Shown here piece after piece: positions 1 through 64,000 of a stretch of 64,000 bases of DNA. The notes below the pieces were generated by a model. That model was not told where the DNA came from, did not search any database, and saw nothing but the letters and a program-made list of their open reading frames with translations. The stretch lies in the NCBI GenBank assembly GCA_021651055.1, contig JAJHOH010000001.1:2294001-2358000 (forward strand), in the 5' to 3' direction. How positions within the stretch are numbered: the stretch's first letter is position 1; the number at the start of each line of letters is the position of its first letter. Source of the stretch: Candidatus Manganitrophus morganii (GTDB lineage: Bacteria > Nitrospirota > Nitrospiria > SBBL01 > Manganitrophaceae). A program made the translations under genes and the position numbers.

Positions 1-78
1 GACTATATGCCCGGGGGATACCGGGCCGGGCGACGCCGCAAGGTTGGCGGTCAATTTCAAAAGGTCATGGAGGATTGA
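1..78 (+). CDS. C-terminal end of an unidentified upstream gene (partial)
   Basis: Frame 1 is open from the first base and ends at TGA 76-78, giving 25 residues of a basic, Gly/Arg-rich tail. The stop overlaps the ATG of the next gene at 78-80, the arrangement expected for translationally coupled genes. The fragment is too short to name a family, and chance openness cannot be excluded. Confidence 0.45.
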   Translation, partial: DYMPGGYRAGRRRKVGGQFQKVMED

Positions 79-467
79 TGCAGATTCGTGTTTATTATGA
101 GGATACCGACGCGGGCGGGGTGGTTTACTACGCCAATTACTTGAAATATTTTGAGCGGGGGCGGACCGAATATTTTCGGGAACGGGGGTTGGAAGTGGCT
201 GCTTATGCCGCGGCCGGGGTTCTCTTCGTGGTCGCCCACGCCGAAATCGACTATCGCCTGGCGGCGCGCTACAACGACCTGCTCGACATGGAGACTGAGG
301 TCGTCGACTTCAGCCGCGCCAGCCTCACCTTCTCCCACGTCATCCGGCTGCACGACACCGATAAGGTGGTCGCGGAGGGATGGGTCCGGCTCGTCTGCGT
401 CGACGAGCGCTTCAAGCCGAAACGCCTTCCGGAAGAGATCATAAAGATCGTGACGAAGATCTGCTAA
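78..467 (+). CDS. ybgC: YbgC-family acyl-CoA thioesterase
   Basis: A 129-residue single hotdog-fold (4HBT) protein that hydrolyses acyl-CoA thioesters in the cytoplasm. In many Gram-negatives it sits at the head of the tol-pal cluster. The N-terminal motif with Asp11 (YEDTDAGG) followed by the V-Y-Y-x-N-Y segment is the family signature, Asp11 being the expected catalytic acid. ATG 78 is preferred over TTG 75 because a GGAGG lies at 69-73. The gene overlaps the stop of the preceding frame. No tol genes follow; the next gene, clpS, is convergent and abuts it with no intergenic space. Confidence 0.9.
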   Translation: MQIRVYYEDTDAGGVVYYANYLKYFERGRTEYFRERGLEVAAYAAAGVLFVVAHAEIDYRLAARYNDLLDMETEVVDFSRASLTFSHVIRLHDTDKVVAEGWVRLVCVDERFKPKRLPEEIIKIVTKIC

Positions 468-785
468 TTACGCCGGCTCAATGACACAGCGAAACGGAAA
501 GCCCTCCGCCCGCGCCGCATTGTGGACCTGCTCCTGCTTCAGCTCCGCCTGCTCCTTGGAGAGGGTCGCGACATGGGCGGCTCCTTCTGTATGAACCTGC
601 CACATTATCGCTTGAGCGGTGTCGGGATCTTTTCCAAAAATTTGAATTAAGATCCGGATGACAAACTCCATCGTCGTGACGTTGTCGTCCAGCAGGATGA
701 CCTTGTACGGGGGGATCTCTTCGATCTCTGAGCGGGTTTCTTCTGAAAGCTCCGGAAGGACGGACGGGGCCGTGCTCACTACCAT
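468..785 (-). CDS. clpS: ClpS, adaptor of the ClpAP protease
   Basis: A 105-residue protein matching the ClpS family over its length. An approximately 25-residue flexible N-terminus is followed by the folded core, with the D33-D34-N35 loop and M39-E40 that line the N-degron pocket, and H65 in the V-H-x-E-G segment. It ends in the usual P-F-R-C-x-I-E-P tail. ClpS binds N-terminal Leu/Phe/Tyr/Trp of N-end-rule substrates and hands them to ClpA, docking through its flexible N-terminus. No clpA lies beside it here. Its 3' end touches ybgC tail to tail. Confidence 0.95.
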   Translation of the reverse strand: MVVSTAPSVLPELSEETRSEIEEIPPYKVILLDDNVTTMEFVIRILIQIFGKDPDTAQAIMWQVHTEGAAHVATLSKEQAELKQEQVHNAARAEGFPFRCVIEPA

Positions 786-836
786 GGCGGACTCTTTTCT
801 GAGCGGAAAGGAACCGGCGGGAAAGGCAAAACGAGA

Positions 837-1550
837 TCACCCCTCGATGATCTCTTTCTTCACCATCGCGAGATAAACCTGCGCCTCTTTCCCCTCGGGG
901 TTGATCCGCTGGGCTTCTTCCCATTCGGCGAGGGCCAGATCGACAAACCCCTTCATATAATAGGTGACACCGAGATGGATGATGGCGGGAATGTACTTCG
1001 GATGAATCTCTTTGGCCTGCTGAAAGGTCTCGATGGCATCATCGAACATTCCCTTTTCCCGCAGGGTAATTCCAACTTTGGTGACCACGTCGACGAACTT
1101 CGGCCGGATGGAGAGAGCCCTCCGGTACTCTTCCAGCGCGCCGTCATAGAGGCCGATCTCAAAATACTGATCGGCGAGCTTCGCATGTTCGTTGGCGAGC
1201 TTTCCCTGGATAAAGGGATCGATCGATTTCACCTCGGACCGGACGACCCGCGCCGCTTTGGAAAAGGTCTCGCCCGCCTCGTCGTATCGGCCGAGGTCGT
1301 TGAGGGCGATCGTCAGGTTGAGGGAGGCCTCCGTATAGCGGGGATTGATCTGAAGCGCTTTTTTGAAGTAAACCACCGCCATCTCCGCATTTCCTTTCTG
1401 AAAGGTGATGATGCCGAGCTTATTATAAATATCGGCATATCCTTGCGGATGATTCTGGAGGAGCTTGAGAAAGAGCCGCTCTGCCTCGATGATCTTTCCC
1501 TCGTCGAAGGCGGCGCGGGCCTGCTCGTAGATTTTTTCGAAATCGTCCAT
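837..1550 (-). CDS. Tetratricopeptide-repeat protein
   Basis: A 237-residue protein made almost entirely of TPR units, with about six recognisable 34-residue helical pairs (for example the A-x-x-x-Y-N-K-L-G-I and Y-x-x-A-x-x-x-L-x-x-A-L patterns). It has no signal peptide or membrane segment, so a cytoplasmic scaffold role is likely; the partner is unknown. It lies about 50 bp upstream of clpS on the same strand and could be co-transcribed with it. The start ATG at 1550 has a GGGAG-type ribosome site 8 bases upstream. Confidence 0.85.
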   Translation of the reverse strand: MDDFEKIYEQARAAFDEGKIIEAERLFLKLLQNHPQGYADIYNKLGIITFQKGNAEMAVVYFKKALQINPRYTEASLNLTIALNDLGRYDEAGETFSKAARVVRSEVKSIDPFIQGKLANEHAKLADQYFEIGLYDGALEEYRRALSIRPKFVDVVTKVGITLREKGMFDDAIETFQQAKEIHPKYIPAIIHLGVTYYMKGFVDLALAEWEEAQRINPEGKEAQVYLAMVKKEIIEG

Positions 1551-1715
1551 CCGAAAACTCCCTGAAGTAGACCAAACTTACCTTAAAAGCGGAAAAGAGT
1601 CAAAAGTTTTTTCCCTCCGATCATCCCCGGAGATCCGATCGCCAGCAGGGTAAACGATTGTTTTATCAATCCGGAAAGGTTATAATCCCCCCACGATTTG
1701 AGCACAGGAGGTCCC

Positions 1716-2528
1716 ATGCAACACCCATCGATCATGGAGCCGTTTTATCTCTCCAAGGAGCCGTATTATCAACCGGTCGGCACGGAGGCCGTTCTTTTTA
1801 AAGCGGCCTATGAGTCGAAGCGGCCGGTGCTGATCAAGGGGCCGACCGGCTGCGGGAAGAGCCGGTTCGTCGCCTACATGGCCTACCATCTCAAGCGCCC
1901 GTTGATCACGGTCGCCTGCCATGAGGATCTGACCGCCTCCGATCTGGTCGGGCGGTATCTGCTCCAGGGGGACGAGACGGTCTGGGCCGATGGCCCGCTG
2001 GCGCTGGCGGTGAAACATGGGGCGATCTGTTATCTGGATGAGATCGTCGAAGCCCGCAAAGATACCACCGTCGTCATCCACCCGCTGACCGACGATCGCC
2101 GGATCCTCCCGATCGAGAAAAAAGGGGAGATCGTCCCCGCGTCGGACGATTTTATGCTCGTGATCTCCTACAACCCCGGCTATCAGAGTGTTTTGAAAGA
2201 CCTCAAGCAGAGCACCCGCCAGCGGTTCATCGCATTGGAATTCAACTATCCCCCGCGCGCAACGGAGATCCAGATCGTCGCCCGGGAAGCGGCGATTTCG
2301 GAAGAGGTCGCGAGGCGATTGGTCGGGATCGGCGAGAAGGTCCGGAATCTTAAAAACCACGGCCTGGAAGAAGGGGTCAGCACCCGCCTTTTGATTTATG
2401 CGGGCCAGTTGATCGGGAAGGGAATTCCGCCGCATCGGGCCTGCGAGGCGGCGATCGCCGACGCCATGACCGACGATGCCGAGATGCACAGAACCCTCAT
2501 GGAAATTGTCCGCAGTTTCTTCGAATGA
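1716..2528 (+). CDS. CbbQ/NirQ/NorQ-type MoxR AAA+ ATPase
   Basis: A 270-residue AAA+ protein of the MoxR class. Walker A (GPTGCGKS) is at residues 42-49 and Walker B ends in D108-E109. The sensor region and the C-terminal CbbQ_C-like part follow. Such ATPases form hexamers that act with a VWA partner as activating chaperones: CbbQ/CbbO for RubisCO, NorQ/NorD for nitric oxide reductase. ATG 1716 is chosen over upstream TTG 1698 because AGGAGGT sits at 1706-1712. The partner gene overlaps it by 4 bp (ATGA), implying coupled translation. Neither RubisCO nor nor genes are nearby, so the client is unknown. Confidence 0.88.
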
Positions 2529-5497
2529 GCCCGTCATCCCCCCTCGAATCGATCCAATCTTTGCTGGCGGCGACCCTCGACGCCGACGAGGTCGTACGCA
2601 TCCTCTCGGCGCTCTCCCGGCTCGATCCATCCCTCCAAAAAAACGCGGTGAACATCGGCCTCATCCTCTCCGATTTCTCGACCAAGGCGGCGGCGGAATA
2701 CTTTCGCGCGGTCCCTTCGGTGCTGCAGTCGATCGGCCCCGACGAGCTGGCCGGCTGGGTCGGGATGGGGATTCAGATCGCGCAGCAATCGTCGGCCGGA
2801 GGAATCCGGTTTTTCAAACAGGGACCGGCGGTCTTCGCAAAGCTCTCCTCCAAGCCGCTCCGCGACCGCTTCCTTCAGCTGGGGATTTCCCTGGCGCCGC
2901 GCGACTACAACCTGGCGCTGGAATATTACCAACAAGCGCCCGCCCTGCTTGCCAACGTTGTCTTGACCGAGGCGGCGCTGGCCGAATGGGCCGAGCACGG
3001 CTTCGCCCTTGGGAAACAAGATTACACCTTGGCGGTTGAGTATTTCCGAACGACCCCCTCGCTCCTGATTCTCCTGCCGATCGAGCTCCTCCCGAAGTGG
3101 ATCGCGGCGGGACAGAAGCTCTCCTCCGGAAAGGTCCTCGCGACGCTGCAGTTTGTTCGGACGAGTCCGGAGCTCTTTACGAAAATTTCATCGAACGCCG
3201 ACCGCGTCCGGCTCCTCGACCTGACCGCTGAGGTTGCTGAGCGGAATCCGGCGCTCGCCGCCAAGCTTTTCACCGAGGCGGCCGCCATCCTCCCCCCCTT
3301 TCAGACCCTTCATCTCGAAGGGGTGCTGCTCGATAAAGCGCTGACCCTGGCGCGGTTCGACGGGGAGCTGGCGGCGGCCTTTTTTTTAAGCGGTCCCAAG
3401 ATTTTGAAGGAGATGGGGCGCGCCGCGGCCCACTTCCCCGAATGGGTCGAAGCGGGGATGGCCCTCGTTAAAAACGGATCGGCTCAGGCGAAGGCCTTCT
3501 TCGCGTTTGAATCGAAGGGGGCGCGCGAGGCGGTCGATCATTTCGGAACCGGCGTTTCCCTCGCCTCGATCTCACGGATGTTAAAGCTCTTCGCGGAGGC
3601 CCTCTCCGGCCGGCCGGTCGCGATCCAGCCGACCTCAAGCCTCAAACAGGAAGGAAAGGAGTCCGAGGCGCCGACGACCGACGGCCAGACGATCTATCTT
3701 CCGGACCATGTCAACCAATTCCCCGACAAGGCGCTCAATCTCGAATGGTATAAGGTTGCGACCGCCTATCAGGCCGGCTACCTGGAGTTCAACACCTTCA
3801 CGCCGAAAATCGCCGACACCGCCGATCTGATCGAGGCGCTTCAGATGAAATACAAACGCCGGGGGGGATTCTCGAGTTTGACCTCCTTCTTCTCCCTCTT
3901 TCCCGAGCCGGCGCTGATCCAGCGGCTTTTTGAGATCGCCGAGGGGGCCCGGATCGAGTACTTGCTGAAGCAGGAGTATCCCGGATTAAGATCGGCGCTG
4001 ATCCGGATGCGCGAGGCCGACCTCGCCCGCCGTCCGCCGCTCACCGGGTTGAGCCCGCGCGGGGCCGTCGTCGAGCTGCTCCATCAGATTTCGCTGTCGG
4101 GGAAGACAAAAGAGCCGATTCCGCCGGCGCTTCAATCGACCCTCTTCGAGGCCTGCCGGATGCTGGGGGCGGTTCAAAACCCCGATGCGCCGGTCCCGGT
4201 CGCCTACGCGATGGCGGCGGCGGCGCGGGTCTACGATCTTTTGGAAATCGACCAGGCCGAGCCGACCCCCGCCACCGGCGACATGGAGACCTTCGATGAG
4301 CGGGGAAGCCCGGTTCGGGGCGAAGGAGAAGGGGCCGGAATGATCGCCCCCTCGACTCGCGGGGTGATCGATCCGAAGCGGGTGGAGGAGACGAAGAAAG
4401 CCACCCAGGCCCAGGCTGACGCCCTGCTGGAGAAACTCAAGGGGGCGGGGGTCGATCTCTCGACCGAAGCGGCCGTGGCAGCGCTTTCCGGATCGATCCA
4501 ACGGGGGGAGACCACGCTCGAATCGCTTCAGCAGGGAGGGGCGCTCGACAGCCTCGCCGAGCAGATGACGGCGGGGCGCTCGGCGCCGGGAGGGACCGCA
4601 GGCGGCAGGCGGTTCCGGTACGATGAATGGGATTGCGAGAGCAATGACTACCGGCCGGGATGGTGCCAGGTGATCGAGCGGCCGGTGGCGGCGGGAACCC
4701 CCGATGCGGTCGAGGCGATCCTCGCCGAGTACGGCGGGATGATCCAGTCGATTCAAACGGCGTTTCAGCACCTCCGCCCGGAAGGGCTCAAGCGGATCAA
4801 AGGGGAGCGGGAGGGGGACGAGCTCGATCTCGATGCGCTGCTCAACAGCCGGGTCGAGGCGAAATCGGGACGTTCTCCTTCGGATCGGATCTATGTTGCC
4901 CGCCAGAAGAAAGAGCGGAGTGTCGCGATTGCTTTTTTAATCGACATCAGCGGCTCGACGCAGCAGCCCCTCCCCGGTGGCGGAAAGCGGATCGTCCAGA
5001 TCGAAAAGGAGGCGCTGGTCCTTTTGTCGAAGGCGATCGACGCCGTCGGCGACCGCTTCGCCCTCTATGGTTTTTCGGGACGCGGAAAAGATTCGGTCGA
5101 TTTCTATCTGATCAAAGATTTCGACGAGCGCTACGGCGCCGAGATCGACCGCCGCATCGGCCGGATCGAGGCGGCGGCCCAGAACCGCGACGGCGCCGCC
5201 ATCCGTCATGCGGCGCGGCGGCTCGCGGCCCAGCCGTCCAAGGTCAAGGTGTTGGCCCTCATCAGCGACGGCAAGCCGCTCGACGACCAATACAGCGGCT
5301 CTTATTCGACCGCCGACACGAAGATGGCGCTTCGCGAAGCGAAACGGCAAGGAATTCATCCCTACTGCATTACGGTCGACCGGGAAGGACCGGAGTATCT
5401 GCGCGGCATGTATGGCGAGGTCGCCTATCTGGTCATCGACCAAATCGAAACCCTCCCGGTGAAGCTGCCGCAGATTTATAAGAGGCTGACCACATAA
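2525..5497 (+). CDS. Large CbbO/NorD-like VWA-domain protein with N-terminal helical repeats
   Basis: A 990-residue partner of the preceding AAA+ protein. The C-terminal 200 residues are a von Willebrand A domain with a metal-site motif DISGST near residue 807 and a later ISDGKP segment, as in CbbO and NorD. The first 380 or so residues contain about eight degenerate 36-39-residue repeats of the form A-x-x-[YF]-[YF]-x-x-x-[PA]-x-[LV]-[LF], each followed by a Trp/Leu-rich helix. The middle part has an acidic, Glu-rich linker (residues 590-680). It is longer than typical NorD or CbbO (about 600-800 residues). Its likely role is a substrate adaptor for the MoxR ATPase; the substrate is not known. 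Confidence 0.85.
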
Positions 5498-5503
5498 AAG
5501 AAT

Positions 5504-5589
5504 ATTGCGGAATGCGGATTGCGGATTGAAAGAGGAACAGAAGCCTTCTTCGGTTTCTTATTTTAAATCCGCAATCCGAAATCCGCAAT
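5504..5589. repeat. Imperfect inverted repeat of ATTGCGGATT-type units
   Basis: A 24-base arm at 5504-5527 and its near-complement at 5566-5589 (2 mismatches) enclose 38 bases. Each arm is itself built from tandem GCGGATT units. It lies between the VWA gene and the next gene, inside what could be one transcript, so it may fold in RNA. It resembles dispersed intergenic palindromes seen in many genomes. No T-tract follows, so it is not a standard terminator. Confidence 0.75.
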
Positions 5590-5612
5590 GAAGATCTTCA
5601 AGGAGAGACATC

Positions 5613-6044
5613 ATGGAATCACAAGATAATCTTTTCACCGGCTGGCTCTGGGAGATGTTCAAAGAGTATGTCCGGAAGATCCGGCGGACCGCTTCGCACG
5701 GCGCGCCGGAGGTGAGCGAGATGAAGGTGAAATATCAGGAGATCTTCAATGAGGCGTCGATCAAGATCTTGGTGGAGGAGAAGGTTGGGATGATCGTGAT
5801 CTTCAACGATCTCGAAAGCCGGACGACGGCGGAATTGACCGGCTTGATGGAGAAAGAGCAGCTGATGGCGTATCTCGCCAAAACCTACGGCCGGGGAAAA
5901 TACAAGATCAATCTCTATCACGGGATGACCTTCGTCGCGACCCACAATTTCAAAGTCGAAGAGGAGAGCCTCCCCGAGCACTGGCGGGAGATCGTTGCGC
6001 GGAACAAGGCGGCGGAAGGGACAATCAATCCATGGCAGAGATAA
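5613..6044 (+). CDS. Small protein of unknown function
   Basis: A 143-residue, charged, soluble-looking protein; I do not recognise the family. It has no signal peptide or transmembrane segment and is predicted mixed alpha/beta, with a Tyr/Lys-rich middle (YGRGKYKINLYHG). AAGGAGAG at 5599-5606 supports ATG 5613. The 3' end overlaps the start of der by 13 bp, so the two are probably translated from one message. Confidence 0.65.
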   Translation: MESQDNLFTGWLWEMFKEYVRKIRRTASHGAPEVSEMKVKYQEIFNEASIKILVEEKVGMIVIFNDLESRTTAELTGLMEKEQLMAYLAKTYGRGKYKINLYHGMTFVATHNFKVEEESLPEHWREIVARNKAAEGTINPWQR

Positions 6045-7348
6045 AAGGGCCGATTATCGCCGTTGTCGGGCGGCCGAACGTCGGAAAATCGACCCTCTTC
6101 AACAAGCTGGTCGGAAGGCGCAAGGCGATCGTTCAAGATATGCCGGGGGTGACGCGCGATCGAAACGAGGCGCTCGGCCATTATCGGGATCGGCAGTTTA
6201 CGCTGATCGATACCGGCGGGTTGGTCCCCGAATCGAAAGAGGAGATGGAGACCCAGGTCCGCCGGCAGTCGGAGATCGCCATCGAGCAGGCCGACGCCCT
6301 TCTTTTCGTCATGAGCGCGCGGGACGGGGTGACGCCGATCGACCGGTCGATTCATGATCTGCTTCGAAAAAGCGGAAAGCCGGTCTATTATGTGATCAAT
6401 AAGGCCGAAGGGAAGGGAATCCAACGATTCACCGAATTTTATGAGTTGGGCGTCGATCCGCTGTATGCCATCTCGGCCGAGCACAACGAAGGTTTAAGCG
6501 ATCTGCTCGATGCCCTCTATCCCCGGATGGCCCCGGAGGAAGAAGAGGAGAAGGTCGAAGCCCCCAAGGTGGTCGTCCTCGGCCGGCCGAATGTGGGGAA
6601 ATCGACCCTGATCAATACCCTCCTGCGGGAGGAGCGGCTCGTCACCAGCGATGTTCCGGGGACGACCCGCGATACGATCGACAGTTGGGTCACCTATCAC
6701 GACAAGCCTTATCTTTTTATCGATACGGCCGGCATCCGGCGGCGGGGAAAAATCGAACATGGGGTGGAGCAATTCAGCATCGCGCGGGCGAAAGAGGCGT
6801 TGGAGCGGTCGGACATCGCCCTCCTTCTGATCGACGGCGTCGAAGGGATCACCGAGCAAGATTCGAAGATCGCCGGGTTGATCATCGAGAAGGGGAAGGG
6901 ATCGGTCGTTCTGATCAATAAATGGGATCTGGCAAAAAAAGAAGAAAGGGCCAAGGAGCAGCTTCTGAACCAGATCGCCCTTCGGTTCCGGTTTATGAAC
7001 GATCTGCAGTATGCCACCATCTCCGCCCGGGAGGGAGAAGGGATCGGCCAGATCTTCCAGCTGATCGATACGGTTTACGCAGGATATACTCAGCGGGTCT
7101 CCACCGGCGATCTAAATCGCTTTTTTGAGAAAATTATGGAGAGCCATCCTCCCCCTTTTTACAAGGGAAAGCGGCTCAAACTCTACTATATTACCCAGGC
7201 AGGGGTGCGCCCGCCGACCTTTGTCCTCTTTGCAAACGCTCCCAAAGGGGTTCCCGATCATTACCTCGGCTACATTGAAAATCAGCTTCGGGAGACCTTC
7301 GGCTTCACCGGCACGCCGATCCGAATCCGACTTCGCCAGCGTCGATAA
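6032..7348 (+). CDS. der: Ribosome-assembly GTPase Der (EngA)
   Basis: A 438-residue protein with the diagnostic double GTPase architecture. G1 loops GRPNVGKS occur at residues 13-20 and again near 184-191. Each is followed by DTGG/DTAG (G3) and N-K-x-D-like (G4; NKAE in the first, NKWD in the second) motifs, and a C-terminal KH-like domain. Der acts in late 50S subunit assembly and is essential in most bacteria. The first G4 reads NKAE, a natural variation in some Der proteins. The start overlaps the upstream small gene. Confidence 0.97.
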   Translation: MAEIKGPIIAVVGRPNVGKSTLFNKLVGRRKAIVQDMPGVTRDRNEALGHYRDRQFTLIDTGGLVPESKEEMETQVRRQSEIAIEQADALLFVMSARDGVTPIDRSIHDLLRKSGKPVYYVINKAEGKGIQRFTEFYELGVDPLYAISAEHNEGLSDLLDALYPRMAPEEEEEKVEAPKVVVLGRPNVGKSTLINTLLREERLVTSDVPGTTRDTIDSWVTYHDKPYLFIDTAGIRRRGKIEHGVEQFSIARAKEALERSDIALLLIDGVEGITEQDSKIAGLIIEKGKGSVVLINKWDLAKKEERAKEQLLNQIALRFRFMNDLQYATISAREGEGIGQIFQLIDTVYAGYTQRVSTGDLNRFFEKIMESHPPPFYKGKRLKLYYITQAGVRPPTFVLFANAPKGVPDHYLGYIENQLRETFGFTGTPIRIRLRQRR

Positions 7349-7753
7349 ATTTCCCTCTTCTTTCGGCCTCAGAGGCCATAAATACCCTGATTGACTCACT
7401 CAGGGTCAATTCTGTATATTGAACCTACTCTGAGTGAATAATAACAATCCTGTATGGCCTCCTTCAGCAGAGGCTGAACATCTTCCTTCTCTTATTGAGA
7501 GGGCTGCTGAAATACCTCAATAGAACACCCCTCGCGAGATTAGGATTCGTCAAGAACGAGGGAAGGATTCAGAGTCGGAGGTAGACGAGATGATCCGCTC
7601 CTTCTTCCCGAGTCTTCAGCCCCTCCGATCAGGCCGTCTTCCTGACCGCTTCTTTCAAAGACCCTTTTTTTCCGCAAGAAGATCCCGGATTGATGCTCTT
7701 TGCCGTAAGCGCTTTCCGGAAGGGGTCTTCTCTCCCTGTGGAGAAAGCGTCTG
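7349..7753 (+). promoter_or_regulatory. 405-bp intergenic region with a candidate promoter inside an inverted repeat
   Basis: No convincing gene is present. At 7391-7420 a TTGACT box and a TATATT box are separated by 18 bases, a sigma-70-like promoter on the + strand. The perfect inverted repeat TCACTCAG (7396-7403) and CTGAGTGA (7430-7437) overlaps the -35 box and brackets the -10 box and start site, as an operator might. The following kinase gene starts some 320 bases later, so the transcript would have a long leader. Several short GA/CT-rich stretches follow without clear structure. Confidence 0.4.
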
Positions 7754-10700
7754 ATGAAACCGCCCCTTCCCCAGGATGAACCAAAGCGGCTGGAAACGCT
7801 TCGGCAATATCAGATCCTTGATACCCCATCGGAAAATGTGTTTGACGATTTGACACGGTTGGCCTCCGACGTTTGTGAAGCGCCGATTGCAGTGATCACG
7901 TTTATCGATGATCATCGTCAGTGGTTCAAATCAAAAATAGGTGTGCGCCCGACTGAGACCCCCCGGGAGAGCGCCATTTGCGCCCACGCAATCCTGCAGC
8001 GCCAGCCGTTGATTGTTCACGATACCGCTTCCGACCCCCGGTTCTCGGACAACCCCTGGGTGACCTCCGACCCCCACGTCCGATTCTACGCAGGCGCCCC
8101 GCTGCTGACCCCCGAAGGGCATGCCCTCGGAACCGTCTGCGTCATGGATTACGCTCCTCGAGAGCTGCGCCCCAAGCAGATCGAAGGGCTCCAAACGATT
8201 GCGCACGAGACGATGCTGCTGCTGGACCTTCGCCGTCAGCTCTCGGCGTCGTCGCGCATGGTGACCGGCCTCCGGGAGGCGGAGGAGGCGCTGCGGGAAT
8301 CGGAGGAAAAGTATCGGATCCTCTTCGAGAACAATCCGCATCCGATGTGGGTGTTCGATCCGGAGACGCTCGCCTTTCTGGCGGTCAACGAGTCGGCCAT
8401 CCGGCACTACGGCTACAGCCGCGAAGAGTTCCTCTCCATGACCATCAAAGACATCCGCCCGCCGGAAGACATTCCCCGCTTGCTGGAAGATTTTAAGAAG
8501 ATGTCCCCCGGAGTCGCTCGGGCCGGCGTCTGGCGGCACCGGAAGAAGGATGGAACGATCATCGACGTGGAGATTACCCGCGATCTGATCCCTTTTATGG
8601 GGAAGCAGGCGGGGCTTACCTTGGCAAATGACGTGACCGAAAGAAAGAAGGCGGAGGAGGAGCACGCGCGCCTTCTTCATCGCGAGCGGGAAGCGCGTGC
8701 GGCGGCGGTGCAGGCGCAGTGGCGCTTTACTTTCCTGGCGGAAGCGAGTGAGATCCTCTCCGCTTCGCTTGATTACGAAACCACCTTGGAGAGCGTGGCG
8801 CGTTTGGCGATCCCCTTTCTGGCGGACGGTTGCGTCGTTGATATCGTTGAAGAAGACCAATCGATCCGCCGGGTGGCGGCGGTCGCCACCGATCCGGCCA
8901 AAGAAGCGCTCGGATTGGAACTGATGCGGCGCTACCCTCCCGAACGGGGAGGCGCTCACCCGCTTCGGCAGGTGCTGACCTCGGGAAAGACGATGATTCT
9001 CTCCGATATTCCAGACGCGTTGTTGGAGACCATCGCGCGCGATCCCGAACATCTGAAGCTCGCCAAAGCGCTGGGGATCAAATCGGCGATGATCGTCCCC
9101 CTCTCGGCGCGAGGGAAAACGTTGGGGGCTCTTTCTTTTGTCACAATGGAATCGGGCCGCCATTTCGGAGAGGACGATCTCTCCCTGGCGGAAGACCTCG
9201 CGCGCCGCGTCGCCGTGGCGGTCGATAATGCGCGTCTTTACCGGGGGGCCCAAAGAGAAATCGAGGAGCGAAAAGAGGCCGAAGCGGCGCTACGCGAGAG
9301 CCAGCGGGCGCTGACGACCTTGATGAGCAATCTCCCCGGTTTGGCCTACCGGTGCCGGAACGATCCGGACTGGACGACCGAGTTCGTCAGCGAGGGATGC
9401 CTGGCCATCACCGGTTATGCTCAGGATGATTTTATCGGAAATAAAACCCTCTCCTATGGGAGCTTGATCCACCCCGAAGATCGGGAACGGGTCTGGGAAG
9501 AGACCCAAGCCGCCCTTCGCGAGAAGAGACCGTACGAATTGGTCTACCGGATTTTTACCGCATCGAAGCAGGAGAAGTGGGTTTGGGAGCATGGGCGCGG
9601 GGTGTATTCCCAGGGGGGCGAATTGCTGGCGTTGGAGGGTTTTACCACCGAGATCACCGAGTGGAAACGCGCGGAGGAAGCGCTGGCGTCGGAGAAAGAA
9701 CGCCTTGCGGTGACATTGGGGTCGATCGGCGATGGGGTGATCACCACCGACATGGAGGAGAGGGTTGTCCTGATGAACAAAGTGGCCGAGGGCCTCACCG
9801 GCTGGACCCAACAAGAGGCCGTCGGCCGCCCCCTTCAGGAAATCTTTCATATGATCGACGGAAAAACCGGCCGGCCTCTGGAGAGTCCCGCCGTCCAGGT
9901 TCTGCAAACCGGCGCGACCGTCGAATTGGCCGATCATACGGTTCTGGTCTCTCGAGAAGAAACAGAGCGGAGCATTGCCCACAGCGGCGCCCCTATTCGA
10001 GACAAAGCAGGACATATCATCGGCGTGGTCTTGGTGTTCCGAGACACCACCCAGCAGCAAAAAATGGAGGAAGATCTTCTTCGAACGAGCAAGCTGGAAG
10101 CGGTGGGATTGCTTGCCGGCGGCATCGCACACGACTTTAACAATATCTTGACCGCGATTCTGGGGAATCTCTCCCTGGTGAAGATGTCGATCGGTCCGAC
10201 CGATCCCCTTCATCGGCGGGTCAGCGACGCGGAGACCGCTTCGCTTCGGGCAAGGGATCTGGCACAGCAGCTCTTGACCTTCGCCAAAGGGGGGACGCCG
10301 ATCAAGAAAACCGTCTCGATGAAAGGGCTGCTGAAGGATTCAATCGAGTTCGTTCTGCACGGATCGAATGTCGGGGTTGAATTCGTCATCTCGGACGATC
10401 TCTGGCCGGTCGAAATCGATGAGGGTCAGATCAGTCAGGTCCTCCACAATCTGGTCATCAACGCCCAGCAGGCGATGCCCCAAGGCGGGATCATCAAAGT
10501 GCGGGCGGAGAATGATCTTGTCAAAGAAGGGGACAAGCGGATTTTCCTCAAGCCGCGGAGATACGTTCGAATCTCGATTCGGGACTTTGGAATCGGCATT
10601 CCGAAGGAGCACCTCTCGAAGATCTTCGATCCTTATTTTACGACCAAACAGAAGGGAAGCGGACTGGGGCTGCCGACCTCCTATTCAATCATCAAAAAAC

Positions 10701-11206
10701 ACGACGGCTACATGACGGCCGACTCCGAGCTGGGAAAGGGCTCGACCTTCTCCATTTACCTGGCGGCCTCCTCGCACGACGTTGAGCCGGAGCGGCGATC
10801 CGAGGCGCCGCTTCGGGGCAAGGGTAAAGTTTTGATCATGGATGACGAGCAGGCGGTCCGGGAGGTGGCGGGAGAGCTCTTAGGCTTTCTCGGCTACCGG
10901 GTCGGATACGCCGAAGATGGCGCCGAGGCGATCGCACGCTACCGGGAGGCGTCGGCCTCCGGGGAACCGTTTGACCTGGTCATCATGGACCTGACCGTGC
11001 CGGGGAAGATGGGGGGAAAAGAGGCGATCCAGCGCCTCCTTGAAATCGACCTGCATGTGAGGGCGATCGTCTCGAGCGGCTACTCCAACGATCCGATCAT
11101 GGGTGATTATGCCCGGTACGGTTTCAAAGGGGTGATCGCCAAGCCCTACCAACTCGAGCAGCTGAGCAAAACCGTTCACGATGTCATCACGGGAATGCCG
11201 GGATAG
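7754..11206 (+). CDS. Hybrid sensor histidine kinase (GAF-PAS-GAF-PAS-PAS-HisKA-HATPase-REC)
   Basis: A 1150-residue soluble hybrid kinase. Order of domains: GAF (about 20-165), PAS (180-300), GAF (325-500), PAS (515-640), PAS (645-770) and a dimerisation/phosphoacceptor helix with His793 in GGIAHDFNNIL. An HATPase_c domain with N, G1 (DFGIGI) and G2 (GSGLGLP) boxes follows. A C-terminal receiver carries the phospho-acceptor D1079 (VIMDLTVPG). No transmembrane segments are present, so it senses cytoplasmic cues. No separate response regulator is adjacent; output may go through an unlinked phosphotransfer protein. The ligand cannot be read from the sequence. Confidence 0.93.
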   Translation: MKPPLPQDEPKRLETLRQYQILDTPSENVFDDLTRLASDVCEAPIAVITFIDDHRQWFKSKIGVRPTETPRESAICAHAILQRQPLIVHDTASDPRFSDNPWVTSDPHVRFYAGAPLLTPEGHALGTVCVMDYAPRELRPKQIEGLQTIAHETMLLLDLRRQLSASSRMVTGLREAEEALRESEEKYRILFENNPHPMWVFDPETLAFLAVNESAIRHYGYSREEFLSMTIKDIRPPEDIPRLLEDFKKMSPGVARAGVWRHRKKDGTIIDVEITRDLIPFMGKQAGLTLANDVTERKKAEEEHARLLHREREARAAAVQAQWRFTFLAEASEILSASLDYETTLESVARLAIPFLADGCVVDIVEEDQSIRRVAAVATDPAKEALGLELMRRYPPERGGAHPLRQVLTSGKTMILSDIPDALLETIARDPEHLKLAKALGIKSAMIVPLSARGKTLGALSFVTMESGRHFGEDDLSLAEDLARRVAVAVDNARLYRGAQREIEERKEAEAALRESQRALTTLMSNLPGLAYRCRNDPDWTTEFVSEGCLAITGYAQDDFIGNKTLSYGSLIHPEDRERVWEETQAALREKRPYELVYRIFTASKQEKWVWEHGRGVYSQGGELLALEGFTTEITEWKRAEEALASEKERLAVTLGSIGDGVITTDMEERVVLMNKVAEGLTGWTQQEAVGRPLQEIFHMIDGKTGRPLESPAVQVLQTGATVELADHTVLVSREETERSIAHSGAPIRDKAGHIIGVVLVFRDTTQQQKMEEDLLRTSKLEAVGLLAGGIAHDFNNILTAILGNLSLVKMSIGPTDPLHRRVSDAETASLRARDLAQQLLTFAKGGTPIKKTVSMKGLLKDSIEFVLHGSNVGVEFVISDDLWPVEIDEGQISQVLHNLVINAQQAMPQGGIIKVRAENDLVKEGDKRIFLKPRRYVRISIRDFGIGIPKEHLSKIFDPYFTTKQKGSGLGLPTSYSIIKKHDGYMTADSELGKGSTFSIYLAASSHDVEPERRSEAPLRGKGKVLIMDDEQAVREVAGELLGFLGYRVGYAEDGAEAIARYREASASGEPFDLVIMDLTVPGKMGGKEAIQRLLEIDLHVRAIVSSGYSNDPIMGDYARYGFKGVIAKPYQLEQLSKTVHDVITGMPG

Positions 11207-11207
11207 G

Positions 11208-11543
11208 ATGAAAGACGAATCGTTTCGGGAGTTTGTTCTCGACCAACTGAGCCCGCTTGAAGGAATTCACTGCCGGCCGATGTTCGGCGGGCAGGGTCTC
11301 TACCGGGACGAGCACTTTTTCGGCATCCTCTTTAAAGGCCGGCTTTACTTCAAAACCGACGACGCCAGCCGTTCAGACTATGTCGAAATGGGGATGAAGC
11401 CGTTCCGCCCCAGCGCCCAGCAGACCCTCAAAACGTATTATGAGGTGCCGGTCGATGTGATCGAAGATCCGGAAGCGTTGAGGGGATGGGCCGAGCGGGC
11501 GATCGCCTGCCGAACGGAGATCGCAAGGAAACGCAAGCGCTAA
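11208..11543 (+). CDS. TfoX N-terminal-domain protein
   Basis: A 111-residue protein consisting of a TfoX_N domain: an N-terminal R-x-M-F-G-G-x-G-x-Y motif, the G-x-L-Y-F-K strand and a C-terminal basic tail (ARKRKR). Stand-alone TfoX_N proteins are common, and their function outside competence regulation is unsettled. ATG 11208 lies one base beyond the kinase stop and is preferred to an in-frame ATG at 11181, which would overlap the kinase by 26 bases. Co-transcription with the kinase is likely. Confidence 0.85.
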   Translation: MKDESFREFVLDQLSPLEGIHCRPMFGGQGLYRDEHFFGILFKGRLYFKTDDASRSDYVEMGMKPFRPSAQQTLKTYYEVPVDVIEDPEALRGWAERAIACRTEIARKRKR

Positions 11544-11574
11544 CGGATAGAATTCATCCAGATTGTTCCGGGCC

Positions 11575-12000
11575 TCACTTCGCGCCCTCCACTTTTCGGA
11601 GCGCTGGGCCCTGTTTGTTTCCGGCAATACGCGGATCGTTTCGTTTGCGGTCATCGATCTTTGGGCTGCCGTTTACATAGATTTTAATGCATTCCTCGAA
11701 CTCTTTCCCTTCGGATTGTTTTACGAATTCAAGAAACCCATAGATATTCTTAATTCCCTTATCATCAAACCCCATCGCTTTCAGAAGATCGTCGTTTGCC
11801 CGAAAAGACAAGGGGTATGGAAGAATGCGGAACAGATAATTTCCGGAGTCTTGGAATTCAACGATGGCGTAATACAGATCCCTCAGCCTCTTGAACGATG
11901 AGATAAGCCTTCCATAGTTTTTCCGGCTGGCCCGGAAAAGAAGGGTCTGGAAGTCTTCGTTGTAGTCTTTGATCAGCTTATCAAAACGGTCCTGTGTCAT
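11575..12000 (-). CDS. Hypothetical protein, 141 residues
   Basis: I do not recognise this family. The protein is rich in Tyr, Phe, Lys and Asp and probably helical in its first half, with a charged C-terminal tail (KIDDRKRNDPRIAGNK). No signal peptide or membrane span is seen. Its base composition is more AT-rich than its neighbours, hinting at separate ancestry. It is convergent with the TfoX_N gene. ATG at 12000 is the only reasonable start. Confidence 0.55.
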   Translation of the reverse strand: MTQDRFDKLIKDYNEDFQTLLFRASRKNYGRLISSFKRLRDLYYAIVEFQDSGNYLFRILPYPLSFRANDDLLKAMGFDDKGIKNIYGFLEFVKQSEGKEFEECIKIYVNGSPKIDDRKRNDPRIAGNKQGPALRKVEGAK

Positions 12001-12137
12001 ACATAAATTCTACAATGATTGAGGGGGAGGCTTGCAACATTTTTTATTTAGCGAAGATCGATACGACTTTTAAGGATCGCCGTTTCCCAACGCTTTCTCC
12101 TTGATCTTTCCCCCGGCGTTTCAGTACCATTAGGACC

Positions 12138-12476
12138 ATGTCAGTCAAAGTCTGGTGGCCCTTATTCCCGCTTCTTTTCCTGATCGTCCTCGTTTGCTTG
12201 ATCACCGCCCTGATTCGGGTGAAGCGCCGCGGCGGAACCACGCGATACGGGTGGCTGGCCCTCTCCCTTGCGCTCTTCTTCTACTTGATGACCTGGGTGG
12301 TCGGGGAAATGGGGATGCGATGGCTGCACATGCCGGTGTCGAACATCGCCGAACTCTTTATTCTCTTCAACATCGTCTATTTTGCCCGGAAGGGATGGAA
12401 AGACATCGCCTGGCTCAACGGCGTCGCCCTGGTCGCCATCGCGGCCGATTTTGCGCTCCACTATATTTTGAAGTGA
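12138..12476 (+). CDS. Small three-helix membrane protein
   Basis: A 112-residue protein with three hydrophobic segments (about residues 5-25, 39-58 and 68-85), a basic first loop (RVKRRGG) and a possible fourth short helix at the C-terminus. No family is recognised. It is convergent with the cardiolipin synthase gene, with only 18 bases between the stops. An inner-membrane location is expected; function unknown. Confidence 0.65.
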   Translation: MSVKVWWPLFPLLFLIVLVCLITALIRVKRRGGTTRYGWLALSLALFFYLMTWVVGEMGMRWLHMPVSNIAELFILFNIVYFARKGWKDIAWLNGVALVAIAADFALHYILK

Positions 12477-12494
12477 GCCTTCGTTCCCTTTTCC

Positions 12495-13775
12495 TCACAA
12501 CAGGTTTTTGATCCAGTCCCCCAGCCAGCCGACGAAACGCTCGCGATAGGGCCGCTTTCTCCATTCCTCATAAGAGATCGGACGTGACCGCTCCAGATCT
12601 TCCGCGAAAATTTCCTCCAGGCGTTGAGCGACCTCCCGGCTATGGAAGTTCAGGTTGAACTCATCATTGAGGCTGAACGAACGGTTGTCGAAGTTGGTGC
12701 TGCCGATCGATCCCCAGATGCCGTCGGCCACCAACGTCTTCGCATGCATGAAGGTCGGCTGGTACTCGTAAATTTTCACCCCCGCTTTCAATAATCTCCC
12801 GTAACCGTTTCGGCTCAATTGGTAGAGAAGGTAATTGTCGTTATACCGGCCGGGGACGATCACCCGGACATCGACCCCTCGTTCGACCGCCTCGATCAAT
12901 CGGTCCTGAAGAAGGCCGTCGGGGAGAAAGTAGGCGGTGGTGATGTAGAGGGTCTGCTCCGCCGAGGCGATGGTCAGGAGGTAGAGCATGTAGACTTCGG
13001 AGCTTGACTCCATCGGGGAGCTTCGAATCCCTTGCGCTTTGACCGGACCGATCTCTTGGAGAGGGGGGAAATAGAGGTCTCCCACAATCATGGTCCGCGT
13101 TGCCTCCAGCCAGTTTTCGGCAAACGCCGCCTGCAGGTAGTGAACGACCGGTCCCTCGACAACGACGCAGGTATCGCGCCAATGATCCTTGTCCTGCGCA
13201 TGGCCGAGCCATTCGTCGCCGATCCCGATGCCCCCCGTAAAGCCGATCCGTCCATCGATGATGAGGACCTTCCGATGTGTCCGGTAGTTGTACTGGAAAG
13301 GTTTGTACCACTTCAGCGGCCGGAACCAGGCGAAGCGAACCCCCGCCTCCTTCATCTTCGTGACATTCTTCTCCTCCATGGTTTTTGCCCCCTGAGAATC
13401 GAGGAGCAGGTAAACCGGCAGGCCGTCGCGCGCGCGCCGGGCGAGCGCATCGGCAAATTCATCCGCGATTTTCCCCTTCCAATAAACGTAGGTGACGAAG
13501 GTGATACTTTTCTCCGCCTCCCGAATGGCCTTCAACATGGCGGGAAAGGCCTCATCGCCGTCGAGTAAGACACGAACGTGGTGCCCCGGCAGAATCGGCG
13601 CGCCGGTGTAGGCCTCGAGGGTATCGAAAAAAGAGGGGTGGGATAGAGGAAAGGGGTCTTGTCCCAGTCGCTTGGGGGTCGCGCCGCAGGCGACGAGGGT
13701 CAGCATCAGAATGAGGAACAAACCTCTTTCGATGCGGTGGTAAAAACGATCGGATATATGCAGGCTGTAGGTCAT
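12495..13775 (-). CDS. Lipid-anchored phospholipase D-type cardiolipin synthase
   Basis: A 426-residue phospholipase D superfamily protein with two HKD motifs: HRKVLIIDGRIGFTGG near residue 168 and HAKTLVADGIWGSIGS near residue 345. This is the ClsB/Cls arrangement, joining two phosphatidylglycerols (or PG and PE) to cardiolipin. Unlike Cls with two N-terminal membrane helices, the N-terminus has one hydrophobic stretch ending in LTLVAC, a lipobox with Cys30, so a lipoprotein is predicted. It follows the YbhN-like gene by 14 bp; in E. coli ybhN and clsB are also neighbours. The ribosome site is weak. Confidence 0.88.
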   Translation of the reverse strand: MTYSLHISDRFYHRIERGLFLILMLTLVACGATPKRLGQDPFPLSHPSFFDTLEAYTGAPILPGHHVRVLLDGDEAFPAMLKAIREAEKSITFVTYVYWKGKIADEFADALARRARDGLPVYLLLDSQGAKTMEEKNVTKMKEAGVRFAWFRPLKWYKPFQYNYRTHRKVLIIDGRIGFTGGIGIGDEWLGHAQDKDHWRDTCVVVEGPVVHYLQAAFAENWLEATRTMIVGDLYFPPLQEIGPVKAQGIRSSPMESSSEVYMLYLLTIASAEQTLYITTAYFLPDGLLQDRLIEAVERGVDVRVIVPGRYNDNYLLYQLSRNGYGRLLKAGVKIYEYQPTFMHAKTLVADGIWGSIGSTNFDNRSFSLNDEFNLNFHSREVAQRLEEIFAEDLERSRPISYEEWRKRPYRERFVGWLGDWIKNLL

Positions 13776-13789
13776 CCTTGACTACTATT

Positions 13790-14755
13790 CTAGCGATTTT
13801 CGGCTTTTTGACGCAATACGGCATCGAGCGAGTGGGGCCGAGAGCGGATCTCATCGATCGCGAGGAGAGCGATCCCGATCACCATGGGGATGAGGAAGTA
13901 AATCACACGGTAGAGCAGAAGAGAAGAGAGAAGGGCCGCTTCGGAGAGTCGGCCGTCGAGAAGCACCAACATGCTCGATTCAAACACCCCGATTCCTCCG
14001 GGGGCATGGGTGAGAATCGCCACCACCTCCACGATGAAATAGGCCGCGATGAAGGTTCCGATCGAAACCGCCCCCGCTGGAAGGATTAAATAGAGAACCC
14101 AGAGGGTCACAAAGACATCGATCGCCCCCAGAATCAATTGGGACAGCGCAATCCGGAAAGGGGGGAGAGACCATCGTCTCCCCCGGAATGCGATCTCCTT
14201 GTTGGATCGGCTGCAGATCCCGAGGTAGACGAGTGGGATCGCCCAGACCAAGAAACCCACCATCGGGAAGAGCGACCTCGGAAGAAGAGGGACAACCTCT
14301 TCTTCCAGAGGGTAAAAAAGAAACGAAAAACCGCCCCAAAAGAAGAAACCGAGGAGAAAGGTGACGGTGTTGAATAGGACCAGTTTGGTGACATCTTTGA
14401 GGTCCATTCCGCAGCGGGAATAAAATCGATAGCGCATCGACCCGCCGGTCAGCCAACTGATCCCGAGATTCTTGCTGATGGAATATCCGACAAAAGAGGC
14501 GAGCGCAACCCGAGGGTACGAGATCCGCTTCTTTAGAAAACGAAGGGCCAGCCAATCATAACCGGTGAGGACCAGGTAGCTGATCGTCGTCCAAAAACCA
14601 ACGATCGCCAGCCGCATCCCCTCCAGGGAGCGGAGATATGCGGTGACCTCCGTCAGATCGATGGTTCGAAATCGCCTGTAAAGGAAGAAGCCCGCCGCCA
14701 GGAGGGCGACCAGGCCGATGATTGTATTAATCCAATTCCGTGTTTCCGGTTTCAA
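13790..14755 (-). CDS. YbhN-like integral membrane protein (UPF0104 / LPG synthase TM family)
   Basis: A 321-residue protein with about eight transmembrane helices that match the flippase-type N-terminal part of MprF (lysylphosphatidylglycerol synthase TM region). The conserved F-V-G-Y-S-I-S-K-N-L-G and L-T-G-G-S-M-R-Y-R motifs are present. The catalytic MprF domain is absent, as in YbhN. A lipid-related transport role is inferred. The start codon is TTG with GGGG 6 bases upstream; no better start lies nearby. It is the first gene of a two-gene unit with the cardiolipin synthase. Confidence 0.82.
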   Translation of the reverse strand: MKPETRNWINTIIGLVALLAAGFFLYRRFRTIDLTEVTAYLRSLEGMRLAIVGFWTTISYLVLTGYDWLALRFLKKRISYPRVALASFVGYSISKNLGISWLTGGSMRYRFYSRCGMDLKDVTKLVLFNTVTFLLGFFFWGGFSFLFYPLEEEVVPLLPRSLFPMVGFLVWAIPLVYLGICSRSNKEIAFRGRRWSLPPFRIALSQLILGAIDVFVTLWVLYLILPAGAVSIGTFIAAYFIVEVVAILTHAPGGIGVFESSMLVLLDGRLSEAALLSSLLLYRVIYFLIPMVIGIALLAIDEIRSRPHSLDAVLRQKAENR

Positions 14756-14920
14756 ACAAACCCCATTCCGTCGGGAGAAAGAAGAGATGCCGCGCGCCGG
14801 GCTTTTTATTTATTTTGACACGAATCGGGGGGAAAAGACGAGAGGGGGGAGAGGAGACCCTGTTGCGTTGGACGAAGCCGTCGCCTGCGGGAGTTGCATC
14901 TCAAATGGAAAAGATTAAAA

Positions 14921-15478
14921 ATGGAGCGAGGTTTATCGGGTGTTTTCCCCCACGCCAACGTCCCTTCTTTTTTGGTTATGAGGAATTTGATCGAGACGCG
15001 ATTTATCATCGATACCAATGTGGGCCATCTGGTTCGAAAGCTCCGGATGCTCGGTTATGACACCCTCTTTATCAATCCGGTGGATGATGCAGCCCTCGTC
15101 CAAACGGCCGACCGGGAAGGAAGGGTGGTTATCAGCGGAGATCGAAGGCTGTTCGATCGAAAGCTGATCCGCTCCGGAAGGGTCAAGGGACTTTTGATCG
15201 ACACCAATCAGGACCATCGCGCCCAGCTCCAACTGATCGTTCGAACCTTCGGTTGGGGAGACGGCGGTTCGTTTATCCGCTGTCTCGAGTGCAACACCCT
15301 TTTCCTCTCAAAATCAAAGGAAGCGGCGAGAGAGAGGGTCCCTCCGTACGTTTATGAAACGATCGCGCAGTATGCGTATTGTCCTCATTGCGATCAATTT
15401 TTTTGGGAGGGGGAACATGTGAAGCGGATGCGGGCCCTCATTGAGAAGCTGAAAAATGAGTCGGCGCCGCCGGCGTGA
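14921..15478 (+). CDS. Mut7-C RNase-domain protein with zinc ribbon
   Basis: A 185-residue protein of the Mut7-C family (PIN-like fold). The hallmark R-F-I-x-D-x-x-x-G-x-L-x-R-x-L-R-x-L-G-Y-D-T segment is followed by a D-R motif (GDRRLFDR). The C-terminal half has two pairs of cysteines (C-L-E-C and C-P-H-C) forming a zinc ribbon. RNase activity is a family prediction. The start is uncertain: ATG 14921 has GGAA 10 bases upstream, while ATG 14978 begins just before the domain. The stretch upstream is not obviously coding. Confidence 0.78.
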   Translation: MERGLSGVFPHANVPSFLVMRNLIETRFIIDTNVGHLVRKLRMLGYDTLFINPVDDAALVQTADREGRVVISGDRRLFDRKLIRSGRVKGLLIDTNQDHRAQLQLIVRTFGWGDGGSFIRCLECNTLFLSKSKEAARERVPPYVYETIAQYAYCPHCDQFFWEGEHVKRMRALIEKLKNESAPPA

Positions 15479-15525
15479 GCAGGGAGCCGATCGGTCTCAG
15501 TGAAATCGGTTTATAAGCAGAACCG

Positions 15526-16299
15526 TTATTTTCTCCGGAGCCGATTGTTTTGTTCATGATCACGTGCATCCGGCGGGAGGCGATATCTCTCCTCGATTTC
15601 GGTGATGCGCTCGAGACAGTGAAGGGCCAGCTCCCGATCGCCCCGGCGTTCATACACCGCCGCCAAGCCCCGGAGGGCTTCGCTCTCGCCCGCCGGATCT
15701 CCTAGCCGGTTAAAGTGGGTCGTCGCGTAGTTAAAGCAGGTTTCCGCGTCCCGATCCTGATCCCGCTGGAGGAAGACCCGGCCCAGCTGTCCCCAGGTCG
15801 CCGCCAACCCTTCCTCATGCCCCGCCTTCTTGTGAAAGTCGATCGCTTTTCTGAAAAGAGTGATCGCCTCTTCCAGATGTCCCGTCGCCTCTTCCAATAG
15901 GCCCCGGTTGCTGTAGAGCACCCCGGAGGAGAGGTCATCCGAATTTTCTTGGAGGAGATCGGCCGCCTCCAGATAATAGGCCCGCGCCCGTTCGAACTCT
16001 CCCCCCTCCCGGCAGAGATTGCCGAGGTTGACGAGGGTCTGTCCGACCGTTTTCGCGTCGGGCTGCTCCCGGTCGAGCGCTAAGATTTCCAGATAGCAGG
16101 AGCGGGCCTTCTCCCGGTCTCCGAGGGCTGCGGAGGCATTCCCCAGATTCAGAAGCACCGCGCGGAGTTGATCGGCCTTCCCCCCGGCGCGCGCCTCTTC
16201 CAGCGCCTGCCCGAAACAGCGCCGGGCGCTTTCGAATTGCCCGCGATGCAGAAAGATCATCCCTTGCAGGAAGATCCCGGAGTGATTCATGTCCGACAT
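15526..16299 (-). CDS. Tetratricopeptide-repeat protein
   Basis: A 257-residue protein made of six to seven TPR units (A-R-x-x-F-x-x-A-L-E-x-A, L-G-N-A-x-x-A-L-G-D, Y-x-E-A-A patterns), of the sort that use about 40-residue spacing. No signal peptide. It probably mediates protein interactions; the partner is not apparent. It is divergent from the sigma-54 activator gene, so its 5' region backs onto that promoter. Confidence 0.82.
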   Translation of the reverse strand: MSDMNHSGIFLQGMIFLHRGQFESARRCFGQALEEARAGGKADQLRAVLLNLGNASAALGDREKARSCYLEILALDREQPDAKTVGQTLVNLGNLCREGGEFERARAYYLEAADLLQENSDDLSSGVLYSNRGLLEEATGHLEEAITLFRKAIDFHKKAGHEEGLAATWGQLGRVFLQRDQDRDAETCFNYATTHFNRLGDPAGESEALRGLAAVYERRGDRELALHCLERITEIEERYRLPPDARDHEQNNRLRRK

Positions 16300-16428
16300 T
16301 ATCTCTTGACCGGCTCCTTTCCGTCCGCCATTCCAGGCTATACCACTATTCGGACACGGGAGTCAACGCCGAACGGCGTCGTTCTAATACTAATCTGGTA
16401 TCCAATCGAGATACAGAAAAAAACCGGC

Positions 16429-16457
16429 TTGACACACTTATTTGATTGAGGTACGAT
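16429..16457 (+). promoter_or_regulatory. Sigma-70-type promoter for the sigma-54 activator gene
   Basis: TTGACA at 16429-16434 and TACGAT at 16452-16457 are separated by exactly 17 bases. The -35 box is perfect and the -10 box keeps the key A and final T. Transcription would begin near 16464 and run into the structured leader described next. Confidence 0.75.
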
Positions 16458-16463
16458 ACATCA

Positions 16464-16531
16464 CAACACAAAGATGTGTTCTGACGAGGACGTCCCATCC
16501 CAACATCCGTTGGGTGGGACGTTTTGTTTTT
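16464..16531 (+). ncRNA. Structured leader with intrinsic terminator ahead of the activator gene
   Basis: Just downstream of the promoter a 5-bp stem (16465-16469 with 16476-16480) closes a hexaloop AAAGAT. The same bases can instead give a 6-bp stem with an AAGA loop. An intrinsic terminator follows: arms 16490-16503 and 16510-16522, one bulged base, then TTTTGTTTTT to 16531. The terminator lies 70 bases before the ATG of the activator gene, so it is either an attenuator of that gene or the end of a roughly 68-base small RNA. A weak second stem (GAC 83-85 with GTC 92-94 of 164xx) overlaps the terminator's 5' arm. Confidence 0.6.
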
Positions 16532-16600
16532 AGGGGGAAGACAGCCCGTCCACGTCGGGCACGAATCTCCAAGAGGACGACTGCAGGGAGGAAGAGTTTT

Positions 16601-17590
16601 ATGGCCATAGAGTCTCGGGTTTCGAGCGCGCTGATCGGCCGCAGCCCCGTCATGAAAGATATCTATCGGGAGTTGATTCGCGTCAGCCAGAGCAAAGCCA
16701 CGGTTCTCCTTCGCGGGGAGAGCGGGACCGGGAAAGAGCTGATCGCGAAGTTGATCCATGAAAATAGCCCCCGCGCCCACAAGCCCTTTATCAAGGTCAA
16801 TTGCGCCGCCCTTTCGGAGACGCTGCTGGAGAGCGAGCTTTTCGGTCACGAAAAGGGGGCCTTCACCGGCGCGATTCAGATGAGAAAGGGCCGGTTCGAG
16901 TTGGCCGACGGGGGGACGATCTTCCTCGATGAAATCGGCGATCTTCCTCTTCCGGTCCAGGTGAAATTGCTGCGGGTCTTGCAGGAGATGGAGTTCGAGC
17001 GGGTCGGCGGGGTTGATACCATCTCGGTCGACGTCCGGACCATTGCCGCCACCCATCGTCAGCTTGAAAACGCGATCCTGGAGGGGAGCTTCCGTCAGGA
17101 CCTCTACTACCGGCTGAATGTCGTGCCGATTCATCTTCCGGCGCTCCGGGAGAGACGGGAAGATATCTCCTTGCTGATCGAGCACTTTCTCGAAAAGTTC
17201 AATAACGAAAACAATAAAAAAGTCCACCTCTCCAATGAAGTGATCCAGCTTCTCATCCACTACGATTGGCCGGGAAACGTCCGCGAGTTGGAGAATTGCA
17301 TCGAGCGGCTGGTGGTTTTGGCGGAAGATGAATCGGTGACATTCAAGACCATCCCCCCGGCGATACAGACTTATTTCAACGACATCAAAACGGTTACCCC
17401 TCCCATCGCCTCCGACAAGCGGGGCTCTTTTACTGAAAAAATGCAGGGAATGGAACAAGAGGCCCTTAAAAAAGCACTGGAACGATCGGGATGGGTCCAG
17501 GCCAAAGCGGCCCGATTGCTTGGAATGACCCCGCGGCAAGTCGCTTATAAGATCAAGAAGTACAAGCTCTTTCCAGAAAACCCATTTTAG
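16601..17590 (+). CDS. PspF-like sigma-54-dependent activator without sensor domain
   Basis: A 329-residue bacterial enhancer-binding protein lacking any receiver, GAF or PAS domain. Its AAA+ domain begins at residue 10, with Walker A GESGTGKE at 39-46, the sigma-54-contacting GAFTGA loop at 86-91, Walker B near TIFLDEIGD, and an arginine-finger region. A Fis-type helix-turn-helix lies at the C-terminus ([19 protein letters not shown]). This length and layout match PspF, whose activity is set by a partner rather than a sensor domain. ATG 16601 follows GGGAGGAAG. The gene lies directly upstream of a sigma-54 promoter for porin-amt-glnK, its probable target. Confidence 0.9.
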
Positions 17591-17710
17591 TGGACAGTTT
17601 TGTCGTGAATGCGACGTAATTGTAGAGATTCAGACCATATTTGTCGGGTCGGCTGTTCAGGCGCTTTCAGAAAATACAGATCTTTCAGGACTTTTCAAGA
17701 TATTTAAATT
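17591..17710 (+). promoter_or_regulatory. Candidate upstream activator sites for the amt-operon sigma-54 promoter
   Basis: This 120-bp stretch between the activator stop and the sigma-54 promoter has no ORF. An inverted repeat GTCG-6-CGAC lies at 17602-17615, about 100 bases upstream of the -24 box, a distance typical of enhancer sites. A GTCGGGTCGGC tract at 17643 is a weaker half-site-like sequence. Which protein binds is unknown. Confidence 0.35.
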
Positions 17711-17726
17711 TGGCATACCAGTTGCT
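17711..17726 (+). promoter_or_regulatory. Sigma-54 (-24/-12) promoter of the porin-amt-glnK operon
   Basis: TGGCATACCAGTTGCT matches the RpoN consensus: TGGCA at 17711-17715, TTGC at 17722-17725, with the invariant GG and GC exactly 12 bases apart. Expected start of transcription is near 17737, immediately before the tandem leader RNA. Nitrogen-controlled amt operons in many bacteria use RpoN promoters. Confidence 0.8.
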
Positions 17727-17744
17727 CTAGTATCCTGGAGAAAC

Positions 17745-17822
17745 CGACTACATCGATGTAATCGTTTAAAGGCTGGCAAAGGCGCCGCCGGATTGATCCT
17801 TCATCCTGCGGCGCCTTTTTTT
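17745..17822 (+). ncRNA. Tandem leader RNA, copy 1 (two hexaloop hairpins plus terminator)
   Basis: Hairpin P1 is 17745-17764: a 7-bp stem with one C-A mismatch closing the hexaloop ATCGAT. After a 6-base linker, hairpin P2 is 17771-17789: GGC-(bulged T)-GGC pairs with GCCGCC around the hexaloop AAAGGC. The 3' half of P2 is also the 5' arm of a strong terminator (arms 17781-17793 and 17803-17815, T7 to 17822), so P2 and the terminator exclude one another. Both loops have A at position 1 and G at position 4, as in ANTAR-protein target RNAs. Confidence 0.72.
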
Positions 17823-17854
17823 GAGTTGTTGTAGAGCAGATAAAAATTAGAGAT

Positions 17855-17931
17855 CGACTACGCTGACGTAATCAATGTAGGCAGGCAAGGGCGCCGCCGG
17901 ATGTTTATCTATCCTGCGGCGCCTTTTTTTT
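17855..17931 (+). ncRNA. Tandem leader RNA, copy 2 (two hexaloop hairpins plus terminator)
   Basis: A second copy starts 110 bases after the first. P1 (17856-17873) has the same stem halves GACTAC/GTAATC but the loop GCTGAC. The linker is again 6 bases. P2 (17880-17898) is GGC-(bulged A)-GGC with GCCGCC around AAGGGC. The terminator arms are 17890-17902 and 17911-17923 followed by T8. The stems and terminator are nearly identical to copy 1 while linkers and loops differ, which points to selection on structure. No separate strong promoter lies between the copies. The porin gene starts 42 bases after the T-tract. Confidence 0.72.
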
Positions 17932-17973
17932 AACTTAACCGATCACATTCATACAGGGGAGGAAAAAGCAGAG

Positions 17974-19071
17974 ATGAAAAAGACATGGGGGTGGGGTTTT
18001 GTCGTTCTGTTCTTGATCTTGTCGACCGGAAGGTTGTTTGCGGAGGAACCGGCAGAATCGCCATTTCAGATCAGCGGATTCGTCGATACATATTACAGTT
18101 TCAACTTCAACAGACCCGACTCCAATCTCAATACAGTCGGGGCCGGCGCGAGCAACTTCGATTTCTACCACAACGCCTTCAGCGTCAGCCTGGCTGAAAT
18201 CGTCTTATCGAAGGCTGCCGCCCCGGTCGGTTTTCGGATCGATCTGAATTTTGGAACCACCACCGATTTTATTCACTGCGGCGCCTTCTCCTGCCCGGGC
18301 GGCGCGGCTGAAGAGCCGTATAAAAATATTCAGCAGGCCTATGTTACCTGGGCCACGCCGGTCGGCCTGACCCTCGACATGGGTAAATTCGTCACCCATA
18401 TGGGGCTGGAAGTGATCGAGTCGAAGGACAACTGGAACTACACCCGGGGGATTCTCTTCTGCTGTGCGATCCCCTACTACCATACCGGCCTGCGCGCCAA
18501 CTATGCCATCTCCGACATGATCTGGGTGAACGGCTACGTCCTGAACGGCTGGAACAACACCGTCGAGAACAACAACGGTAAAACATTCGGAGCCCAAGTC
18601 GGAATTATTCCGATCAAACCGCTCACCGTTATTCTGAACTGGATCGGACCGGAAAAATCGGCCGGGGGCGGCTTTGAGGACCGCCAAGTCTACGACGTGA
18701 TCGCGATCTTTAACGCGACCGACACCTTGTCTTTCGCAGCCAACTACGATTACGGCACACAAGATCCGATCGGCGGGGGAGACAGCATGACCTGGTCGGG
18801 GATCGCAGTGTATGCCCGAATGGGGTTCGATCCATATGCGGTCGCCGTTCGACTTGAAAATGGGACCGATGACGACGGCGTCATGTACGGAACCGCCGAC
18901 AATACGGTCCAATCGGCCACTCTCACCGGAGAGGTCAAAGTAGCCGACAATCTTCTGATCCGGGCCGAATTCCGGCACGATATGGCCGATGAAGATATCT
19001 TCGCAGACGAGGGTGGAGTGGTGACCGATAGCCAAAGCCGCGCCGTCCTCGGCGTGGTTTATAGTTTCTAA
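17974..19071 (+). CDS. BBP2-family outer-membrane beta-barrel porin
   Basis: A 365-residue protein with a cleavable signal peptide (cleavage near LFA-EE, residue 24). The mature part is rich in alternating aromatic/polar beta-strands, starts with I-S-G-F-V-D-T-Y-Y and ends in V-V-Y-S-F with a terminal Phe, the outer-membrane insertion signal. The pattern fits the putative beta-barrel porin-2 (BBP2/OmpL-like) family. As the first gene of the operon with amt and glnK it probably raises outer-membrane permeability for small nitrogen compounds; that role is inferred from context. AGGGGAGGAAA precedes the ATG. Confidence 0.82.
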   Translation: MKKTWGWGFVVLFLILSTGRLFAEEPAESPFQISGFVDTYYSFNFNRPDSNLNTVGAGASNFDFYHNAFSVSLAEIVLSKAAAPVGFRIDLNFGTTTDFIHCGAFSCPGGAAEEPYKNIQQAYVTWATPVGLTLDMGKFVTHMGLEVIESKDNWNYTRGILFCCAIPYYHTGLRANYAISDMIWVNGYVLNGWNNTVENNNGKTFGAQVGIIPIKPLTVILNWIGPEKSAGGGFEDRQVYDVIAIFNATDTLSFAANYDYGTQDPIGGGDSMTWSGIAVYARMGFDPYAVAVRLENGTDDDGVMYGTADNTVQSATLTGEVKVADNLLIRAEFRHDMADEDIFADEGGVVTDSQSRAVLGVVYSF

Positions 19072-19099
19072 ATTCATCTGTAATAGAAGGAGGAAGACA

Positions 19100-20668
19100 A
19101 TGAAGGAATTGTTAAAGAAGATAAGTTGGATGGGAATATTCACTGCGGTGATGCTGTCGCTCTCCCTGCCCGTCTGGGCGGAAGAGGCGGCGGCGCCGGC
19201 GGCAGAGGCCCCTGCGATGACGATGGAGAGCACAGAGAGCGCTCCACCGGCCCCGCCCGCCACAGAAGCGGCTCCACCGGCGGTCGAAGGCCCCTCGGAA
19301 ACCAAGGTGGCGCTCGATACCCTCTGGGTGGTGATTGCCGGGATGCTCGTTTTCTTCATGAACACCGGATTCGCCATGGTGGAATCGGGCTTCTGCAGGA
19401 GCAAGAACACCGTCAACATCCTCTCGAAGAACTTCATCGTCTTCGCCATCTCCACGCTGGCCTTTTGGTTCATCGGCTGGGGGTTGATGTTCGGCGACGG
19501 GAACGGATTCGTCGGGACGAGCGGTCTCTTCTTCCTCGGCGGAGAGGATAACTCGCCGATGACCGGCGACGGCTACAGCGGCGTCTACGGCGCCATCGCG
19601 TGGGCGACGGTCCCCCTGCTCGCCAAGTTCTTCTTCCAGCTTGTCTTTGCCGGAACGGCGGCCACGATTGTCTCGGGGGTGGTGGCCGAGCGGATCAAGT
19701 ACCTCTCTTTCATTGTCTTCTCCTTCGTTCTGGTCGCCTTCATCTACCCAATCATCGGACACTGGATCTGGGGGGGCGGTTGGCTCGCGGGACTGGGGAT
19801 GTGGGATTTCGCCGGGTCGACCGTGGTTCATTCGGTCGGCGGATGGGCGGCCCTGGCCGGGGCGCTGGTTCTCGGCGCCCGAATCGGAAAATATAAGGAT
19901 GGACGGGTGCAGGCGATCCCCGGCCACAACATGGCGCTCGGCACCCTGGGGGCGCTGATCCTCTGGCTCGGCTGGTATGGCTTCAATCCCGGAAGCACGA
20001 TGGCGGCCGCGCCGGGCGATATCTCCCGAATCATCATCACCACCACGATGGCTGCGGCGGCGGGGCTTCTTTTTTCGACCGGAACCGCTTGGACCCTGCT
20101 TGGGAAGCCGGATCTCGGCATGTCGATCAACGGGATGCTCGGCGGTTTGGTCGGGATCACCGCTCCCTGCGCCTTCGTCTCTCCCGGCAGCGCGGTAATC
20201 ATCGGCGCGATTTCCGGGGTGATCGTCGTTCTGGCGGTCATGATGTTCGATCGGCTTCAGATCGACGATCCGGTGGGGGCTCTTTCGGTCCATCTGGTCT
20301 GCGGAATCTTCGGAACAGTGGCGGTCGGCCTCTTCGCGCAAGATGCGATGTTGCCGAACACCACCGGCAACGGCCTCCTCTTCGGCGGCGGGGCGAAGCT
20401 TTTGATCAACCAGTTAATCGGGATTGCCGCCGTCGGGGCCTTTACTTTTGTCGTTTCATTGGTCGTCTGGATGGCCGTCAAAGCAATCATGGGCCTCCGC
20501 GTGAGTGAAACGGAAGAGTTGGAAGGATTGGATCTCGGCGAGCATGGCAATTCGGCCTATCCGGAATTTTCCGTCAGCATGATCTCCAGCAGCGGTGCAA
20601 TGAATATCGGCTATGCCTCATCGAAACCAAAAGCGTCTGAGAAACCGGCCGAAAAAGTAATGCGATAG
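19100..20668 (+). CDS. amt: Ammonium transporter Amt with long N-terminal extension
   Basis: A 522-residue Amt/Rh/MEP-family channel. A signal-peptide-like segment (residues 1-28) is followed by an unusual 45-residue Ala/Pro/Glu-rich stretch, then the eleven-helix core beginning near residue 75. Family motifs include F-x-M-x-x-G-F-A-M-V-E-S-G, D-F-A-G-S-T-V-V-H-S-V-G-G (first pore His) and G-x-N-M-A-L-G-x-L-G. The C-terminal tail (V-S-E-T-E-E-L-E-G-L-D-L-G-E-H-G) is the GlnK-binding region. It imports NH4+/NH3 and is gated by the PII protein encoded 12 bp downstream. The porin gene ends 28 bp upstream. Confidence 0.95.
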   Translation: MKELLKKISWMGIFTAVMLSLSLPVWAEEAAAPAAEAPAMTMESTESAPPAPPATEAAPPAVEGPSETKVALDTLWVVIAGMLVFFMNTGFAMVESGFCRSKNTVNILSKNFIVFAISTLAFWFIGWGLMFGDGNGFVGTSGLFFLGGEDNSPMTGDGYSGVYGAIAWATVPLLAKFFFQLVFAGTAATIVSGVVAERIKYLSFIVFSFVLVAFIYPIIGHWIWGGGWLAGLGMWDFAGSTVVHSVGGWAALAGALVLGARIGKYKDGRVQAIPGHNMALGTLGALILWLGWYGFNPGSTMAAAPGDISRIIITTTMAAAAGLLFSTGTAWTLLGKPDLGMSINGMLGGLVGITAPCAFVSPGSAVIIGAISGVIVVLAVMMFDRLQIDDPVGALSVHLVCGIFGTVAVGLFAQDAMLPNTTGNGLLFGGGAKLLINQLIGIAAVGAFTFVVSLVVWMAVKAIMGLRVSETEELEGLDLGEHGNSAYPEFSVSMISSSGAMNIGYASSKPKASEKPAEKVMR

Positions 20669-21019
<351 letters not shown>

Positions 21020-21042
21020 ATCGGTTTTGGTCTGGTTCGGAT

Positions 21043-21085
21043 GAGCGGCCCGTGTGAGGATGAGAATCTTCATCACGGGCCGCTC
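21043..21085 (+). terminator. Long GC-rich hairpin closing the porin-amt-glnK operon
   Basis: A perfect 12-bp stem (GAGCGGCCCGTG 21043-21054 with 21074-21085) has a further inner GATGA/TCATC pairing. It lies 24 bases after the glnK stop. No T-tract follows, so it may end transcription with Rho or stabilise the mRNA 3' end. Confidence 0.55.
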
Positions 21086-21132
21086 CGTGTCGGCTTGCCT
21101 CCGGTGCCGCGGCTCGCGATCAGATTATCCGG

Positions 21133-21161
21133 TTGTTCCGGAGCATTTTCTGCTATATAAT
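21133..21161 (+). promoter_or_regulatory. Sigma-70 promoter for the antiporter gene
   Basis: TTGTTC at 21133-21138 and a perfect TATAAT at 21156-21161 with 17-base spacing. The start codon of the next gene is about 46 bases beyond the expected transcription start. This separates the antiporter gene from the amt operon. Confidence 0.7.
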
Positions 21162-21213
21162 GTCCCGAAATCAGCGCCTCTCCGCGATACCGGCGTGGTA
21201 AAAGATCGGTTCA

Positions 21214-23046
21214 ATGGACCCTGTGACAGAATCATCGAACGACATCGTTGAGATAGAGTCGAAGTGGTATTTCGGCGTCTGTCTCGTCATTGCCGCCCTG
21301 ATCGGAATCTTCACCTGGAAGAACCCTCCCAGTCCGAATCTTCTCGGAATAGAGGTGTTGGCGACCATTCTGATCCTTTTCCTCTTCGGGTCGATCCGTT
21401 ATCGGATCGACAAAAACGCGATCACGTATGGAGCGCTCCCGATCATCTTCGTCACCTTCTTCCCCCTTTGGTGGCCCCAATCCCAACTGCGTGAGGAGAT
21501 GTCTCGGGAAGGGGGGGCCGCCTTGTGGCGTGCGATTCGGGAAAATCTTCTCTCCATCGACGGCCTTGAGAAGTTGATCCATGGCGATACGATGCTTTTT
21601 ATCCTGGGGCTGACTTTTTTCGTCAGCGTCATCTCCCAGACCCGCTTGCTGGAAACGGTGAGCATGAATCTCCTCCGGATCTTCGAGGGGCGCGTTTTGG
21701 CGACGGTTCTAACCATCGCGGGATTGGTCTCCTTTGCCTCCGGCATCTTGGACGGCGTCTCGATGATCGGCCTGACGATCCGCGTCTTGGTGATTATCCT
21801 GGTGATGGCGCGGATTCGGTACGAAGGGATCGAATTTATCATCATGGTCTCGGTGATCCTCACGACTGTCTGCGGAATGTGGCTCGCTTACGGAGAGCCC
21901 CCGAACCTGATCATGAAGTCCAATCTCAGCCTCCCCGATACTTTTTTTCTGAAATATGCGTTGCCGATGGCGGTCGTTACCTTCCTCATCGTCTCCCATT
22001 TTATTTCCCGCTGGTTGAAGGGGGCGATGATCCCCCTGGATGAGCTCGACGTTCTGGAGAAGAATATCGCCGATGTCCGGTTCCATCAAGCCGCGCGGAA
22101 AGGAGAGGTCAAAGAGATCGAGGATATGTTCAAGGAATACGCCGAACGCTTTGGAGATAAAACGGCGGCGGTGGAAGCCCTCTACCATGAGGGACATCAT
22201 CCGATCTCGGCCATGATCCGGGCCCAGGTCGATGAAGAGACCGTGAATGCGTTCATCCGGGATTTTTTGGGAGAAGCGTTTGTCGCGCCGGTGAAGTCCT
22301 ATTATCATCATCGGAAACAAAGGGGGAGTCCGGGAGAGCGGGAGTTGGAGCTGCGGGAGGCGGGGGTGATCGAACGCTTGCTGGAGGACACCCGTGTTCA
22401 ACGGAACGCCGCGCAGAGATGGGGCAAGCTCGCTTTTATTCCGTTCCTCGGCTTATTGTTCTGGCACGCCCGGAATCACGATGTTCCCCTCTTTATCTCG
22501 TCGATCGCCGCCTTTTCTTTCGCGCTGTTGGGGATTTTGGCCCACACGAAGATGAGAAAACTTGCAATCCGGGAAGCGACCCACGAATACAAGGAGTACC
22601 TTTTTCTCTTTCCTCTTTTTCTTTCGATTACGATGCTCACGGCGGTCGGATTTTTTGATCAGTTGAAGGCGGCGATCGAACGGGGGGTGGACCTTCTCGG
22701 CCCCGCCCATGTGGCGGTCATCCAGTTCCTCGGATCGGGGCTTCTCTCGGCGGTGCTGGACAACAACGTCGTCGCCGATTTCGCCTCCCGGGCCATTCAG
22801 GGAATGCCGGATATGTTCCTCTTCGCCGCGGCCCAAATCGCCGGATATGCGGCGGGAGGCTCGCTCACCCACATCGGCTCGGCCCAGTCGGTGGTCGCCT
22901 TCGCCTACATCCTCCGGTATGTCGATCCCTCCTTCACCCCGTTGGGCTGGATCAAGGCGATGTGGCGGCTGGTCGTCATCATCTCGATTGCCCTGATCGT
23001 CGTTCTCTATATCAAAGCGTTTCTTGTCGGTTCTGTTCCGGGATAG
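21214..23046 (+). CDS. Putative Na+/H+ antiporter (ion-transporter superfamily)
   Basis: A 610-residue membrane protein with about twelve helices in two halves separated by a charged cytoplasmic insert (about residues 280-400, with an E-E-x-x-V-N-A-F-I segment). The motifs A-Y-G-E-P-P-N-L-I-M-K-S-N in the first half and S-A-V-L-D-N-N-V-V-A-D in the second are the paired discontinuous-helix motifs of the ArsB/NhaD/CitM ion-transporter superfamily. I favour the predicted Na+/H+ antiporter family of that clan; the ion is not certain. It has its own promoter and lies between two ammonium operons. Confidence 0.72.
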   Translation: MDPVTESSNDIVEIESKWYFGVCLVIAALIGIFTWKNPPSPNLLGIEVLATILILFLFGSIRYRIDKNAITYGALPIIFVTFFPLWWPQSQLREEMSREGGAALWRAIRENLLSIDGLEKLIHGDTMLFILGLTFFVSVISQTRLLETVSMNLLRIFEGRVLATVLTIAGLVSFASGILDGVSMIGLTIRVLVIILVMARIRYEGIEFIIMVSVILTTVCGMWLAYGEPPNLIMKSNLSLPDTFFLKYALPMAVVTFLIVSHFISRWLKGAMIPLDELDVLEKNIADVRFHQAARKGEVKEIEDMFKEYAERFGDKTAAVEALYHEGHHPISAMIRAQVDEETVNAFIRDFLGEAFVAPVKSYYHHRKQRGSPGERELELREAGVIERLLEDTRVQRNAAQRWGKLAFIPFLGLLFWHARNHDVPLFISSIAAFSFALLGILAHTKMRKLAIREATHEYKEYLFLFPLFLSITMLTAVGFFDQLKAAIERGVDLLGPAHVAVIQFLGSGLLSAVLDNNVVADFASRAIQGMPDMFLFAAAQIAGYAAGGSLTHIGSAQSVVAFAYILRYVDPSFTPLGWIKAMWRLVVIISIALIVVLYIKAFLVGSVPG

Positions 23047-23115
23047 GTCCCCTTCTTTTGCGGTGAGGGCCCCCCGCGATGTATGGTAGAATGAACCACC
23101 TAAGAATGGAGCAGG

Positions 23116-25719
23116 ATGCACCCTCAGGCCAATATTCTTGCTGATCTTCGCCTCCTCTTTGGGGCCAGGCAGAAGGAGATCCGTGCCTTTCACGATCAGG
23201 GCGGAACCGGTCTTCGCGTTGTCGAGGCCCTCTCGGATCTGGCCGACCATCTCCTCCTGCGGGGATTTCAATCGATCAACCCGACGCTGATCCAGGAGTG
23301 GGGGGGTGTGATGGTCGCCATCGGCGGGTACGGCCGCCGGGAGCTCTCGCCGGCCTCGGACATCGACCTGATGTTCCTCTTCCCCGAAGGACGCGCGAGG
23401 CAGGCCGAAAGACTCGCCTCGGAGCTGCTTCCGTTTTTCTGGGACCTCGGCTACAAAGTCGGCCACAGTGTGCGCAGCGTGGAAGAGTGCATCGCCGCCG
23501 CAAAACAGGACACCCTGATCGCCACCTCCCTTCTTGAATCGCGGCTCCTCACAGGCGACCGAGGCCTGTTCCAGCAGTTTCACGAAGCATTCTTCTCCAA
23601 GGTGGTCGGAAAAAATCTAAAAGATTTTTTGGTCCATCTCGACAACGGAAGAGCGGCGGGGCGAAAGGAGTTCGGCGCCACCCCCTATCTTCTGGAGCCG
23701 AACCTCAAGCAGAGCCCCGGCGGGCTTCGCGACATTCATCACCTTCGCTGGGTCGCGCTGGCCCGCTATCGGACCAATTCTCTCGCGCAGCTTTTTCAGT
23801 GGGGGCTTCTCTCCAACGCGGAATATTCAAGCCTGACCACCGCCCTCGATTTTCTCTGGAAAATTCGGAACCAGCTTCACTTCAAGGCGGGAAGGGCCTC
23901 CGACCATCTGACGATGGAGCTGCAGGAAGAGCTCGCCCCCTTCTTTCATTTCGAGAACCGGCGCGAGCTGATGCGCCAGTATTACATCCTGACCGGTTGG
24001 GTCATTGAGATTTCGGATCGGTTTATCCGAGACGCCTTTCCGGTCAGCCGATGGCAGAAGTGGCAACGCGCATGGCAGACCCGTCAGGCGGCCCCCGGTT
24101 TTCAACTCTCCGCCGGGGAGATTGTTCCGCAGACGACCAATCTTCATCAATTCTTCGGGAACGATGAAAATCTCCTTCGGATTTTTCTCCTTGTGAAAGA
24201 ACATGGCGCCCGCATCCCCGGCCCGGTCCTCGAAGTCCTTCACCAGGTCGCCGATCAGGAGCGGGACCGGCCGATTTCACCGGAGGCGGCCGTCCTCTTT
24301 CGGGAAATCCTCTCGAAGCCGGGACGGATCGCCGACACCCTGCGCGTGATGCACCGGACCCATGTCCTCTGGCGGATCATCCCGGAGTTCGCGCGCGTTC
24401 ATCGGCTGGTTCAGGAGAGCCGGTCCCATTTTTTCACCGTGGACGAGCATAGCTTCCGCGCCGTGGAAGAGGGGGAGCGCTTGGCCGCCGAGGGGGGGGC
24501 GATCGGAAAGATCTACGCCGGAATCCAAAGAAAAGATCTCCTCCACCTGGCGCTTCTCCTGCACGATGTCGGGAAAGGACGCGATGAAGACCACAGCGCG
24601 GTCGGAGCGATTCTTGCCGAAGCGGCCGGAATTCAGCTGGGATATACCGATGAGGAGCGTGCTCTTTTGGTTTTTCTCGTCCGGCGCCATCTGATTCTCT
24701 CCGAGGTGGCGCTCTACCGCGACTTTTCAAACGAGCCGGTCCTCCTTCAATTCGCCAGCGAGGTCGCCCGGCCGGAAACGCTTAAAAAACTGTTCGTCTT
24801 AACCTGCGCCGATATCCGCGCGGTCGGCCCCGGCACCTGGACGAGTTGGAAGGGGGAACTTCTGCTCAAACTCTATGGGGAAGCGCTTTCGATCTTGGCG
24901 GGGGAAGAGGCCGATCCGGAGGAGCGGAAGGTGGAGATGATCGCCGCGCGCCTTCGCCAGGAAGCGAAAGGGAAGTACCCGGAGGTGTGGCTGGAAGAGA
25001 CCCTTCAAGGATTGATACCGCGCTACCTCTTGGCCACCCCTTTTGAGAAAATGCTCGCCGATCTGTCGGCCCTCTTCCACCTCTTGATCGATCCGATCCA
25101 TGTCGCGGCGCGCTACCTCCCCGATTCCGGGATGACCGAATATACCCTCTACACCTATGATCAGATCACACCCGGCCTCTTCTCAAAGATGACCGGCGTG
25201 CTCGCCGCCAAGGGGCTTCAGATCATGGGGGCGCAGGTCTTCACCCAATCGAACGGCATGGTCGTCGATACGTTTCGGGTTATCGATCCCGATTACGCCG
25301 GACCGGTCCCGCCCGAACGGATCGAGAAGATCTCGCAGGAAGTCCGGAGCGTTTTGATCGGCAAGGAAACGATTGAAGCCCTCTTCACGCGGGGGCAACG
25401 GTTTGGGTCTCACAAGGAACTCCCTCCGACGGTCGCCGTCCGGGTGGAGCTCGACAACGACAGCTCCCATCACTTCACGATCATCGATATCTTTGCCCCC
25501 GATCGGCGGGGACTCCTTTATGTGATTGCGAAAACGATCTTCGATCTCGGTCTCTCGGTCCACTCGGCCAAAATTGCGACGCGGCTCGACCAGATCGTCG
25601 ACGTTTTCTACGTGCAAGGTCCCGAGGGGAAGAAGATCACCGATTCGGAAATGATCCGGAAGGTGAAGGAGCGGCTCACAAACGAGATTCAGCAAGGTTC
25701 GACCGGCAAAGGAAAGTAG
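23116..25719 (+). CDS. glnD: Bifunctional PII uridylyltransferase/uridylyl-removing enzyme GlnD
   Basis: An 867-residue enzyme with the standard GlnD layout. The nucleotidyltransferase domain carries G-G-Y-G-R-R-E-L-x-P-x-S-D-I-D-L at about 70-86. A linked GlnE-like helical domain, an HD phosphohydrolase domain (H-S-x-x-A-V, and L-L-H-D-V-G-K-G near 480) and two C-terminal ACT domains (about 695-775 and 790-860) that sense glutamine follow. It uridylylates PII Tyr51 when glutamine is low and removes UMP when it is high. GGAGCAGG precedes ATG 23116. The downstream amt starts 24 bp after its stop, suggesting a glnD-amt-glnK operon. Confidence 0.97.
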   Translation: MHPQANILADLRLLFGARQKEIRAFHDQGGTGLRVVEALSDLADHLLLRGFQSINPTLIQEWGGVMVAIGGYGRRELSPASDIDLMFLFPEGRARQAERLASELLPFFWDLGYKVGHSVRSVEECIAAAKQDTLIATSLLESRLLTGDRGLFQQFHEAFFSKVVGKNLKDFLVHLDNGRAAGRKEFGATPYLLEPNLKQSPGGLRDIHHLRWVALARYRTNSLAQLFQWGLLSNAEYSSLTTALDFLWKIRNQLHFKAGRASDHLTMELQEELAPFFHFENRRELMRQYYILTGWVIEISDRFIRDAFPVSRWQKWQRAWQTRQAAPGFQLSAGEIVPQTTNLHQFFGNDENLLRIFLLVKEHGARIPGPVLEVLHQVADQERDRPISPEAAVLFREILSKPGRIADTLRVMHRTHVLWRIIPEFARVHRLVQESRSHFFTVDEHSFRAVEEGERLAAEGGAIGKIYAGIQRKDLLHLALLLHDVGKGRDEDHSAVGAILAEAAGIQLGYTDEERALLVFLVRRHLILSEVALYRDFSNEPVLLQFASEVARPETLKKLFVLTCADIRAVGPGTWTSWKGELLLKLYGEALSILAGEEADPEERKVEMIAARLRQEAKGKYPEVWLEETLQGLIPRYLLATPFEKMLADLSALFHLLIDPIHVAARYLPDSGMTEYTLYTYDQITPGLFSKMTGVLAAKGLQIMGAQVFTQSNGMVVDTFRVIDPDYAGPVPPERIEKISQEVRSVLIGKETIEALFTRGQRFGSHKELPPTVAVRVELDNDSSHHFTIIDIFAPDRRGLLYVIAKTIFDLGLSVHSAKIATRLDQIVDVFYVQGPEGKKITDSEMIRKVKERLTNEIQQGSTGKGK

Positions 25720-25743
25720 GCTCACAACCATCAGGGGGGAACA

Positions 25744-27087
25744 ATGGCAACGAATCGACGCATGCAGGTCCATCTGAAATGGCTGCTGGTTTTGTTGTTT
25801 TTCACGGCATCGATCGGGTTTAATCTTTCAACCGCTTTCGCTCAGGACGCTCCTCCTCCGACGATCGATACCGGCGACACCGCCTGGATGCTCGCTTCCG
25901 CGGCGCTGGTTCTTCTGATGACCCCCGGCCTGGCGCTTTTCTACGGCGGGATGGTTCGAACGAAAAATTCGCTCGGCACCATCATGCAAAGCATGATTAT
26001 GATCGCGTTGATCACCGTCCAGTGGGTCCTTTTCGGATATACCCTCGCCTTCGGTCCGGACCAGGGGGGACTTATCGGAAGCTTGGCCTGGCTGGGATTA
26101 AATGGGGTGGGACTCGATCCCAATCCCGACTACGCGGGGACGATTCCTCATCAGGTTTTTATGATTTATCAAGGAATGTTCGCCATCATCACGCCGGCGC
26201 TGATTACCGGGGCGTTTGCCGAGCGGATGAAATTCTCCACCTTCTTGGTTTTTTCGCTTCTCTGGGCGACGCTGGTCTACGATCCTTTGGCGCATTGGGT
26301 CTGGGGGGTCGGCGGGTGGATGCGCAATCTCGGCGCTCTGGACTTTGCGGGGGGAACGGTGGTGCACATCAGCTCCGGGGTCTCCGCGCTGGCGGCGGCC
26401 CTCTATATGGGAAAACGGCACGGCTACGGAAAAGAGCCGATGCCGCCGCACAACCTCCCGATGACGGTGCTGGGGGCGGGGATTCTCTGGTTCGGCTGGT
26501 TCGGGTTTAACGGCGGCAGCGCGGTCGCCTCCGGCGCGCTCGCCGGGAGCGCCTTTGTCGTGACCCATATCGCGGCCGCCTCCGCGACCCTCACCTGGAT
26601 GTTTGTGGAGTGGGCGCACCGAGGAAAGCCGACGGTGCTCGGGGCCGTCAGCGGCGCGGTGGCCGGTCTGGTCGCCATCACGCCGGCCTCCGGATTCGTC
26701 GGCCCGATCTCCGCCCTTCTCATCGGGATCGGCGGCGGGGCGGTCTGTTATTTCGGCGCCGTGATTTTGAAGAACAAGCTCGGCTATGACGATTCCCTCG
26801 ACGCCTTCGGTGTGCACGGCCTGGGCGGAACCTTCGGGGCGTTGGCGACCGGTCTCTTCGCGTCCAAAGCGGTGAACGCAGCGGGGAATGATGGGGCCTT
26901 CTTCGGGAATCCGAAACTGCTGGTCATCCAAGCCATCACCGTGGTGGCCACCTGGGTCTTTGCTTTTGTGATGACGATGATTCTGCTGAAAATCCTCGAC
27001 GCGACGATGGGGCTGCGTGTCTCCAAAGAAAAGGAGATCACCGGACTCGATATGTCGGAGCATGGAGAAACCGGCTACAATCTTTGA
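25744..27087 (+). CDS. amt: Ammonium transporter Amt (copy 2)
   Basis: A 447-residue Amt-family channel with a cleavable signal-like N-terminus (AFA-QD near residue 34) and eleven helices. Motifs are L-F-Y-G-G-M-V-R-T-K-N, D-F-A-G-G-T-V-V-H-I-S-S-G (pore His), L-x-W-F-G-W-F-G-F-N-G-G-S and the second pore His in F-G-V-H-G-L-G-G. The tail ends D-M-S-E-H-G-E, typical of AmtB proteins that bind GlnK. It lacks the Pro/Ala/Glu-rich extension of copy 1. It is preceded by GGGGGAACA and followed by its own glnK 48 bp later. Confidence 0.96.
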   Translation: MATNRRMQVHLKWLLVLLFFTASIGFNLSTAFAQDAPPPTIDTGDTAWMLASAALVLLMTPGLALFYGGMVRTKNSLGTIMQSMIMIALITVQWVLFGYTLAFGPDQGGLIGSLAWLGLNGVGLDPNPDYAGTIPHQVFMIYQGMFAIITPALITGAFAERMKFSTFLVFSLLWATLVYDPLAHWVWGVGGWMRNLGALDFAGGTVVHISSGVSALAAALYMGKRHGYGKEPMPPHNLPMTVLGAGILWFGWFGFNGGSAVASGALAGSAFVVTHIAAASATLTWMFVEWAHRGKPTVLGAVSGAVAGLVAITPASGFVGPISALLIGIGGGAVCYFGAVILKNKLGYDDSLDAFGVHGLGGTFGALATGLFASKAVNAAGNDGAFFGNPKLLVIQAITVVATWVFAFVMTMILLKILDATMGLRVSKEKEITGLDMSEHGETGYNL

Positions 27088-27117
27088 TTGCTTTCGATTA
27101 TAATGAACTATCCTTAG

Positions 27118-27830
<713 letters not shown>

Positions 27831-27848
27831 ATTGCTCCGAGCGAAGGT

Positions 27849-28136
27849 TTAATCGACGGGGATTTGAACGAGACGGGAGAGGACTTTCCCTTCGATCAGG
27901 TGCTCTTTGACCAGTGGGCCGACCTCTTTTTCTTCCACGTGGCCGTACCAGGTGCCTTCCGGATAGATCACCATGTTGGGGCCGTTTCCGCACTGCCCCA
28001 AACAGCGGCAAAGGGTGACCCGGATGTTCTTTCGAAGGTGGTGCTCTTCTAGTTTTTGCTGTAGGATCTGCAATGTTTCTTCCGCCCCCTGCTGGCTGCA
28101 GGTCGGGCCGGTGCAGACAAAAAGATGATGAAACAC
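27849..28136 (-). CDS. Thioredoxin-like [2Fe-2S] ferredoxin
   Basis: A 95-residue protein of the (2Fe-2S) ferredoxin family with a thioredoxin fold, related to the NuoE C-terminal domain. The cluster ligands are the C-x4-C pair near the N-terminus (C8, C13) and the C-x3-C pair C43/C47 in L-C-R-C-L-G-Q-C-G-N-G. The segment N-G-P-N-M-V-I-Y-P-x-G is typical. The start is GTG with AAGGAG 6 bases upstream; an ATG two bases further up is out of frame. It probably forms a unit with folB. Confidence 0.85.
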   Translation of the reverse strand: MFHHLFVCTGPTCSQQGAEETLQILQQKLEEHHLRKNIRVTLCRCLGQCGNGPNMVIYPEGTWYGHVEEKEVGPLVKEHLIEGKVLSRLVQIPVD

Positions 28137-28206
28137 ATCCGCTCCTTAAGGTTGGCGGTTTATACCATACCGACCGGAAAATGTAAACGGCCGGGGGGCC
28201 GCGTTT

Positions 28207-29136
28207 TTACAGCGGCCCGATGTCTTTGAAGTCCTTGATCTCCTGCTTCATGAACTTTTTCAAATTTTTGATGAGATTCTCTTCAAGCTGACGGACCCGC
28301 TCTTTGGAGATCTTGTACTTCTTGCCGAAGACCTCCAGCGTTTTCGGATTCTCGGAGAGAATCCGTTCGTTGAGGATTTCTAACTCCCGCGGCTTCAGCG
28401 TTTTTGAAAATTCCTTCAGCTTTTCCTGAAAGAGCTCCTGAAGCTCATCTTTGGCCAAACGGTCATCGACCGCTTCCTGATCCGAAGGAAGGAGATTGGC
28501 CAGCGTTTCATCCGATTCGGGGCCGGCCGGCGCATCGAGAGAGGACTCCCACCCCCCGAGCCGTTGCTGCATCTCCACCACCTCTTGCTCCTTCACGTCG
28601 AGACGTTCGGCAAGGAGTTTCGGTCCCGCCTCATACCCCATCTTCTCCAGACGCTCCCGTTCCTTTGAGAGCCGGAAAAAGAGTTTTCGCTGCGCCTCGG
28701 TCGTGCCGATTTTCACCAGCCGCCAGTTGTGGAGGATATATTTGAGGATATAAGCGCGGATCCACCAGGAGGCGTATGTCGACACCCGAATATCCTTGTA
28801 CGGGTCGAACTTCTTGATCGCCTGCATCAACCCGACGTTTCCTTCCTGAATCAAATCCATCAGGTTGAAAGGAAGATTTTTATACTCCATCGCAATGGAG
28901 GCGGCCAATCGGAGATGGGAGAGAATCAATTCCGTGACCGCCTGGAGATCTCCCCCCTCTTTGAATTTGACGGCGAGCCGCTTTTCCTCCTCTCGGCTGA
29001 GAAAAGGATACTGCCGGATCTCCGCCAAATATCGCTGCAGGGGATCAGAAACGGCGAGCCCCTGTTCATCGGGCTCCACCGGCTCGATATCGGCCTCCGG
29101 CGTCGCTTCTATGTTTTCGATTTCAAATTCTTCCAT
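28207..29136 (-). CDS. rpoH: RNA polymerase sigma factor of the RpoH (sigma-32) type
   Basis: A 309-residue group-3-like sigma-70 family factor. Region 1.2 (D-P-L-Q-R-Y-L-A-E-I), region 2 (N-L-M-D-L-I-Q-E-G-N-V-G-L-M-Q-A, R-V-S-T-Y-A-S-W-W-I-R) and region 4 helix-turn-helix are intact. The segment Q-R-K-L-F-F-R-L-S-K is the RpoH box that distinguishes heat-shock sigma factors. It directs chaperone and protease promoters. An acidic N-terminal extension of about 25 residues is present. It is divergent from the Hsp20 gene 207 bp away, a plausible target. Confidence 0.9.
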   Translation of the reverse strand: MEEFEIENIEATPEADIEPVEPDEQGLAVSDPLQRYLAEIRQYPFLSREEEKRLAVKFKEGGDLQAVTELILSHLRLAASIAMEYKNLPFNLMDLIQEGNVGLMQAIKKFDPYKDIRVSTYASWWIRAYILKYILHNWRLVKIGTTEAQRKLFFRLSKERERLEKMGYEAGPKLLAERLDVKEQEVVEMQQRLGGWESSLDAPAGPESDETLANLLPSDQEAVDDRLAKDELQELFQEKLKEFSKTLKPRELEILNERILSENPKTLEVFGKKYKISKERVRQLEENLIKNLKKFMKQEIKDFKDIGPL

Positions 29137-29265
29137 GGTCTTTCCATTCTGAATCTATCAGGGAAAAAAGTATAACAAAAAAAGGGGGGATAAAAAAGTG
29201 GCTCCCGGCCCTTGACCGCTCCCAAAGAAGAATTATCTTACCGGTGTGGCTCATGGAAAGGGGCC

Positions 29266-29293
29266 TTGACTTTCATCCGATACGGATTATCTA
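29266..29293 (+). promoter_or_regulatory. Candidate promoter of the first Hsp20 gene
   Basis: TTGACT at 29266-29271 and TATCTA at 29288-29293 with 16-base spacing. The preceding C-C gives CCTTGAC, close to a heat-shock -35 box, but no CCCCAT-like -10 is visible. GAATAGGAGGAAAAT lies before the start codon. Confidence 0.4.
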
Positions 29294-29343
29294 AAAAATA
29301 AATCACATCCGCCGCCTGGCGGTCTTTTGAATAGGAGGAAAAT

Positions 29344-29790
29344 ATGGCGATCGTAAAATGGGAACCCCTCAAAGACTTTGTGACCTTGCAGGATCGAATG
29401 AATCAATTCCTATCGGACACCTTGAATAACTATGAGACGGAAAACGGCCGACTGGTTCAAGATTGGGTGCCGGCGGTCGATGTTTATGAAGACGCCGAGG
29501 CGATCCAGCTAAAGGCGGAGCTGCCCGGCATGGAGATGAAAGAGATCGAGGTCAGAATCGAGAACAATGCCCTGGAAATTCGGGGGGAGAAAAAGATCGA
29601 GCAAACGGAGAAGAAAGAGAACTACCACCGGATCGAACGGGTGTTCGGGCGCTTCTCCCGCTCGTTCCGGCTTCCGAACACGGTGGCGCAGGATAAAATC
29701 AAAGCGAAATATGACCGGGGCGTTTTGACGATCACCCTGCCGAAACGGGAAGAGACCAAACCGAGAAGCATTACGGTCCAGGTTGAGTAA
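29344..29790 (+). CDS. Small heat-shock protein Hsp20 (copy 1)
   Basis: A 148-residue alpha-crystallin-domain chaperone. The domain runs from about residue 40 (W-V-P-A-V-D-V-Y-E) to residue 130, with A-E-L-P-G-M, F-x-R-S-F-R-L-P and the G-V-L-T-I-T-L-P-K motif. The short C-terminal tail follows. It holds unfolding proteins as large oligomers. It faces the RpoH gene divergently, and a strong terminator follows its stop. A second Hsp20 lies at 51876. Confidence 0.95.
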   Translation: MAIVKWEPLKDFVTLQDRMNQFLSDTLNNYETENGRLVQDWVPAVDVYEDAEAIQLKAELPGMEMKEIEVRIENNALEIRGEKKIEQTEKKENYHRIERVFGRFSRSFRLPNTVAQDKIKAKYDRGVLTITLPKREETKPRSITVQVE

Positions 29791-29798
29791 TCAAATAT

Positions 29799-29837
29799 CC
29801 AATCCCCCAGCCGGAACAAGCTGGGGGATTTTTTTTG
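29799..29837 (+). terminator. Intrinsic terminator after Hsp20
   Basis: An 11-bp stem, AATCCCCCAGC with GCTGGGGGATT, around a short loop is followed by eight T on the + strand. It also separates the gene from the convergent membrane-protein gene. Confidence 0.85.
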
Positions 29838-29839
29838 TC

Positions 29840-30247
29840 TTAATTTCGGAACGCCTTTCTTCGTGCGTAGAGATAAATCATAAAACCGACGAGGACGATC
29901 ATAAAGACCGTCCTGATCCGGTGGGGGGGCGGGAGGACCAGGCGGCTGACCGTCGCGCTGGCCAGGCCGTAAAGCGAATAAAACATGAAAAGAGGATAAG
30001 CCCACCGGCGGCCCAGAATGGCGCCATATCCGGAGGCGAAATGGAGGACCGGGGAGAGAAATTTGAAAAACCATCCGACTCCCCCGGTCAGCTTCATTCC
30101 GAAGACAGGAAGCCCATAGGTCGGATTCGCAAGAATGATGTAGGTATCCATGATTCCGGAGAGGATCATCAAGACGCCGAAAAAAATAAGATCGGCCGGG
30201 ACGGATTGACGAACCGGGACGGTCTCCTGAGAGATCGAAGTAGCCAT
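29840..30247 (-). CDS. Four-helix membrane protein of unknown function
   Basis: A 135-residue protein with four hydrophobic segments (about residues 19-40, 54-75, 79-100 and 109-128) and a basic tail (YARRKAFRN). No family is recognised. The start at 30247 is chosen because GGGAGGAGACATC places a strong ribosome site 6-7 bases upstream; an upstream in-frame ATG at 30262 lies ahead of that site. It is convergent with Hsp20. An inner-membrane location is expected. Confidence 0.7.
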   Translation of the reverse strand: MATSISQETVPVRQSVPADLIFFGVLMILSGIMDTYIILANPTYGLPVFGMKLTGGVGWFFKFLSPVLHFASGYGAILGRRWAYPLFMFYSLYGLASATVSRLVLPPPHRIRTVFMIVLVGFMIYLYARRKAFRN

Positions 30248-30639
30248 GATGTCTCCTCCCATAAATGTGGTAGACCAAACATCCTGATCGGATCTGGCAA
30301 GATTTTAACAAATCGCCCACGTCAAGGGCCACACATATTTTATTTGTAAAGAGGTTCGCTACAAACGCTTTGCGACGGCGGGGGATGACAGATGGATCGA
30401 GGGTGTATATACTGTATCAATCTTAAAAATAAAAAATGATCCCCATTTCTATTTAGGATATGTTATCTTTACAAAACATTGAAGCTCCCCGCAGCAAGCT
30501 GTGGGGAATGCGACGCGCCTGCGTGTTCAATGACAGATCGGCATCCAGCCCGCATCGATCGGCCGCTCACCGCCGATGGACGACTTCAAGAGGAAGGGAT
30601 TCCTTCTTAATTATAGGTCCTAACGAGAGGAGGCAAGGA
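30248..30639. other. 392-bp intergenic stretch, mostly without recognisable content
   Basis: AT-rich from 30300 to 30480, then GC-rich. It contains the structured palindromic element at 30477-30532 listed separately. No convincing ORF is seen. The reading frame that runs from 30460 into the next gene lacks a ribosome site, whereas the downstream ATG at 30640 has one. Confidence 0.5.
30477..30532. repeat. Three-way-junction palindromic element A
   Basis: An outer perfect 7-bp inverted repeat CATTGAA/TTCAATG (30477-30483 and 30526-30532) encloses two hairpins. One is a CCCCGCAG-type stem (30487-30494 with 30499-30506, one G-U pair) and the other is ACGC/GCGT. The fold is a compact cloverleaf-like junction. 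The form resembles REP-type intergenic palindromes. Confidence 0.6.
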
Positions 30640-31074
30640 ATGGCAAAAGAGAAGGCCGCGGAAAAGGCGAAATCTTGGCAGGACCGAGAATTACCGAGGA
30701 CCTTTGAAGAGAAAGCGTATCGACTCCAGCAAGCGTTTATCAATTGGGTCGATGAGAATCCGGACCGGCTCCGGTTCCGGGAAGACGGGGATTGGATCAC
30801 CACCCGGATGGTGGAGCTCCTTCTTCTGGAAAAAGCGGCCGAATGCAGCAGCCGCAGACGGGTCGATTCGATGCGGCTGGTTGCGACCGATATGATGGTG
30901 AAAGTGGTCGACGACCCGACGACGTTGAAAGAGATCGAAGCGAAAATCGACGAGCTCTTCAAAGCGCTGGAGGCCTACGATGAAATGGGCTTAAATGATC
31001 CGCGCTATCAGGCCAAGATTCAGGCGTTGTCCGATCGGCTGACCGGAAAGAACAACAAGCAAAAAGAAGAGTAA
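30640..31074 (+). CDS. Conserved-looking small cytoplasmic protein
   Basis: A 144-residue, strongly charged, helical protein; the family is not recognised. It starts with a Lys/Ala/Glu-rich stretch, has a W-V-D-E-N-P-D-R-L-R-F-R-E-D-G-D-W-I segment and a long amphipathic C-terminal helix ending in K-N-N-K-Q-K-E-E. ATG 30640 is chosen because GAGAGGAGG lies 8 bases upstream. It stands alone between two structured repeats. A short hairpin (AACCGG...CCGGTT followed by TT) near 31150-31170 could end its message. Confidence 0.65.
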   Translation: MAKEKAAEKAKSWQDRELPRTFEEKAYRLQQAFINWVDENPDRLRFREDGDWITTRMVELLLLEKAAECSSRRRVDSMRLVATDMMVKVVDDPTTLKEIEAKIDELFKALEAYDEMGLNDPRYQAKIQALSDRLTGKNNKQKEE

Positions 31075-31536
31075 CCACGGCTCAACAACGCTTTTGAATC
31101 AAAGGGATCCTAATTTCATCCCATAGAATATAGACATGATTCGTGCCGGCAACCGGAGCGAACCGGTTTTCCTTAAGGCTGCGGAATCGCGGTTGATCTC
31201 AACCCGAACCGATTAAAAAAGAGATGCGCTTTTCCTCCGAGTTTTACACCCATCCTTCGCTGTTAAAACCGACGCTGTCTATTTGAGATCTTTCCTTTCT
31301 TCCGTTTTTTCCGATGCCTTTGTAAGGAATGTCGTGCGCGTGCGACAAATGGATGGAACGGCAAATAGGGTATATGGTTTTAGCAGAACAGAATTTAATA
31401 CAAACGCAGAAATATTTTGTAACTGTTTATGTAGGGGCGTGATTCATCACGCCCAGCCAGAGGGCGCAATAAATTGCGCCCCTACAAAAGATAAGCACCA
31501 TTTATTGCGTCTGTATGAGTATACGAAGGAGAACCG
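31075..31536. other. 462-bp intergenic region with a palindromic repeat
   Basis: AT-rich and without a convincing gene. It holds a weak hairpin near 31150-31170 and the GTAGGGGCG-type repeat at 31430-31486. An 85-codon frame at 31283-31540 runs through that repeat, lacks a ribosome site and is not supported as a gene. Confidence 0.5.
31430..31486. repeat. Three-way-junction palindromic element B (GTAGGGGCG family)
   Basis: A perfect 10-bp outer inverted repeat TGTAGGGGCG/CGCCCCTACA bounds 57 bp. Inside are two perfect hairpins: GCGTGA-TTCA-TCACGC (31437-31452) and GGGCGCAAT-AA-ATTGCGCCC (31462-31481). This outer sequence is shared by a widespread class of intergenic repeats in many phyla. 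Confidence 0.8.
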
Positions 31537-32022
31537 ATGAATCGGAGAAACGTATTAAAAGCCGGGACGGTCGGCATCCTCGCCTATTTTCTTGATCTTT
31601 GGCCGGCCGGGGCGGAGGAGCCGGAAGGGGGCTTCGAGATTACGAAAACCGATGAGGAGTGGCGGGCCATTCTCACGGCGGAGCAGTATGGCGTTTTACG
31701 AAAAGAGAAAACGGAGCCTCCTTTTAAGAACGCCTACCATGACCACAAGGCCCCCGGTATTTACCACTGCGCGGGGTGCGACCTTCCCCTCTTTTCATCG
31801 AAGACCAAATATGACAGCAAAACCGGCTGGCCGAGCTTCTGGGAGCCGATCGAACCGACGGCGGTCGGAACCAGGACCGATTGGAAGCTTTTCTTCTCTC
31901 GGACGGAGGTCCACTGCCGGCGGTGCGGCGGCCATCTGGGACATGTTTTCGATGACGGTCCGCCGCCGACCGGGTTGCGGTATTGCATCAACTCAGCGGC
32001 GTTGATGTTCGTATCGGCCTAA
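31537..32022 (+). CDS. msrB: Peptide-methionine (R)-S-oxide reductase MsrB, exported form
   Basis: A 161-residue MsrB. Zinc is held by C78/C81 and C127/C130, and the catalytic Cys150 lies in R-Y-C-I-N-S-A-A-L. The G-W-P-S-F-W-E-P segment is the usual substrate-binding signature. The N-terminus (M-N-R-R-N-V-L-K-A-G, then a hydrophobic stretch to residue 25) looks like a signal sequence of the twin-arginine-like or Sec type, so repair of oxidised methionine in envelope proteins is inferred. GAAGGAG precedes the ATG. Confidence 0.92.
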   Translation: MNRRNVLKAGTVGILAYFLDLWPAGAEEPEGGFEITKTDEEWRAILTAEQYGVLRKEKTEPPFKNAYHDHKAPGIYHCAGCDLPLFSSKTKYDSKTGWPSFWEPIEPTAVGTRTDWKLFFSRTEVHCRRCGGHLGHVFDDGPPPTGLRYCINSAALMFVSA

Positions 32023-32029
32023 AGCAACC

Positions 32030-34564
32030 TTAAGACGGCCGCCGCTTCGTGCGCGCCGTCGGCGGCGCATTCCATGGATCATCGGGCCAGGGATGTTTCG
32101 GATAACGTCCCTTCAGCTCCTTCTTCACCTCGGCATAGGTCCGCTCCCAAAAGCCGCGCAGGTCCTGCGTCACCTGAATCGGACGCCGGGCGGGGGAGAG
32201 AAGATGGAGCGTCACCGGGACCCTTCCCCACCCCACCCGAGGCGTTTCGGCCAGGCCGAACATCTCTTGCAGCTTCACCGCCAATACCGGAGAGTCGCCG
32301 GGCCGGTATTCCAGCCGAAGTTGGGAACCGCTCGGAACAGTCAGATGGGTCGGGGCTCCCTCTTCCAGCCGCCGGCTTTGATTCCAGTCGAGCCGGGCCT
32401 TCAGCGCCGCGAGCAGGTCGAGTCGCTTCAGATGCTCCCGGCGGGTGATGCCGGTTAAAAAAGGCCCGAGCCATTCTTCGAGACGCTCTTGCAGCGCGGC
32501 ATCGGAGGGATCGGGCCACCCTTCCTCCGGAAACCAATGGCGCAGAGAGAGCACCCGCGCTTGCCAGTCGCGGGCTTCGGGGGACCAGGGAAGCGCCGCG
32601 ATGCCGAGCTGGCGAATCCCCTCCAGCATCGACGCGAGACATTTCTCCGGATCGGGACTCGAAAGGGGGGCGCTGTCGATGAGCAGCTCCCCGAGGCGCT
32701 CTTCACCCAGCGCAATCACCCGCTGCTGCCGAGCGTCCCAGCGAATGACCGCTTCGGTCCGGATCTCGGGGGCAAGCTCCCGGCGCAGCGTATCGACATC
32801 GACGGCGGCGGCCAAATAGATGGCTCCCTCTACCTCGCCCGCGTCGACGCTTGCGACGACAAGATAGGGGAGGCGCATCCGCTGTTCATGCTCCGGCAGG
32901 CGCGCCCCCCGGCCCGAAGCGAGGAGGTAGCGAATCTCGCCCGGCGCGCGTTGCTGCGCGATCCGGTCGGGATAGGCAAACGCGAGGAGAAGACCGGTTT
33001 TTTCCAGATCCTTTCCGCTTTCCGGTTCATCGCTTCGCAACAGCCGTTGATACTGGCGGGCTGCCTGGTCGACACGCAGACAGGCGGCCGGGTCCACCCC
33101 CGAGGGTTGCGCTCGTCCTTTCCCCTCCTTCCGGAAGGCGCGGAGCGCTTCCATCCGTTCGACAAGGCTGGTGGAGCGCCGGCGCTCCCCGATGAAAATA
33201 TCTCTTTCCGAAAGCAGTGCCGCGATGTCGCAAGCCAGAGGCCCGAGACCCCGCGCCTCGGCCCGATCCAACATATGGGCCAGACGCGGATGCATGGGGA
33301 AGGGGGCCATCGCCCGGCCCGAAGGGGTGATCGAACCATCCTCTTCGACTGCACCGAGCTGGACGAGCAATTGACGCGCCTGGGCCAGTGCCGAAGGGGG
33401 AGGCGGGTCGAGCCAAGCGAGCGTCCCCGCGTCGCGCACCCCCCATTGCGCCAGCTCCAGCGCCAGCGGCGCCAGGTCGGCGGCGCGGATTTCCGGGATC
33501 GGCTGGGGCATCAGCCCGCGCTGTGTCGCCTCGCTCCAGAGCCGGTAGCAGACGCCGGGACCGAGCCGCCCGGCGCGGCCGGTGCGCTGTTCGGCCGAGG
33601 CGCGGGAGATCCGCTTGGTGGTCAGCCGGGTGAGGCCGCTGCGGGGATCGAACTCGGGAACCCGCGCAAACCCCGCATCAATGACGACGCCGATCCCTTC
33701 AATCGTCAAGCTGGTCTCCGCGATCGGCGTCGCCAGCACCACCTTCCGCCGTCCGTCCCCGGATGGTTTGATCGCCCGGTCTTGCGCTTCCCAGGGGAGA
33801 TCGCCGTAAAGCGGATAGACGTCAACCCGACTTTGCGGACCTTGCGTCGAGAGGTTTCCCAACAGCGCCTGCGTCCGGCGTATTTCCCAGGCGCCGGGAA
33901 GGAAAACAAGAAGATCCCCCCTGTCGTGTTCGAGCGCCTGCACGATCGCCTGACGGACCGCCTGCGGCAGCCGGTTTCCCGGTTCCGGATCGCGCGCGGC
34001 GTAGCGCACCTCCACCGGAAAGCTCCGTCCTTGACTCGTCACCAGCGGCGCATTTCCGAGGAGCGCCGACACGGCCGCCCCCTTCAGCGTGGCCGACATC
34101 ACCAGGAGCTTGAGGTCCTCTCGCAAAACCCGCCGGCTGTCGAGGCAGAGGGCCAGCGCCAGGTCGGCATGCAGATGTCGCTCGTGGAATTCATCGAAAA
34201 TCACCAGCCCCACCCCCTCCAGCGCGGGATCGGATTGCAAGCGCCGGGTGAGGATTCCTTCGGTCAGCACCTCGATCCGGGTCTTTTTTGAGACCTTGGT
34301 CTCGAAGCGGATCCGATAGCCGACGGTCTCCCCCACCGACTCGCCGAGGAGAAACGCCATTCGCGCCGCCGCGGCGCGCGCCGCCAGCCGGCGGGGCTCC
34401 AAAATCAAAATCGACCGATGTTTCAGCCAGGGTTCGTCTCGCAGGGCCAATGGAACCTGGGTGGTTTTGCCGGCGCCGGGCGGCGCCTGAAGCACGGCGG
34501 AGGGGTGCGCCGCAAGCGCCTGCCGCAGCGAGGGGAGGACTTCATCTATTGGTAGTGGGGACAT
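32030..34564 (-). CDS. hrpB: ATP-dependent RNA helicase HrpB
   Basis: An 844-residue DEAH-family helicase with the bacterial HrpB layout. Walker A A-P-P-G-A-G-K-T-T lies at about residues 24-32, motif II is D-E-F-H-E-R-H, and motif III is S-A-T. Motif VI R-T-G-R-A-G-R follows, then the HA2/OB region and the HrpB C-terminal domain ending in a basic tail (P-T-A-R-T-K-R-R-P-S). Cellular role is poorly defined. It is convergent with msrB. Its GC content is higher than that of adjacent intergenic DNA. Confidence 0.95.
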   Translation of the reverse strand: MSPLPIDEVLPSLRQALAAHPSAVLQAPPGAGKTTQVPLALRDEPWLKHRSILILEPRRLAARAAAARMAFLLGESVGETVGYRIRFETKVSKKTRIEVLTEGILTRRLQSDPALEGVGLVIFDEFHERHLHADLALALCLDSRRVLREDLKLLVMSATLKGAAVSALLGNAPLVTSQGRSFPVEVRYAARDPEPGNRLPQAVRQAIVQALEHDRGDLLVFLPGAWEIRRTQALLGNLSTQGPQSRVDVYPLYGDLPWEAQDRAIKPSGDGRRKVVLATPIAETSLTIEGIGVVIDAGFARVPEFDPRSGLTRLTTKRISRASAEQRTGRAGRLGPGVCYRLWSEATQRGLMPQPIPEIRAADLAPLALELAQWGVRDAGTLAWLDPPPPSALAQARQLLVQLGAVEEDGSITPSGRAMAPFPMHPRLAHMLDRAEARGLGPLACDIAALLSERDIFIGERRRSTSLVERMEALRAFRKEGKGRAQPSGVDPAACLRVDQAARQYQRLLRSDEPESGKDLEKTGLLLAFAYPDRIAQQRAPGEIRYLLASGRGARLPEHEQRMRLPYLVVASVDAGEVEGAIYLAAAVDVDTLRRELAPEIRTEAVIRWDARQQRVIALGEERLGELLIDSAPLSSPDPEKCLASMLEGIRQLGIAALPWSPEARDWQARVLSLRHWFPEEGWPDPSDAALQERLEEWLGPFLTGITRREHLKRLDLLAALKARLDWNQSRRLEEGAPTHLTVPSGSQLRLEYRPGDSPVLAVKLQEMFGLAETPRVGWGRVPVTLHLLSPARRPIQVTQDLRGFWERTYAEVKKELKGRYPKHPWPDDPWNAPPTARTKRRPS

Positions 34565-34880
34565 TGACGTTCCGAGTCAACAGGTTGGCGAGGGGCGAAT
34601 CTTACCGAAAACCAAGCGCAATCGTTTGCGATTATACACCTCCTCTATAAAATAGGGGAGAATGAGACAGCCACATTGAACAAAATAGGCGTTAATTTTT
34701 CATTGACCTTTTCCAAATAGTCATGGTAAAAAGGACGGGAGTCCATTGTAAAAGTTGAGTGGAAGAACTGATCGGCTGCAGCTATTACAACTCGCTGTAG
34801 CCTTTTTTTTATTTTCTCGACTTAGGGGACAGTGGACATTCCGTCAGCGAATCGCTGATAAAAAAGAGGAGAAACACTCA
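34565..34880 (+). promoter_or_regulatory. 316-bp region: divergent promoters and long cold-shock leader
   Basis: This holds the upstream region of hrpB (minus strand) and the leader of the cold-shock gene. A TTGACC box at 34703-34708 with GTAAAA 17 bases on is a possible promoter for the latter. The terminator-like hairpin at 34774-34810 lies between it and the gene. No ORF is supported. Confidence 0.4.
34774..34810 (+). terminator. Intrinsic terminator in the cold-shock gene leader
   Basis: A 9-bp stem (34774-34782 with 34794-34802, one G-U pair) and an 11-base loop are followed by eight T. It sits 70 bases before the cspA-type start codon and downstream of the likely promoter, so it could act as a temperature-sensitive attenuator or end a short RNA. 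Confidence 0.7.
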
Positions 34881-35087
34881 ATGATCAAAGGAACCGTCAA
34901 GTGGTTTAACGGCAGCAAAGGGTATGGATTCATCACGCGTGAAGATGGAGGAGCGGATGTGTTTGTCCACTTTTCTGCCATTGCCGGTGAGGGATACAAA
35001 TCTCTCGAAGAGGGAAATGCGGTCGAGTTCGAAGTTACCCAAGGCCAGAAGGGTCCGCAAGCGACGAACGTCCGATTGATCTCCTAA
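34881..35087 (+). CDS. Cold-shock protein (CspA family)
   Basis: A 68-residue single cold-shock domain: G-T-V-K-W-F-N-x-x-K-G-Y-G-F-I (RNP1) and D-V-F-V-H-F-S-A-I (RNP2). It binds single-stranded RNA and DNA and melts mRNA structure. ATG 34881 follows AAGAGGAGAAAC. The in-frame extension upstream to 34755 passes through the leader terminator and is not coding. A terminator follows the stop closely. Confidence 0.96.
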
Positions 35088-35106
35088 CAAAAATTTTTTA
35101 ATCCAA

Positions 35107-35143
35107 AAGCCCCGTCGGAATATTTTCCGGCGGGGCTTTTTTA
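35107..35143 (+). terminator. Intrinsic terminator after the cold-shock gene
   Basis: A 14-bp stem with one G-U pair (AAGCCCCG... with ...CGGGGCTT) closes a TATT loop and is followed by a short T-rich tail. Confidence 0.85.
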
Positions 35144-35314
35144 TTCGCTCACATTTCCTAGGGTCCTTTTGCTTGGTGTTCATCGGGAGAATTTCTCATG
35201 GCAAAGGGTCTCCTTCCCGTTCCCGCAATATTGCTTTATTCGCCCCTGCCGGTTAAAATTAATCTAATCGGGGTTTATCGGCAGAGATGCCCGCGCAATC
35301 AGTGAGGATCGGAA

Positions 35315-35686
35315 ATGATGGAAAAGGTTTTTTTATCTCGATTCAGTTTTCTTTTATTCATGATCCTCATCGGCCTGGGAAATGGACAGGGGGCCGATGC
35401 GGCGGAATTCAAGATCCCGGATGGAAAAACCGAGTTTTCGCCGAAGGCCCAACAGATCAAGACCGGAGCGCAGGTCACCTGGATCAATGAAGATAAGCGG
35501 ACCCACTTTCTCACCGCGGCCGATCCGAATCGCAAAGAGCCTGCCAAAGTCGTCGATGATCTTTTGATCCACCACCTTCTCCCCCCCGGAGAGACGTTTC
35601 AAATGAAGTTCGACAAACCGAACATCTACGAATTCTTTTGCGCCATCCACATGGAAATGCGTGGAACGATCACGGTCGCTCCTTAA
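35315..35686 (+). CDS. Periplasmic plastocyanin-like cupredoxin
   Basis: A 123-residue secreted blue-copper-type protein. A signal peptide ends near residue 30 (ADA-AE). The expected copper ligands are H64 in K-R-T-H-F-L and the C-terminal cluster C109-x2-H112-x2-M115 (F-C-A-I-H-M-E-M), the short amicyanin-like loop spacing. It could shuttle electrons in the periplasm or bind copper; the partner is unknown. ATGATG gives two possible starts. Confidence 0.82.
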   Translation: MMEKVFLSRFSFLLFMILIGLGNGQGADAAEFKIPDGKTEFSPKAQQIKTGAQVTWINEDKRTHFLTAADPNRKEPAKVVDDLLIHHLLPPGETFQMKFDKPNIYEFFCAIHMEMRGTITVAP

Positions 35687-35913
35687 GAACGGCATTCCTT
35701 CCGAAGCTTCGTAAAAACCCTCCTAAATAGAAACAGTCCGGAATGAGCACTGTTCGTGGTTTAGTTGTGCACAGCCGGAACTTGAATTTTTTAATGAAAT
35801 TAGGTCAAATATTGAATGGATTTGAAAGCAACAAACGGAGTGCCGGCGGGTGCTTTTTCGTCTAGGCTGGTTTCAACGGGCCATTCCGCTCGTAGAAATC
35901 TGAAGAGGAGACG

Positions 35914-37011
35914 ATGATGGACGTTCCATTGACAAAAAATGAGAGGGCTCCGCAGACTTTTCGAAGCGACGACGATTGTTGGGCCGCCGTGCTGCGCCGA
36001 GACCGGAACGCAGACGGCGTGTTCTATTTTTCCGTGCGGACAACCGGGGTTTATTGCCGGCCCTCCTGCCCGGCGCGATCGGCGCGACGGGAGAATGTCC
36101 GGTTCCATTCGACGCGCGAAGCGGCGGTCCGGTCCGGATTCCGTCCGTGCAAGCGGTGCCGGCCCGACGCGCCTCCGCTCGCCGAACAACACGCCGCGGC
36201 GGTGGCGAAAGCATGCCGACTCATCGAAGCCGCCGAAGTGCTGCCGAACCTCGATCTGCTCGCGGAAGCGGCCGGGATGAGCCGGTTTCATTTCCATCGT
36301 GTCTTCAAGACAATCACCGGCGTGACCCCCAGAGCCTACGCGGCGGCCTACCGCGCAGAGCGGGTGCGTGGAGAATTGTCCCGAAGTGAAACCATTACAG
36401 AGGCGATCTTTGAAGCGGGGTTTCATTCCAGCGGGCGGTTTTATGAGATCTCTTCGGAAGTGCTCGGGATGACCCCCTCCGACTTTCGCGCCGGCGGCCG
36501 GGGCGCCTCGATCCGTTTCGCTGTCGGGGAATGTTCGTTGGGCGCTATTTTAGTGGCGGCCACGGAGAAGGGGATCTGCGCCATTCTGCTCGGGGACGAC
36601 CCCGAGCTGCTGCTGCGCGATCTTCAGGACCGCTTTTCCAAGGCGGAATTGATCGGAGGCGATGTCGATTTTGAACAATGGGTGGCGAAGGTGATCGCGT
36701 TCGTCGAAGCGCCGGCGATCGGTCTCGATCTGCCGCTTCACGTCCGGGGCACCGCTTTCCAGCGGCGGGTGTGGCAGGCATTGCGCGAGATCCCCGCCGG
36801 CGCGACGGTGAGTTATACCGAAATCGCAGAACGGATCGGCTCCCCGAAAGCGGTGCGTGCGGTGGCGCAGGCCTGCTCCGCCAACCTGATTGCCGTTGCG
36901 ATCCCTTGCCATCGGGTGGTCCGCAATGACGGCGCCCTCTCCGGATACCGATGGGGGGTGGAGCGCAAACGGGCGCTGCTCTCCCGGGAGCGCCATCCTG
37001 ATCAAAGTTGA
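35914..37011 (+). CDS. ada: Ada: methylphosphotriester/O6-alkylguanine methyltransferase and activator
   Basis: A 365-residue fusion with full Ada architecture. The N-terminal zinc domain uses C-R-P-S-C and C-K-R-C cysteines to take methyl groups from phosphotriesters. An AraC-type helix-turn-helix (F-H-F-H-R-V-F-K, then S-S-G-R-F-Y-E) follows. The C-terminal methyltransferase carries the acceptor Cys in I-P-C-H-R-V-V and a preceding asparagine-type hinge. It repairs alkylated DNA and activates its own regulon. GAGGAGACG precedes ATGATG; 35917 is the alternative start. Confidence 0.95.
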   Translation: MMDVPLTKNERAPQTFRSDDDCWAAVLRRDRNADGVFYFSVRTTGVYCRPSCPARSARRENVRFHSTREAAVRSGFRPCKRCRPDAPPLAEQHAAAVAKACRLIEAAEVLPNLDLLAEAAGMSRFHFHRVFKTITGVTPRAYAAAYRAERVRGELSRSETITEAIFEAGFHSSGRFYEISSEVLGMTPSDFRAGGRGASIRFAVGECSLGAILVAATEKGICAILLGDDPELLLRDLQDRFSKAELIGGDVDFEQWVAKVIAFVEAPAIGLDLPLHVRGTAFQRRVWQALREIPAGATVSYTEIAERIGSPKAVRAVAQACSANLIAVAIPCHRVVRNDGALSGYRWGVERKRALLSRERHPDQS

Positions 37012-37076
37012 TCGCCCTCTCGGTTCCAACATGTCTGAGCCGGTCCTCTTGGATTGGATCACACGGCTCGAACAGG

Positions 37077-39407
37077 TTACGGCTTCCGCTCCTTGAACCG
37101 TGCAAACGCATCCGCCATCGTCGTCATGGGGGCGGGAGCGGAAGGTTGTTTCTTCCCGGAGGGCGGTTTTGGGGCAGGTGGTTTCCCCCCGGCGCTCCGG
37201 CCGCTTTTTTCTTTTCCGGTCGGCGGCACCGCTCCCTCGCTCAAGCGCATGGTGAGGGAAACCCGCTTTCGCTCCAAATCGACCTGCATCACCTTCACCT
37301 TTACGACGTCGCCCGCCTTCACTACCTCGCGCGGATCTTTGATGAAGCGCTCCGACATCGCCGAAATGTGCACCAGGCCGTCTTGATGAACGCCGATATC
37401 GACAAAAGCGCCGAAGTTGGTGACGTTGGTGACGACCCCCTCCAGCACGCTGCCGGGAACCAGGTCGGCCAGGGTTTCGACCCCTTCCCGGAAGACGGCG
37501 GTTTTGAACTCCGGCCGGGGATCGCGCCCCGGCTTTTCGAGCTCCCGGAGAATGTCGCGCACGGTCATCTCGCCGAATTTTTCATCGATGAAGTCCTGTA
37601 CCGACACCGACGATAAGAACGGCTTGTTGCCGATGACCTCGCGCAGCGCGCGGCCGGTAGCGCTGAGAATCCGCTCCACCACCGGATAGGCCTCGGGGTG
37701 GACGGCGGAGCCGTCGAGCGGATTCTCGCCGTTCATGATCCGCAAAAAGCCGGCGCTCTGCTCGAAGGCCTTCGGCCCCAGACGCGCGACCTCCAGGAGC
37801 TGCCGCCGTCCGCGGAAGGCCCCCTTCTCTTCGCGGTAGGCGACGATGTTGGCGGCGGTCGTTTCGGTCAAGCCGGCGACCCGCGCCATCAACGGCGCGG
37901 AGGCGGTGTTGACATCGACCCCCACGGTATTCACGCAGTCCTCCACCACCGCTCCCAGCTTGCGCGTCAGGCGTGTCTGGTTGACGTCGTGCTGGTATTG
38001 GCCGACGCCGATCGCCTTCGGCTCGATCTTCACCAGTTCGGCCAGCGGGTCTTGCAGGCGCCGCGCGATCGAGACCGCCCCCCGGTAAGAGACATCGAGA
38101 TCGGGAAACTCCTTGGCCGCGATCGCCGAGGCGGAGTAGACCGACGCCCCGGCCTCGCTCACCACCAGGCAGGTCAGCTTCAATTCGGGGTGACGCTTGA
38201 TCAGCTCCTTCGCCAGCTTGTCGGTCTCGCGCGAGGCGGTGCCGTTTCCGATGCTGATCAGCTCCACCTGATGATTGCGCGCCAGCGCCGCCAGCGCGGC
38301 GAGCGACTCCTCCCACTGATTTTTAGGGGGATGCGGAAAGATCGCCGTATGATCGAGCACCTTTCCGGTGGCGCCGACCACCGCGACCTTCACCCCGGTC
38401 CGCAGACCGGGATCGAGCCCCATCGTCGGGCGGGATCCGGCGGGGGCGGCAAGGAGCAGATCGCGCAGATTCTCTCCGAAGACCCGGATCGCTTCTTCCT
38501 CGGCCATCTCCCGCAGCCGCAGGAACGATTCGGTATCGAGCTGCGATTTGATCTTGATGCGCCAGGCCCAACGGACGGCGTCGGCGAGCCACCGGTCGGC
38601 CGGTCGGCCTTCGTCGCGGATGGAAAACCGCCGGGCGATCATCGCATCACAAACACCGAACGCGTTCGTCGATTCCAGATCATCCTGCCCCGGCAGCTGA
38701 ATCACCAGGCGCAGCATCCCCTCGGCCCGGCCGCGGAAGAGGGCCAGCGCGCGGTGCGAGGGAATCTGCTTGAGCGGCTCGGAGAACTCGAAGTAGTCGG
38801 AGAACTTGGCCCCTTCCTGTTCCTTTCCGGGGACGACCGTCGAGAGGAGGCGCCCCTTTTCCCAGATCAGGTCGCGGAGCGCTCCGACCAGATCGGCCTC
38901 TTCCGCCGCTTTTTCCATGAAGATCTGCCGGGCGCCGTCCAGCACCGCCGCTGCGTCGGCGAAGCCTTTTTCCGGGTTGAGCGATCCGGCCGCCACGCTC
39001 TCCGGGATTTGATTCGGATCTTCCAACAATGCGTTCAGCACCGGCTCCAGCCCCGCCTCCCGCGCGATCTGCGCCTTGGTGCGGCGCTTCGGTTGATAGG
39101 GAGCATAGAGATCTTCCAGCCGGGTCTTCGTTTCCGCGGCGAGGATCGCCGTCTTCAGCTCGGGTGTCAGCTTTCCCTGCTCTTCGATGCTTTTTAAGAT
39201 GGTCGCGCGGCGCTCTTCCATCTCGCGCAGGTAGATCAGCCGCTCTTCGAGGGTGCGAAGCTGGGTGTCGTCCAACCCTCCCGTGACCTCTTTGCGGTAA
39301 CGGGCGATAAAGGGGACGGTCGCCCCCTCGTCCAGCAAGCGGACGGCCGCCTCCACCTGGGCGGTGCGGGCGTTTAATTCTTCGGCGATCCGTTGCGAAA
39401 TGTCCAT
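37077..39407 (-). CDS. tex: Tex-family S1 RNA-binding protein
   Basis: A 776-residue protein: N-terminal Tex helical region (A[18 protein letters not shown]), YqgF-like RNase H fold (G-L-D-P-G-L-R-T-G), helix-hairpin-helix domain, and a C-terminal S1 domain (about 645-715), then a Pro/Lys-rich tail of about 60 residues. It is very similar in layout to E. coli YhgF/Tex. It binds nucleic acid and affects transcription and stress survival. The start is set at the ATG of M-D-I-S-Q; a second in-frame ATG lies 12 bases upstream at 39419. Confidence 0.94.
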
Positions 39408-39757
39408 GCGGTGAACCATCCTTCGATAAAGTGAAATAGAGTTACTCTTATATACTAGAAACGCCGATGAAGCAATTGGAAATCGGGGAGAAGAAAGAGA
39501 GATTTTATGGAATTAAAAAGAAAGACGCATGATCGGCCGATCGAAAGGCTTGAACAGTATGGAGGAGAACGAAAGGCAGGAAGGGGAAGAAATAAGACCG
39601 GCCCCAGGGTCCATACCATGTAACCGACTGGAGCCGATCCGAATCACGGTCTGAGGAGACCGCACGTCATTCTAAACAACACGATCCTCTTTTGCAAGGG
39701 GGAAAGGGGAGGGATACAGACCATTTCTAAAAGAATTCAATTTACGAAGAGATTTCC
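39408..39757. other. 350-bp intergenic stretch, no gene identified
   Basis: It is purine-rich on the + strand between 39500 and 39600. A 38-codon frame starts at ATG 39507 without a convincing ribosome site. A short GGTCTGAGGAGACC hairpin lies near 39648-39661. I see nothing else that can be named. Confidence 0.4.
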
Positions 39758-39846
39758 TGGTGCCGGAGGCCGGAATCGAACCGGCACGCCCCTTGCGGAG
39801 CGAGGGATTTTAAGTCCCTTGCGTCTACCAATTCCGCCACTCCGGC
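39758..39846 (-). tRNA. tRNA-Leu (anticodon TAA)
   Basis: On the minus strand the gene reads GCCGGAG...CTCCGGC, a perfect 7-bp acceptor stem, followed by A and encoded CCA. The D arm has T-G-G-T-A-G-A-C-G. The anticodon stem AGGGA/TCCCT holds the loop CTTAAAA with anticodon TAA. A long variable arm, as for class II tRNAs, and the T-loop GGTTCGATTCC are present. Total 89 bases including CCA. Confidence 0.97.
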
Positions 39847-39990
39847 GTTACAGCGCGGAAAAACCACTTCCTTGTAACACGTTTTGATTTCCTTCGTCAA
39901 GAATGAGGCCTCTTTCCAAGAGGTGGATCCTTCCTGAAGGGAGCCACATTTTGGTTGAAAAAGAATCGAGATCGGGATAAAATTCCTTTC

Positions 39991-40398
39991 ATGAACGGCG
40001 AGACAAAATGGAGTCAGGTCCGATTGATCAGACGCGGAGCATGGGCCCTCGTCGGCCTGATACTGCTTGGGGCCGTCGGCTGCGGCGGGCCCTCCTACAA
40101 ATTTTACAAGGCGACCTGGTTCGGCAAGTTGAAACCGGGGATGTCGCGGGAGGCGGTCACGGAGCTGATCGGCACGCCCGCCGAAATCGCCCGCCGCCAA
40201 ACGGGAGATGAGCTCAGAGAAGTCTGGGTCTATCACGTCAAGAATCTCAATCCCCAAAACCATCTCTACCCGACCATCCGCCTTCTTGTCTTCAGCAACG
40301 GGACGATGGTCGCTTTGGACCCCACCAATCCTTATTCTCCCGATCTGGTCCCTCGGACGGTCTCCACCTCCGAAGGGACGCCGGCTGCGGCTCCCTGA
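39991..40398 (+). CDS. Small outer-membrane-type lipoprotein, SmpA/BamE-like fold suspected
   Basis: A 135-residue lipoprotein: a basic N-terminus, a hydrophobic stretch and the lipobox L-G-A-V-G-C with Cys31. The following G-K-L-K-P-G-M-S-R-E-A-V-T-E-L-I-G-T-P resembles the SmpA/OmlA (BamE) motif, so a similar small alpha-beta domain is likely. The C-terminus is Pro/Ala-rich. ATG 39991 gives the correct signal-peptide length. Function unknown; a role in envelope assembly is only suggested. Confidence 0.72.
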   Translation: MNGETKWSQVRLIRRGAWALVGLILLGAVGCGGPSYKFYKATWFGKLKPGMSREAVTELIGTPAEIARRQTGDELREVWVYHVKNLNPQNHLYPTIRLLVFSNGTMVALDPTNPYSPDLVPRTVSTSEGTPAAAP

Positions 40399-40439
40399 CA
40401 CTTTTCAGAACGACCCTCCTTCCGCCTGGAATCGACCCC

Positions 40440-41090
40440 GTGGTAAAAAAAATAAAAAAGAAAATTCAGAAGGGCCCCAAAGCGACTTATGCCGTTCCGC
40501 TGGTGATAGCCCTCACCGCCCTCCACGGTCCCCGTCGGGAGGGAAAAGATTTCCGCCATCTGCTCGAAGGGGCCGACGCCATTCGAAGCGCCCTTCAACT
40601 CCATCTGGAGCAGACGCTGATCCTGGCCGACCGGCCTCTTTCGCTGGCCGAGTATCTTTCATGGGGGTTCAAATCGCGCCCGGCGCGGCTGGCGGAGATG
40701 TTCTCAAATTCAGGCGTCCTTCCGATGGGACTTGCCGCCGATAATGATCTGGAGGGAGCGCCCCAACTCGGCATTCTTCCGATGATTGCGCTGGTCCAGG
40801 ACCGGGCGCTGGAGGATTTTTCGGAGCGGCTTTCCGAAGAGCTCAGTGAAGTCGGCCGGGTCGCCTTCCAGAACGCCATCTATCCTGCCTTGGGTCTGAT
40901 CCCCGGCTACGATCTTCTGCTCTACGCCCCTCCCTCCCCCGCGCAGGGATTGAACCACGCCATCGATGGGCTGAATGCCTCTCTCAAGGACGCGTTCGAG
41001 CAGGCGGCGGTTCCCTTCCCCGGACCGTTCCCATCGATCCCGGAGTCGGCCCTCGCATCGATTCCGCTGAAAGAACCCTGCACGAAATAA
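40440..41090 (+). CDS. Hypothetical protein, 216 residues
   Basis: I do not recognise the family. A Lys-rich N-terminus (VKKIKKKIQKG) is followed by a weakly hydrophobic stretch and a mainly helical, acidic body. The C-terminal third is Pro/Ser/Ala-rich. The start is GTG at 40440 without a clear ribosome site, so an internal start is possible. It follows the lipoprotein gene by 41 bp on the same strand. Confidence 0.55.
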   Translation: MVKKIKKKIQKGPKATYAVPLVIALTALHGPRREGKDFRHLLEGADAIRSALQLHLEQTLILADRPLSLAEYLSWGFKSRPARLAEMFSNSGVLPMGLAADNDLEGAPQLGILPMIALVQDRALEDFSERLSEELSEVGRVAFQNAIYPALGLIPGYDLLLYAPPSPAQGLNHAIDGLNASLKDAFEQAAVPFPGPFPSIPESALASIPLKEPCTK

Positions 41091-41211
41091 ATCGCTGCAT
41101 GGTCATGTAAAGTGCCGTCTAGATTTTCGCCGACGATTTCTCCTAAAATAAAAAGATGACCCTTGCGGACGCGACTCAGGCGCAAGCGGTTTTAATAAAA
41201 GGAGGATGAAA

Positions 41212-41523
41212 ATGGCGCTTTTAGAAATCAGCATCGTTCCGATCGGAACCGACACCCCCAGCATCGGCGACTACGTCGCCGAGGTGGTCAAAGTCTGCGA
41301 TCAGCATGGGCTTAAATACAATTTAACCGACATGGGAACGATCATCGAGGGGGATGCCGATACGATTTTCTCCGCGGCCAAGATGCTCCACGAAATTCCA
41401 TTTAACCGCGGCATCTCCCGGGTCCTCACGCATCTGACGATCGACGACCGGCGGGACAAAGCGATTCATCTCGAAGATGAGGTGAAGGCGGTCCAGGATC
41501 GGCTCGCTCAAAAAGCCGCTTGA
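41212..41523 (+). CDS. MTH1187/YqgV-family thiamine-binding protein
   Basis: A 103-residue protein of the MTH1187 (thiamine-binding, formerly DUF77) family. It has the ferredoxin-like pattern L-E-I-S-I-V-P-I-G-T-x-x-P-S-I-G-D-Y-V, then Y-N-L-T-D-M-G-T-I-I-E-G and the R-V-x-T-H-L-x-I-D-D-R-R-D-K segment. Members bind thiamine or its pyrimidine as tetramers. ATG 41212 is preferred to ATG 41206 because AAAGGAGG directly abuts the latter. Confidence 0.88.
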   Translation: MALLEISIVPIGTDTPSIGDYVAEVVKVCDQHGLKYNLTDMGTIIEGDADTIFSAAKMLHEIPFNRGISRVLTHLTIDDRRDKAIHLEDEVKAVQDRLAQKAA

Positions 41524-41663
41524 GCCGCGCGATTGGGGAACGGGAAAAGAAGATTTGTTGAGGAAGAAAGCGGGCTCTTCAAGCGGGCTCATCCGCTCAA
41601 AGAGATTGACTTTCTGCCTAGGTGCGGATAAAATACACCCCGCTTTCCTTATTTTTCCTTTAT

Positions 41664-41739
41664 TCCCCAGTAGCTCAGCTGGCAGAGCAGACGGCTGTTA
41701 ACCGTCGGGTCGCTGGTTCGAATCCGGCCTGGGGAGCCA
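41664..41739 (+). tRNA. tRNA-Asn (anticodon GTT)
   Basis: TCCCCAG pairs with CTGGGGA in the acceptor stem, followed by G and CCA. The D arm (AGCTCAGCTGGCAGAGC), the anticodon loop CTGTTAA with anticodon GTT, and the T-loop GGTTCGAATCC are all present. Seventy-six bases including encoded CCA. Confidence 0.98.
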
Positions 41740-41748
41740 GTTATAATA

Positions 41749-41787
41749 AAGAGCCGTTGGAGCGACCCCAACGGCTCTTTTGTTTTT
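41749..41787 (+). terminator. Intrinsic terminator after tRNA-Asn
   Basis: A perfect 12-bp stem, AAGAGCCGTTGG with CCAACGGCTCTT, closes a 7-base loop and is followed by TTGTTTTTG. Confidence 0.9.
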
Positions 41788-41886
41788 GACTTCAGAATAT
41801 ATTCCGCTTTCCCGTCAAGCTTGTCGATATACATCGTGTCGATTCTATTCTGATAGCGTGTGTGCTCCGCCTAGAACTTGACGATA

Positions 41887-41904
41887 TGTCCCAGATATGA
41901 GACA
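41887..41904 (+). promoter_or_regulatory. Palindromic operator of the HigBA pair
   Basis: TGTCCCA-GATA-TGAGACA is an 18-bp inverted repeat with one mismatch, 9 bases before the toxin start. It lies between a TTGACG box (41878-41883) and a CATTAT box at 41903, where antitoxin binding would block the promoter. Confidence 0.6.
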
Positions 41905-41912
41905 TTATATGG

Positions 41913-42233
41913 ATGAAAGCCGCTCTATTTCACCCCAAGGTCAGGGATGTTTTGCGGAGATTTCCCGAAGAGGTGCGGCGAGAGCTTGGTAAGGTGATCT
42001 TTGATCTCCAGAAAGGGGCGAAGCTGTCGATGCCGCTTTCGAAGCCGATCCCCTCCGTAGGGCCGGGAGTGGAAGAGCTAAGGATCAAGGATCGTACAGG
42101 CGCTTTCAGAGTTTTCTACCTCGCTCGAAGAGCAGATGCCGTGTTGATCTTTCATGTTTTTCAAAAGAAAACTCAAAAAACACCTCAGAAGGAAATCGAG
42201 TTAGGACGAAAAAGATTAGAGGAGATGTCATGA
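41913..42233 (+). CDS. higB: HigB/RelE-type toxin (phage Gp49-like)
   Basis: A 106-residue protein of the phage-derived Gp49-like/HigB family: an N-terminal helix pair (V-L-R-R-F-P-E-E-V-R-R-E-L-G), then the E-E-L-R-I-K-D-R-x-G-A-F-R-V-F-Y-L strand set and a C-terminal V-F-Q-K-K-T-Q-K-T-P with the catalytic-type basic residues. Such toxins cut mRNA on the ribosome. Its stop overlaps the antitoxin start by 4 bases. Toxin-first order is typical of higBA. Confidence 0.9.
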   Translation: MKAALFHPKVRDVLRRFPEEVRRELGKVIFDLQKGAKLSMPLSKPIPSVGPGVEELRIKDRTGAFRVFYLARRADAVLIFHVFQKKTQKTPQKEIELGRKRLEEMS

Positions 42234-42529
42234 AAAAAACGAAGGCCATTATTACTAAAGATGCGTTTGAACTTGCTCAAGCTTTAGGACTCTCAACCGC
42301 TCACGGCCTTGAGATCCAAATTCGGAGCGACCTGAACGATAAAATTATCGAGGTTGTCGAAAAAAAGGGATTGACCCATGCCCAAGTCGCAAAGCTTGCG
42401 GGCACTTCCAGATCTCGTATCACGGCCGTTATGAATCGCAATACGAAGGACATTTCGACCGATCTGATGCTTCGTATTATTGCATCGCTGGGTGTTCAGG
42501 CAAAGATCGTGTTTCACAGGGCGGCCTAA
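42230..42529 (+). CDS. higA: HigA-type antitoxin with XRE helix-turn-helix
   Basis: A 99-residue protein with a C-terminal XRE-type DNA-binding domain (L-T-H-A-Q-V-A-K-L-A-G-T-S-R-S-R-I-T-A-V-M-N). It neutralises the upstream toxin and probably represses the operon at the palindrome 41887-41904. The gene is AT-richer than flanking housekeeping genes. Confidence 0.9.
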   Translation: MKKTKAIITKDAFELAQALGLSTAHGLEIQIRSDLNDKIIEVVEKKGLTHAQVAKLAGTSRSRITAVMNRNTKDISTDLMLRIIASLGVQAKIVFHRAA

Positions 42530-42559
42530 TCGTAATCCAATTCAAGCGGCGGGGCAGGT

Positions 42560-42914
42560 CTAGCGATTTGAGATTAATCCCTCTTCGATTCGACGAAGAA
42601 TCCGATCCAGCTTCGGACTCTCAGATCGGAGTCGCTACAGACGCTTCGCCCCTGACTGACCGCAGAATCGTCCAGAGCAAATCGCTCGGCCAATGCTTTG
42701 AGCGACATCCTCCTCTCTCTCCCCAAATAAAATAAGACGCCCCTCGCTGGATTCGATCGGGGCTCGGTTTTATTCAAGCTCAGGTGAAGCCTCCAGAACG
42801 CTCGCCCGGATTTCCTCAAAACCCGGACTCACTTTAAGGTGTTTCCGATCAGCAATCTCTCGCGGTAATGTGATAGAGGGCGCCGGGGTAAATAAGCCGC
42901 AGGGGACGCGCCAT
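42560..42914 (-). pseudogene. Remnant of a REP-associated tyrosine transposase (RAYT)
   Basis: Read on the minus strand from ATG 42914, the first 21 residues (M-A-R-P-L-R-L-I-Y-P-G-A-L-Y-H-I-T-A-R-D-C, then a stop) match the start of Y1-type RAYT transposases. The core with the HUH and catalytic Tyr is missing. Further down, a R-M-S-L-K-A-L-A-E-R-F-A-L-D-D-S-A-V-S-Q segment and a frame-shifted L-D-R-I-L-R-R-I-E-E-G-L tail match the C-terminal helix-turn-helix of the same family. At least one internal deletion, one frameshift and two stops are present. Confidence 0.75.
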
Positions 42915-43353
42915 GTTCTCTCTCCAAAATGGATCTCCAAGATATCAGATGGAAATATAAAACAAAGATGGCGTGAGTAAAAATGTAAGGAGAGCCACAG
43001 AAGCAGTGGAGACGCATGTGGTAAAAACGATGAAGCGGCAAGAGCATTGCGATATCGCTGCCGCATCATACCGGCACAACTGGAAGTCAAGATCCTCACC
43101 GCGATGTTCATACATCGAAGGGGCACCCTCCGGTCGCATCAAGCGTCTTTTGATACCCAATTAACCGAGCCGCGGCCTCGCGAGCGGCCCAGATTGAAAA
43201 ACGGACAATTTTCCGGAAGAGTCATCGACCTTATTTTACGAACAGAACGCGTTGCTCTGGAACCGTCCGCTGAGGCGGAGGAGGTGTTAAATCGGGGGAA
43301 GACCATCAATTCAGTAAAAGTCGAAAGTAAAGCGACGACCCCTTGTGCGCGAT
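42915..43353. other. 439-bp AT-rich region without a supported gene
   Basis: It lies between the RAYT remnant and the zinc-ribbon gene. Open frames on both strands are short, mutually overlapping and without ribosome sites. Lower GC and scrambled frames suggest decayed mobile DNA, but no family is recognised. Confidence 0.4.
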
Positions 43354-44442
43354 TTAAATGCTTCTCGAGTATCCGCAGAAGGAGCACCGCCAGGCTTTCT
43401 CCGTCTGGTACCAATCCATTTTCTCACGGCAGGCCGGGCAGGTCTTTTTTTTGCCCGAGGGCTGGTTATTGGACGGCGATAATCCCTTTTTTGATTTCTG
43501 GATTTCGTTGGAAGACTGAGGTGACAAAGGGACGGCAAGGGGCGGAGATGGATCGAAAATCGGCTTCGAAGCGGGAGTGGGTTTAGGCGCATTCGGATGC
43601 TCACTTTTCTTTTCGCTCTTACCCCGAACTTCGTCCGTTCTTGATTCTTCGTATGCGCAGCTATAACACTGCCACATTTCATCCTTCGTGAGGAAACTCA
43701 TTCGACCCCCGCACATAGGGCATTTTTTCTCCCATTCCGTATCCTTCGGCGCAGAAGACTCACCGGTTTCGTTTTTCTGCTCGCCGCCTTCCTTTTCCTC
43801 TTCCTCGCCGGGAAGATCGCTTTTATGAAGAGAAGCCCCGAGCGGGACGGGCTGAGCGGCCGCGCTTTCAGAAGTAACTTCCTCAACCTTTTTTTTGATA
43901 TAGGTTATCTCCGCCCCGAGATCGGCGAAGAGTTCCTCCACGGCCCTCTCGACGAGTTCCATTTCCGTTTCCCGCGCCACCATCTCGTTGAGAATCCTTT
44001 TTTCTTCACCCTCAAGCCGCCCTATTTTTTCGCGGAGTCTCGATATCTCGTCTTTAATCTCCAGCGATTTGGCCTTCATGACCTTAAACTCGTCGCGCCA
44101 GCCGGGGAGGGCGGACATCAAGCTCTTCTCGAGCGGTTTAAGCTCCTCAAGCTGAATGTTGACGGCCTTAACGATCTCTTGCCGGCTTAGCTTCGAAGTC
44201 GTCGACAACGCTTTGATCGCGGCGTGATAACGCTGGTTCTCCTCCGGAATGATTTCCTCGAACGACTCCACAAGTTCGCGGAATTTTCCGAATATTGTAT
44301 TCTCACCTTCGATTATTTTTTTTACTTCATTGCGGAGAAGATCGATTTTGAATGACAGCTCTTCGTTCCCCTCCGATTTCACAAAGAGATCGGCGGCGAT
44401 TCGGTAAAGGGTTTCGCTCCTGTTTTTTTTCTCAACGCCCAT
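43354..44442 (-). CDS. Coiled-coil protein with two C-terminal zinc ribbons
   Basis: A 362-residue soluble protein of unknown family. Residues 1-190 are almost continuous heptad-type coiled coil. A low-complexity Glu/Ser/Lys-rich segment follows. A first zinc ribbon (C-P-M-C-G-G ... C-Y-S-C) lies near residues 240-265, a Pro/Ser-rich linker near 270-330, and a second ribbon (C-P-A-C ... C-S-F-C-G-Y) at 335-360. AAGGAGGAAATAA precedes the ATG. It sits in the AT-rich patch beside HigBA and the RAYT remnant, so horizontal origin is possible. Confidence 0.75.
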   Translation of the reverse strand: MGVEKKNRSETLYRIAADLFVKSEGNEELSFKIDLLRNEVKKIIEGENTIFGKFRELVESFEEIIPEENQRYHAAIKALSTTSKLSRQEIVKAVNIQLEELKPLEKSLMSALPGWRDEFKVMKAKSLEIKDEISRLREKIGRLEGEEKRILNEMVARETEMELVERAVEELFADLGAEITYIKKKVEEVTSESAAAQPVPLGASLHKSDLPGEEEEKEGGEQKNETGESSAPKDTEWEKKCPMCGGRMSFLTKDEMWQCYSCAYEESRTDEVRGKSEKKSEHPNAPKPTPASKPIFDPSPPLAVPLSPQSSNEIQKSKKGLSPSNNQPSGKKKTCPACREKMDWYQTEKAWRCSFCGYSRSI

Positions 44443-44750
44443 TTATTTCCTCCTTGAAAAGCCTACCTGATTCATCATTCATATCGTTTCCACCCGTACT
44501 GGAGGTATTTGAGACAACTCGAGTTTCGGCTTCACAACGGGAATAACGTATCAGCAATGTATTTGAGTATGTATTATAATTTGGAGCGATTATAGATAGA
44601 ATTTTAGCTTATTCAATGAGGGTGTCAAATCACATCGACCCCTTTCGGGCGCCGAAGCGGAGGAACGGGGCTTTTTTGTTTCATTCCCCCTTCCTTACTT
44701 CCCTTTTTCTCACCTATTATGCTAACCTTGAGGCCGGGAGGGACATTCCG
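44443..44750 (+). promoter_or_regulatory. 308-bp region with promoter-like box and terminator-like hairpin
   Basis: AT-rich. A perfect TATAAT lies at 44575-44580 with only a poor -35 candidate. About 50 bases later an imperfect hairpin (CCCCTTT ... AACGGGG, 44639-44670, inner TTCGG/CCGAA) is followed by C and six T. It could end a short RNA of about 90 bases or act in the leader of the peroxiredoxin gene. No ORF is supported. Confidence 0.35.
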
Positions 44751-45305
44751 ATGAAAAAACTGATGGTCCATGTAAGTCTGTTGATCGTCGTCGCCGTTCT
44801 CGTCATCAGCGAGACCCGGTCGGTCTTTGCCGAACCGGTTTTTGCCGTCCGGGAGGGGGAGCCCGCCCCTGATTTCACCTTGCCCGATCAGGAAGGAAAG
44901 CCGGTCACCCTCTCCGCGTTGCGCGGCAAATGGGTGGTCCTTTATTTTTATCCGAAAGACGACACCCCCGGCTGCACCAAAGAGGCCTGTTCCTTCCGGG
45001 ACAATATCGTCGCCATTCAACATCTCAACGCCACAGTCCTCGGGGTCAGTGTCGATTCGGTCGCCTCGCACAAGAAATTTTCCGACAAACACAACCTCAA
45101 CTTTCAAATTCTGGCCGACGATCAATTCAAGGTGACCCGGCAATACGGCCCCCTCACCCGTTTTATGGGGATGACGATCGCGCGCCGCAGCACCGTCCTG
45201 ATCGATCCGAAGGGAACCATCCGGAAGCTCTTCCCCTCCGTCGAGCCGGAAGATCATGCCCGGGAGATCCATCAGGTGCTCAAAACATTGCAAGCCGGCG
45301 GTTGA
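44751..45305 (+). CDS. Exported thiol peroxidase of the PrxQ/BCP type
   Basis: A 184-residue peroxiredoxin with a signal peptide (cleavage near VFA-EP, residue 28). The peroxidatic Cys75 and resolving Cys80 lie in T-P-G-C-T-K-E-A-C-S-F-R-D, the atypical two-cysteine PrxQ arrangement. It reduces peroxides using thioredoxin-like donors, here presumably in the periplasm. The ATG follows CGGGAGGGACATTCC. The in-frame extension upstream crosses the hairpin region and is not coding. Confidence 0.92.
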   Translation: MKKLMVHVSLLIVVAVLVISETRSVFAEPVFAVREGEPAPDFTLPDQEGKPVTLSALRGKWVVLYFYPKDDTPGCTKEACSFRDNIVAIQHLNATVLGVSVDSVASHKKFSDKHNLNFQILADDQFKVTRQYGPLTRFMGMTIARRSTVLIDPKGTIRKLFPSVEPEDHAREIHQVLKTLQAGG

Positions 45306-45348
45306 ACCTCCGGCACTTTTCCCCTTCTCACCTCCTTCGGAGATCCAA

Positions 45349-45819
45349 ATGAATGCCGACGGAATGACCTCTCGCAATTTTCCCACGGAGGAAGATCGGC
45401 GCGTCATTTGGGAGGGGCGGCCTTCTTGGGGTGAATATATCTTCCTCTGGTTCTTCGCCCTGATCTCGGCGATCCGAGCCCTTTTTATTTTCTTCCTGCC
45501 GATGGGGGACCCCGGCACCGGGGCGATTTATGGGCTCGGCGCCGGTCTCTTCATCTGGCTCGCCCTTTTTCTTCGCCGCACCAGCCGCTATGCCGTCACC
45601 CGGGCCGCCGTTCACCGCGCGGCCGGATTTCTCGGTCGAGACGAAAAGATCATCCCTCTGCAAAAAATCGCCGCCGTCGGGGCGGAGCAAGGCCCGCTCG
45701 ATCGCCTCTTCGGGATCGGGATCGTCGTCCTCAATTTAAAAGGGGGAGAACCGGCCGAGCGGTTGCGGGGCATCCGCGACCCGGAGGTGGTCTGCAGAAA
45801 GATTGAAGCCCTTCTTTAA
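45349..45819 (+). CDS. Membrane protein with bacterial PH domain (YdbS-like)
   Basis: A 156-residue protein with an E-G-R-P-S-W segment, two transmembrane helices (about 27-50 and 57-78) and a C-terminal bacterial pleckstrin-homology-type domain (R-Y-A-V-T-R-x-A-V and I-P-L-Q-K-I-A-A-V-x-x-E-Q-G-P-L-D-R-L-F-G). Close relatives carry the name PH-domain protein without a defined role. CGGAG lies before ATG 45349. It follows the peroxiredoxin by 43 bp. Confidence 0.82.
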   Translation: MNADGMTSRNFPTEEDRRVIWEGRPSWGEYIFLWFFALISAIRALFIFFLPMGDPGTGAIYGLGAGLFIWLALFLRRTSRYAVTRAAVHRAAGFLGRDEKIIPLQKIAAVGAEQGPLDRLFGIGIVVLNLKGGEPAERLRGIRDPEVVCRKIEALL

Positions 45820-45827
45820 AACAGTCT

Positions 45828-46250
45828 TCAGAAAGTAATCGTGACCTGGGCGGGGAGTGTTTCCGGCGCCGGCGGGGGGGTGGAAAGGTGCCGGGCATAT
45901 TCTTCATAAAGCTTGTTCACCCGGCGGCCGTGAACATAGTCATGATGCCGAAAGCCGCCACCGAACGTGGCGGGGATGTGCAGAAGCTCATGGATGAGGG
46001 TCTTCGTTTTTTCCACCTCAGAGAGACGATCATAATTTTCCGACACCAGCTCGATCACATAATGCGCCGGAAGGGCCAGGCCGGTCTGCATCGCTTTCGG
46101 GAGGGCATGGCAGCGGGCCAGAATCCTTCGGCTCCGCGATCCTCGGCTTCGGATCGTCCGGACCCGCTTCGGATCGAGGTGGTCCCATTCGAAGAAGGCG
46201 ATGATGCGGGCGACCTCCTTATCGATGTCCGGTTCCGGAACATATTCCAT
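45828..46250 (-). CDS. Putative zinc metallopeptidase (phage-type HELLH)
   Basis: A 140-residue protein with H-E-L-L-H-I-P, a HEXXH zinc site, in a K-T-K-T-L-I-H-E-L-L-H context and a downstream G-G-G-F-R-H-H that can give the third ligand. The pattern matches the putative phage metallopeptidase family found in both phages and chromosomes. Cysteine and Arg residues upstream (A-R-C-H-A-L-P-K) are also conserved. Substrate unknown. It is convergent with the PH-domain gene, 8 bp apart. Confidence 0.8.
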   Translation of the reverse strand: MEYVPEPDIDKEVARIIAFFEWDHLDPKRVRTIRSRGSRSRRILARCHALPKAMQTGLALPAHYVIELVSENYDRLSEVEKTKTLIHELLHIPATFGGGFRHHDYVHGRRVNKLYEEYARHLSTPPPAPETLPAQVTITF

Positions 46251-46436
46251 AGCGGTTTTCCCCCCAGGCGGTTGAGACGTTCGGACGCCGGCGCGACCGG
46301 GCCCTCGTCTATATAAATCAACCTCGATCCGCTGTCAAGCGTCTCCTTCTTTCCACTTTAAGATCGGCATAAAATGAGGTATAATCTCCTTTCTGTGAGG
46401 AATTCTTCACACAGCCGATGTACGGAGTCGAAACAG

Positions 46437-46682
46437 ATGATCAGTCAGGAAATGTTGATTAGCTACATCAAAAAAGCGATGCCGGATGCCCTGGTCACGG
46501 TGGTTGACCGGACCGGCACCATGGACCACTATCGCCTTCAGATCATCTCCGAAGCCTTCCGGGGGAAAAACCTCCTCGACCGTCAACGCTTCGTCTACCA
46601 GGCGCTGGATGAGCCGATGAAGGATGGACGGATCCATGCTTTGGAGATTAAATCATACACGCACGAAGAGGCCCCTGCGTAG
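46437..46682 (+). CDS. BolA-family protein
   Basis: An 81-residue BolA/IbaG-like protein: M-x-x-Y-I-K-K-A-x-P-D-A, H-Y-R-L-Q-I-I-S-E-A-F-R-G-K and L-L-x-R-Q-R-x-V-Y-Q-A-L. BolA proteins pair with monothiol glutaredoxins to bind a bridging [2Fe-2S] cluster. Such a glutaredoxin is encoded 56 bp downstream. ATG 46437 has CGGAG 9 bases upstream. Confidence 0.93.
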   Translation: MISQEMLISYIKKAMPDALVTVVDRTGTMDHYRLQIISEAFRGKNLLDRQRFVYQALDEPMKDGRIHALEIKSYTHEEAPA

Positions 46683-46738
46683 CGCTTTCGGGCGATTGAT
46701 GAGGTCATTCATAAACAGAATCAGAGGAGAAATGAACG

Positions 46739-47065
46739 ATGAGCAATCCCATTGAGGAAGAAATCAAGAAGGAAGTGGCAGACAATAAGATCGTGATCTA
46801 CGGGAAAGGCACCAAGGCAATGCCGATGTGCGGTTTTACGATGGAGACCATTCAGTTCTTCAACAAATACGGCTTTCCTTTTGAAGTGGTCGATGTGTTA
46901 AGAAACATGGAAAAGCGGGAAACCCTCTCCAAGATGACCAACTGGCCGACCCTCCCGAAGGTCTTCATCGGCGGAGAATTTTACGGCGATACCGACATCC
47001 TCGATGAGATGGCGAAAAAGGGGGAGATCGAACCGCTTCTGAAAAAGGTGTTCGGAAAAGAATAA
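46739..47065 (+). CDS. grxD: Monothiol glutaredoxin of the Grx4 type
   Basis: A 108-residue monothiol glutaredoxin. The active site is C31-G-F-T, a variant of the usual CGFS, in the M-P-M-C-G-F-T context. The W-P-T-L-P-K-V-F-I and G-E-F-Y-G-D-T-D-I segments bind glutathione. It carries or transfers a [2Fe-2S] cluster, with the BolA protein upstream as its probable partner. The CGFT form occurs in some bacteria; its effect is not known here. Confidence 0.94.
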   Translation: MSNPIEEEIKKEVADNKIVIYGKGTKAMPMCGFTMETIQFFNKYGFPFEVVDVLRNMEKRETLSKMTNWPTLPKVFIGGEFYGDTDILDEMAKKGEIEPLLKKVFGKE

Positions 47066-47113
47066 CGGCTCCTCTTTATTCATCCTTCTTCACCTCATCC
47101 CGATCTTTCACGC

Positions 47114-47920
47114 ATGCTCGTTCATCTGATTGCCGATTACGGCCACGGAGATCTCGCCTTTGCGGAGGTGGCGCAGCGGATCAAGCGCCACCTCCCGGAC
47201 GCGGAGATCGTATTGACCCCCGTTCCCCCCTTCTCGACGCTGGCGGCCGGGTTCTGCGCGGCGCAGCTGGGGTTAAACGATCCCCCCGCCGGCACCCTCA
47301 TTTTCCATAACGTCGCACCCCGGATGGATGACAAACGGGTCCGCGCCGGCAATGCCGGAGAGCGGTTGGCATTTGCCCGTTTGATCACCGGGGTTCGTGT
47401 CGTCGGCGTGAACGCAGGGTACGCCTTCTCGTTCGTTCGGGGCGCTTCGGAGGAGCTTCGGTGGGTCTCCGTTCCGGCGGAGGGCTCCCAGTTCCGTTCG
47501 CGGGATCTCTTCCCGGAGGCGGTCGCAGAGATCGCGCAGGGCCATGCCGCCATCCTGGCGGAGAAAATCCCGCCGGATCAAATTCTGGAAATACCGAAAA
47601 ATCGGATCGCCTACATCGACGGCTACGGCAATTTGAAGACGACCCTCGACCGGGAGAGCCTCCCTTTTCCGTCCGGGGCTTCTGTCGAAATTAGAATCGG
47701 AAAGCATCGCCACAAGGCCGTGGCGGTTCCCGCCAGCTTTGAGGTTTCGATCGGAGAGATGGCGCTCGCCCCCGGCAGCAGCGGCTGGCGGGAAGGGAGC
47801 GGGAAAGAGCTCCGTTGGATGGAGCTCTTTCTCCGCGGTGGGAGTGCTTGGGAAGCTTTTGGAAAGCCGCCGGTCGGCGCCTTGATCGAGATGAACGCAA
47901 AGGCGCCCCGTTCGGACTAG
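47114..47920 (+). CDS. SAM hydrolase / SAM-dependent halogenase family protein
   Basis: A 268-residue protein of the S-adenosyl-L-methionine hydroxide adenosyltransferase (formerly DUF62) family. N-terminal D-Y-G-H-G-D, the N-A-G-Y-A-F-S-F middle and the Y-I-D-G-Y-G-N-L-K-T-T motif before the C-terminal beta-barrel domain match. The first motif differs from the usual D-F-G, so the fit is good but not perfect. Members mostly cleave SAM with water to adenosine and methionine. It follows the glutaredoxin gene by 48 bp. Confidence 0.75.
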   Translation: MLVHLIADYGHGDLAFAEVAQRIKRHLPDAEIVLTPVPPFSTLAAGFCAAQLGLNDPPAGTLIFHNVAPRMDDKRVRAGNAGERLAFARLITGVRVVGVNAGYAFSFVRGASEELRWVSVPAEGSQFRSRDLFPEAVAEIAQGHAAILAEKIPPDQILEIPKNRIAYIDGYGNLKTTLDRESLPFPSGASVEIRIGKHRHKAVAVPASFEVSIGEMALAPGSSGWREGSGKELRWMELFLRGGSAWEAFGKPPVGALIEMNAKAPRSD

Positions 47921-48570
47921 AATACAAAACCGGCATTGGCTGAAATCGCCGTCTGATCGACAATGCGAAACTCGACCCCGACCTGGAAATTCCCGCCGAG
48001 CCTCGCCAGAGCGCCCAAGAAGAACCCGAAGGCATCATCTTCTGAAGCGCCCCCTTCCACATCGAGGGCCGACCAGGCCACCCCGCCGTAAGGGATCACC
48101 GCTTGTTTTGAACCGCGGCTGTCGAGGAAAGCGCCCAAAGCGGCGTCGTATTCGGCCCAGCCGAGCCGGATCGCCTCGTCCTCGGCCCGGATGCGCGTTG
48201 TCTGGAAGACCGTGCCGATCTTTAAGTTGATATCGGAGATCTCCGCCCAGGTGGTCTTAAATCCGACGCCGAAAGCGGGTCCGAAGTCGGTATCGACCCC
48301 CCCTCCCTCGAAATCACCGACCCCGAGCCGGACGATCAGATCGACCCGTTCGGTCAATCCGACCTCTCCTTTTGCAAAGGCCTGCGTGCTTTCCACCTCA
48401 CCGCCGCCGGTGAGATCCCGATCGGTGAGAAGGTTCAACTCGGCGCTGATGACCGACTTGTTGGCGCCGGCGGTCGCCCCCGGCACGCCGATCATCGCCG
48501 CAGAGAGCGAAGTCGCCATTGTTGCAATGAAAATAGTGACCAAAAGGAACATGAACTGGAATCGCTTCAT
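47917..48570 (-). CDS. Outer-membrane beta-barrel protein
   Basis: A 217-residue protein with a signal peptide (cleavage near LSA-AM, residue 24). The mature part consists of about eight alternating beta-strands and ends N-A-G-F-V-F with terminal Phe. It fits small eight-stranded OmpW/OmpX-like or related beta-barrel proteins; the exact family is not assigned. Its stop overlaps the SAM hydrolase-family stop by 4 bases (convergent). Confidence 0.78.
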   Translation of the reverse strand: MKRFQFMFLLVTIFIATMATSLSAAMIGVPGATAGANKSVISAELNLLTDRDLTGGGEVESTQAFAKGEVGLTERVDLIVRLGVGDFEGGGVDTDFGPAFGVGFKTTWAEISDINLKIGTVFQTTRIRAEDEAIRLGWAEYDAALGAFLDSRGSKQAVIPYGGVAWSALDVEGGASEDDAFGFFLGALARLGGNFQVGVEFRIVDQTAISANAGFVF

Positions 48571-48720
48571 CCTATACCTCCGTTCGATGGTTGATTGCGT
48601 CGTGTGAAAGTGAGATAAAAAAAACTTAGCATATTAAAATCGGACGATGCAAGACCATGGTTCAGCTTGAGGTTGATTCCGGCCCGCAATCGATGTATTC
48701 TAAGGCCGCATGAGGACCCG

Positions 48721-49173
48721 ATGACCGCTTTTCTATACAAACAATCGCTCCTCTTTTTTCTCCTCCTGATTCTTGCCGCCTGCCGGTCGGGGCCGTCTTA
48801 CGATCATCTCCCCATTCCGGACCGAAGGCTCAACCTCTTGGGTCTGGAGATGATCGCAACGCAGCATCTGGATGCCCACCCCGACCATTTCGATAAATTT
48901 TCCAAGATCCTCACCGAAGCCGACAACGTCCTTCAAACCGATTCCACCAAAACACAGGCCGGGGTCGTCTCCTGGATCCGGCGCGCGATGAAGCGGGAGG
49001 GGATCGAAGAATCGGCGCCGGTCTTTCTCTTCTTGCAGAGTGTTTATCTAAAGGGATGGGAGGGGGCCTACTTCAGTCGTATCGATGAGGGGGAGCGGGA
49101 GTATCTCTATGATTTGATGGGGGCCGTCATGGGGGGGATGCACCGCTGCACCTGCGCCGGATCGCACCACTGA
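48721..49173 (+). CDS. Putative lipoprotein
   Basis: A 150-residue protein with a hydrophobic N-terminus ending in the lipobox L-I-L-A-A-C (Cys21). The body is acidic and helical, with D-H-F-D-K-F-S-K-I and Y-L-K-G-W-E-G-A-Y segments. No family is recognised. Its last 67 bases overlap the radical SAM gene on the other strand, ending H-R-C-T-C-A-G-S-H-H, which is unusual and may mean the true end is shared by chance. Confidence 0.65.
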   Translation: MTAFLYKQSLLFFLLLILAACRSGPSYDHLPIPDRRLNLLGLEMIATQHLDAHPDHFDKFSKILTEADNVLQTDSTKTQAGVVSWIRRAMKREGIEESAPVFLFLQSVYLKGWEGAYFSRIDEGEREYLYDLMGAVMGGMHRCTCAGSHH

Positions 49174-50093
49174 GGCGCTCGGAAGAGAATCCCCTGGCAG
49201 GTTCCGCGCCGGGCGAACTCCGCCTCGATCATCTCCAGGATCTCCCCTTTATGTTTTCCCCATCGGGGGGCGAGAATATCTTCTCCGTCGAGCTCCCCCA
49301 TCAACCTTTCAATGACAAGCCGCTCCGGCAGGCGCTCCAGCGCATCACAGACCAGTTGAATATAATCGGAAAGGGTCAGGAGCGAGAGCGCTCCCCGTCG
49401 ATAGGCCTGCGCCAGCGGAGCCTGTTTCGGAATATAAAGATGGGTCAGCTTGACGGCGTCGATCGGCAGGGGCGCAACCCGTTCGATCGTCGCCAGCATC
49501 ATTCCGCGATTCTCCCCCGGCAATCCCAGAATCAGATGGGTTGAAAGATAGAGACCTCTTTTCTTGATCCGCGCGACCGCGTCGACGAAATCGGCGAAGG
49601 TGTGGCCCCGGTTCACCCGCCGAAGGGTCTCATCGTGGATCGACTGGAGCCCGACCTCTAAAAAGAGCGCCGTTCTCTTCTGAAGGTCGCTGAGCAGATC
49701 GAGGACCGGCTCCGGGAGGGAGTCGGGACGGGTCGCGATCGCCAGGCCGACCACGTCGGGATGAGAAAGCGCCTCATCGTAGAGCGCCGCCAGGCGGTCG
49801 ACCGGGGCGTCGGTGTTGGTGAACGCCTGAAAGTAGGCGATGAACTTCTCCCCGCCGAACCGCCGCTTTCGGTAGACGGCGATCCCTTCTTCCACCTGTT
49901 CGCGAATCGATTTCAAGGGCCCGCCGCTGTTGGGGCTGAAGCTGGCGTTGCTGCAAAAGGTGCAGCCGCCGAAGGCGACCCGTCCGTCCCGGTTGGGACA
50001 GGTGAAGCCGGCGTCGAGCGGCAGCTTGTACACCTTCCAGGGAAAGCGCTCTTTCAGCGCGCGGCTGTAGGCGTTGTAGTAGTAGCGTGGCAT
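49107..50093 (-). CDS. TIGR01212-family radical SAM protein (YhcC-like)
   Basis: A 328-residue radical SAM enzyme. The [4Fe-4S] cluster motif C-P-N-R-D-G-R-V-A-F-G-G-C-T-F-C carries the unusual C-x9-C-x2-C spacing of this subfamily. The G-L-P-G-E and Q-A-P-L-A motifs lie further on. E. coli YhcC is the reference member; its reaction is not firmly established. The C-terminal 22 residues overlap the lipoprotein gene tail to tail. Confidence 0.93.
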   Translation of the reverse strand: MPRYYYNAYSRALKERFPWKVYKLPLDAGFTCPNRDGRVAFGGCTFCSNASFSPNSGGPLKSIREQVEEGIAVYRKRRFGGEKFIAYFQAFTNTDAPVDRLAALYDEALSHPDVVGLAIATRPDSLPEPVLDLLSDLQKRTALFLEVGLQSIHDETLRRVNRGHTFADFVDAVARIKKRGLYLSTHLILGLPGENRGMMLATIERVAPLPIDAVKLTHLYIPKQAPLAQAYRRGALSLLTLSDYIQLVCDALERLPERLVIERLMGELDGEDILAPRWGKHKGEILEMIEAEFARRGTCQGILFRAPQWCDPAQVQRCIPPMTAPIKS

Positions 50094-50169
50094 GTGTCGC
50101 CCTCGTGGAGTGTGTTATAGTAAAGAAGGATCGCGTCGAAGACAACAAAAAAGAACGTAGAATCGGTTC

Positions 50170-50928
50170 ATGGGTTATCCGGTCGTCGAAGTCAGCCGCC
50201 TCGTCAAAGCGTTCAACGGGTTCGTCGCCGTCAACGACCTCTCCTTCTCGATCGAAACGGGGGAGATCCTCGGTCTGCTCGGGCCGAACGGCGCGGGCAA
50301 AACCACCCTCATCCAGATGCTCCTCGGCCTCATCACGCCGACCGCGGGCGAGATCCGCATCCTTGGGCTCGATCTCAGGCGGCATCGAGAGGAGATCCTC
50401 TCCCAGGTCAATTTCTCTTCGACATATGTCTCTTTGCCGACGTCGCTGACAGTCCGTGAAAACCTGACCGTCTTCGCCAAGCTCTACGGCATCCGAAAGC
50501 CGGAGCGCCGGATCGACGAGCTTCTTGAGATCTTCGAGATCAAACGGCTCAAGAAGACCCTCACCCGCCATCTCTCCTCGGGCCAGTTGACGCGCCTCTC
50601 GCTGGCCAAAGCACTGCTCAATCATCCGAAGGTCCTCTTCCTGGATGAGCCGACCGCGAGCCTCGATCCCGATATCGCCGACAAGACCCGGCGGCTGCTG
50701 AAATCGATCCGGGATCAAAGCCGGCTGACCCTTCTCTATACCTCTCACAACATGAAAGAGATGGAAGAGATCTCCGACCGGATTCTCTTTTTGCATCAAG
50801 GGCGCATCCTCGCGAGCGGGACGCCCGCCGAGATCGTGCGGCGCTTCGCGGAGAAAAACCTGGAAGATGTTTTCCTCAAGGTGGCGCGGGGGAGCCACCT
50901 GCCGGAGCGGCCGGAGATCGCGCCATGA
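50170..50928 (+). CDS. ABC transporter ATP-binding subunit (ABC-2 exporter)
   Basis: A 252-residue ABC ATPase with Walker A G-P-N-G-A-G-K-T-T (about 42-50), Q-loop, signature L-S-S-G-Q, Walker B V-L-F-L-D-E-P-T and switch His in Y-T-S-H-N. The signature LSSGQLTR deviates slightly from LSGGQ. It belongs to the CcmA/DrrA-like export group and pairs with the permease that overlaps it by 4 bases. Confidence 0.94.
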   Translation: MGYPVVEVSRLVKAFNGFVAVNDLSFSIETGEILGLLGPNGAGKTTLIQMLLGLITPTAGEIRILGLDLRRHREEILSQVNFSSTYVSLPTSLTVRENLTVFAKLYGIRKPERRIDELLEIFEIKRLKKTLTRHLSSGQLTRLSLAKALLNHPKVLFLDEPTASLDPDIADKTRRLLKSIRDQSRLTLLYTSHNMKEMEEISDRILFLHQGRILASGTPAEIVRRFAEKNLEDVFLKVARGSHLPERPEIAP

Positions 50929-51719
50929 AGCTCCATCGGGTGACGGCGATCATCCAGCGGCATCTTTATCTCTACCAGCGAAGCCTTCCCCGAATGACGG
51001 AGGTTTTTTTCTGGCCGTTGATCGATCTCCTCCTCTGGGGGTTCGTCACCCTTTATCTCCAGCGCTTTCAGGAAAACCTTCCGAAGTTCGTCACCTTTTT
51101 CCTGGGGGCCTTGATCCTCTGGGATATCCTTTATCGGGCGCAGCAGGGGATCTCCGTCTCGTTTCTGGAAGAGGTCTGGTCGAAAAATCTTCTGAACCTC
51201 TTCGTCACCCCGATGCGGCCGAGCGAGTTTCTGGCGGCGTTGATGTCGATCAGCGTCTTGAAGCTCCTGACCGCGGGACTCGCGAGCGCCTTCCTGGCGT
51301 GGTTTCTCTATTCCTTTAACGTCTTCGTCCTCGGCGTCTCGCTCATTCCCTTCGTCCTCAACCTTGCCGTCATGGGATGGTCGATCGGGATCATCACGAT
51401 GGCGTCGATCCTCCGCTACGGCCAGGAGGCGGAGGTGATGGCGTGGGGGCTCGCCTTTCTTGTCCAGCCGATCTCCGCCGTTTTTTATCCGGTCTCCGTC
51501 ATGCCGGCCTGGGTTCAGCCGATCGCCTGGATGATGCCGTCGTCTCACGTCTTCGAAGGGATGCGGGCGGTGGTAGAAACCGGCGCTTTTCCGGTCGAGG
51601 CGCTGGTGAAGGCGGTTATCCTGAATCTCCTCTATCTCTTTTTGGCCCTCTCCTTCTTCTATCGAAATTTGAGGATCGTTAAAGAAAAAGGGCTCTTGCT
51701 CAGGAGCGGAACCGAGTAG
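50925..51719 (+). CDS. ABC-2-type permease
   Basis: A 264-residue membrane protein with six helices (ABC-2 family): an amphipathic N-terminus, then spans near 28-48, 60-80, 110-130, 140-165, 175-195 and 230-250. The P-I-S-A-V-F-Y-P-V motif lies between helices 5 and 6, as in DrrB-like and polysaccharide/lipid exporters. Start overlaps the ATPase stop (ATGA). Substrate not inferred from sequence. Confidence 0.92.
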   Translation: MKLHRVTAIIQRHLYLYQRSLPRMTEVFFWPLIDLLLWGFVTLYLQRFQENLPKFVTFFLGALILWDILYRAQQGISVSFLEEVWSKNLLNLFVTPMRPSEFLAALMSISVLKLLTAGLASAFLAWFLYSFNVFVLGVSLIPFVLNLAVMGWSIGIITMASILRYGQEAEVMAWGLAFLVQPISAVFYPVSVMPAWVQPIAWMMPSSHVFEGMRAVVETGAFPVEALVKAVILNLLYLFLALSFFYRNLRIVKEKGLLLRSGTE

Positions 51720-51875
51720 GATTAAATTCCGCAATCATTCGTTCATCAGGTTGAGTCTATCCGCGCCGTCTATCTCTTCTTATGTAAGGACGCCCACGGA
51801 ATCCTCTTTTTCATTGGTGGTACTCTCACATTCATTATCGATCCAAAGAAACCAAATCAAACGAGGAGGTGTTCT

Positions 51876-52367
51876 ATGGCTACAGGACAACAAGTGGCGC
51901 CCCGGCAGCAGCAGCGATCGCGCGCGGTCAGTCAATGGAGCCCGCGGACCGAGATGGAGCGGGTCTTTCAGGATTTCTTCAGAGATTTTAGAGATCTTGC
52001 TTCATGGAATCCGCAGTCGATGCTTTCATTGGCCTCGGCTTTTCCGACGGTCGAAATGGTTGAAGAGAAGGATAAGTATATCGTGAAGGTCGACACCCCC
52101 GGCATGGAGAAGGAGGATATCCGCATCTCGATTACCGACAATACCCTTCAGCTCAGAGGAGAGGTCAGGCAAGAAGAAGAGAAAGAGGATCGGAACTTTA
52201 TTTACAGCGAACGGATCTACGGGGCTTTCTCCCGCGACATCCCCCTCCCTTCGGCGGTGAATGCGGATCAGGTCCGCGCCACGGTGAAAAACGGCGTCTT
52301 AACGATCGAGTTGCCCAAGTCGAAGGAAGCGATGCCGAAAGAGATCAAGGTCGAATCTCAGAAATGA
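51876..52367 (+). CDS. Small heat-shock protein Hsp20 (copy 2)
   Basis: A 163-residue alpha-crystallin-domain protein. A Gln/Arg-rich N-terminus (Q-Q-V-A-P-R-Q-Q-Q-R-S-R) is followed by the domain from about residue 58, with V-D-T-P-G-M-E-K-E-D-I-R and G-V-L-T-I-E-L-P-K-S motifs. The longer N-terminal arm differs from copy 1 at 29344. CGAGGAGGT precedes the ATG. A bidirectional hairpin follows. Confidence 0.95.
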   Translation: MATGQQVAPRQQQRSRAVSQWSPRTEMERVFQDFFRDFRDLASWNPQSMLSLASAFPTVEMVEEKDKYIVKVDTPGMEKEDIRISITDNTLQLRGEVRQEEEKEDRNFIYSERIYGAFSRDIPLPSAVNADQVRATVKNGVLTIELPKSKEAMPKEIKVESQK

Positions 52368-52379
52368 GGAGCTCCGGCG

Positions 52380-52410
52380 GCGATTGGGTCTCTCGCGAAG
52401 GCCCAATCGC
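52380..52410. terminator. Bidirectional hairpin between Hsp20 and the LOG-like gene
   Basis: A perfect 9-bp stem GCGATTGGG with CCCAATCGC closes a 13-base loop. Only a weak T-containing tail follows on either strand. Confidence 0.5.
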
Positions 52411-52431
52411 TATTGGGAGAGAAGGAGATGC

Positions 52432-52923
52432 TTACGGGGAGAGAATCCCTTTGGCCATCTGAATCGCCTCGGACGGCTCCTTCGCGATAAAGACCAGCTT
52501 CGGCTTCAGCGCTTTGAAGAAGCGCTTTCCCTCTTCGTTCTCGGTCAGGAGGATCACCGGCGTGTTCGCTTTCAGCGCGAGCGCGACTTCGGAAGCGGTC
52601 CCGGTTCCCAGGCCGCAGGCGATGATCAGGTCGCTGGTGAGAACGTTGATATTGTTTCGCGCGCTCCCCATGTCGGTGATGATCGGAATGTCGACGGCGG
52701 CGGAAATCATGCTCCGATCCCGCGCCGGAAGGATCCCGATCGTCAGGCCGCCGGCCTCCTTCGCCCCGCGGCTGGCGGCGTCCATCACCCCGGCGTTTCG
52801 GCCCCCGCTTAAAACAACCCATCCTTCCAGGGCAATGAGCCGGCCGAGCTCAAAAGCGTTCCGAATGTGGTCTTCCCGCGCCCGCTCTCCCGGCCCCATC
52901 ACCCCGATGATGATTTTTCTCAT
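52432..52923 (-). CDS. TIGR00725 / LOG-like Rossmann-fold protein
   Basis: A 163-residue protein of the lysine-decarboxylase-like (LOG) superfamily, TIGR00725 branch. The G-V-M-G-P-G-E opening, G-G-R-N-A-G-V-M-D-A-A-S-R-G-A-K-E-A-G-G nucleotide-binding segment and G-L-G-T-G-T-A-S-E motif are present. LOG proteins release cytokinin-type bases or act as nucleosidases; for this branch the substrate is unknown. It converges with the Hsp20 gene. Confidence 0.9.
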   Translation of the reverse strand: MRKIIIGVMGPGERAREDHIRNAFELGRLIALEGWVVLSGGRNAGVMDAASRGAKEAGGLTIGILPARDRSMISAAVDIPIITDMGSARNNINVLTSDLIIACGLGTGTASEVALALKANTPVILLTENEEGKRFFKALKPKLVFIAKEPSEAIQMAKGILSP

Positions 52924-52983
52924 GTCCGGTTTAGCCTGTCCTGCAACCCTAATAGCAGCTCCATCCCGGTTGTCCTCTCCCGA

Positions 52984-53466
52984 TTAAAGAAGCGTCTCGA
53001 CCGTTTTCTCGATTGACTCCGGCTTCGTCGCCGGCGCGAAGCGCTCGATCGGCTTTCCCTCCTTGTCGATCAGGAACTTGGTGAAGTTCCATTTGATCGG
53101 CTCGGTGCCGAGGAGACCAGGAAGGGACTTTTTGAGGTAATCAAAAAGGGGATGGGCCTGATCGCCGTTGACATCGACCTTGGCGAACATCGGGAAGGTC
53201 ACGCCGTAGTTTTTCTTGCAGAACGCCGCGATCTCCGTCTCGCTCCCCGGTTCTTGTTTTCCGAACTGGTTGCAGGGGAAACCGAGGACCGCAAAGCCCC
53301 GGTCTTGATATTTTTTGTGAAGCGCCTCGAGCCCCGCGTATTGCGGGGTGTAGCCGCACGCGCTGGCGGTATTGACGATCAGAAGCGCTTTCCCCTTGTA
53401 ATTATCGAGCGGGATTTCCTCGCCGGTGATCGCGCGGGCCTTGAATTCATGGACGGACGCTGCCAT
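52984..53466 (-). CDS. Glutathione/thioredoxin peroxidase (GPx family)
   Basis: A 160-residue GPx-type peroxidase with active-site Cys in N-T-A-S-A-C-G-Y-T, Gln in G-F-P-C-N-Q-F-G and Trp in K-W-N-F-T-K-F-L. A Cys replaces the selenocysteine of animal enzymes, and the second Cys of C-N-Q-F could serve as the resolving residue with thioredoxin as donor. The N-terminal D-N-Y-K-G-K-A-L-L-I-V motif is typical. Cytoplasmic. Confidence 0.94.
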   Translation of the reverse strand: MAASVHEFKARAITGEEIPLDNYKGKALLIVNTASACGYTPQYAGLEALHKKYQDRGFAVLGFPCNQFGKQEPGSETEIAAFCKKNYGVTFPMFAKVDVNGDQAHPLFDYLKKSLPGLLGTEPIKWNFTKFLIDKEGKPIERFAPATKPESIEKTVETLL

Positions 53467-53588
53467 TCGATCTTCTCCTTTTTCATGCGACGGTTTTCGA
53501 CGCCGGCCCTCTTGAAGGCGATTTCAAGAGGGCGGGTTCGCCTTTGTGTATAAGCCAATTCGTGAAAGGAGTCAATCGCAGGTCTTTC

Positions 53589-54206
53589 TCACGACGGGGG
53601 GGGCTCAGGGGAAGGGGGCTGCTCTTTGACCAACCGGGGCGGTTTTTCCTCGAAGCGATAGGTGAGCGTTCGAGGACACTCGACGTCCGGGTGGGTCGGA
53701 CTGTAGAGGCCGGACGGATTTCTTTTGAAGAGCCACATCCGTAAATTATAGTGAACCATCTCTTTCGGCATCAACGGGTGTAGTCCCTCCATCGGCCCAT
53801 CGAGCGGCTGCTCGAAGAGCGTGGGGGGCTCGCTGACCCCCATCGCCACCGGAATCAGCCACTCCGCCGCAACCAACCGGAGCGCTTCTCCCTTCGGCTC
53901 GTAAATCAGGATCGGCGGGTAATCGGGGTTGGCCACCGTGCTCATCAGGCTGGTATTGAGAAAGCGGATCCCGACGCCGCCGGAGGGATACTCGATGCAT
54001 CCGACCATCGAGAGATACCCGTCGCGGACCGCCACAATCGGATCTTTATATTTTTCGAGCGCGGCACGCATCTTTGCAAGTTCGGTCGGAAGGGGCTGAG
54101 TGGCCTGGTTCTTCTTCTCCCCGGAGGAGGCGCACCCGACGACGATCAGAAGGGAGAGGAAAAGAATCGGCCATCGCATAAAATCGAGAAGACGTTGCCG
54201 GCTCAT
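53589..54206 (-). CDS. Putative lipoprotein of unknown function
   Basis: A 205-residue protein with a signal peptide and a lipobox L-L-I-V-V-G-C-A-S-S (Cys25). A helical segment is followed by two beta-rich parts (V-G-I-R-F-L-N-T-S, I-Y-E-P-K-G-E-A-L-R) and a Pro/Glu-rich tail (P-S-P-E-P-P-P-S). No family is recognised. It lies between the glutathione peroxidase and the membrane-protein genes on the same strand. Confidence 0.65.
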   Translation of the reverse strand: MSRQRLLDFMRWPILFLSLLIVVGCASSGEKKNQATQPLPTELAKMRAALEKYKDPIVAVRDGYLSMVGCIEYPSGGVGIRFLNTSLMSTVANPDYPPILIYEPKGEALRLVAAEWLIPVAMGVSEPPTLFEQPLDGPMEGLHPLMPKEMVHYNLRMWLFKRNPSGLYSPTHPDVECPRTLTYRFEEKPPRLVKEQPPSPEPPPS

Positions 54207-54322
54207 GGGAAACTCTTCATTGAGGATTGGTAAAGGGGTGAACGCGATTGCGGGCGAACCCGCAGCGCTCTACGATTACTATACCAAGACCGATGCGCTT
54301 GGGAATGTCATCTTCATTACAT

Positions 54323-54922
54323 TCACCGTGACTTTCCAAACCGCTTTTCGAGGACGAGGTGGGTCGGAAAATAGACAAGGACCGGGAGAAAAAGCATCAA
54401 CAGGGCGAGATAAAGGATCGGCGGCATCCATGTCTGCGGCTCGCTTCCGGGGCCGAAGACCCAGTTGATGTTCTTAGAGGGATCGGTGAAGAAGTAGGAG
54501 ACCGGTAGGACGATCCAGGCCAGCAGCGTTTGCGCGAGAAAAGCGCGGCGATCGTAGCCGAGGCGCGCGACCATCCAGACGAGGAGGATCGGAAGGAAGA
54601 GGTGAAAAAGCGACAGCCCCCGCAGGTAGCGCGGTTTGGACGAATCGAACATGTAGCCGGCGAGACCGATCGGCTCGGCGCCGGTAAGGAGCCGGGCGAA
54701 GAAATCGATATTCCACGTCAGCTCCAAAAGGAGAACCCCCACCGCCATCGTGCCGGCGAGGAACCGGCTTTCCAGCCAAAGGGCGGCGACGGCGGTCAGC
54801 AGGGCGATGTCCGAGAACCAGAGGAAGTTGGCCGGGCCGTAATGCGCCCAGTAGACCGGCACCAGAACGATCACAAAGAGGGTGGTTGCGATCTTGATCC
54901 AAACCGGAATGATGCGTTTCAC
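54323..54922 (-). CDS. Six-helix membrane protein
   Basis: A 199-residue protein with about six transmembrane segments (residues 10-28, 35-50, 56-73, 100-118, 128-148 and 167-190) and a basic C-terminal tail (E-K-R-F-G-K-S-R). It resembles conserved hypothetical membrane proteins with W-x-H-Y-G-P-x-N-F-L-W-F-S-D. Function unknown. The start overlaps the acyl-CoA dehydrogenase stop by 4 bases, implying coupled translation. Confidence 0.72.
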   Translation of the reverse strand: MKRIIPVWIKIATTLFVIVLVPVYWAHYGPANFLWFSDIALLTAVAALWLESRFLAGTMAVGVLLLELTWNIDFFARLLTGAEPIGLAGYMFDSSKPRYLRGLSLFHLFLPILLVWMVARLGYDRRAFLAQTLLAWIVLPVSYFFTDPSKNINWVFGPGSEPQTWMPPILYLALLMLFLPVLVYFPTHLVLEKRFGKSR

Positions 54923-56088
54923 GTAAACGCCGACAACCCCGTGATCTGCTCCCCTAAAATCAGGGTATGGATATCGTGCGTCCCCTCATATGTGTAGACC
55001 GACTCCAGATTGCAGAGGTGCCGCGCGATCTGGTGCTCATACATGATGCCGTTGGCGCCGAGGATGTCGCGGGCGACCCGCGCGATCTGAAGGGCATGAA
55101 ACACATTGTTCCGCTTTCCCATCGAGATCTGGACGTGGCTCAACCGGCCTTGATCTTTGAGCCGCCCGAGACGAAGGGCGAGCGGCTGCATTTTGGTGAT
55201 CTCGGTCAGCATCTCGACCAGCTTTTGCTGGACAAGTTGGTAGCCAGCGATCGGGCGGGTGAACTGGACCCGCTCCTTGGCGTAGGTCAACGCCCGATCG
55301 TAACAGGCCATCGCGGCGCCGATCGCCCCCCAGGCGATCCCATATCGGGCTTGATTCAGGCAGCGGAGGGTCGATTTGATCCCGTCGGTTCCCGGAAGGA
55401 GATTCACCTCCGGAATGCGGACATCCTGGAGAACCAACTCGCCGGTGTCGGAGGCGCGAAGAGAAAATTTATCGGTCACCTTGTTTTGTCGGAAGCCGGG
55501 GGTTCCCTTCTCCACCAGAAAACCGCGGATGATCTCCCGGTCGTCCTTGGCCCAGATCAGCGCCACGTCGGCGATTGTCCCGTTGGTGATCCACATCTTG
55601 GTCCCGTTGAGAATATATTCGGCGCCGCGTTTTTCGGCGCGGGTGATCATCCCCTCTGGGTTCGAGCCGAAATCGGGCTCGGTCAGGCCGAAGCAGCCGA
55701 TCGCCTCGCCCCGCGCCATCTTCGGGAGCCAGAAGTGCTTCTGCGCTTCCGATCCATACTCGGCGATCGGCCACATCACCAGGCCCGATTGAACCGAGAC
55801 GAAACTCCGCAAGCCGGAATCGCCCCGTTCCAATTCCTGATTGATCAAGCCGTAGGCGACGCTGTTGAGTCCCGCGCAGCCGTATTTCGGATCGAGGTTG
55901 GCGCCGAGGAGCCCCATCGCCGCCATCTGCGGGACCAACGCCATTGGAAAGGTTCCCGCCTCATAGTGGGGGACGATGATCGGAAGCACCTGCGCTTCAA
56001 CCCATCGCCGGACCTCGTCGCGGATCATCCGCTCTTCCGGTTTCAGCTCGTCATCCAGGTTGAGGAAATCGACCCCTTGAAAAGGCAT
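54919..56088 (-). CDS. Acyl-CoA dehydrogenase, glutaryl-CoA dehydrogenase-like
   Basis: A 389-residue flavoprotein with the ACAD layout. The helical N-domain and beta middle domain (C-F-G-L-T-E-P-D-F-G-S-N-P, W-I-T-N-G) precede the helical C-domain with catalytic Glu368 in Y-E-G-T-H-D-I-H. The substrate-binding R-F and the H-D-I-H-T-L-I-L-G end resemble glutaryl-CoA dehydrogenases, which also decarboxylate. AGGAGAAGGCG precedes the ATG. No electron-transfer flavoprotein genes are adjacent. Confidence 0.9.
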   Translation of the reverse strand: MPFQGVDFLNLDDELKPEERMIRDEVRRWVEAQVLPIIVPHYEAGTFPMALVPQMAAMGLLGANLDPKYGCAGLNSVAYGLINQELERGDSGLRSFVSVQSGLVMWPIAEYGSEAQKHFWLPKMARGEAIGCFGLTEPDFGSNPEGMITRAEKRGAEYILNGTKMWITNGTIADVALIWAKDDREIIRGFLVEKGTPGFRQNKVTDKFSLRASDTGELVLQDVRIPEVNLLPGTDGIKSTLRCLNQARYGIAWGAIGAAMACYDRALTYAKERVQFTRPIAGYQLVQQKLVEMLTEITKMQPLALRLGRLKDQGRLSHVQISMGKRNNVFHALQIARVARDILGANGIMYEHQIARHLCNLESVYTYEGTHDIHTLILGEQITGLSAFT

Positions 56089-56137
56089 CGCCTTCTCCTA
56101 TCAAGAGAGTAATCGTCCATCGGTGAAGATCCCAGGA

Positions 56138-57847
56138 TCAGGCGGGGTGGGTATAACGCGCCTCGATCTTCTCCCGGATGCGGGCGCGGCTCTCTTGGGC
56201 GGAAAGTTTTTCCGCTTCGATCCGCGCCGCTTCCTCGGCGAGAGGGTCATCTTTGATCGCCTCGCGGAACCAGCGGGAGTAATCCCCTTGCCGAAGATGA
56301 TGCATCCAGGTCTCATCGTCCACGCCGTCCGCGAGTTGCATAAAAAGGGTTAGGTTCTGTGCGCGCAGGTTGAGCTTCCCATCCGGCCCTTGGAAGAAAA
56401 AACTTCGATCGGGAGGAAGCTCTCCCTCCGCGTATTTGCGGAGATGGCGCCGGCGCTCCATTCGGGGCGGAATGCTTCGAAACCAGAACGGCTCGCTTTT
56501 CGGCCGACGCGACCAGCCGATCGCCTCCCCCGGCTCCAGCGAGACGGAGGGGACCGACGGGGTGCGCTCGCTGAGCGTTGCACTGAAAGTGCGGATCGTC
56601 TCTTGCGGGGTCGACCCGATCGCAATGATGAGATCGACCGATGAGAGAACGGCGCGGGAAACTTGGTCAGGATGAACCGTGATCAGCAGAAATCCATAAA
56701 GCTCTTTCGGAACGGTCAGCAGGGCGGGGGCCCACGAAGCGGGGAGAAGATGATGGGTCTCGTCGATGACGATCCAATGCGGCCGGCCGGTCCGGGCCCG
56801 CAACTCCATCAATGCCGTGAGGAACCCCTCGAAGGTGGCGGGACGGCTCTCCATGGGAATACCGAGCAGATTAATCACCGCATTTTGGCCCGGCTTTTCG
56901 AGAAGCTGAATCGTTTCCTCCACCGTCGGCGCCCGCTGAGGGTTGCCGAGGACGACGGCTCCCTCGAAGTTCTGGTAATCTCCCTCCGGATCGATGATGC
57001 AAAATTGGTATCCCTGTTCCGAGAGCCGCTCCAGAAAACCGGTGGCAAAGGTCGACTTGCCCCCGCCCGATGTGCCGGCGAGGAGGACGCTCACCCCATA
57101 CGGCTTCAGACGAACGGTCTCTCCTCCTTCGCGCTGGCCGAGAGGGATCTCATGCCGTGTCAGCCGCGGCTCCAGATCGGCCAGATCGGCGGCCAGGAGA
57201 TGGTCGATCAGCTCGGTCACCCCGGCGCCGCGGCTTCCCCGGGTGACCCAGTCGGCCTGCTCTTTCAACGACGGGAGGGCGTTCGCGACCGCCACGGAGG
57301 CCTCACAGAGATGGAGAAAGGCATGATCGTTCTCCGCATCGCCGACGCCGACGGCGTTGTGCGGCGAGAGACCGAGCTCTTCGAGGGCGGCGGCAAGTCC
57401 GGTCGCCTTGTTCACCCCGGAGGGGAGGACCATCACCGCCCCCTTGTTGAAGATCACCTGAAGCTCCAAACCCAGCTCGCGGATCGTTTCAAGGACCGCC
57501 GTCTCGTGCGGCGTCCAGGTTGCCACGATCACCCGTCCGACCGCGAGAGGGCCGACCCCGCGAGCGCGCAGGGTCTCGGCAAAGCGTTCCGGCGGCGCTT
57601 CGGCGAGGAGTTTGATCTCGCGGGTCGCCGGGCGATAAAGCAAGGCGCCGTTCTCGGCGACCACGCTTTCAAAGAGATCGACCTGCGGGAAGACCTGAAG
57701 GAGCTCGTCCAGCTCTCGGCCGGTGACGAGAATCAGCCGCCGGCCGGAGTTCCGCAATCGTTCCAGCGCCTCCAACGTCGCTTCGTCTACCCGGCCTTCC
57801 GTGGCGAGTGTTCCGTCGTAATCGGTCGCAAGTGCGTAATAGCGCAT
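56138..57847 (-). CDS. HAD-type phosphatase fused to HerA/FtsK-like ATPase
   Basis: A 569-residue fusion. Residues 1-230 are a Cof/HAD-IIB-type hydrolase with D9-Y-D11-G-T nucleophile motif, R-L-I-L-V-T-G-R and G-V-G-D-A-E-N-D. A second domain from about residue 255 carries G-T-S-G-G-G-K-S-T Walker A and I-V-I-D-E-T-H Walker B near 357, typical of HerA/DUF87-type ATPases. A C-terminal part of about 90 residues ends R-I-R-E-K-I-E-A-R-Y. ATG 57847 has AAAGGATC upstream. Function of the combination is unknown. Confidence 0.82.
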   Translation of the reverse strand: MRYYALATDYDGTLATEGRVDEATLEALERLRNSGRRLILVTGRELDELLQVFPQVDLFESVVAENGALLYRPATREIKLLAEAPPERFAETLRARGVGPLAVGRVIVATWTPHETAVLETIRELGLELQVIFNKGAVMVLPSGVNKATGLAAALEELGLSPHNAVGVGDAENDHAFLHLCEASVAVANALPSLKEQADWVTRGSRGAGVTELIDHLLAADLADLEPRLTRHEIPLGQREGGETVRLKPYGVSVLLAGTSGGGKSTFATGFLERLSEQGYQFCIIDPEGDYQNFEGAVVLGNPQRAPTVEETIQLLEKPGQNAVINLLGIPMESRPATFEGFLTALMELRARTGRPHWIVIDETHHLLPASWAPALLTVPKELYGFLLITVHPDQVSRAVLSSVDLIIAIGSTPQETIRTFSATLSERTPSVPSVSLEPGEAIGWSRRPKSEPFWFRSIPPRMERRRHLRKYAEGELPPDRSFFFQGPDGKLNLRAQNLTLFMQLADGVDDETWMHHLRQGDYSRWFREAIKDDPLAEEAARIEAEKLSAQESRARIREKIEARYTHPA

Positions 57848-57954
57848 CCAGATCCTTTCTAGTGAAAATTGTAACGTATTTGTTCGTTTGAACGCCAGAG
57901 GGGCGCACCATCGCATCCCTTTTTAAATGAAAGACCGCCATGATCGGTCCGGGA

Positions 57955-58173
57955 TTACCTCGGCCGCCCCCGGGAGAGGCTCCCGAGCGCCCATCCGACG
58001 ATGATCCCGAGCGCGAAGATGATAAAGAACATCAGCGCGCGGGAGAGTGAAAAACTCCAGAGGAGGAACTGGAGGGTCACCGGTTCGACATTTTGAAGCA
58101 CAAAGAGGATCACCAGAAAGAGAAGGGTGATTCCGATGAAAATTTTGATTTGTCTCACAGAGCAACGGCTCAC
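57955..58173 (-). CDS. LapA-domain small membrane protein
   Basis: A 72-residue protein with two transmembrane helices: F-I-G-I-T-L-L-F-L-V-I-L-F-V-L-Q-N, the V-T-L-x-F-L-L-W-S-F-S-L-S linker, then A-L-M-F-F-I-I-F-A-L-G-I-I-V-G-W. This is the LapA/DUF1049 pattern; LapA helps lipopolysaccharide assembly in E. coli. The predicted start is GTG 58173, with GTG 58158 as alternative. Too short for a firm functional call. Confidence 0.75.
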   Translation of the reverse strand: MSRCSVRQIKIFIGITLLFLVILFVLQNVEPVTLQFLLWSFSLSRALMFFIIFALGIIVGWALGSLSRGRPR

Positions 58174-58324
58174 TGAAGAGATTGGAAGCGATTTTCTCCC
58201 GATTGAATCCTGGACGGGAGGAAGTTGGGACGAGGGAACGGCCCGCTCCTCTTTTTTGTATATTCCATTTCAGGAGAGAAGTCAATTCTCCGCCGGGAAG
58301 CCCGGCGACGAGGATCGGCCGCTT

Positions 58325-58645
58325 TCAAGGGGAAGCGGTCAGCTTGAGTCCCAGAATCCCGGCGACGATCAGGATCAAGCTGACGATCCGGCCGATGTCG
58401 CGCGATTCCTCGAAGAGGAGGATGCCGATCAGCGCCGTGCCGGTGGCCCCGATCCCGGTCCAGACGGCATAACCCGTTCCGACCGGAATCGTTTTCAACG
58501 CTTGGGCGAGAAGGATGAAGCTAAAGGCCATCGCGATGACGGTCAAGACGCTTGGCCAGAGGCGGGTAAATCCCTCGGTAAACTTGAGCCCGACCGCCCA
58601 GGCCACTTCGAAAAGACCGGCGATAAAAAGATAAAACCAATCCAT
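58325..58645 (-). CDS. Small multidrug resistance (SMR) exporter, SugE/Gdx-like
   Basis: A 106-residue four-helix SMR protein. Catalytic Glu13 lies in [11 protein letters not shown], followed by G-F-T-R-L-W-P-S and the [14 protein letters not shown] segment. The W-P-S and G-F-T-R features fit the SugE/Gdx branch that exports guanidinium. GGAGGAAAATGCACG precedes the ATG. Upstream I see a perfect AAGGGGAGCTCCCCTT palindrome but no guanidine-riboswitch loops. Confidence 0.9.
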
Positions 58646-58726
58646 CGTGCATTTTCCTCCGGGATGATTGATTCGAGTTGCGATCTAAGGGGAGCTCCCC
58701 TTGTATAGTCGAATTTCTCGCCGGAG

Positions 58727-59782
58727 TCAATTTTGTTTGACCTTCCCGATTTTCTCCTCGGCTTCTTTTCGATCGCCCGGGCGGGGCCGCGGTTTTTCCT
58801 GCTCGTCGGCGGCCTCCGGCTCCAAGTTCAATGCGGCGAAGATCGGAAAGTGATCCGACCCGAAGTAAGGGAGCCGCTTCAACTCGATCAAGCGAAAATG
58901 CGGCGAGTGAAAGACATGATCGAGCGGCCATCTCATGAATGGATACTTTGCATGAAAGGTGTTGAGGAATTTCCGCCCGATCCGCGGATCGAGGAGGCCG
59001 CTGATCTTCCGGAAGAGCCGGGTGGTCCGCGACCAGGCGACATCGTTGAGATCCCCCGCGACAATCACCGGCTTGTCCGATCCGCGCACCTCTTTTCCGA
59101 CGATCAGCAACTCCACGTCCCGCTCCGTCGAGCGGGGATGCTGCGTCGGCGCCGGAGGGCGCGGGTGAAGACAGTGGAGCGCGATCTCCCGGCCCGACGG
59201 AAGCCGCACGCCGGTATGGATCGAGGGAACATCTTCTTGAACAAGGAATCGGACCTCCGGCCGGACCAGCTCCAGCCGCGAATAGAGGAGCATCCCATAG
59301 GTATTCTCGAGAGGGTGGTGGACCAAGGAAGGATGGCTCTTCTCCAATTGATCCAGTTCGCTCTGCCACCAGTGATTTGCCTCAAGGATGAGAATCAAAT
59401 CGGGGTCGGCTTTCCGGATGATCTCCAGGAGCCGCGGCGCGTTCTTGTTGGGCATCCAGACGTTCGCGATCAGAAGGCGTAGCGACGATTCTTTGAAAGG
59501 ACGCCGGCTCTCCGGGACTTGTTTCTTCCAGAGGGGTGTGTAGGGAAGCATCCGTCCGATTTGATAGAGGGTCGAAGCGGCGAGAAGGACGATAAAGAGC
59601 GTTTCCCAAACGGAGCCGGACTCCCAAACAAGTGGATAAAGGATCAACACGGCGACGGCAAAAAGGGTGATCTGCAGGCGCGGAAAATCGAAGATGCGAA
59701 TCCACCAGACCTCCGTCCGCAGTAGGGGAAGGAGGGTCGCAAGGAGGGTGAAAGAGCCGATAAGGATGAAAAAAGCTTTCAC
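58727..59782 (-). CDS. Membrane-anchored endonuclease/exonuclease/phosphatase-family protein
   Basis: A 351-residue EEP-fold protein with three N-terminal hydrophobic helices (residues 1-20, 34-50 and 57-75) and the EEP domain from about residue 100. The motifs are N-V-W-M-P-N-K-N-A and D-P-D-L-I-L-I-L-E-A-N, then G-D-L-N-D-V-A-W and D-H-F-P-I near the C-terminus, followed by a Lys/Glu-rich tail. This layout is shared with YbhP-type proteins. The start is GTG with GAGGAAGG 7 bases upstream. Confidence 0.88.
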   Translation of the reverse strand: MKAFFILIGSFTLLATLLPLLRTEVWWIRIFDFPRLQITLFAVAVLILYPLVWESGSVWETLFIVLLAASTLYQIGRMLPYTPLWKKQVPESRRPFKESSLRLLIANVWMPNKNAPRLLEIIRKADPDLILILEANHWWQSELDQLEKSHPSLVHHPLENTYGMLLYSRLELVRPEVRFLVQEDVPSIHTGVRLPSGREIALHCLHPRPPAPTQHPRSTERDVELLIVGKEVRGSDKPVIVAGDLNDVAWSRTTRLFRKISGLLDPRIGRKFLNTFHAKYPFMRWPLDHVFHSPHFRLIELKRLPYFGSDHFPIFAALNLEPEAADEQEKPRPRPGDRKEAEEKIGKVKQN

Positions 59783-60020
59783 GTAAAAACCTTCCTCTTG
59801 AAGGATGCGCCTGTTTTCCTGCGGCCGGAAGTGGTTTAGATTAGCTTATCCGAGTAGAGGGTGACTGCAACGGAGAGGGATGAGAGAAGGATGGACGATC
59901 CTCTCCCATTTTGATCAATCAGAATCGGTGCGGCATTTCAATGAGGGCCGGCCGCCCGATAAGCGGGCGGCCGGCCTGTACGAATAGGATCAGGGACGAA
60001 GCCACCGGTGGCTTCGTCCT
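59783..60020. repeat. Intergenic region with two perfect palindromes
   Basis: A 13-bp perfect stem with a 5-base loop lies at 59946-59976 (GGCCGGCCGCCCG with its complement). A 26-base perfect palindrome lies at 59994-60019 (GGACGAAGCCACC and complement), just inside the end of the cytochrome gene's region. Either can form a strong hairpin at the 3' end of the cytochrome message; neither has a T-tract on that strand. Confidence 0.6.
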
Positions 60021-60647
60021 TTAAGACGGAGCCGGTGTGACCGCAGGAGCGGTTGCATGAACCTGCGGCGGGATATTTTTAATCGGCGGAATGGTCTTCA
60101 GATAAGCGAAGATCGCTTTTAAATCTTCATCCGTGAAATTTCGGTAGACCGGCCAAGGCATCGGCGGGAGGATGGGACGGCCGGTGTCTCGGTCTCTCCC
60201 GGTTCGGATCGCGGTCATAAACTCTTTCTCCGTCCAGGTACCGAGGCCGGATGGATCGGGCGTGAGGTTTTTGGCGTAGCTGATTCCCCACGGTCCGGCG
60301 AAGGCGGTGTTCGAGCCGGCGCCGATCCAGACCCAGGGACCTTCCAATTTGGGCGGCGGGGGCATGACCATTTTTTCCGGGTGACCCGAGAGCGCCCGGG
60401 ACATATCCGGACCGGGGCCGCCCGATTTCATAATCCATGGCGTGTGACAGTCGTGGCAGCCGGATGTATTGACCAGGTACTCTCCGCGTTGGACCTGCTT
60501 GGATTGCGGCGAAGCCGGGTCTTTTGCGATACCCAGGCCGGTGTAAACCGTTCCGATGAACAGGGACGCCAGGAGCAAGAGGCCGATCCTCTTGCGATGC
60601 GTCTTGAATCCATTGACGAAATCCACTTTTCTGAAATATCTCTTCAT
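60021..60647 (-). CDS. Membrane-anchored or secreted c-type cytochrome
   Basis: A 208-residue protein with an N-terminal hydrophobic segment (about 20-38) and a single heme site C-H-D-C-H in S-G-C-H-D-C-H-T-P-W. A distal Met of the M-P-W-P or P-P-M type is available in L-P-P-M-P-W. The segment F-T-D-E-D-L-K-A-I-F-A-Y-L-K-T-I-P-P matches small diheme/monoheme cytochromes. AGGGAGGAGAACG precedes ATG 60647. An in-frame extension upstream lacks a ribosome site. Confidence 0.87.
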   Translation of the reverse strand: MKRYFRKVDFVNGFKTHRKRIGLLLLASLFIGTVYTGLGIAKDPASPQSKQVQRGEYLVNTSGCHDCHTPWIMKSGGPGPDMSRALSGHPEKMVMPPPPKLEGPWVWIGAGSNTAFAGPWGISYAKNLTPDPSGLGTWTEKEFMTAIRTGRDRDTGRPILPPMPWPVYRNFTDEDLKAIFAYLKTIPPIKNIPPQVHATAPAVTPAPS

Positions 60648-60702
60648 CGTTCTCCTCCCTCCTGAGCGTTTGCTCGCATATTGAATTAGATCATCGTTTC
60701 CG

Positions 60703-61653
60703 TTACTCCAGCGGAATCCGGTTCTTCGCTTGTCCGAGCCACTGGTCGAACGTCTGCAACTCCGGGTTGAGGGCGCGAGAGACGGCGAGATTGCGCGCGG
60801 CGCAGAAGTCGTCGTTGAAATCGCGCTTGAACTGGAACATGTTGCCGAGATCGTCGGCGCCGGGGAAGCCGAAGCTGCGATAAACTTCCGGCGGCACATC
60901 GTTGTAGCGGACTTCCCGGCCGAGCGCTTTGGTCAGGGAAGCGGCCATCTGGGCGCCGGTCAAATGCTCGCCGGCGATGCCGACCGTTTTGCCGATGTAC
61001 TCCCGGCCTTTCTTGAAGATGCCGAGGGCGCACTTGCCGATATCTTCGGCGGCGATCCCCGGGAGCTTCTTATCCCCCATCGGCATGGTGATCGCCAGTT
61101 TCCCGTCCGGCCCCTTCTTGGGTCCCATCCCGAAGTAGATCATGTTGTCCCAGTAAAACGACGTCAGCAGCAGCGTCGTCGGCGCGCCGGCCTGTCCGAA
61201 AACCTGATCGGCTTCCCCTTTGCCGTCGAAATGGGGGACTTTGTATTTGCCGTGGAGGGTCGGCATCCGGTTGTCCGAAAGCGGGACCCATTTGCGGGTG
61301 TCTTCGAGGGTCGACCAGATCACATGTTGAACGCCCGCCTGCTTCGCCGCCTTGGCCATGTTCTTGGCCTGGGCGACCTCTTTCTCGGCCGAAAAGTGTT
61401 CCCAGAAATTGGTGAGGCAGAATGCGCCGTAGGCGCCGTCGAACGCTTTCTTGACGCTTTCCACATCGTCGATATCGGCCGCGACGACCTCGACCCCCTG
61501 TTGCGCCAGCGCTTTCGCTTTATCGGAGTTGACGTTTCGGGTCAGGGCTCGCACTGCAAAGCCGCTCTCTTTATCATTCAAGATCGCGCGGACCAAGCCG
61601 CCCCCCTGTGCGCCGGTGGCGCCGACAACTGCGATGATCTTTTTATTGGCCAT
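60703..61653 (-). CDS. NmrA-family NAD(P)-binding protein
   Basis: A 316-residue atypical short-chain dehydrogenase-like protein. G-A-T-G-A-Q-G-G-G near the N-terminus binds dinucleotide, and the second glycine stretch and Y-W-D-N segment follow. NmrA and related HSCARG proteins sense the redox ratio rather than catalysing a known reaction; others are quinone reductases. ATG 61653 follows GGAGGAGGATATC. A promoter/operator at 61734-61772 lies upstream. It precedes the cytochrome gene by 55 bp on the same strand. Confidence 0.88.
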   Translation of the reverse strand: MANKKIIAVVGATGAQGGGLVRAILNDKESGFAVRALTRNVNSDKAKALAQQGVEVVAADIDDVESVKKAFDGAYGAFCLTNFWEHFSAEKEVAQAKNMAKAAKQAGVQHVIWSTLEDTRKWVPLSDNRMPTLHGKYKVPHFDGKGEADQVFGQAGAPTTLLLTSFYWDNMIYFGMGPKKGPDGKLAITMPMGDKKLPGIAAEDIGKCALGIFKKGREYIGKTVGIAGEHLTGAQMAASLTKALGREVRYNDVPPEVYRSFGFPGADDLGNMFQFKRDFNDDFCAARNLAVSRALNPELQTFDQWLGQAKNRIPLE

Positions 61654-61733
61654 GATATCCTCCTCCATTTAGATTAAGAGACAAAATCAGCAATGATGCT
61701 GAACCATACAAGAGAATGCTTCCTTCGAAACTA

Positions 61734-61772
61734 AACTGAGTTATCTTAGTTCAGGAAAGGAAGGGATTGCAA
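61734..61772 (-). promoter_or_regulatory. Promoter with overlapping palindromic operator for the NmrA-like gene
   Basis: On the minus strand TTGCAA (61772-61767) and TAAGAT (61748-61743) are spaced 18 bases. The palindrome AACTGAG-TTAT-CTTAGTT (61734-61751, one mismatch) covers the -10 box. About 35 bases around the promoter recur upstream of the sigma-54 activator gene at 63547. Confidence 0.6.
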
Positions 61773-61970
61773 ACGAGTCAATTGTCGATACGCTCTTTGG
61801 TGCCGGTTTTGCCGGTAATAAATAGCAAAGCCCATACCAGGAGGACTGAACCTCCAGATCGGGAGCATAAAAGAGTTAAAACAAAGCGTTATAAATTGAG
61901 AGGGGATCTGTGGAGGAGAGCGTGCCAACCTGGATCTGCCCACATGCCGTCAGATGCCGACCGGCGGGCA

Positions 61971-63509
61971 CTAAGAGGGACGGGAGATGTTCAGCTTTTT
62001 CATTTTATGTTGAAGGGTGGTCCGTTTCATTCCGAGGCGGGCGGCTGCGCCGGCGGGCCCGGCGATGACCCAATTGGCCTCATTCAGAATTCGAAGGATA
62101 TGTTCTCTCTCGGCGCTCTCGAGCGTCGAGACGCGGTGGGGCGCCGCCTCGGAAGAACGTTTCAGTTCCGTGAGCGGAACGAAAAGGGTCGATTCTTGCG
62201 AGAGGATCACCGCGCGTTCGATCATATTCTCAAGCTCCCGAATATTGCCGGGCCAGTCATACCCTGTCAACGCTTCCATCGTCTCGGCGGAGATCGCCTC
62301 GATCTGTTTGTTCATCCGTCTCGAATATTTCTGGGCAAAGTATCTCACCAGTAAAGGGATGTCTTCGGGCCGCTCGCGCAGCGGCGGCAATAAGATCGGA
62401 AAGACATTCAGGCGATAGTAGAGGTCGCTTCGGAACGCTTTATCGGCAATCATCCGGGGCAGGTCGCGGTTCGTCGCCGTCACCAGGCGGACGTTGACCT
62501 TAATCGTTCTATTGCTCCCCAGCCGTTCGAACTCTTGCTCTTGAAGCACCCGCAACAGTTTTGCCTGCAGCTCCAGCGGGATGTCTCCGACTTCATCCAT
62601 AAACAGCGTTCCCTGATGGGCCAGTTCGAACCGGCCGATCTTCTGGGCGATGGCGCCGGTGAAAGCCCCCCGCTCATGGCCGAAGAGCTCGCTCTCCAAC
62701 AAGCCCATCGGGATCGCCGCGCAGTTGATTTTCACGAAGGTCCGCTCGCGCCGCCCGCTTAAGTTGTGAATCGCGCGCGCGATCAGCTCCTTGCCGGTGC
62801 CGGTTTCTCCCTGGATCAGCACCGTCGAGTCGGTCGAGGCGACCGTCTCCGCCTGCTTCAAAACACGCTTCAGCGCCTTGCTCTCTCCGATGATCTCCGT
62901 AAAGTTATGCTCGGTGTGAATTTCGTCTTCTAAGTAGAGTTTTTCCTGCGCCAGCTTGTCTTTGAGCCGGCTGATTTCTTGATAGGCCAGGACGTTTTCG
63001 ACGGCCACGGCGACCTGTCTTCCCACCTGCTCCAAGAATTCCAGATCTTCCCGATCCCATGCTTCGCTTTTTGAGCTGGTAAATCCCATCGCGCCCAGCT
63101 TGCGAAGGGCGGTCGTCAATGGGACGAAACAACAGGAGAGGGCGCCGTCTTCCCGCATCAACTGAATGACCCTCGACCAACGCACTTCTTTGGAAAGATC
63201 GGGAACAAGAACAGACCGCTGGTTTTTCCAGACGAACCCGTCCGGACACGCATCAATCGGGGCTTCGAGGCCCCCTACGATCTCGGCGGGAACATTGGCC
63301 TGAAGGGTGTGCAGCCGCATCAGGTTGCGATCGGGATCATAGAGCGAGAGGGCCACATAATTCACATGAACGACCGCGGGAAGTCGCTGTGCCAACTCTC
63401 GGAACAATTCGTCAAGATCCCGGCGAAGGGAGATCACCTCCGCGACCTCCAGTAAAGAGCGGTATCGCCGGGCCTGACGATCGGATGTTTGGGTTAAGTG
63501 ATGGTTCAT
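61971..63509 (-). CDS. GAF-domain sigma-54-dependent activator (FhlA/NorR-like)
   Basis: A 512-residue enhancer-binding protein. A GAF domain occupies about residues 15-175, a linker coiled coil 175-205, and the AAA+ domain follows with Walker A G-E-T-G-T-G-K at 234-240, GAFTGA at 281-286 and Walker B near L-F-M-D-E-V-G-D. A Fis-type helix-turn-helix ([17 protein letters not shown]) ends the protein. The GAF domain resembles FhlA/NorR sensors of small molecules. Its promoter shares sequence with that of the NmrA-like gene. Confidence 0.92.
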
Positions 63510-63546
63510 CAGCGAAGCGCTTTCTCGTGCGGAAATGGATGGGTAT

Positions 63547-63575
63547 ATCTTAGTTCAGGAAGGGGGAAATTGCAA
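63547..63575 (-). promoter_or_regulatory. Promoter of the GAF-type activator gene
   Basis: TTGCAA (63575-63570) and TAAGAT (63552-63547) on the minus strand, spacing 17 bases. The spacer and flanks repeat those upstream of the NmrA-like gene (CTCGTTTGCAAT ... CCTGAACTAAGAT). Here only one half of the operator palindrome is kept. Confidence 0.6.
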
Positions 63576-63592
63576 ACGAGGAGACGGCGGGT

Positions 63593-64000
63593 CTATCGGT
63601 CGTAGACTTCGATGAACCACTTCGGTTGCATCTCATCTAAATCGGTTCTTCGGTTGTTCGAGAGATATTTCGCCGGGTCCAGAACCGCCGGCGTTCCGCT
63701 TTCCCGGACAAAGACCACCCAGTGCCAAAAGGGCTGCCCGTTATCAACGTGGTATTTGATTGAAAGAAGCGCCCTCTCCGGGAGGCTCTCCCAGGAAGTG
63801 AACGGCGTTTCTTGCTCAGAGACCCGGATGTCGTATTCCGCAAGAATGCGCCTCACGTAGGTCGTGTCGGAGTAAAAGCCGGGGATCCGCCGCAAAGATG
63901 CCGATGCTGTTTGCAAGCGCCTTTACTTCCGCATAACGCCGTTTTGCCAACATCGCCACATTCGCGAAGCCGCAGCCGGTCGGCTCTTCTTGTATGACAA
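63593..64000 (-). pseudogene. C39-like cysteine peptidase gene with a frameshift, cut by the window end
   Basis: Two frames on the minus strand together encode a C39-type papain-like domain. The upstream frame has E-E-P-T-G-C-G-F-A-N-V-A-M-L-A with the catalytic Cys, then A-A-D-P-R-L. The continuing frame has Y-S-D-T-T-Y-V-R-R-I-L-A, then H in W-H-W-V-V-F-V and D in V-L-D-P-A, completing Cys-His-Asp. The two join if one base is removed from the AAAA run at 63874-63877. It could be a true pseudogene or a sequencing error; the start is beyond the window. Confidence 0.65.

Follow-up and report, generated by a model that had tools for sequence, protein, structure and literature searches.

Target RNAs of ANTAR proteins have been described in Firmicutes, Proteobacteria and Actinobacteria, and stand in front of genes for PII proteins, ammonium transporters, urea transporters and nitrite reductases (Ramesh et al., PMC3369931). 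The locus that we describe here, from Candidatus Manganitrophus, shares much with the attenuators of the EutV/eut, NasR/nasF and AmiR/amiE systems (PMC3369931, PMC8934654): two short hairpins, P1 and P2, with stems of at least 3 bp and hexaloops that carry G at position 4 (G4), invariant P1 closing pairs, a short linker (5-6 nt in Manganitrophus; 5-12 nt between the hairpins at the E. faecalis eut genes, PMC3369931), a P2 that overlaps an intrinsic terminator, an ANTAR gene in the genome, and nitrogen genes that include those for PII and an ammonium transporter. It differs from them in belonging to Nitrospirota, in having either A or G at loop position 1, in its sigma-54 promoter, in a one-component GAF-GAF-ANTAR regulator encoded far from the operon, and in the possession of two complete units in a fixed tandem of 108-112 bp. 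The regulon of Desulfotomaculum acetoxidans, with 13 sites in six transcription units (PMC3369931), likewise has several such sites within single transcription units of nitrogen genes, and doubling therefore has a precedent.

The type of switch is already known as ANTAR attenuation of nitrogen genes (PMC3369931), and is now extended to Nitrospirota; in the literature searched we found no earlier account of an ANTAR nitrogen regulon in this phylum. The present analysis contributes the phylum itself, a coherent predicted class-wide nitrogen regulon, a tandem unit with near-constant spacing and a relaxed loop rule. A preliminary description of the locus had proposed that ammonium uptake is governed by a doubled antitermination switch of the ANTAR type, and this proposal is strongly supported by the anatomy of the leader, by its conservation, by the link between the motif and ANTAR genes, and by the genes that it precedes.

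Architecture of the twin leader and its operon

The window, by which we mean the whole stretch of 64,000 nt that was analysed, comes from Candidatus Manganitrophus morganii (JAJHOH010000001.1, positions 2,294,001-2,358,000 of the forward strand; GCA_021651055.1), a manganese-oxidising bacterium of the Nitrospirota in the genus Candidatus Manganitrophus. On its plus strand, a gene for a sigma-54 enhancer-binding protein with AAA+ and Fis-type HTH domains (16601..17590; Pfam PF00158, PF02954) precedes the leader, and beyond the leader lie genes for an outer-membrane porin of the BBP2 family (17974..19071; PF07642, E 5.6e-80), the ammonium transporter Amt (19100..20668; PF00909, E 3e-122), the PII signalling protein GlnK (20681..21019; PF00543, E 1e-32), a CitMHS-family transporter (21214..23046; PF03600), the PII uridylyltransferase GlnD (23116..25719; PF08335), a second Amt (25744..27087; PF00909) and a second PII-like protein (GlnK; 27136..27474) that closely resembles the first in sequence. 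Judging by strand and spacing, we infer that porin-amt-glnK-transporter-glnD-amt-glnK form a single operon. A second copy of the porin gene, 89% identical, occurs in one genome (L008, G005:C1:100058-101134), where it has neither a sigma-54 promoter nor a leader.

The leader consists of two plus-strand units spaced by exactly 110 bp. In copy 1, P1 (17745-17764, CGACTAC-ATCGAT-GTAATCG) and the antiterminator P2 (17771-17789, GGC-T-GGC-AAAGGC-GCC-GCC) both have hexaloops with A at position 1 and G at position 4 (A1/G4), and an intrinsic terminator overlaps P2 (17778-17822), its stem spanning 17778-17818 and its U-tract reaching 17822. Copy 2 follows the same order, with P1 (17855-17874, CGACTAC-GCTGAC-GTAATCA, loop G1/G4), the antiterminator P2 (17880-17898, GGC-A-GGC-AAGGGC-GCC-GCC, loop A1/G4) and an intrinsic terminator overlapping P2 (17887-17931; stem 17887-17926, U-tract to 17931). 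The preliminary description had recognised this arrangement of P1, linker, P2 and terminator in two copies 110 bp apart, with the 3′ arm of P2 serving as the 5′ arm of the terminator, and the sequence confirms it; the linker is TTTAAA (6 nt) in copy 1 and ATGTA (5 nt) in copy 2. Its mutually exclusive terminators are also borne out by predicted folding: RNA that ends before the terminator folds into P1 and P2, whereas in the whole RNA the terminator forms at the expense of P2, and only one of the two states can thus exist at a time.

Two details of these folds are points against the ANTAR account: P1 of either copy contains a C.A mismatch in its lower stem, and in full-length copy 2 the P1 region is, in this genome, taken into a competing hairpin. 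Fold z-scores of the units including their terminators are -3.3 and -3.8; without terminators the dual hairpins have no exceptional stability (z -0.9 and -0.2). As a measure of chance, a descriptor comprising two hexaloops with A or G at position 1 and G4, together with an overlapping terminator, matched only the two leader copies on the plus strand of the window, and had no match on the minus strand or in 30 block-shuffled windows. The terminator scan missed both leader terminators owing to its limits on stem and loop.

The preliminary description was right about leader anatomy but overlooked the predicted sigma-54 promoter just upstream, TGGCATACCAGTTGCT (17711-17726, plus strand), which is the sole match in the window against 0.04 expected. 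In each of the six genus genomes this promoter lies 36-41 nt 5′ of the P1 core. From its location a start near 17737 is expected, and the predicted transcript would thus begin almost at P1. The same location bears on another explanation, in which the two terminators are plain and constitutive and shield the operon from the gene 5′ of it, with P1 and P2 incidental. Terminators placed after the upstream gene could indeed limit its read-through; however, the conserved promoter lies 5′ of both, and with a plain terminator the operon would be shut off. The hairpins P1 and P2, moreover, show conservation and covariation and turn up again at other operons. We consider this explanation exceedingly improbable.

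The enhancer-binding protein is likely to start at 16601, where its N-terminus (MAIESR or MATESR) abuts the AAA+ domain in all six genus genomes, and in none of the six does this leader-adjacent protein have a sensor domain. A similar enhancer-binding protein of family f10 (L181:6743-8305) carries a GAF domain. Two dyads read from the sequence 5′ of the sigma-54 promoter, GACAGTTTTGTC and GACGTAATTGTA (17593..17624, no strand assigned), are candidate upstream activator sites, putatively for the enhancer-binding protein; related dyads are kept in the six genus genomes. At a separate locus (L170, G100:C131), an ANTAR-type unit with a terminator precedes the gene of a sigma-54 enhancer-binding protein, and ANTAR control may there extend to the activator itself. 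In Geobacter, the ANTAR regulator of the GnfL/GnfR system reportedly acts in concert with sigma-54 promoters at nitrogen genes; the annotation of GnfR is that of a response regulator, in contrast to the one-component GAF-GAF-ANTAR protein of Manganitrophus. The gene names GnfL and GnfR appear in PMC7962754.

Conservation, loop letters and covariation

The tandem leader is present with both copies in six of six genus genomes, at a unit spacing of 108-112 bp, and strong U-tracted terminators overlapping P2 are conserved in both copies across the genus. Each copy has P1 loops of its own, ATCGAT or ACCGAT in copy 1 and GCTGAC or GATGAC in copy 2, and the P2 letters are likewise kept. Since both copies persist, each with its own loop letters, the duplication predates the genus and both copies have been maintained. 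A tandem is found again in a genome of another family (G034), ahead of a porin gene and with 115 nt spacing.

G4 is present in all four loops of the leader, is kept in the genus, and recurs across the order in model matches obtained independently of the fixed pattern. A1 is found in both copy 1 loops and in P2 of copy 2; P1 of copy 2 has G1, as it does in all six genus genomes, and this departure from the canonical A1 counts against the ANTAR account, although G1 is frequent among relatives. Under an A1/G4 definition copy 1 is, by its letters, canonical and copy 2 a variant. Across the order, however, the loops of both P1 and P2 have A or G as their first letter and G as their fourth, and the second letter in P2 is always A. 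The structure of the EutV complex shows G4 contacted and A1 without contact, and in Actinobacteria the conservation of A1/G4 is merely above 50%. Because position 1 in the clade is A or G, and EutV contacts G4 rather than A1, P1 of copy 2 fits the clade's own rule, and we dropped the view of it as a rule-breaker, A or G at this position being common in the clade. The A1/G4 rule of the preliminary description is thus kept for G4, in all four loops, and relaxed at position 1 to A or G. Pairing across the P1 loop, of position 1 with position 6, was also considered as a rule and rejected; it is true in the genus and fails in some relatives.

Relatives were searched with a covariance model built from the genus copies (R1) and with successive models derived from it (R2 and R3). 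R1 on its own gave mostly chance matches outside the genus. Outside the order, reversed controls matched the fixed pattern about as often as real sequences did, so the pattern was used only to seed better models. R2 and R3 recover the unit in other families of the order, ahead of porins (L112, L113, L131, L132), PII or molybdopterin-PII genes (L121, L130, L133, L172) and a receiver-domain protein (L114), with further units at L111 and L122; units elsewhere in the order likewise have U-tracted terminators overlapping P2. The R3 element precedes porin, PII, nitrite-reductase, urease and formamidase-like genes. A covariance-model search was the check proposed in the preliminary description, and it places the element ahead of nitrogen genes in further families. 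Outside the phylum, genomes that encode a GAF-GAF-ANTAR protein of 55-62% identity yielded weak matches, mostly in coding sequence and without a terminator.

An alignment of 20 members (18 distinct sequences) has 90.4% of cells paired and 18 double-change cells, pair counts that lean towards the model to which the alignment was fitted (slid controls, 19-54% paired). Its covariation score is 0.263 against 0.103 in shuffles, none of 500 shuffles scoring as high. In P1, five of seven pairs covary and the two loop-closing pairs (A-U and C-G) are invariant in the 18 distinct sequences; in P2 all three pairs are invariant. Homologous leaders thus covary, most clearly in P1. This supports the structural selection that the preliminary description had read into the constancy of the stems, although it is covariation in other genomes that does so, and constancy between two copies alone is no evidence. 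In EutV targets the lower P1 pairs are structural and the top P1 pairs sequence-specific, a pattern with which the invariant top and covarying lower pairs of this alignment agree.

The invariant top pairs of P1 and P2 might also be expected of a tandem riboswitch, which would sense a small nitrogen metabolite directly, with no protein, through the same terminator/antiterminator logic. Tandem terminator leaders ahead of transport genes are typical of riboswitches, and the setting of this leader is of that kind. Against this, neither the leader nor 13 related loci score above the gathering threshold of any Rfam family, nor do they match one at relaxed thresholds; a ligand pocket is not evident in two short hairpins with loops of 6 nt; the loop letters vary save for A or G at position 1 and G4, which is the ANTAR pattern; and the matches track ANTAR genes, as described below. 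We regard a riboswitch as very unlikely. The narK RNA of Rfam was rejected as a candidate, reaching 21.7 bits where 43.2 are needed and being absent from relatives.

The ANTAR protein and its predicted nitrogen regulon

An ANTAR protein, which the preliminary reading presupposes, is encoded in the genome: a single ANTAR domain was found (E 3.9e-22), within a 423-aa GAF-GAF-ANTAR protein whose named relatives at 90-98% identity are Candidatus Manganitrophus or Manganitrophaceae records. Together with the covariation described above, two of the checks named in the preliminary description have thus come out in its favour. The domain aligns with those of EutV, Rv1626 and NasR and retains the equivalents of EutV R142, K143, E160, M172 and N173, through which EutV contacts RNA in its complex. 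The replacement of Y164 by Phe and R168 by Gln counts against the ANTAR account; Phe at the former position is common among other ANTAR domains, and Gln at the latter is shared with Rv1626. For the first GAF domain the top solved match is PtsP, annotated as a phosphoenolpyruvate-protein phosphotransferase, which we take to be a member of the nitrogen phosphotransferase system. Our guess would be that the GAF ligand is a nitrogen metabolite.

Elsewhere in this genome, for which the regulon list is possibly incomplete, R3 matches at 1950385-1950426 on the minus strand (E 3e-7), ahead of a second porin gene followed by ureD, ABC permease genes and urease subunits; the P2 loop of this element has 5 nt. 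A weak match at 2065124-2065162 on the plus strand (E 0.05) lies ahead of genes for a molybdopterin-PII fusion and a nitrite-reductase-type protein, and in two sister genomes a unit precedes a formamidase-like gene (L145, L146), so named by sequence resemblance alone. All these contexts, as annotated, fit nitrogen acquisition. At the fusion locus (L152, G000:C1:2065124-2065162) and its genus relatives (L139, L150, L153), a sigma-54-like promoter, P2 and the terminator are kept and P1 is poor; this leader is perhaps a single-hexaloop attenuator. The unusual fusion of an oxidoreductase molybdopterin-binding domain with PII heads nitrite-reductase operons in the order (L174:1707-2807, L034:1584-2687).

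An ANTAR protein is found in 86 of the 117 genomes of the class. At E<1e-3, R3 matched 30 of these 86 genomes and one of the 31 ANTAR-negative genomes (Fisher p 3e-4, a value that is indicative only, since the compared genomes are related and not independent). The lone match in an ANTAR-less genome (G031) lies inside a coding gene and was rejected. Throughout the 117 genomes, every strong match seen outside coding sequence came from a genome with an ANTAR gene, coding overlap having been checked for part of the R3 matches. In 14 of the 16 matched genomes left out of R3 building, the distance between match and ANTAR gene is 3.0-17.7 kb, and outside the order most strong matches lie 3-18 kb from the ANTAR gene. 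One genome (G046) has a cluster of ANTAR, NAD-synthetase-like, outer-membrane protein, amt, PII, glnD, glnA and nitrite reductase genes, an order that, as annotated, is close to that of the window.

Terminator-less relatives and the proposed mechanism

Family f10 (L092-L098, L171, L173) has a strongly conserved dual hairpin, GGATACGAYGYCGTATCC ... CGGCAAYGAAGCC, together with a sigma-54 promoter, at operons that start with a homologous BBP2 porin gene or, in two genomes, with a gene for another outer-membrane protein; in three f10 genomes the ANTAR gene is about 10-13 kb from the leader. Nitrospira-type genomes of the class (L158-L169) have dual hexaloops ahead of an outer-membrane protein gene adjoining amt, 3-18 kb from the ANTAR gene. 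No U-tracted terminator was found in the f10 leaders and no terminator in the Nitrospira-type leaders, and both results are points against an ANTAR attenuation account. It is possible that such leaders have another output or another mode of termination.

These relatives lend some weight to the idea that the ANTAR protein binds the dual hexaloops and that its main output in the genus is something other than antitermination, such as RNA stabilisation or sequestration of the protein; single-hexaloop binding and sequestration by RNA have been discussed (PMC8934654). Both genus copies nevertheless retain strong U-tracted terminators overlapping P2, as do the units in the other families of the order, and we give this idea only a slim chance of being correct for Manganitrophus.

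Our preferred reading, which we hold with high confidence, is that a sigma-54-driven leader with two serial ANTAR attenuators, opened by the protein, gates the ammonium-uptake/PII operon. In this model the leader RNA would carry both attenuators in series ahead of the operon, and the GAF domains of the single ANTAR protein would report a nitrogen-related signal. The signalled protein would bind the nascent P1 and P2 hexaloops of each copy; with P2 held, and its 3′ arm being the 5′ arm of the terminator, RNA polymerase would pass, and without active ANTAR protein the terminator would form. Transcription of porin-amt-glnK would occur only once both sites had been passed. Protein-RNA binding, antitermination, the signal and its direction, and the two-gate effect are the steps that we infer here. 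It is plausible that a double gate sharpens the off state, as the preliminary description suggested, an effect that would be arithmetical if the sites are independent.

A wider reading can be offered only tentatively, and we lean somewhat against it: one GAF-GAF-ANTAR protein may gate nitrogen acquisition after initiation across the Manganitrophus/Nitrospira-type class, with a non-attenuation output on the terminator-less hexaloops of two other lineages. Within this reading, nitrogen sensing in Manganitrophus would reside mainly in the doubled RNA gate, because the adjacent sigma-54 activator has no sensor domain.

The fixed tandem, found in one genus and in another family, is a natural test of two serial antitermination gates, and the terminator-less relatives near ANTAR genes could reveal ANTAR outputs besides attenuation. 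For the organisms themselves, the analysis gives a concrete predicted regulon that covers the use of ammonium, urea and nitrite and probably also of formamide; nitrogen control in these lithoautotrophs has received little study.
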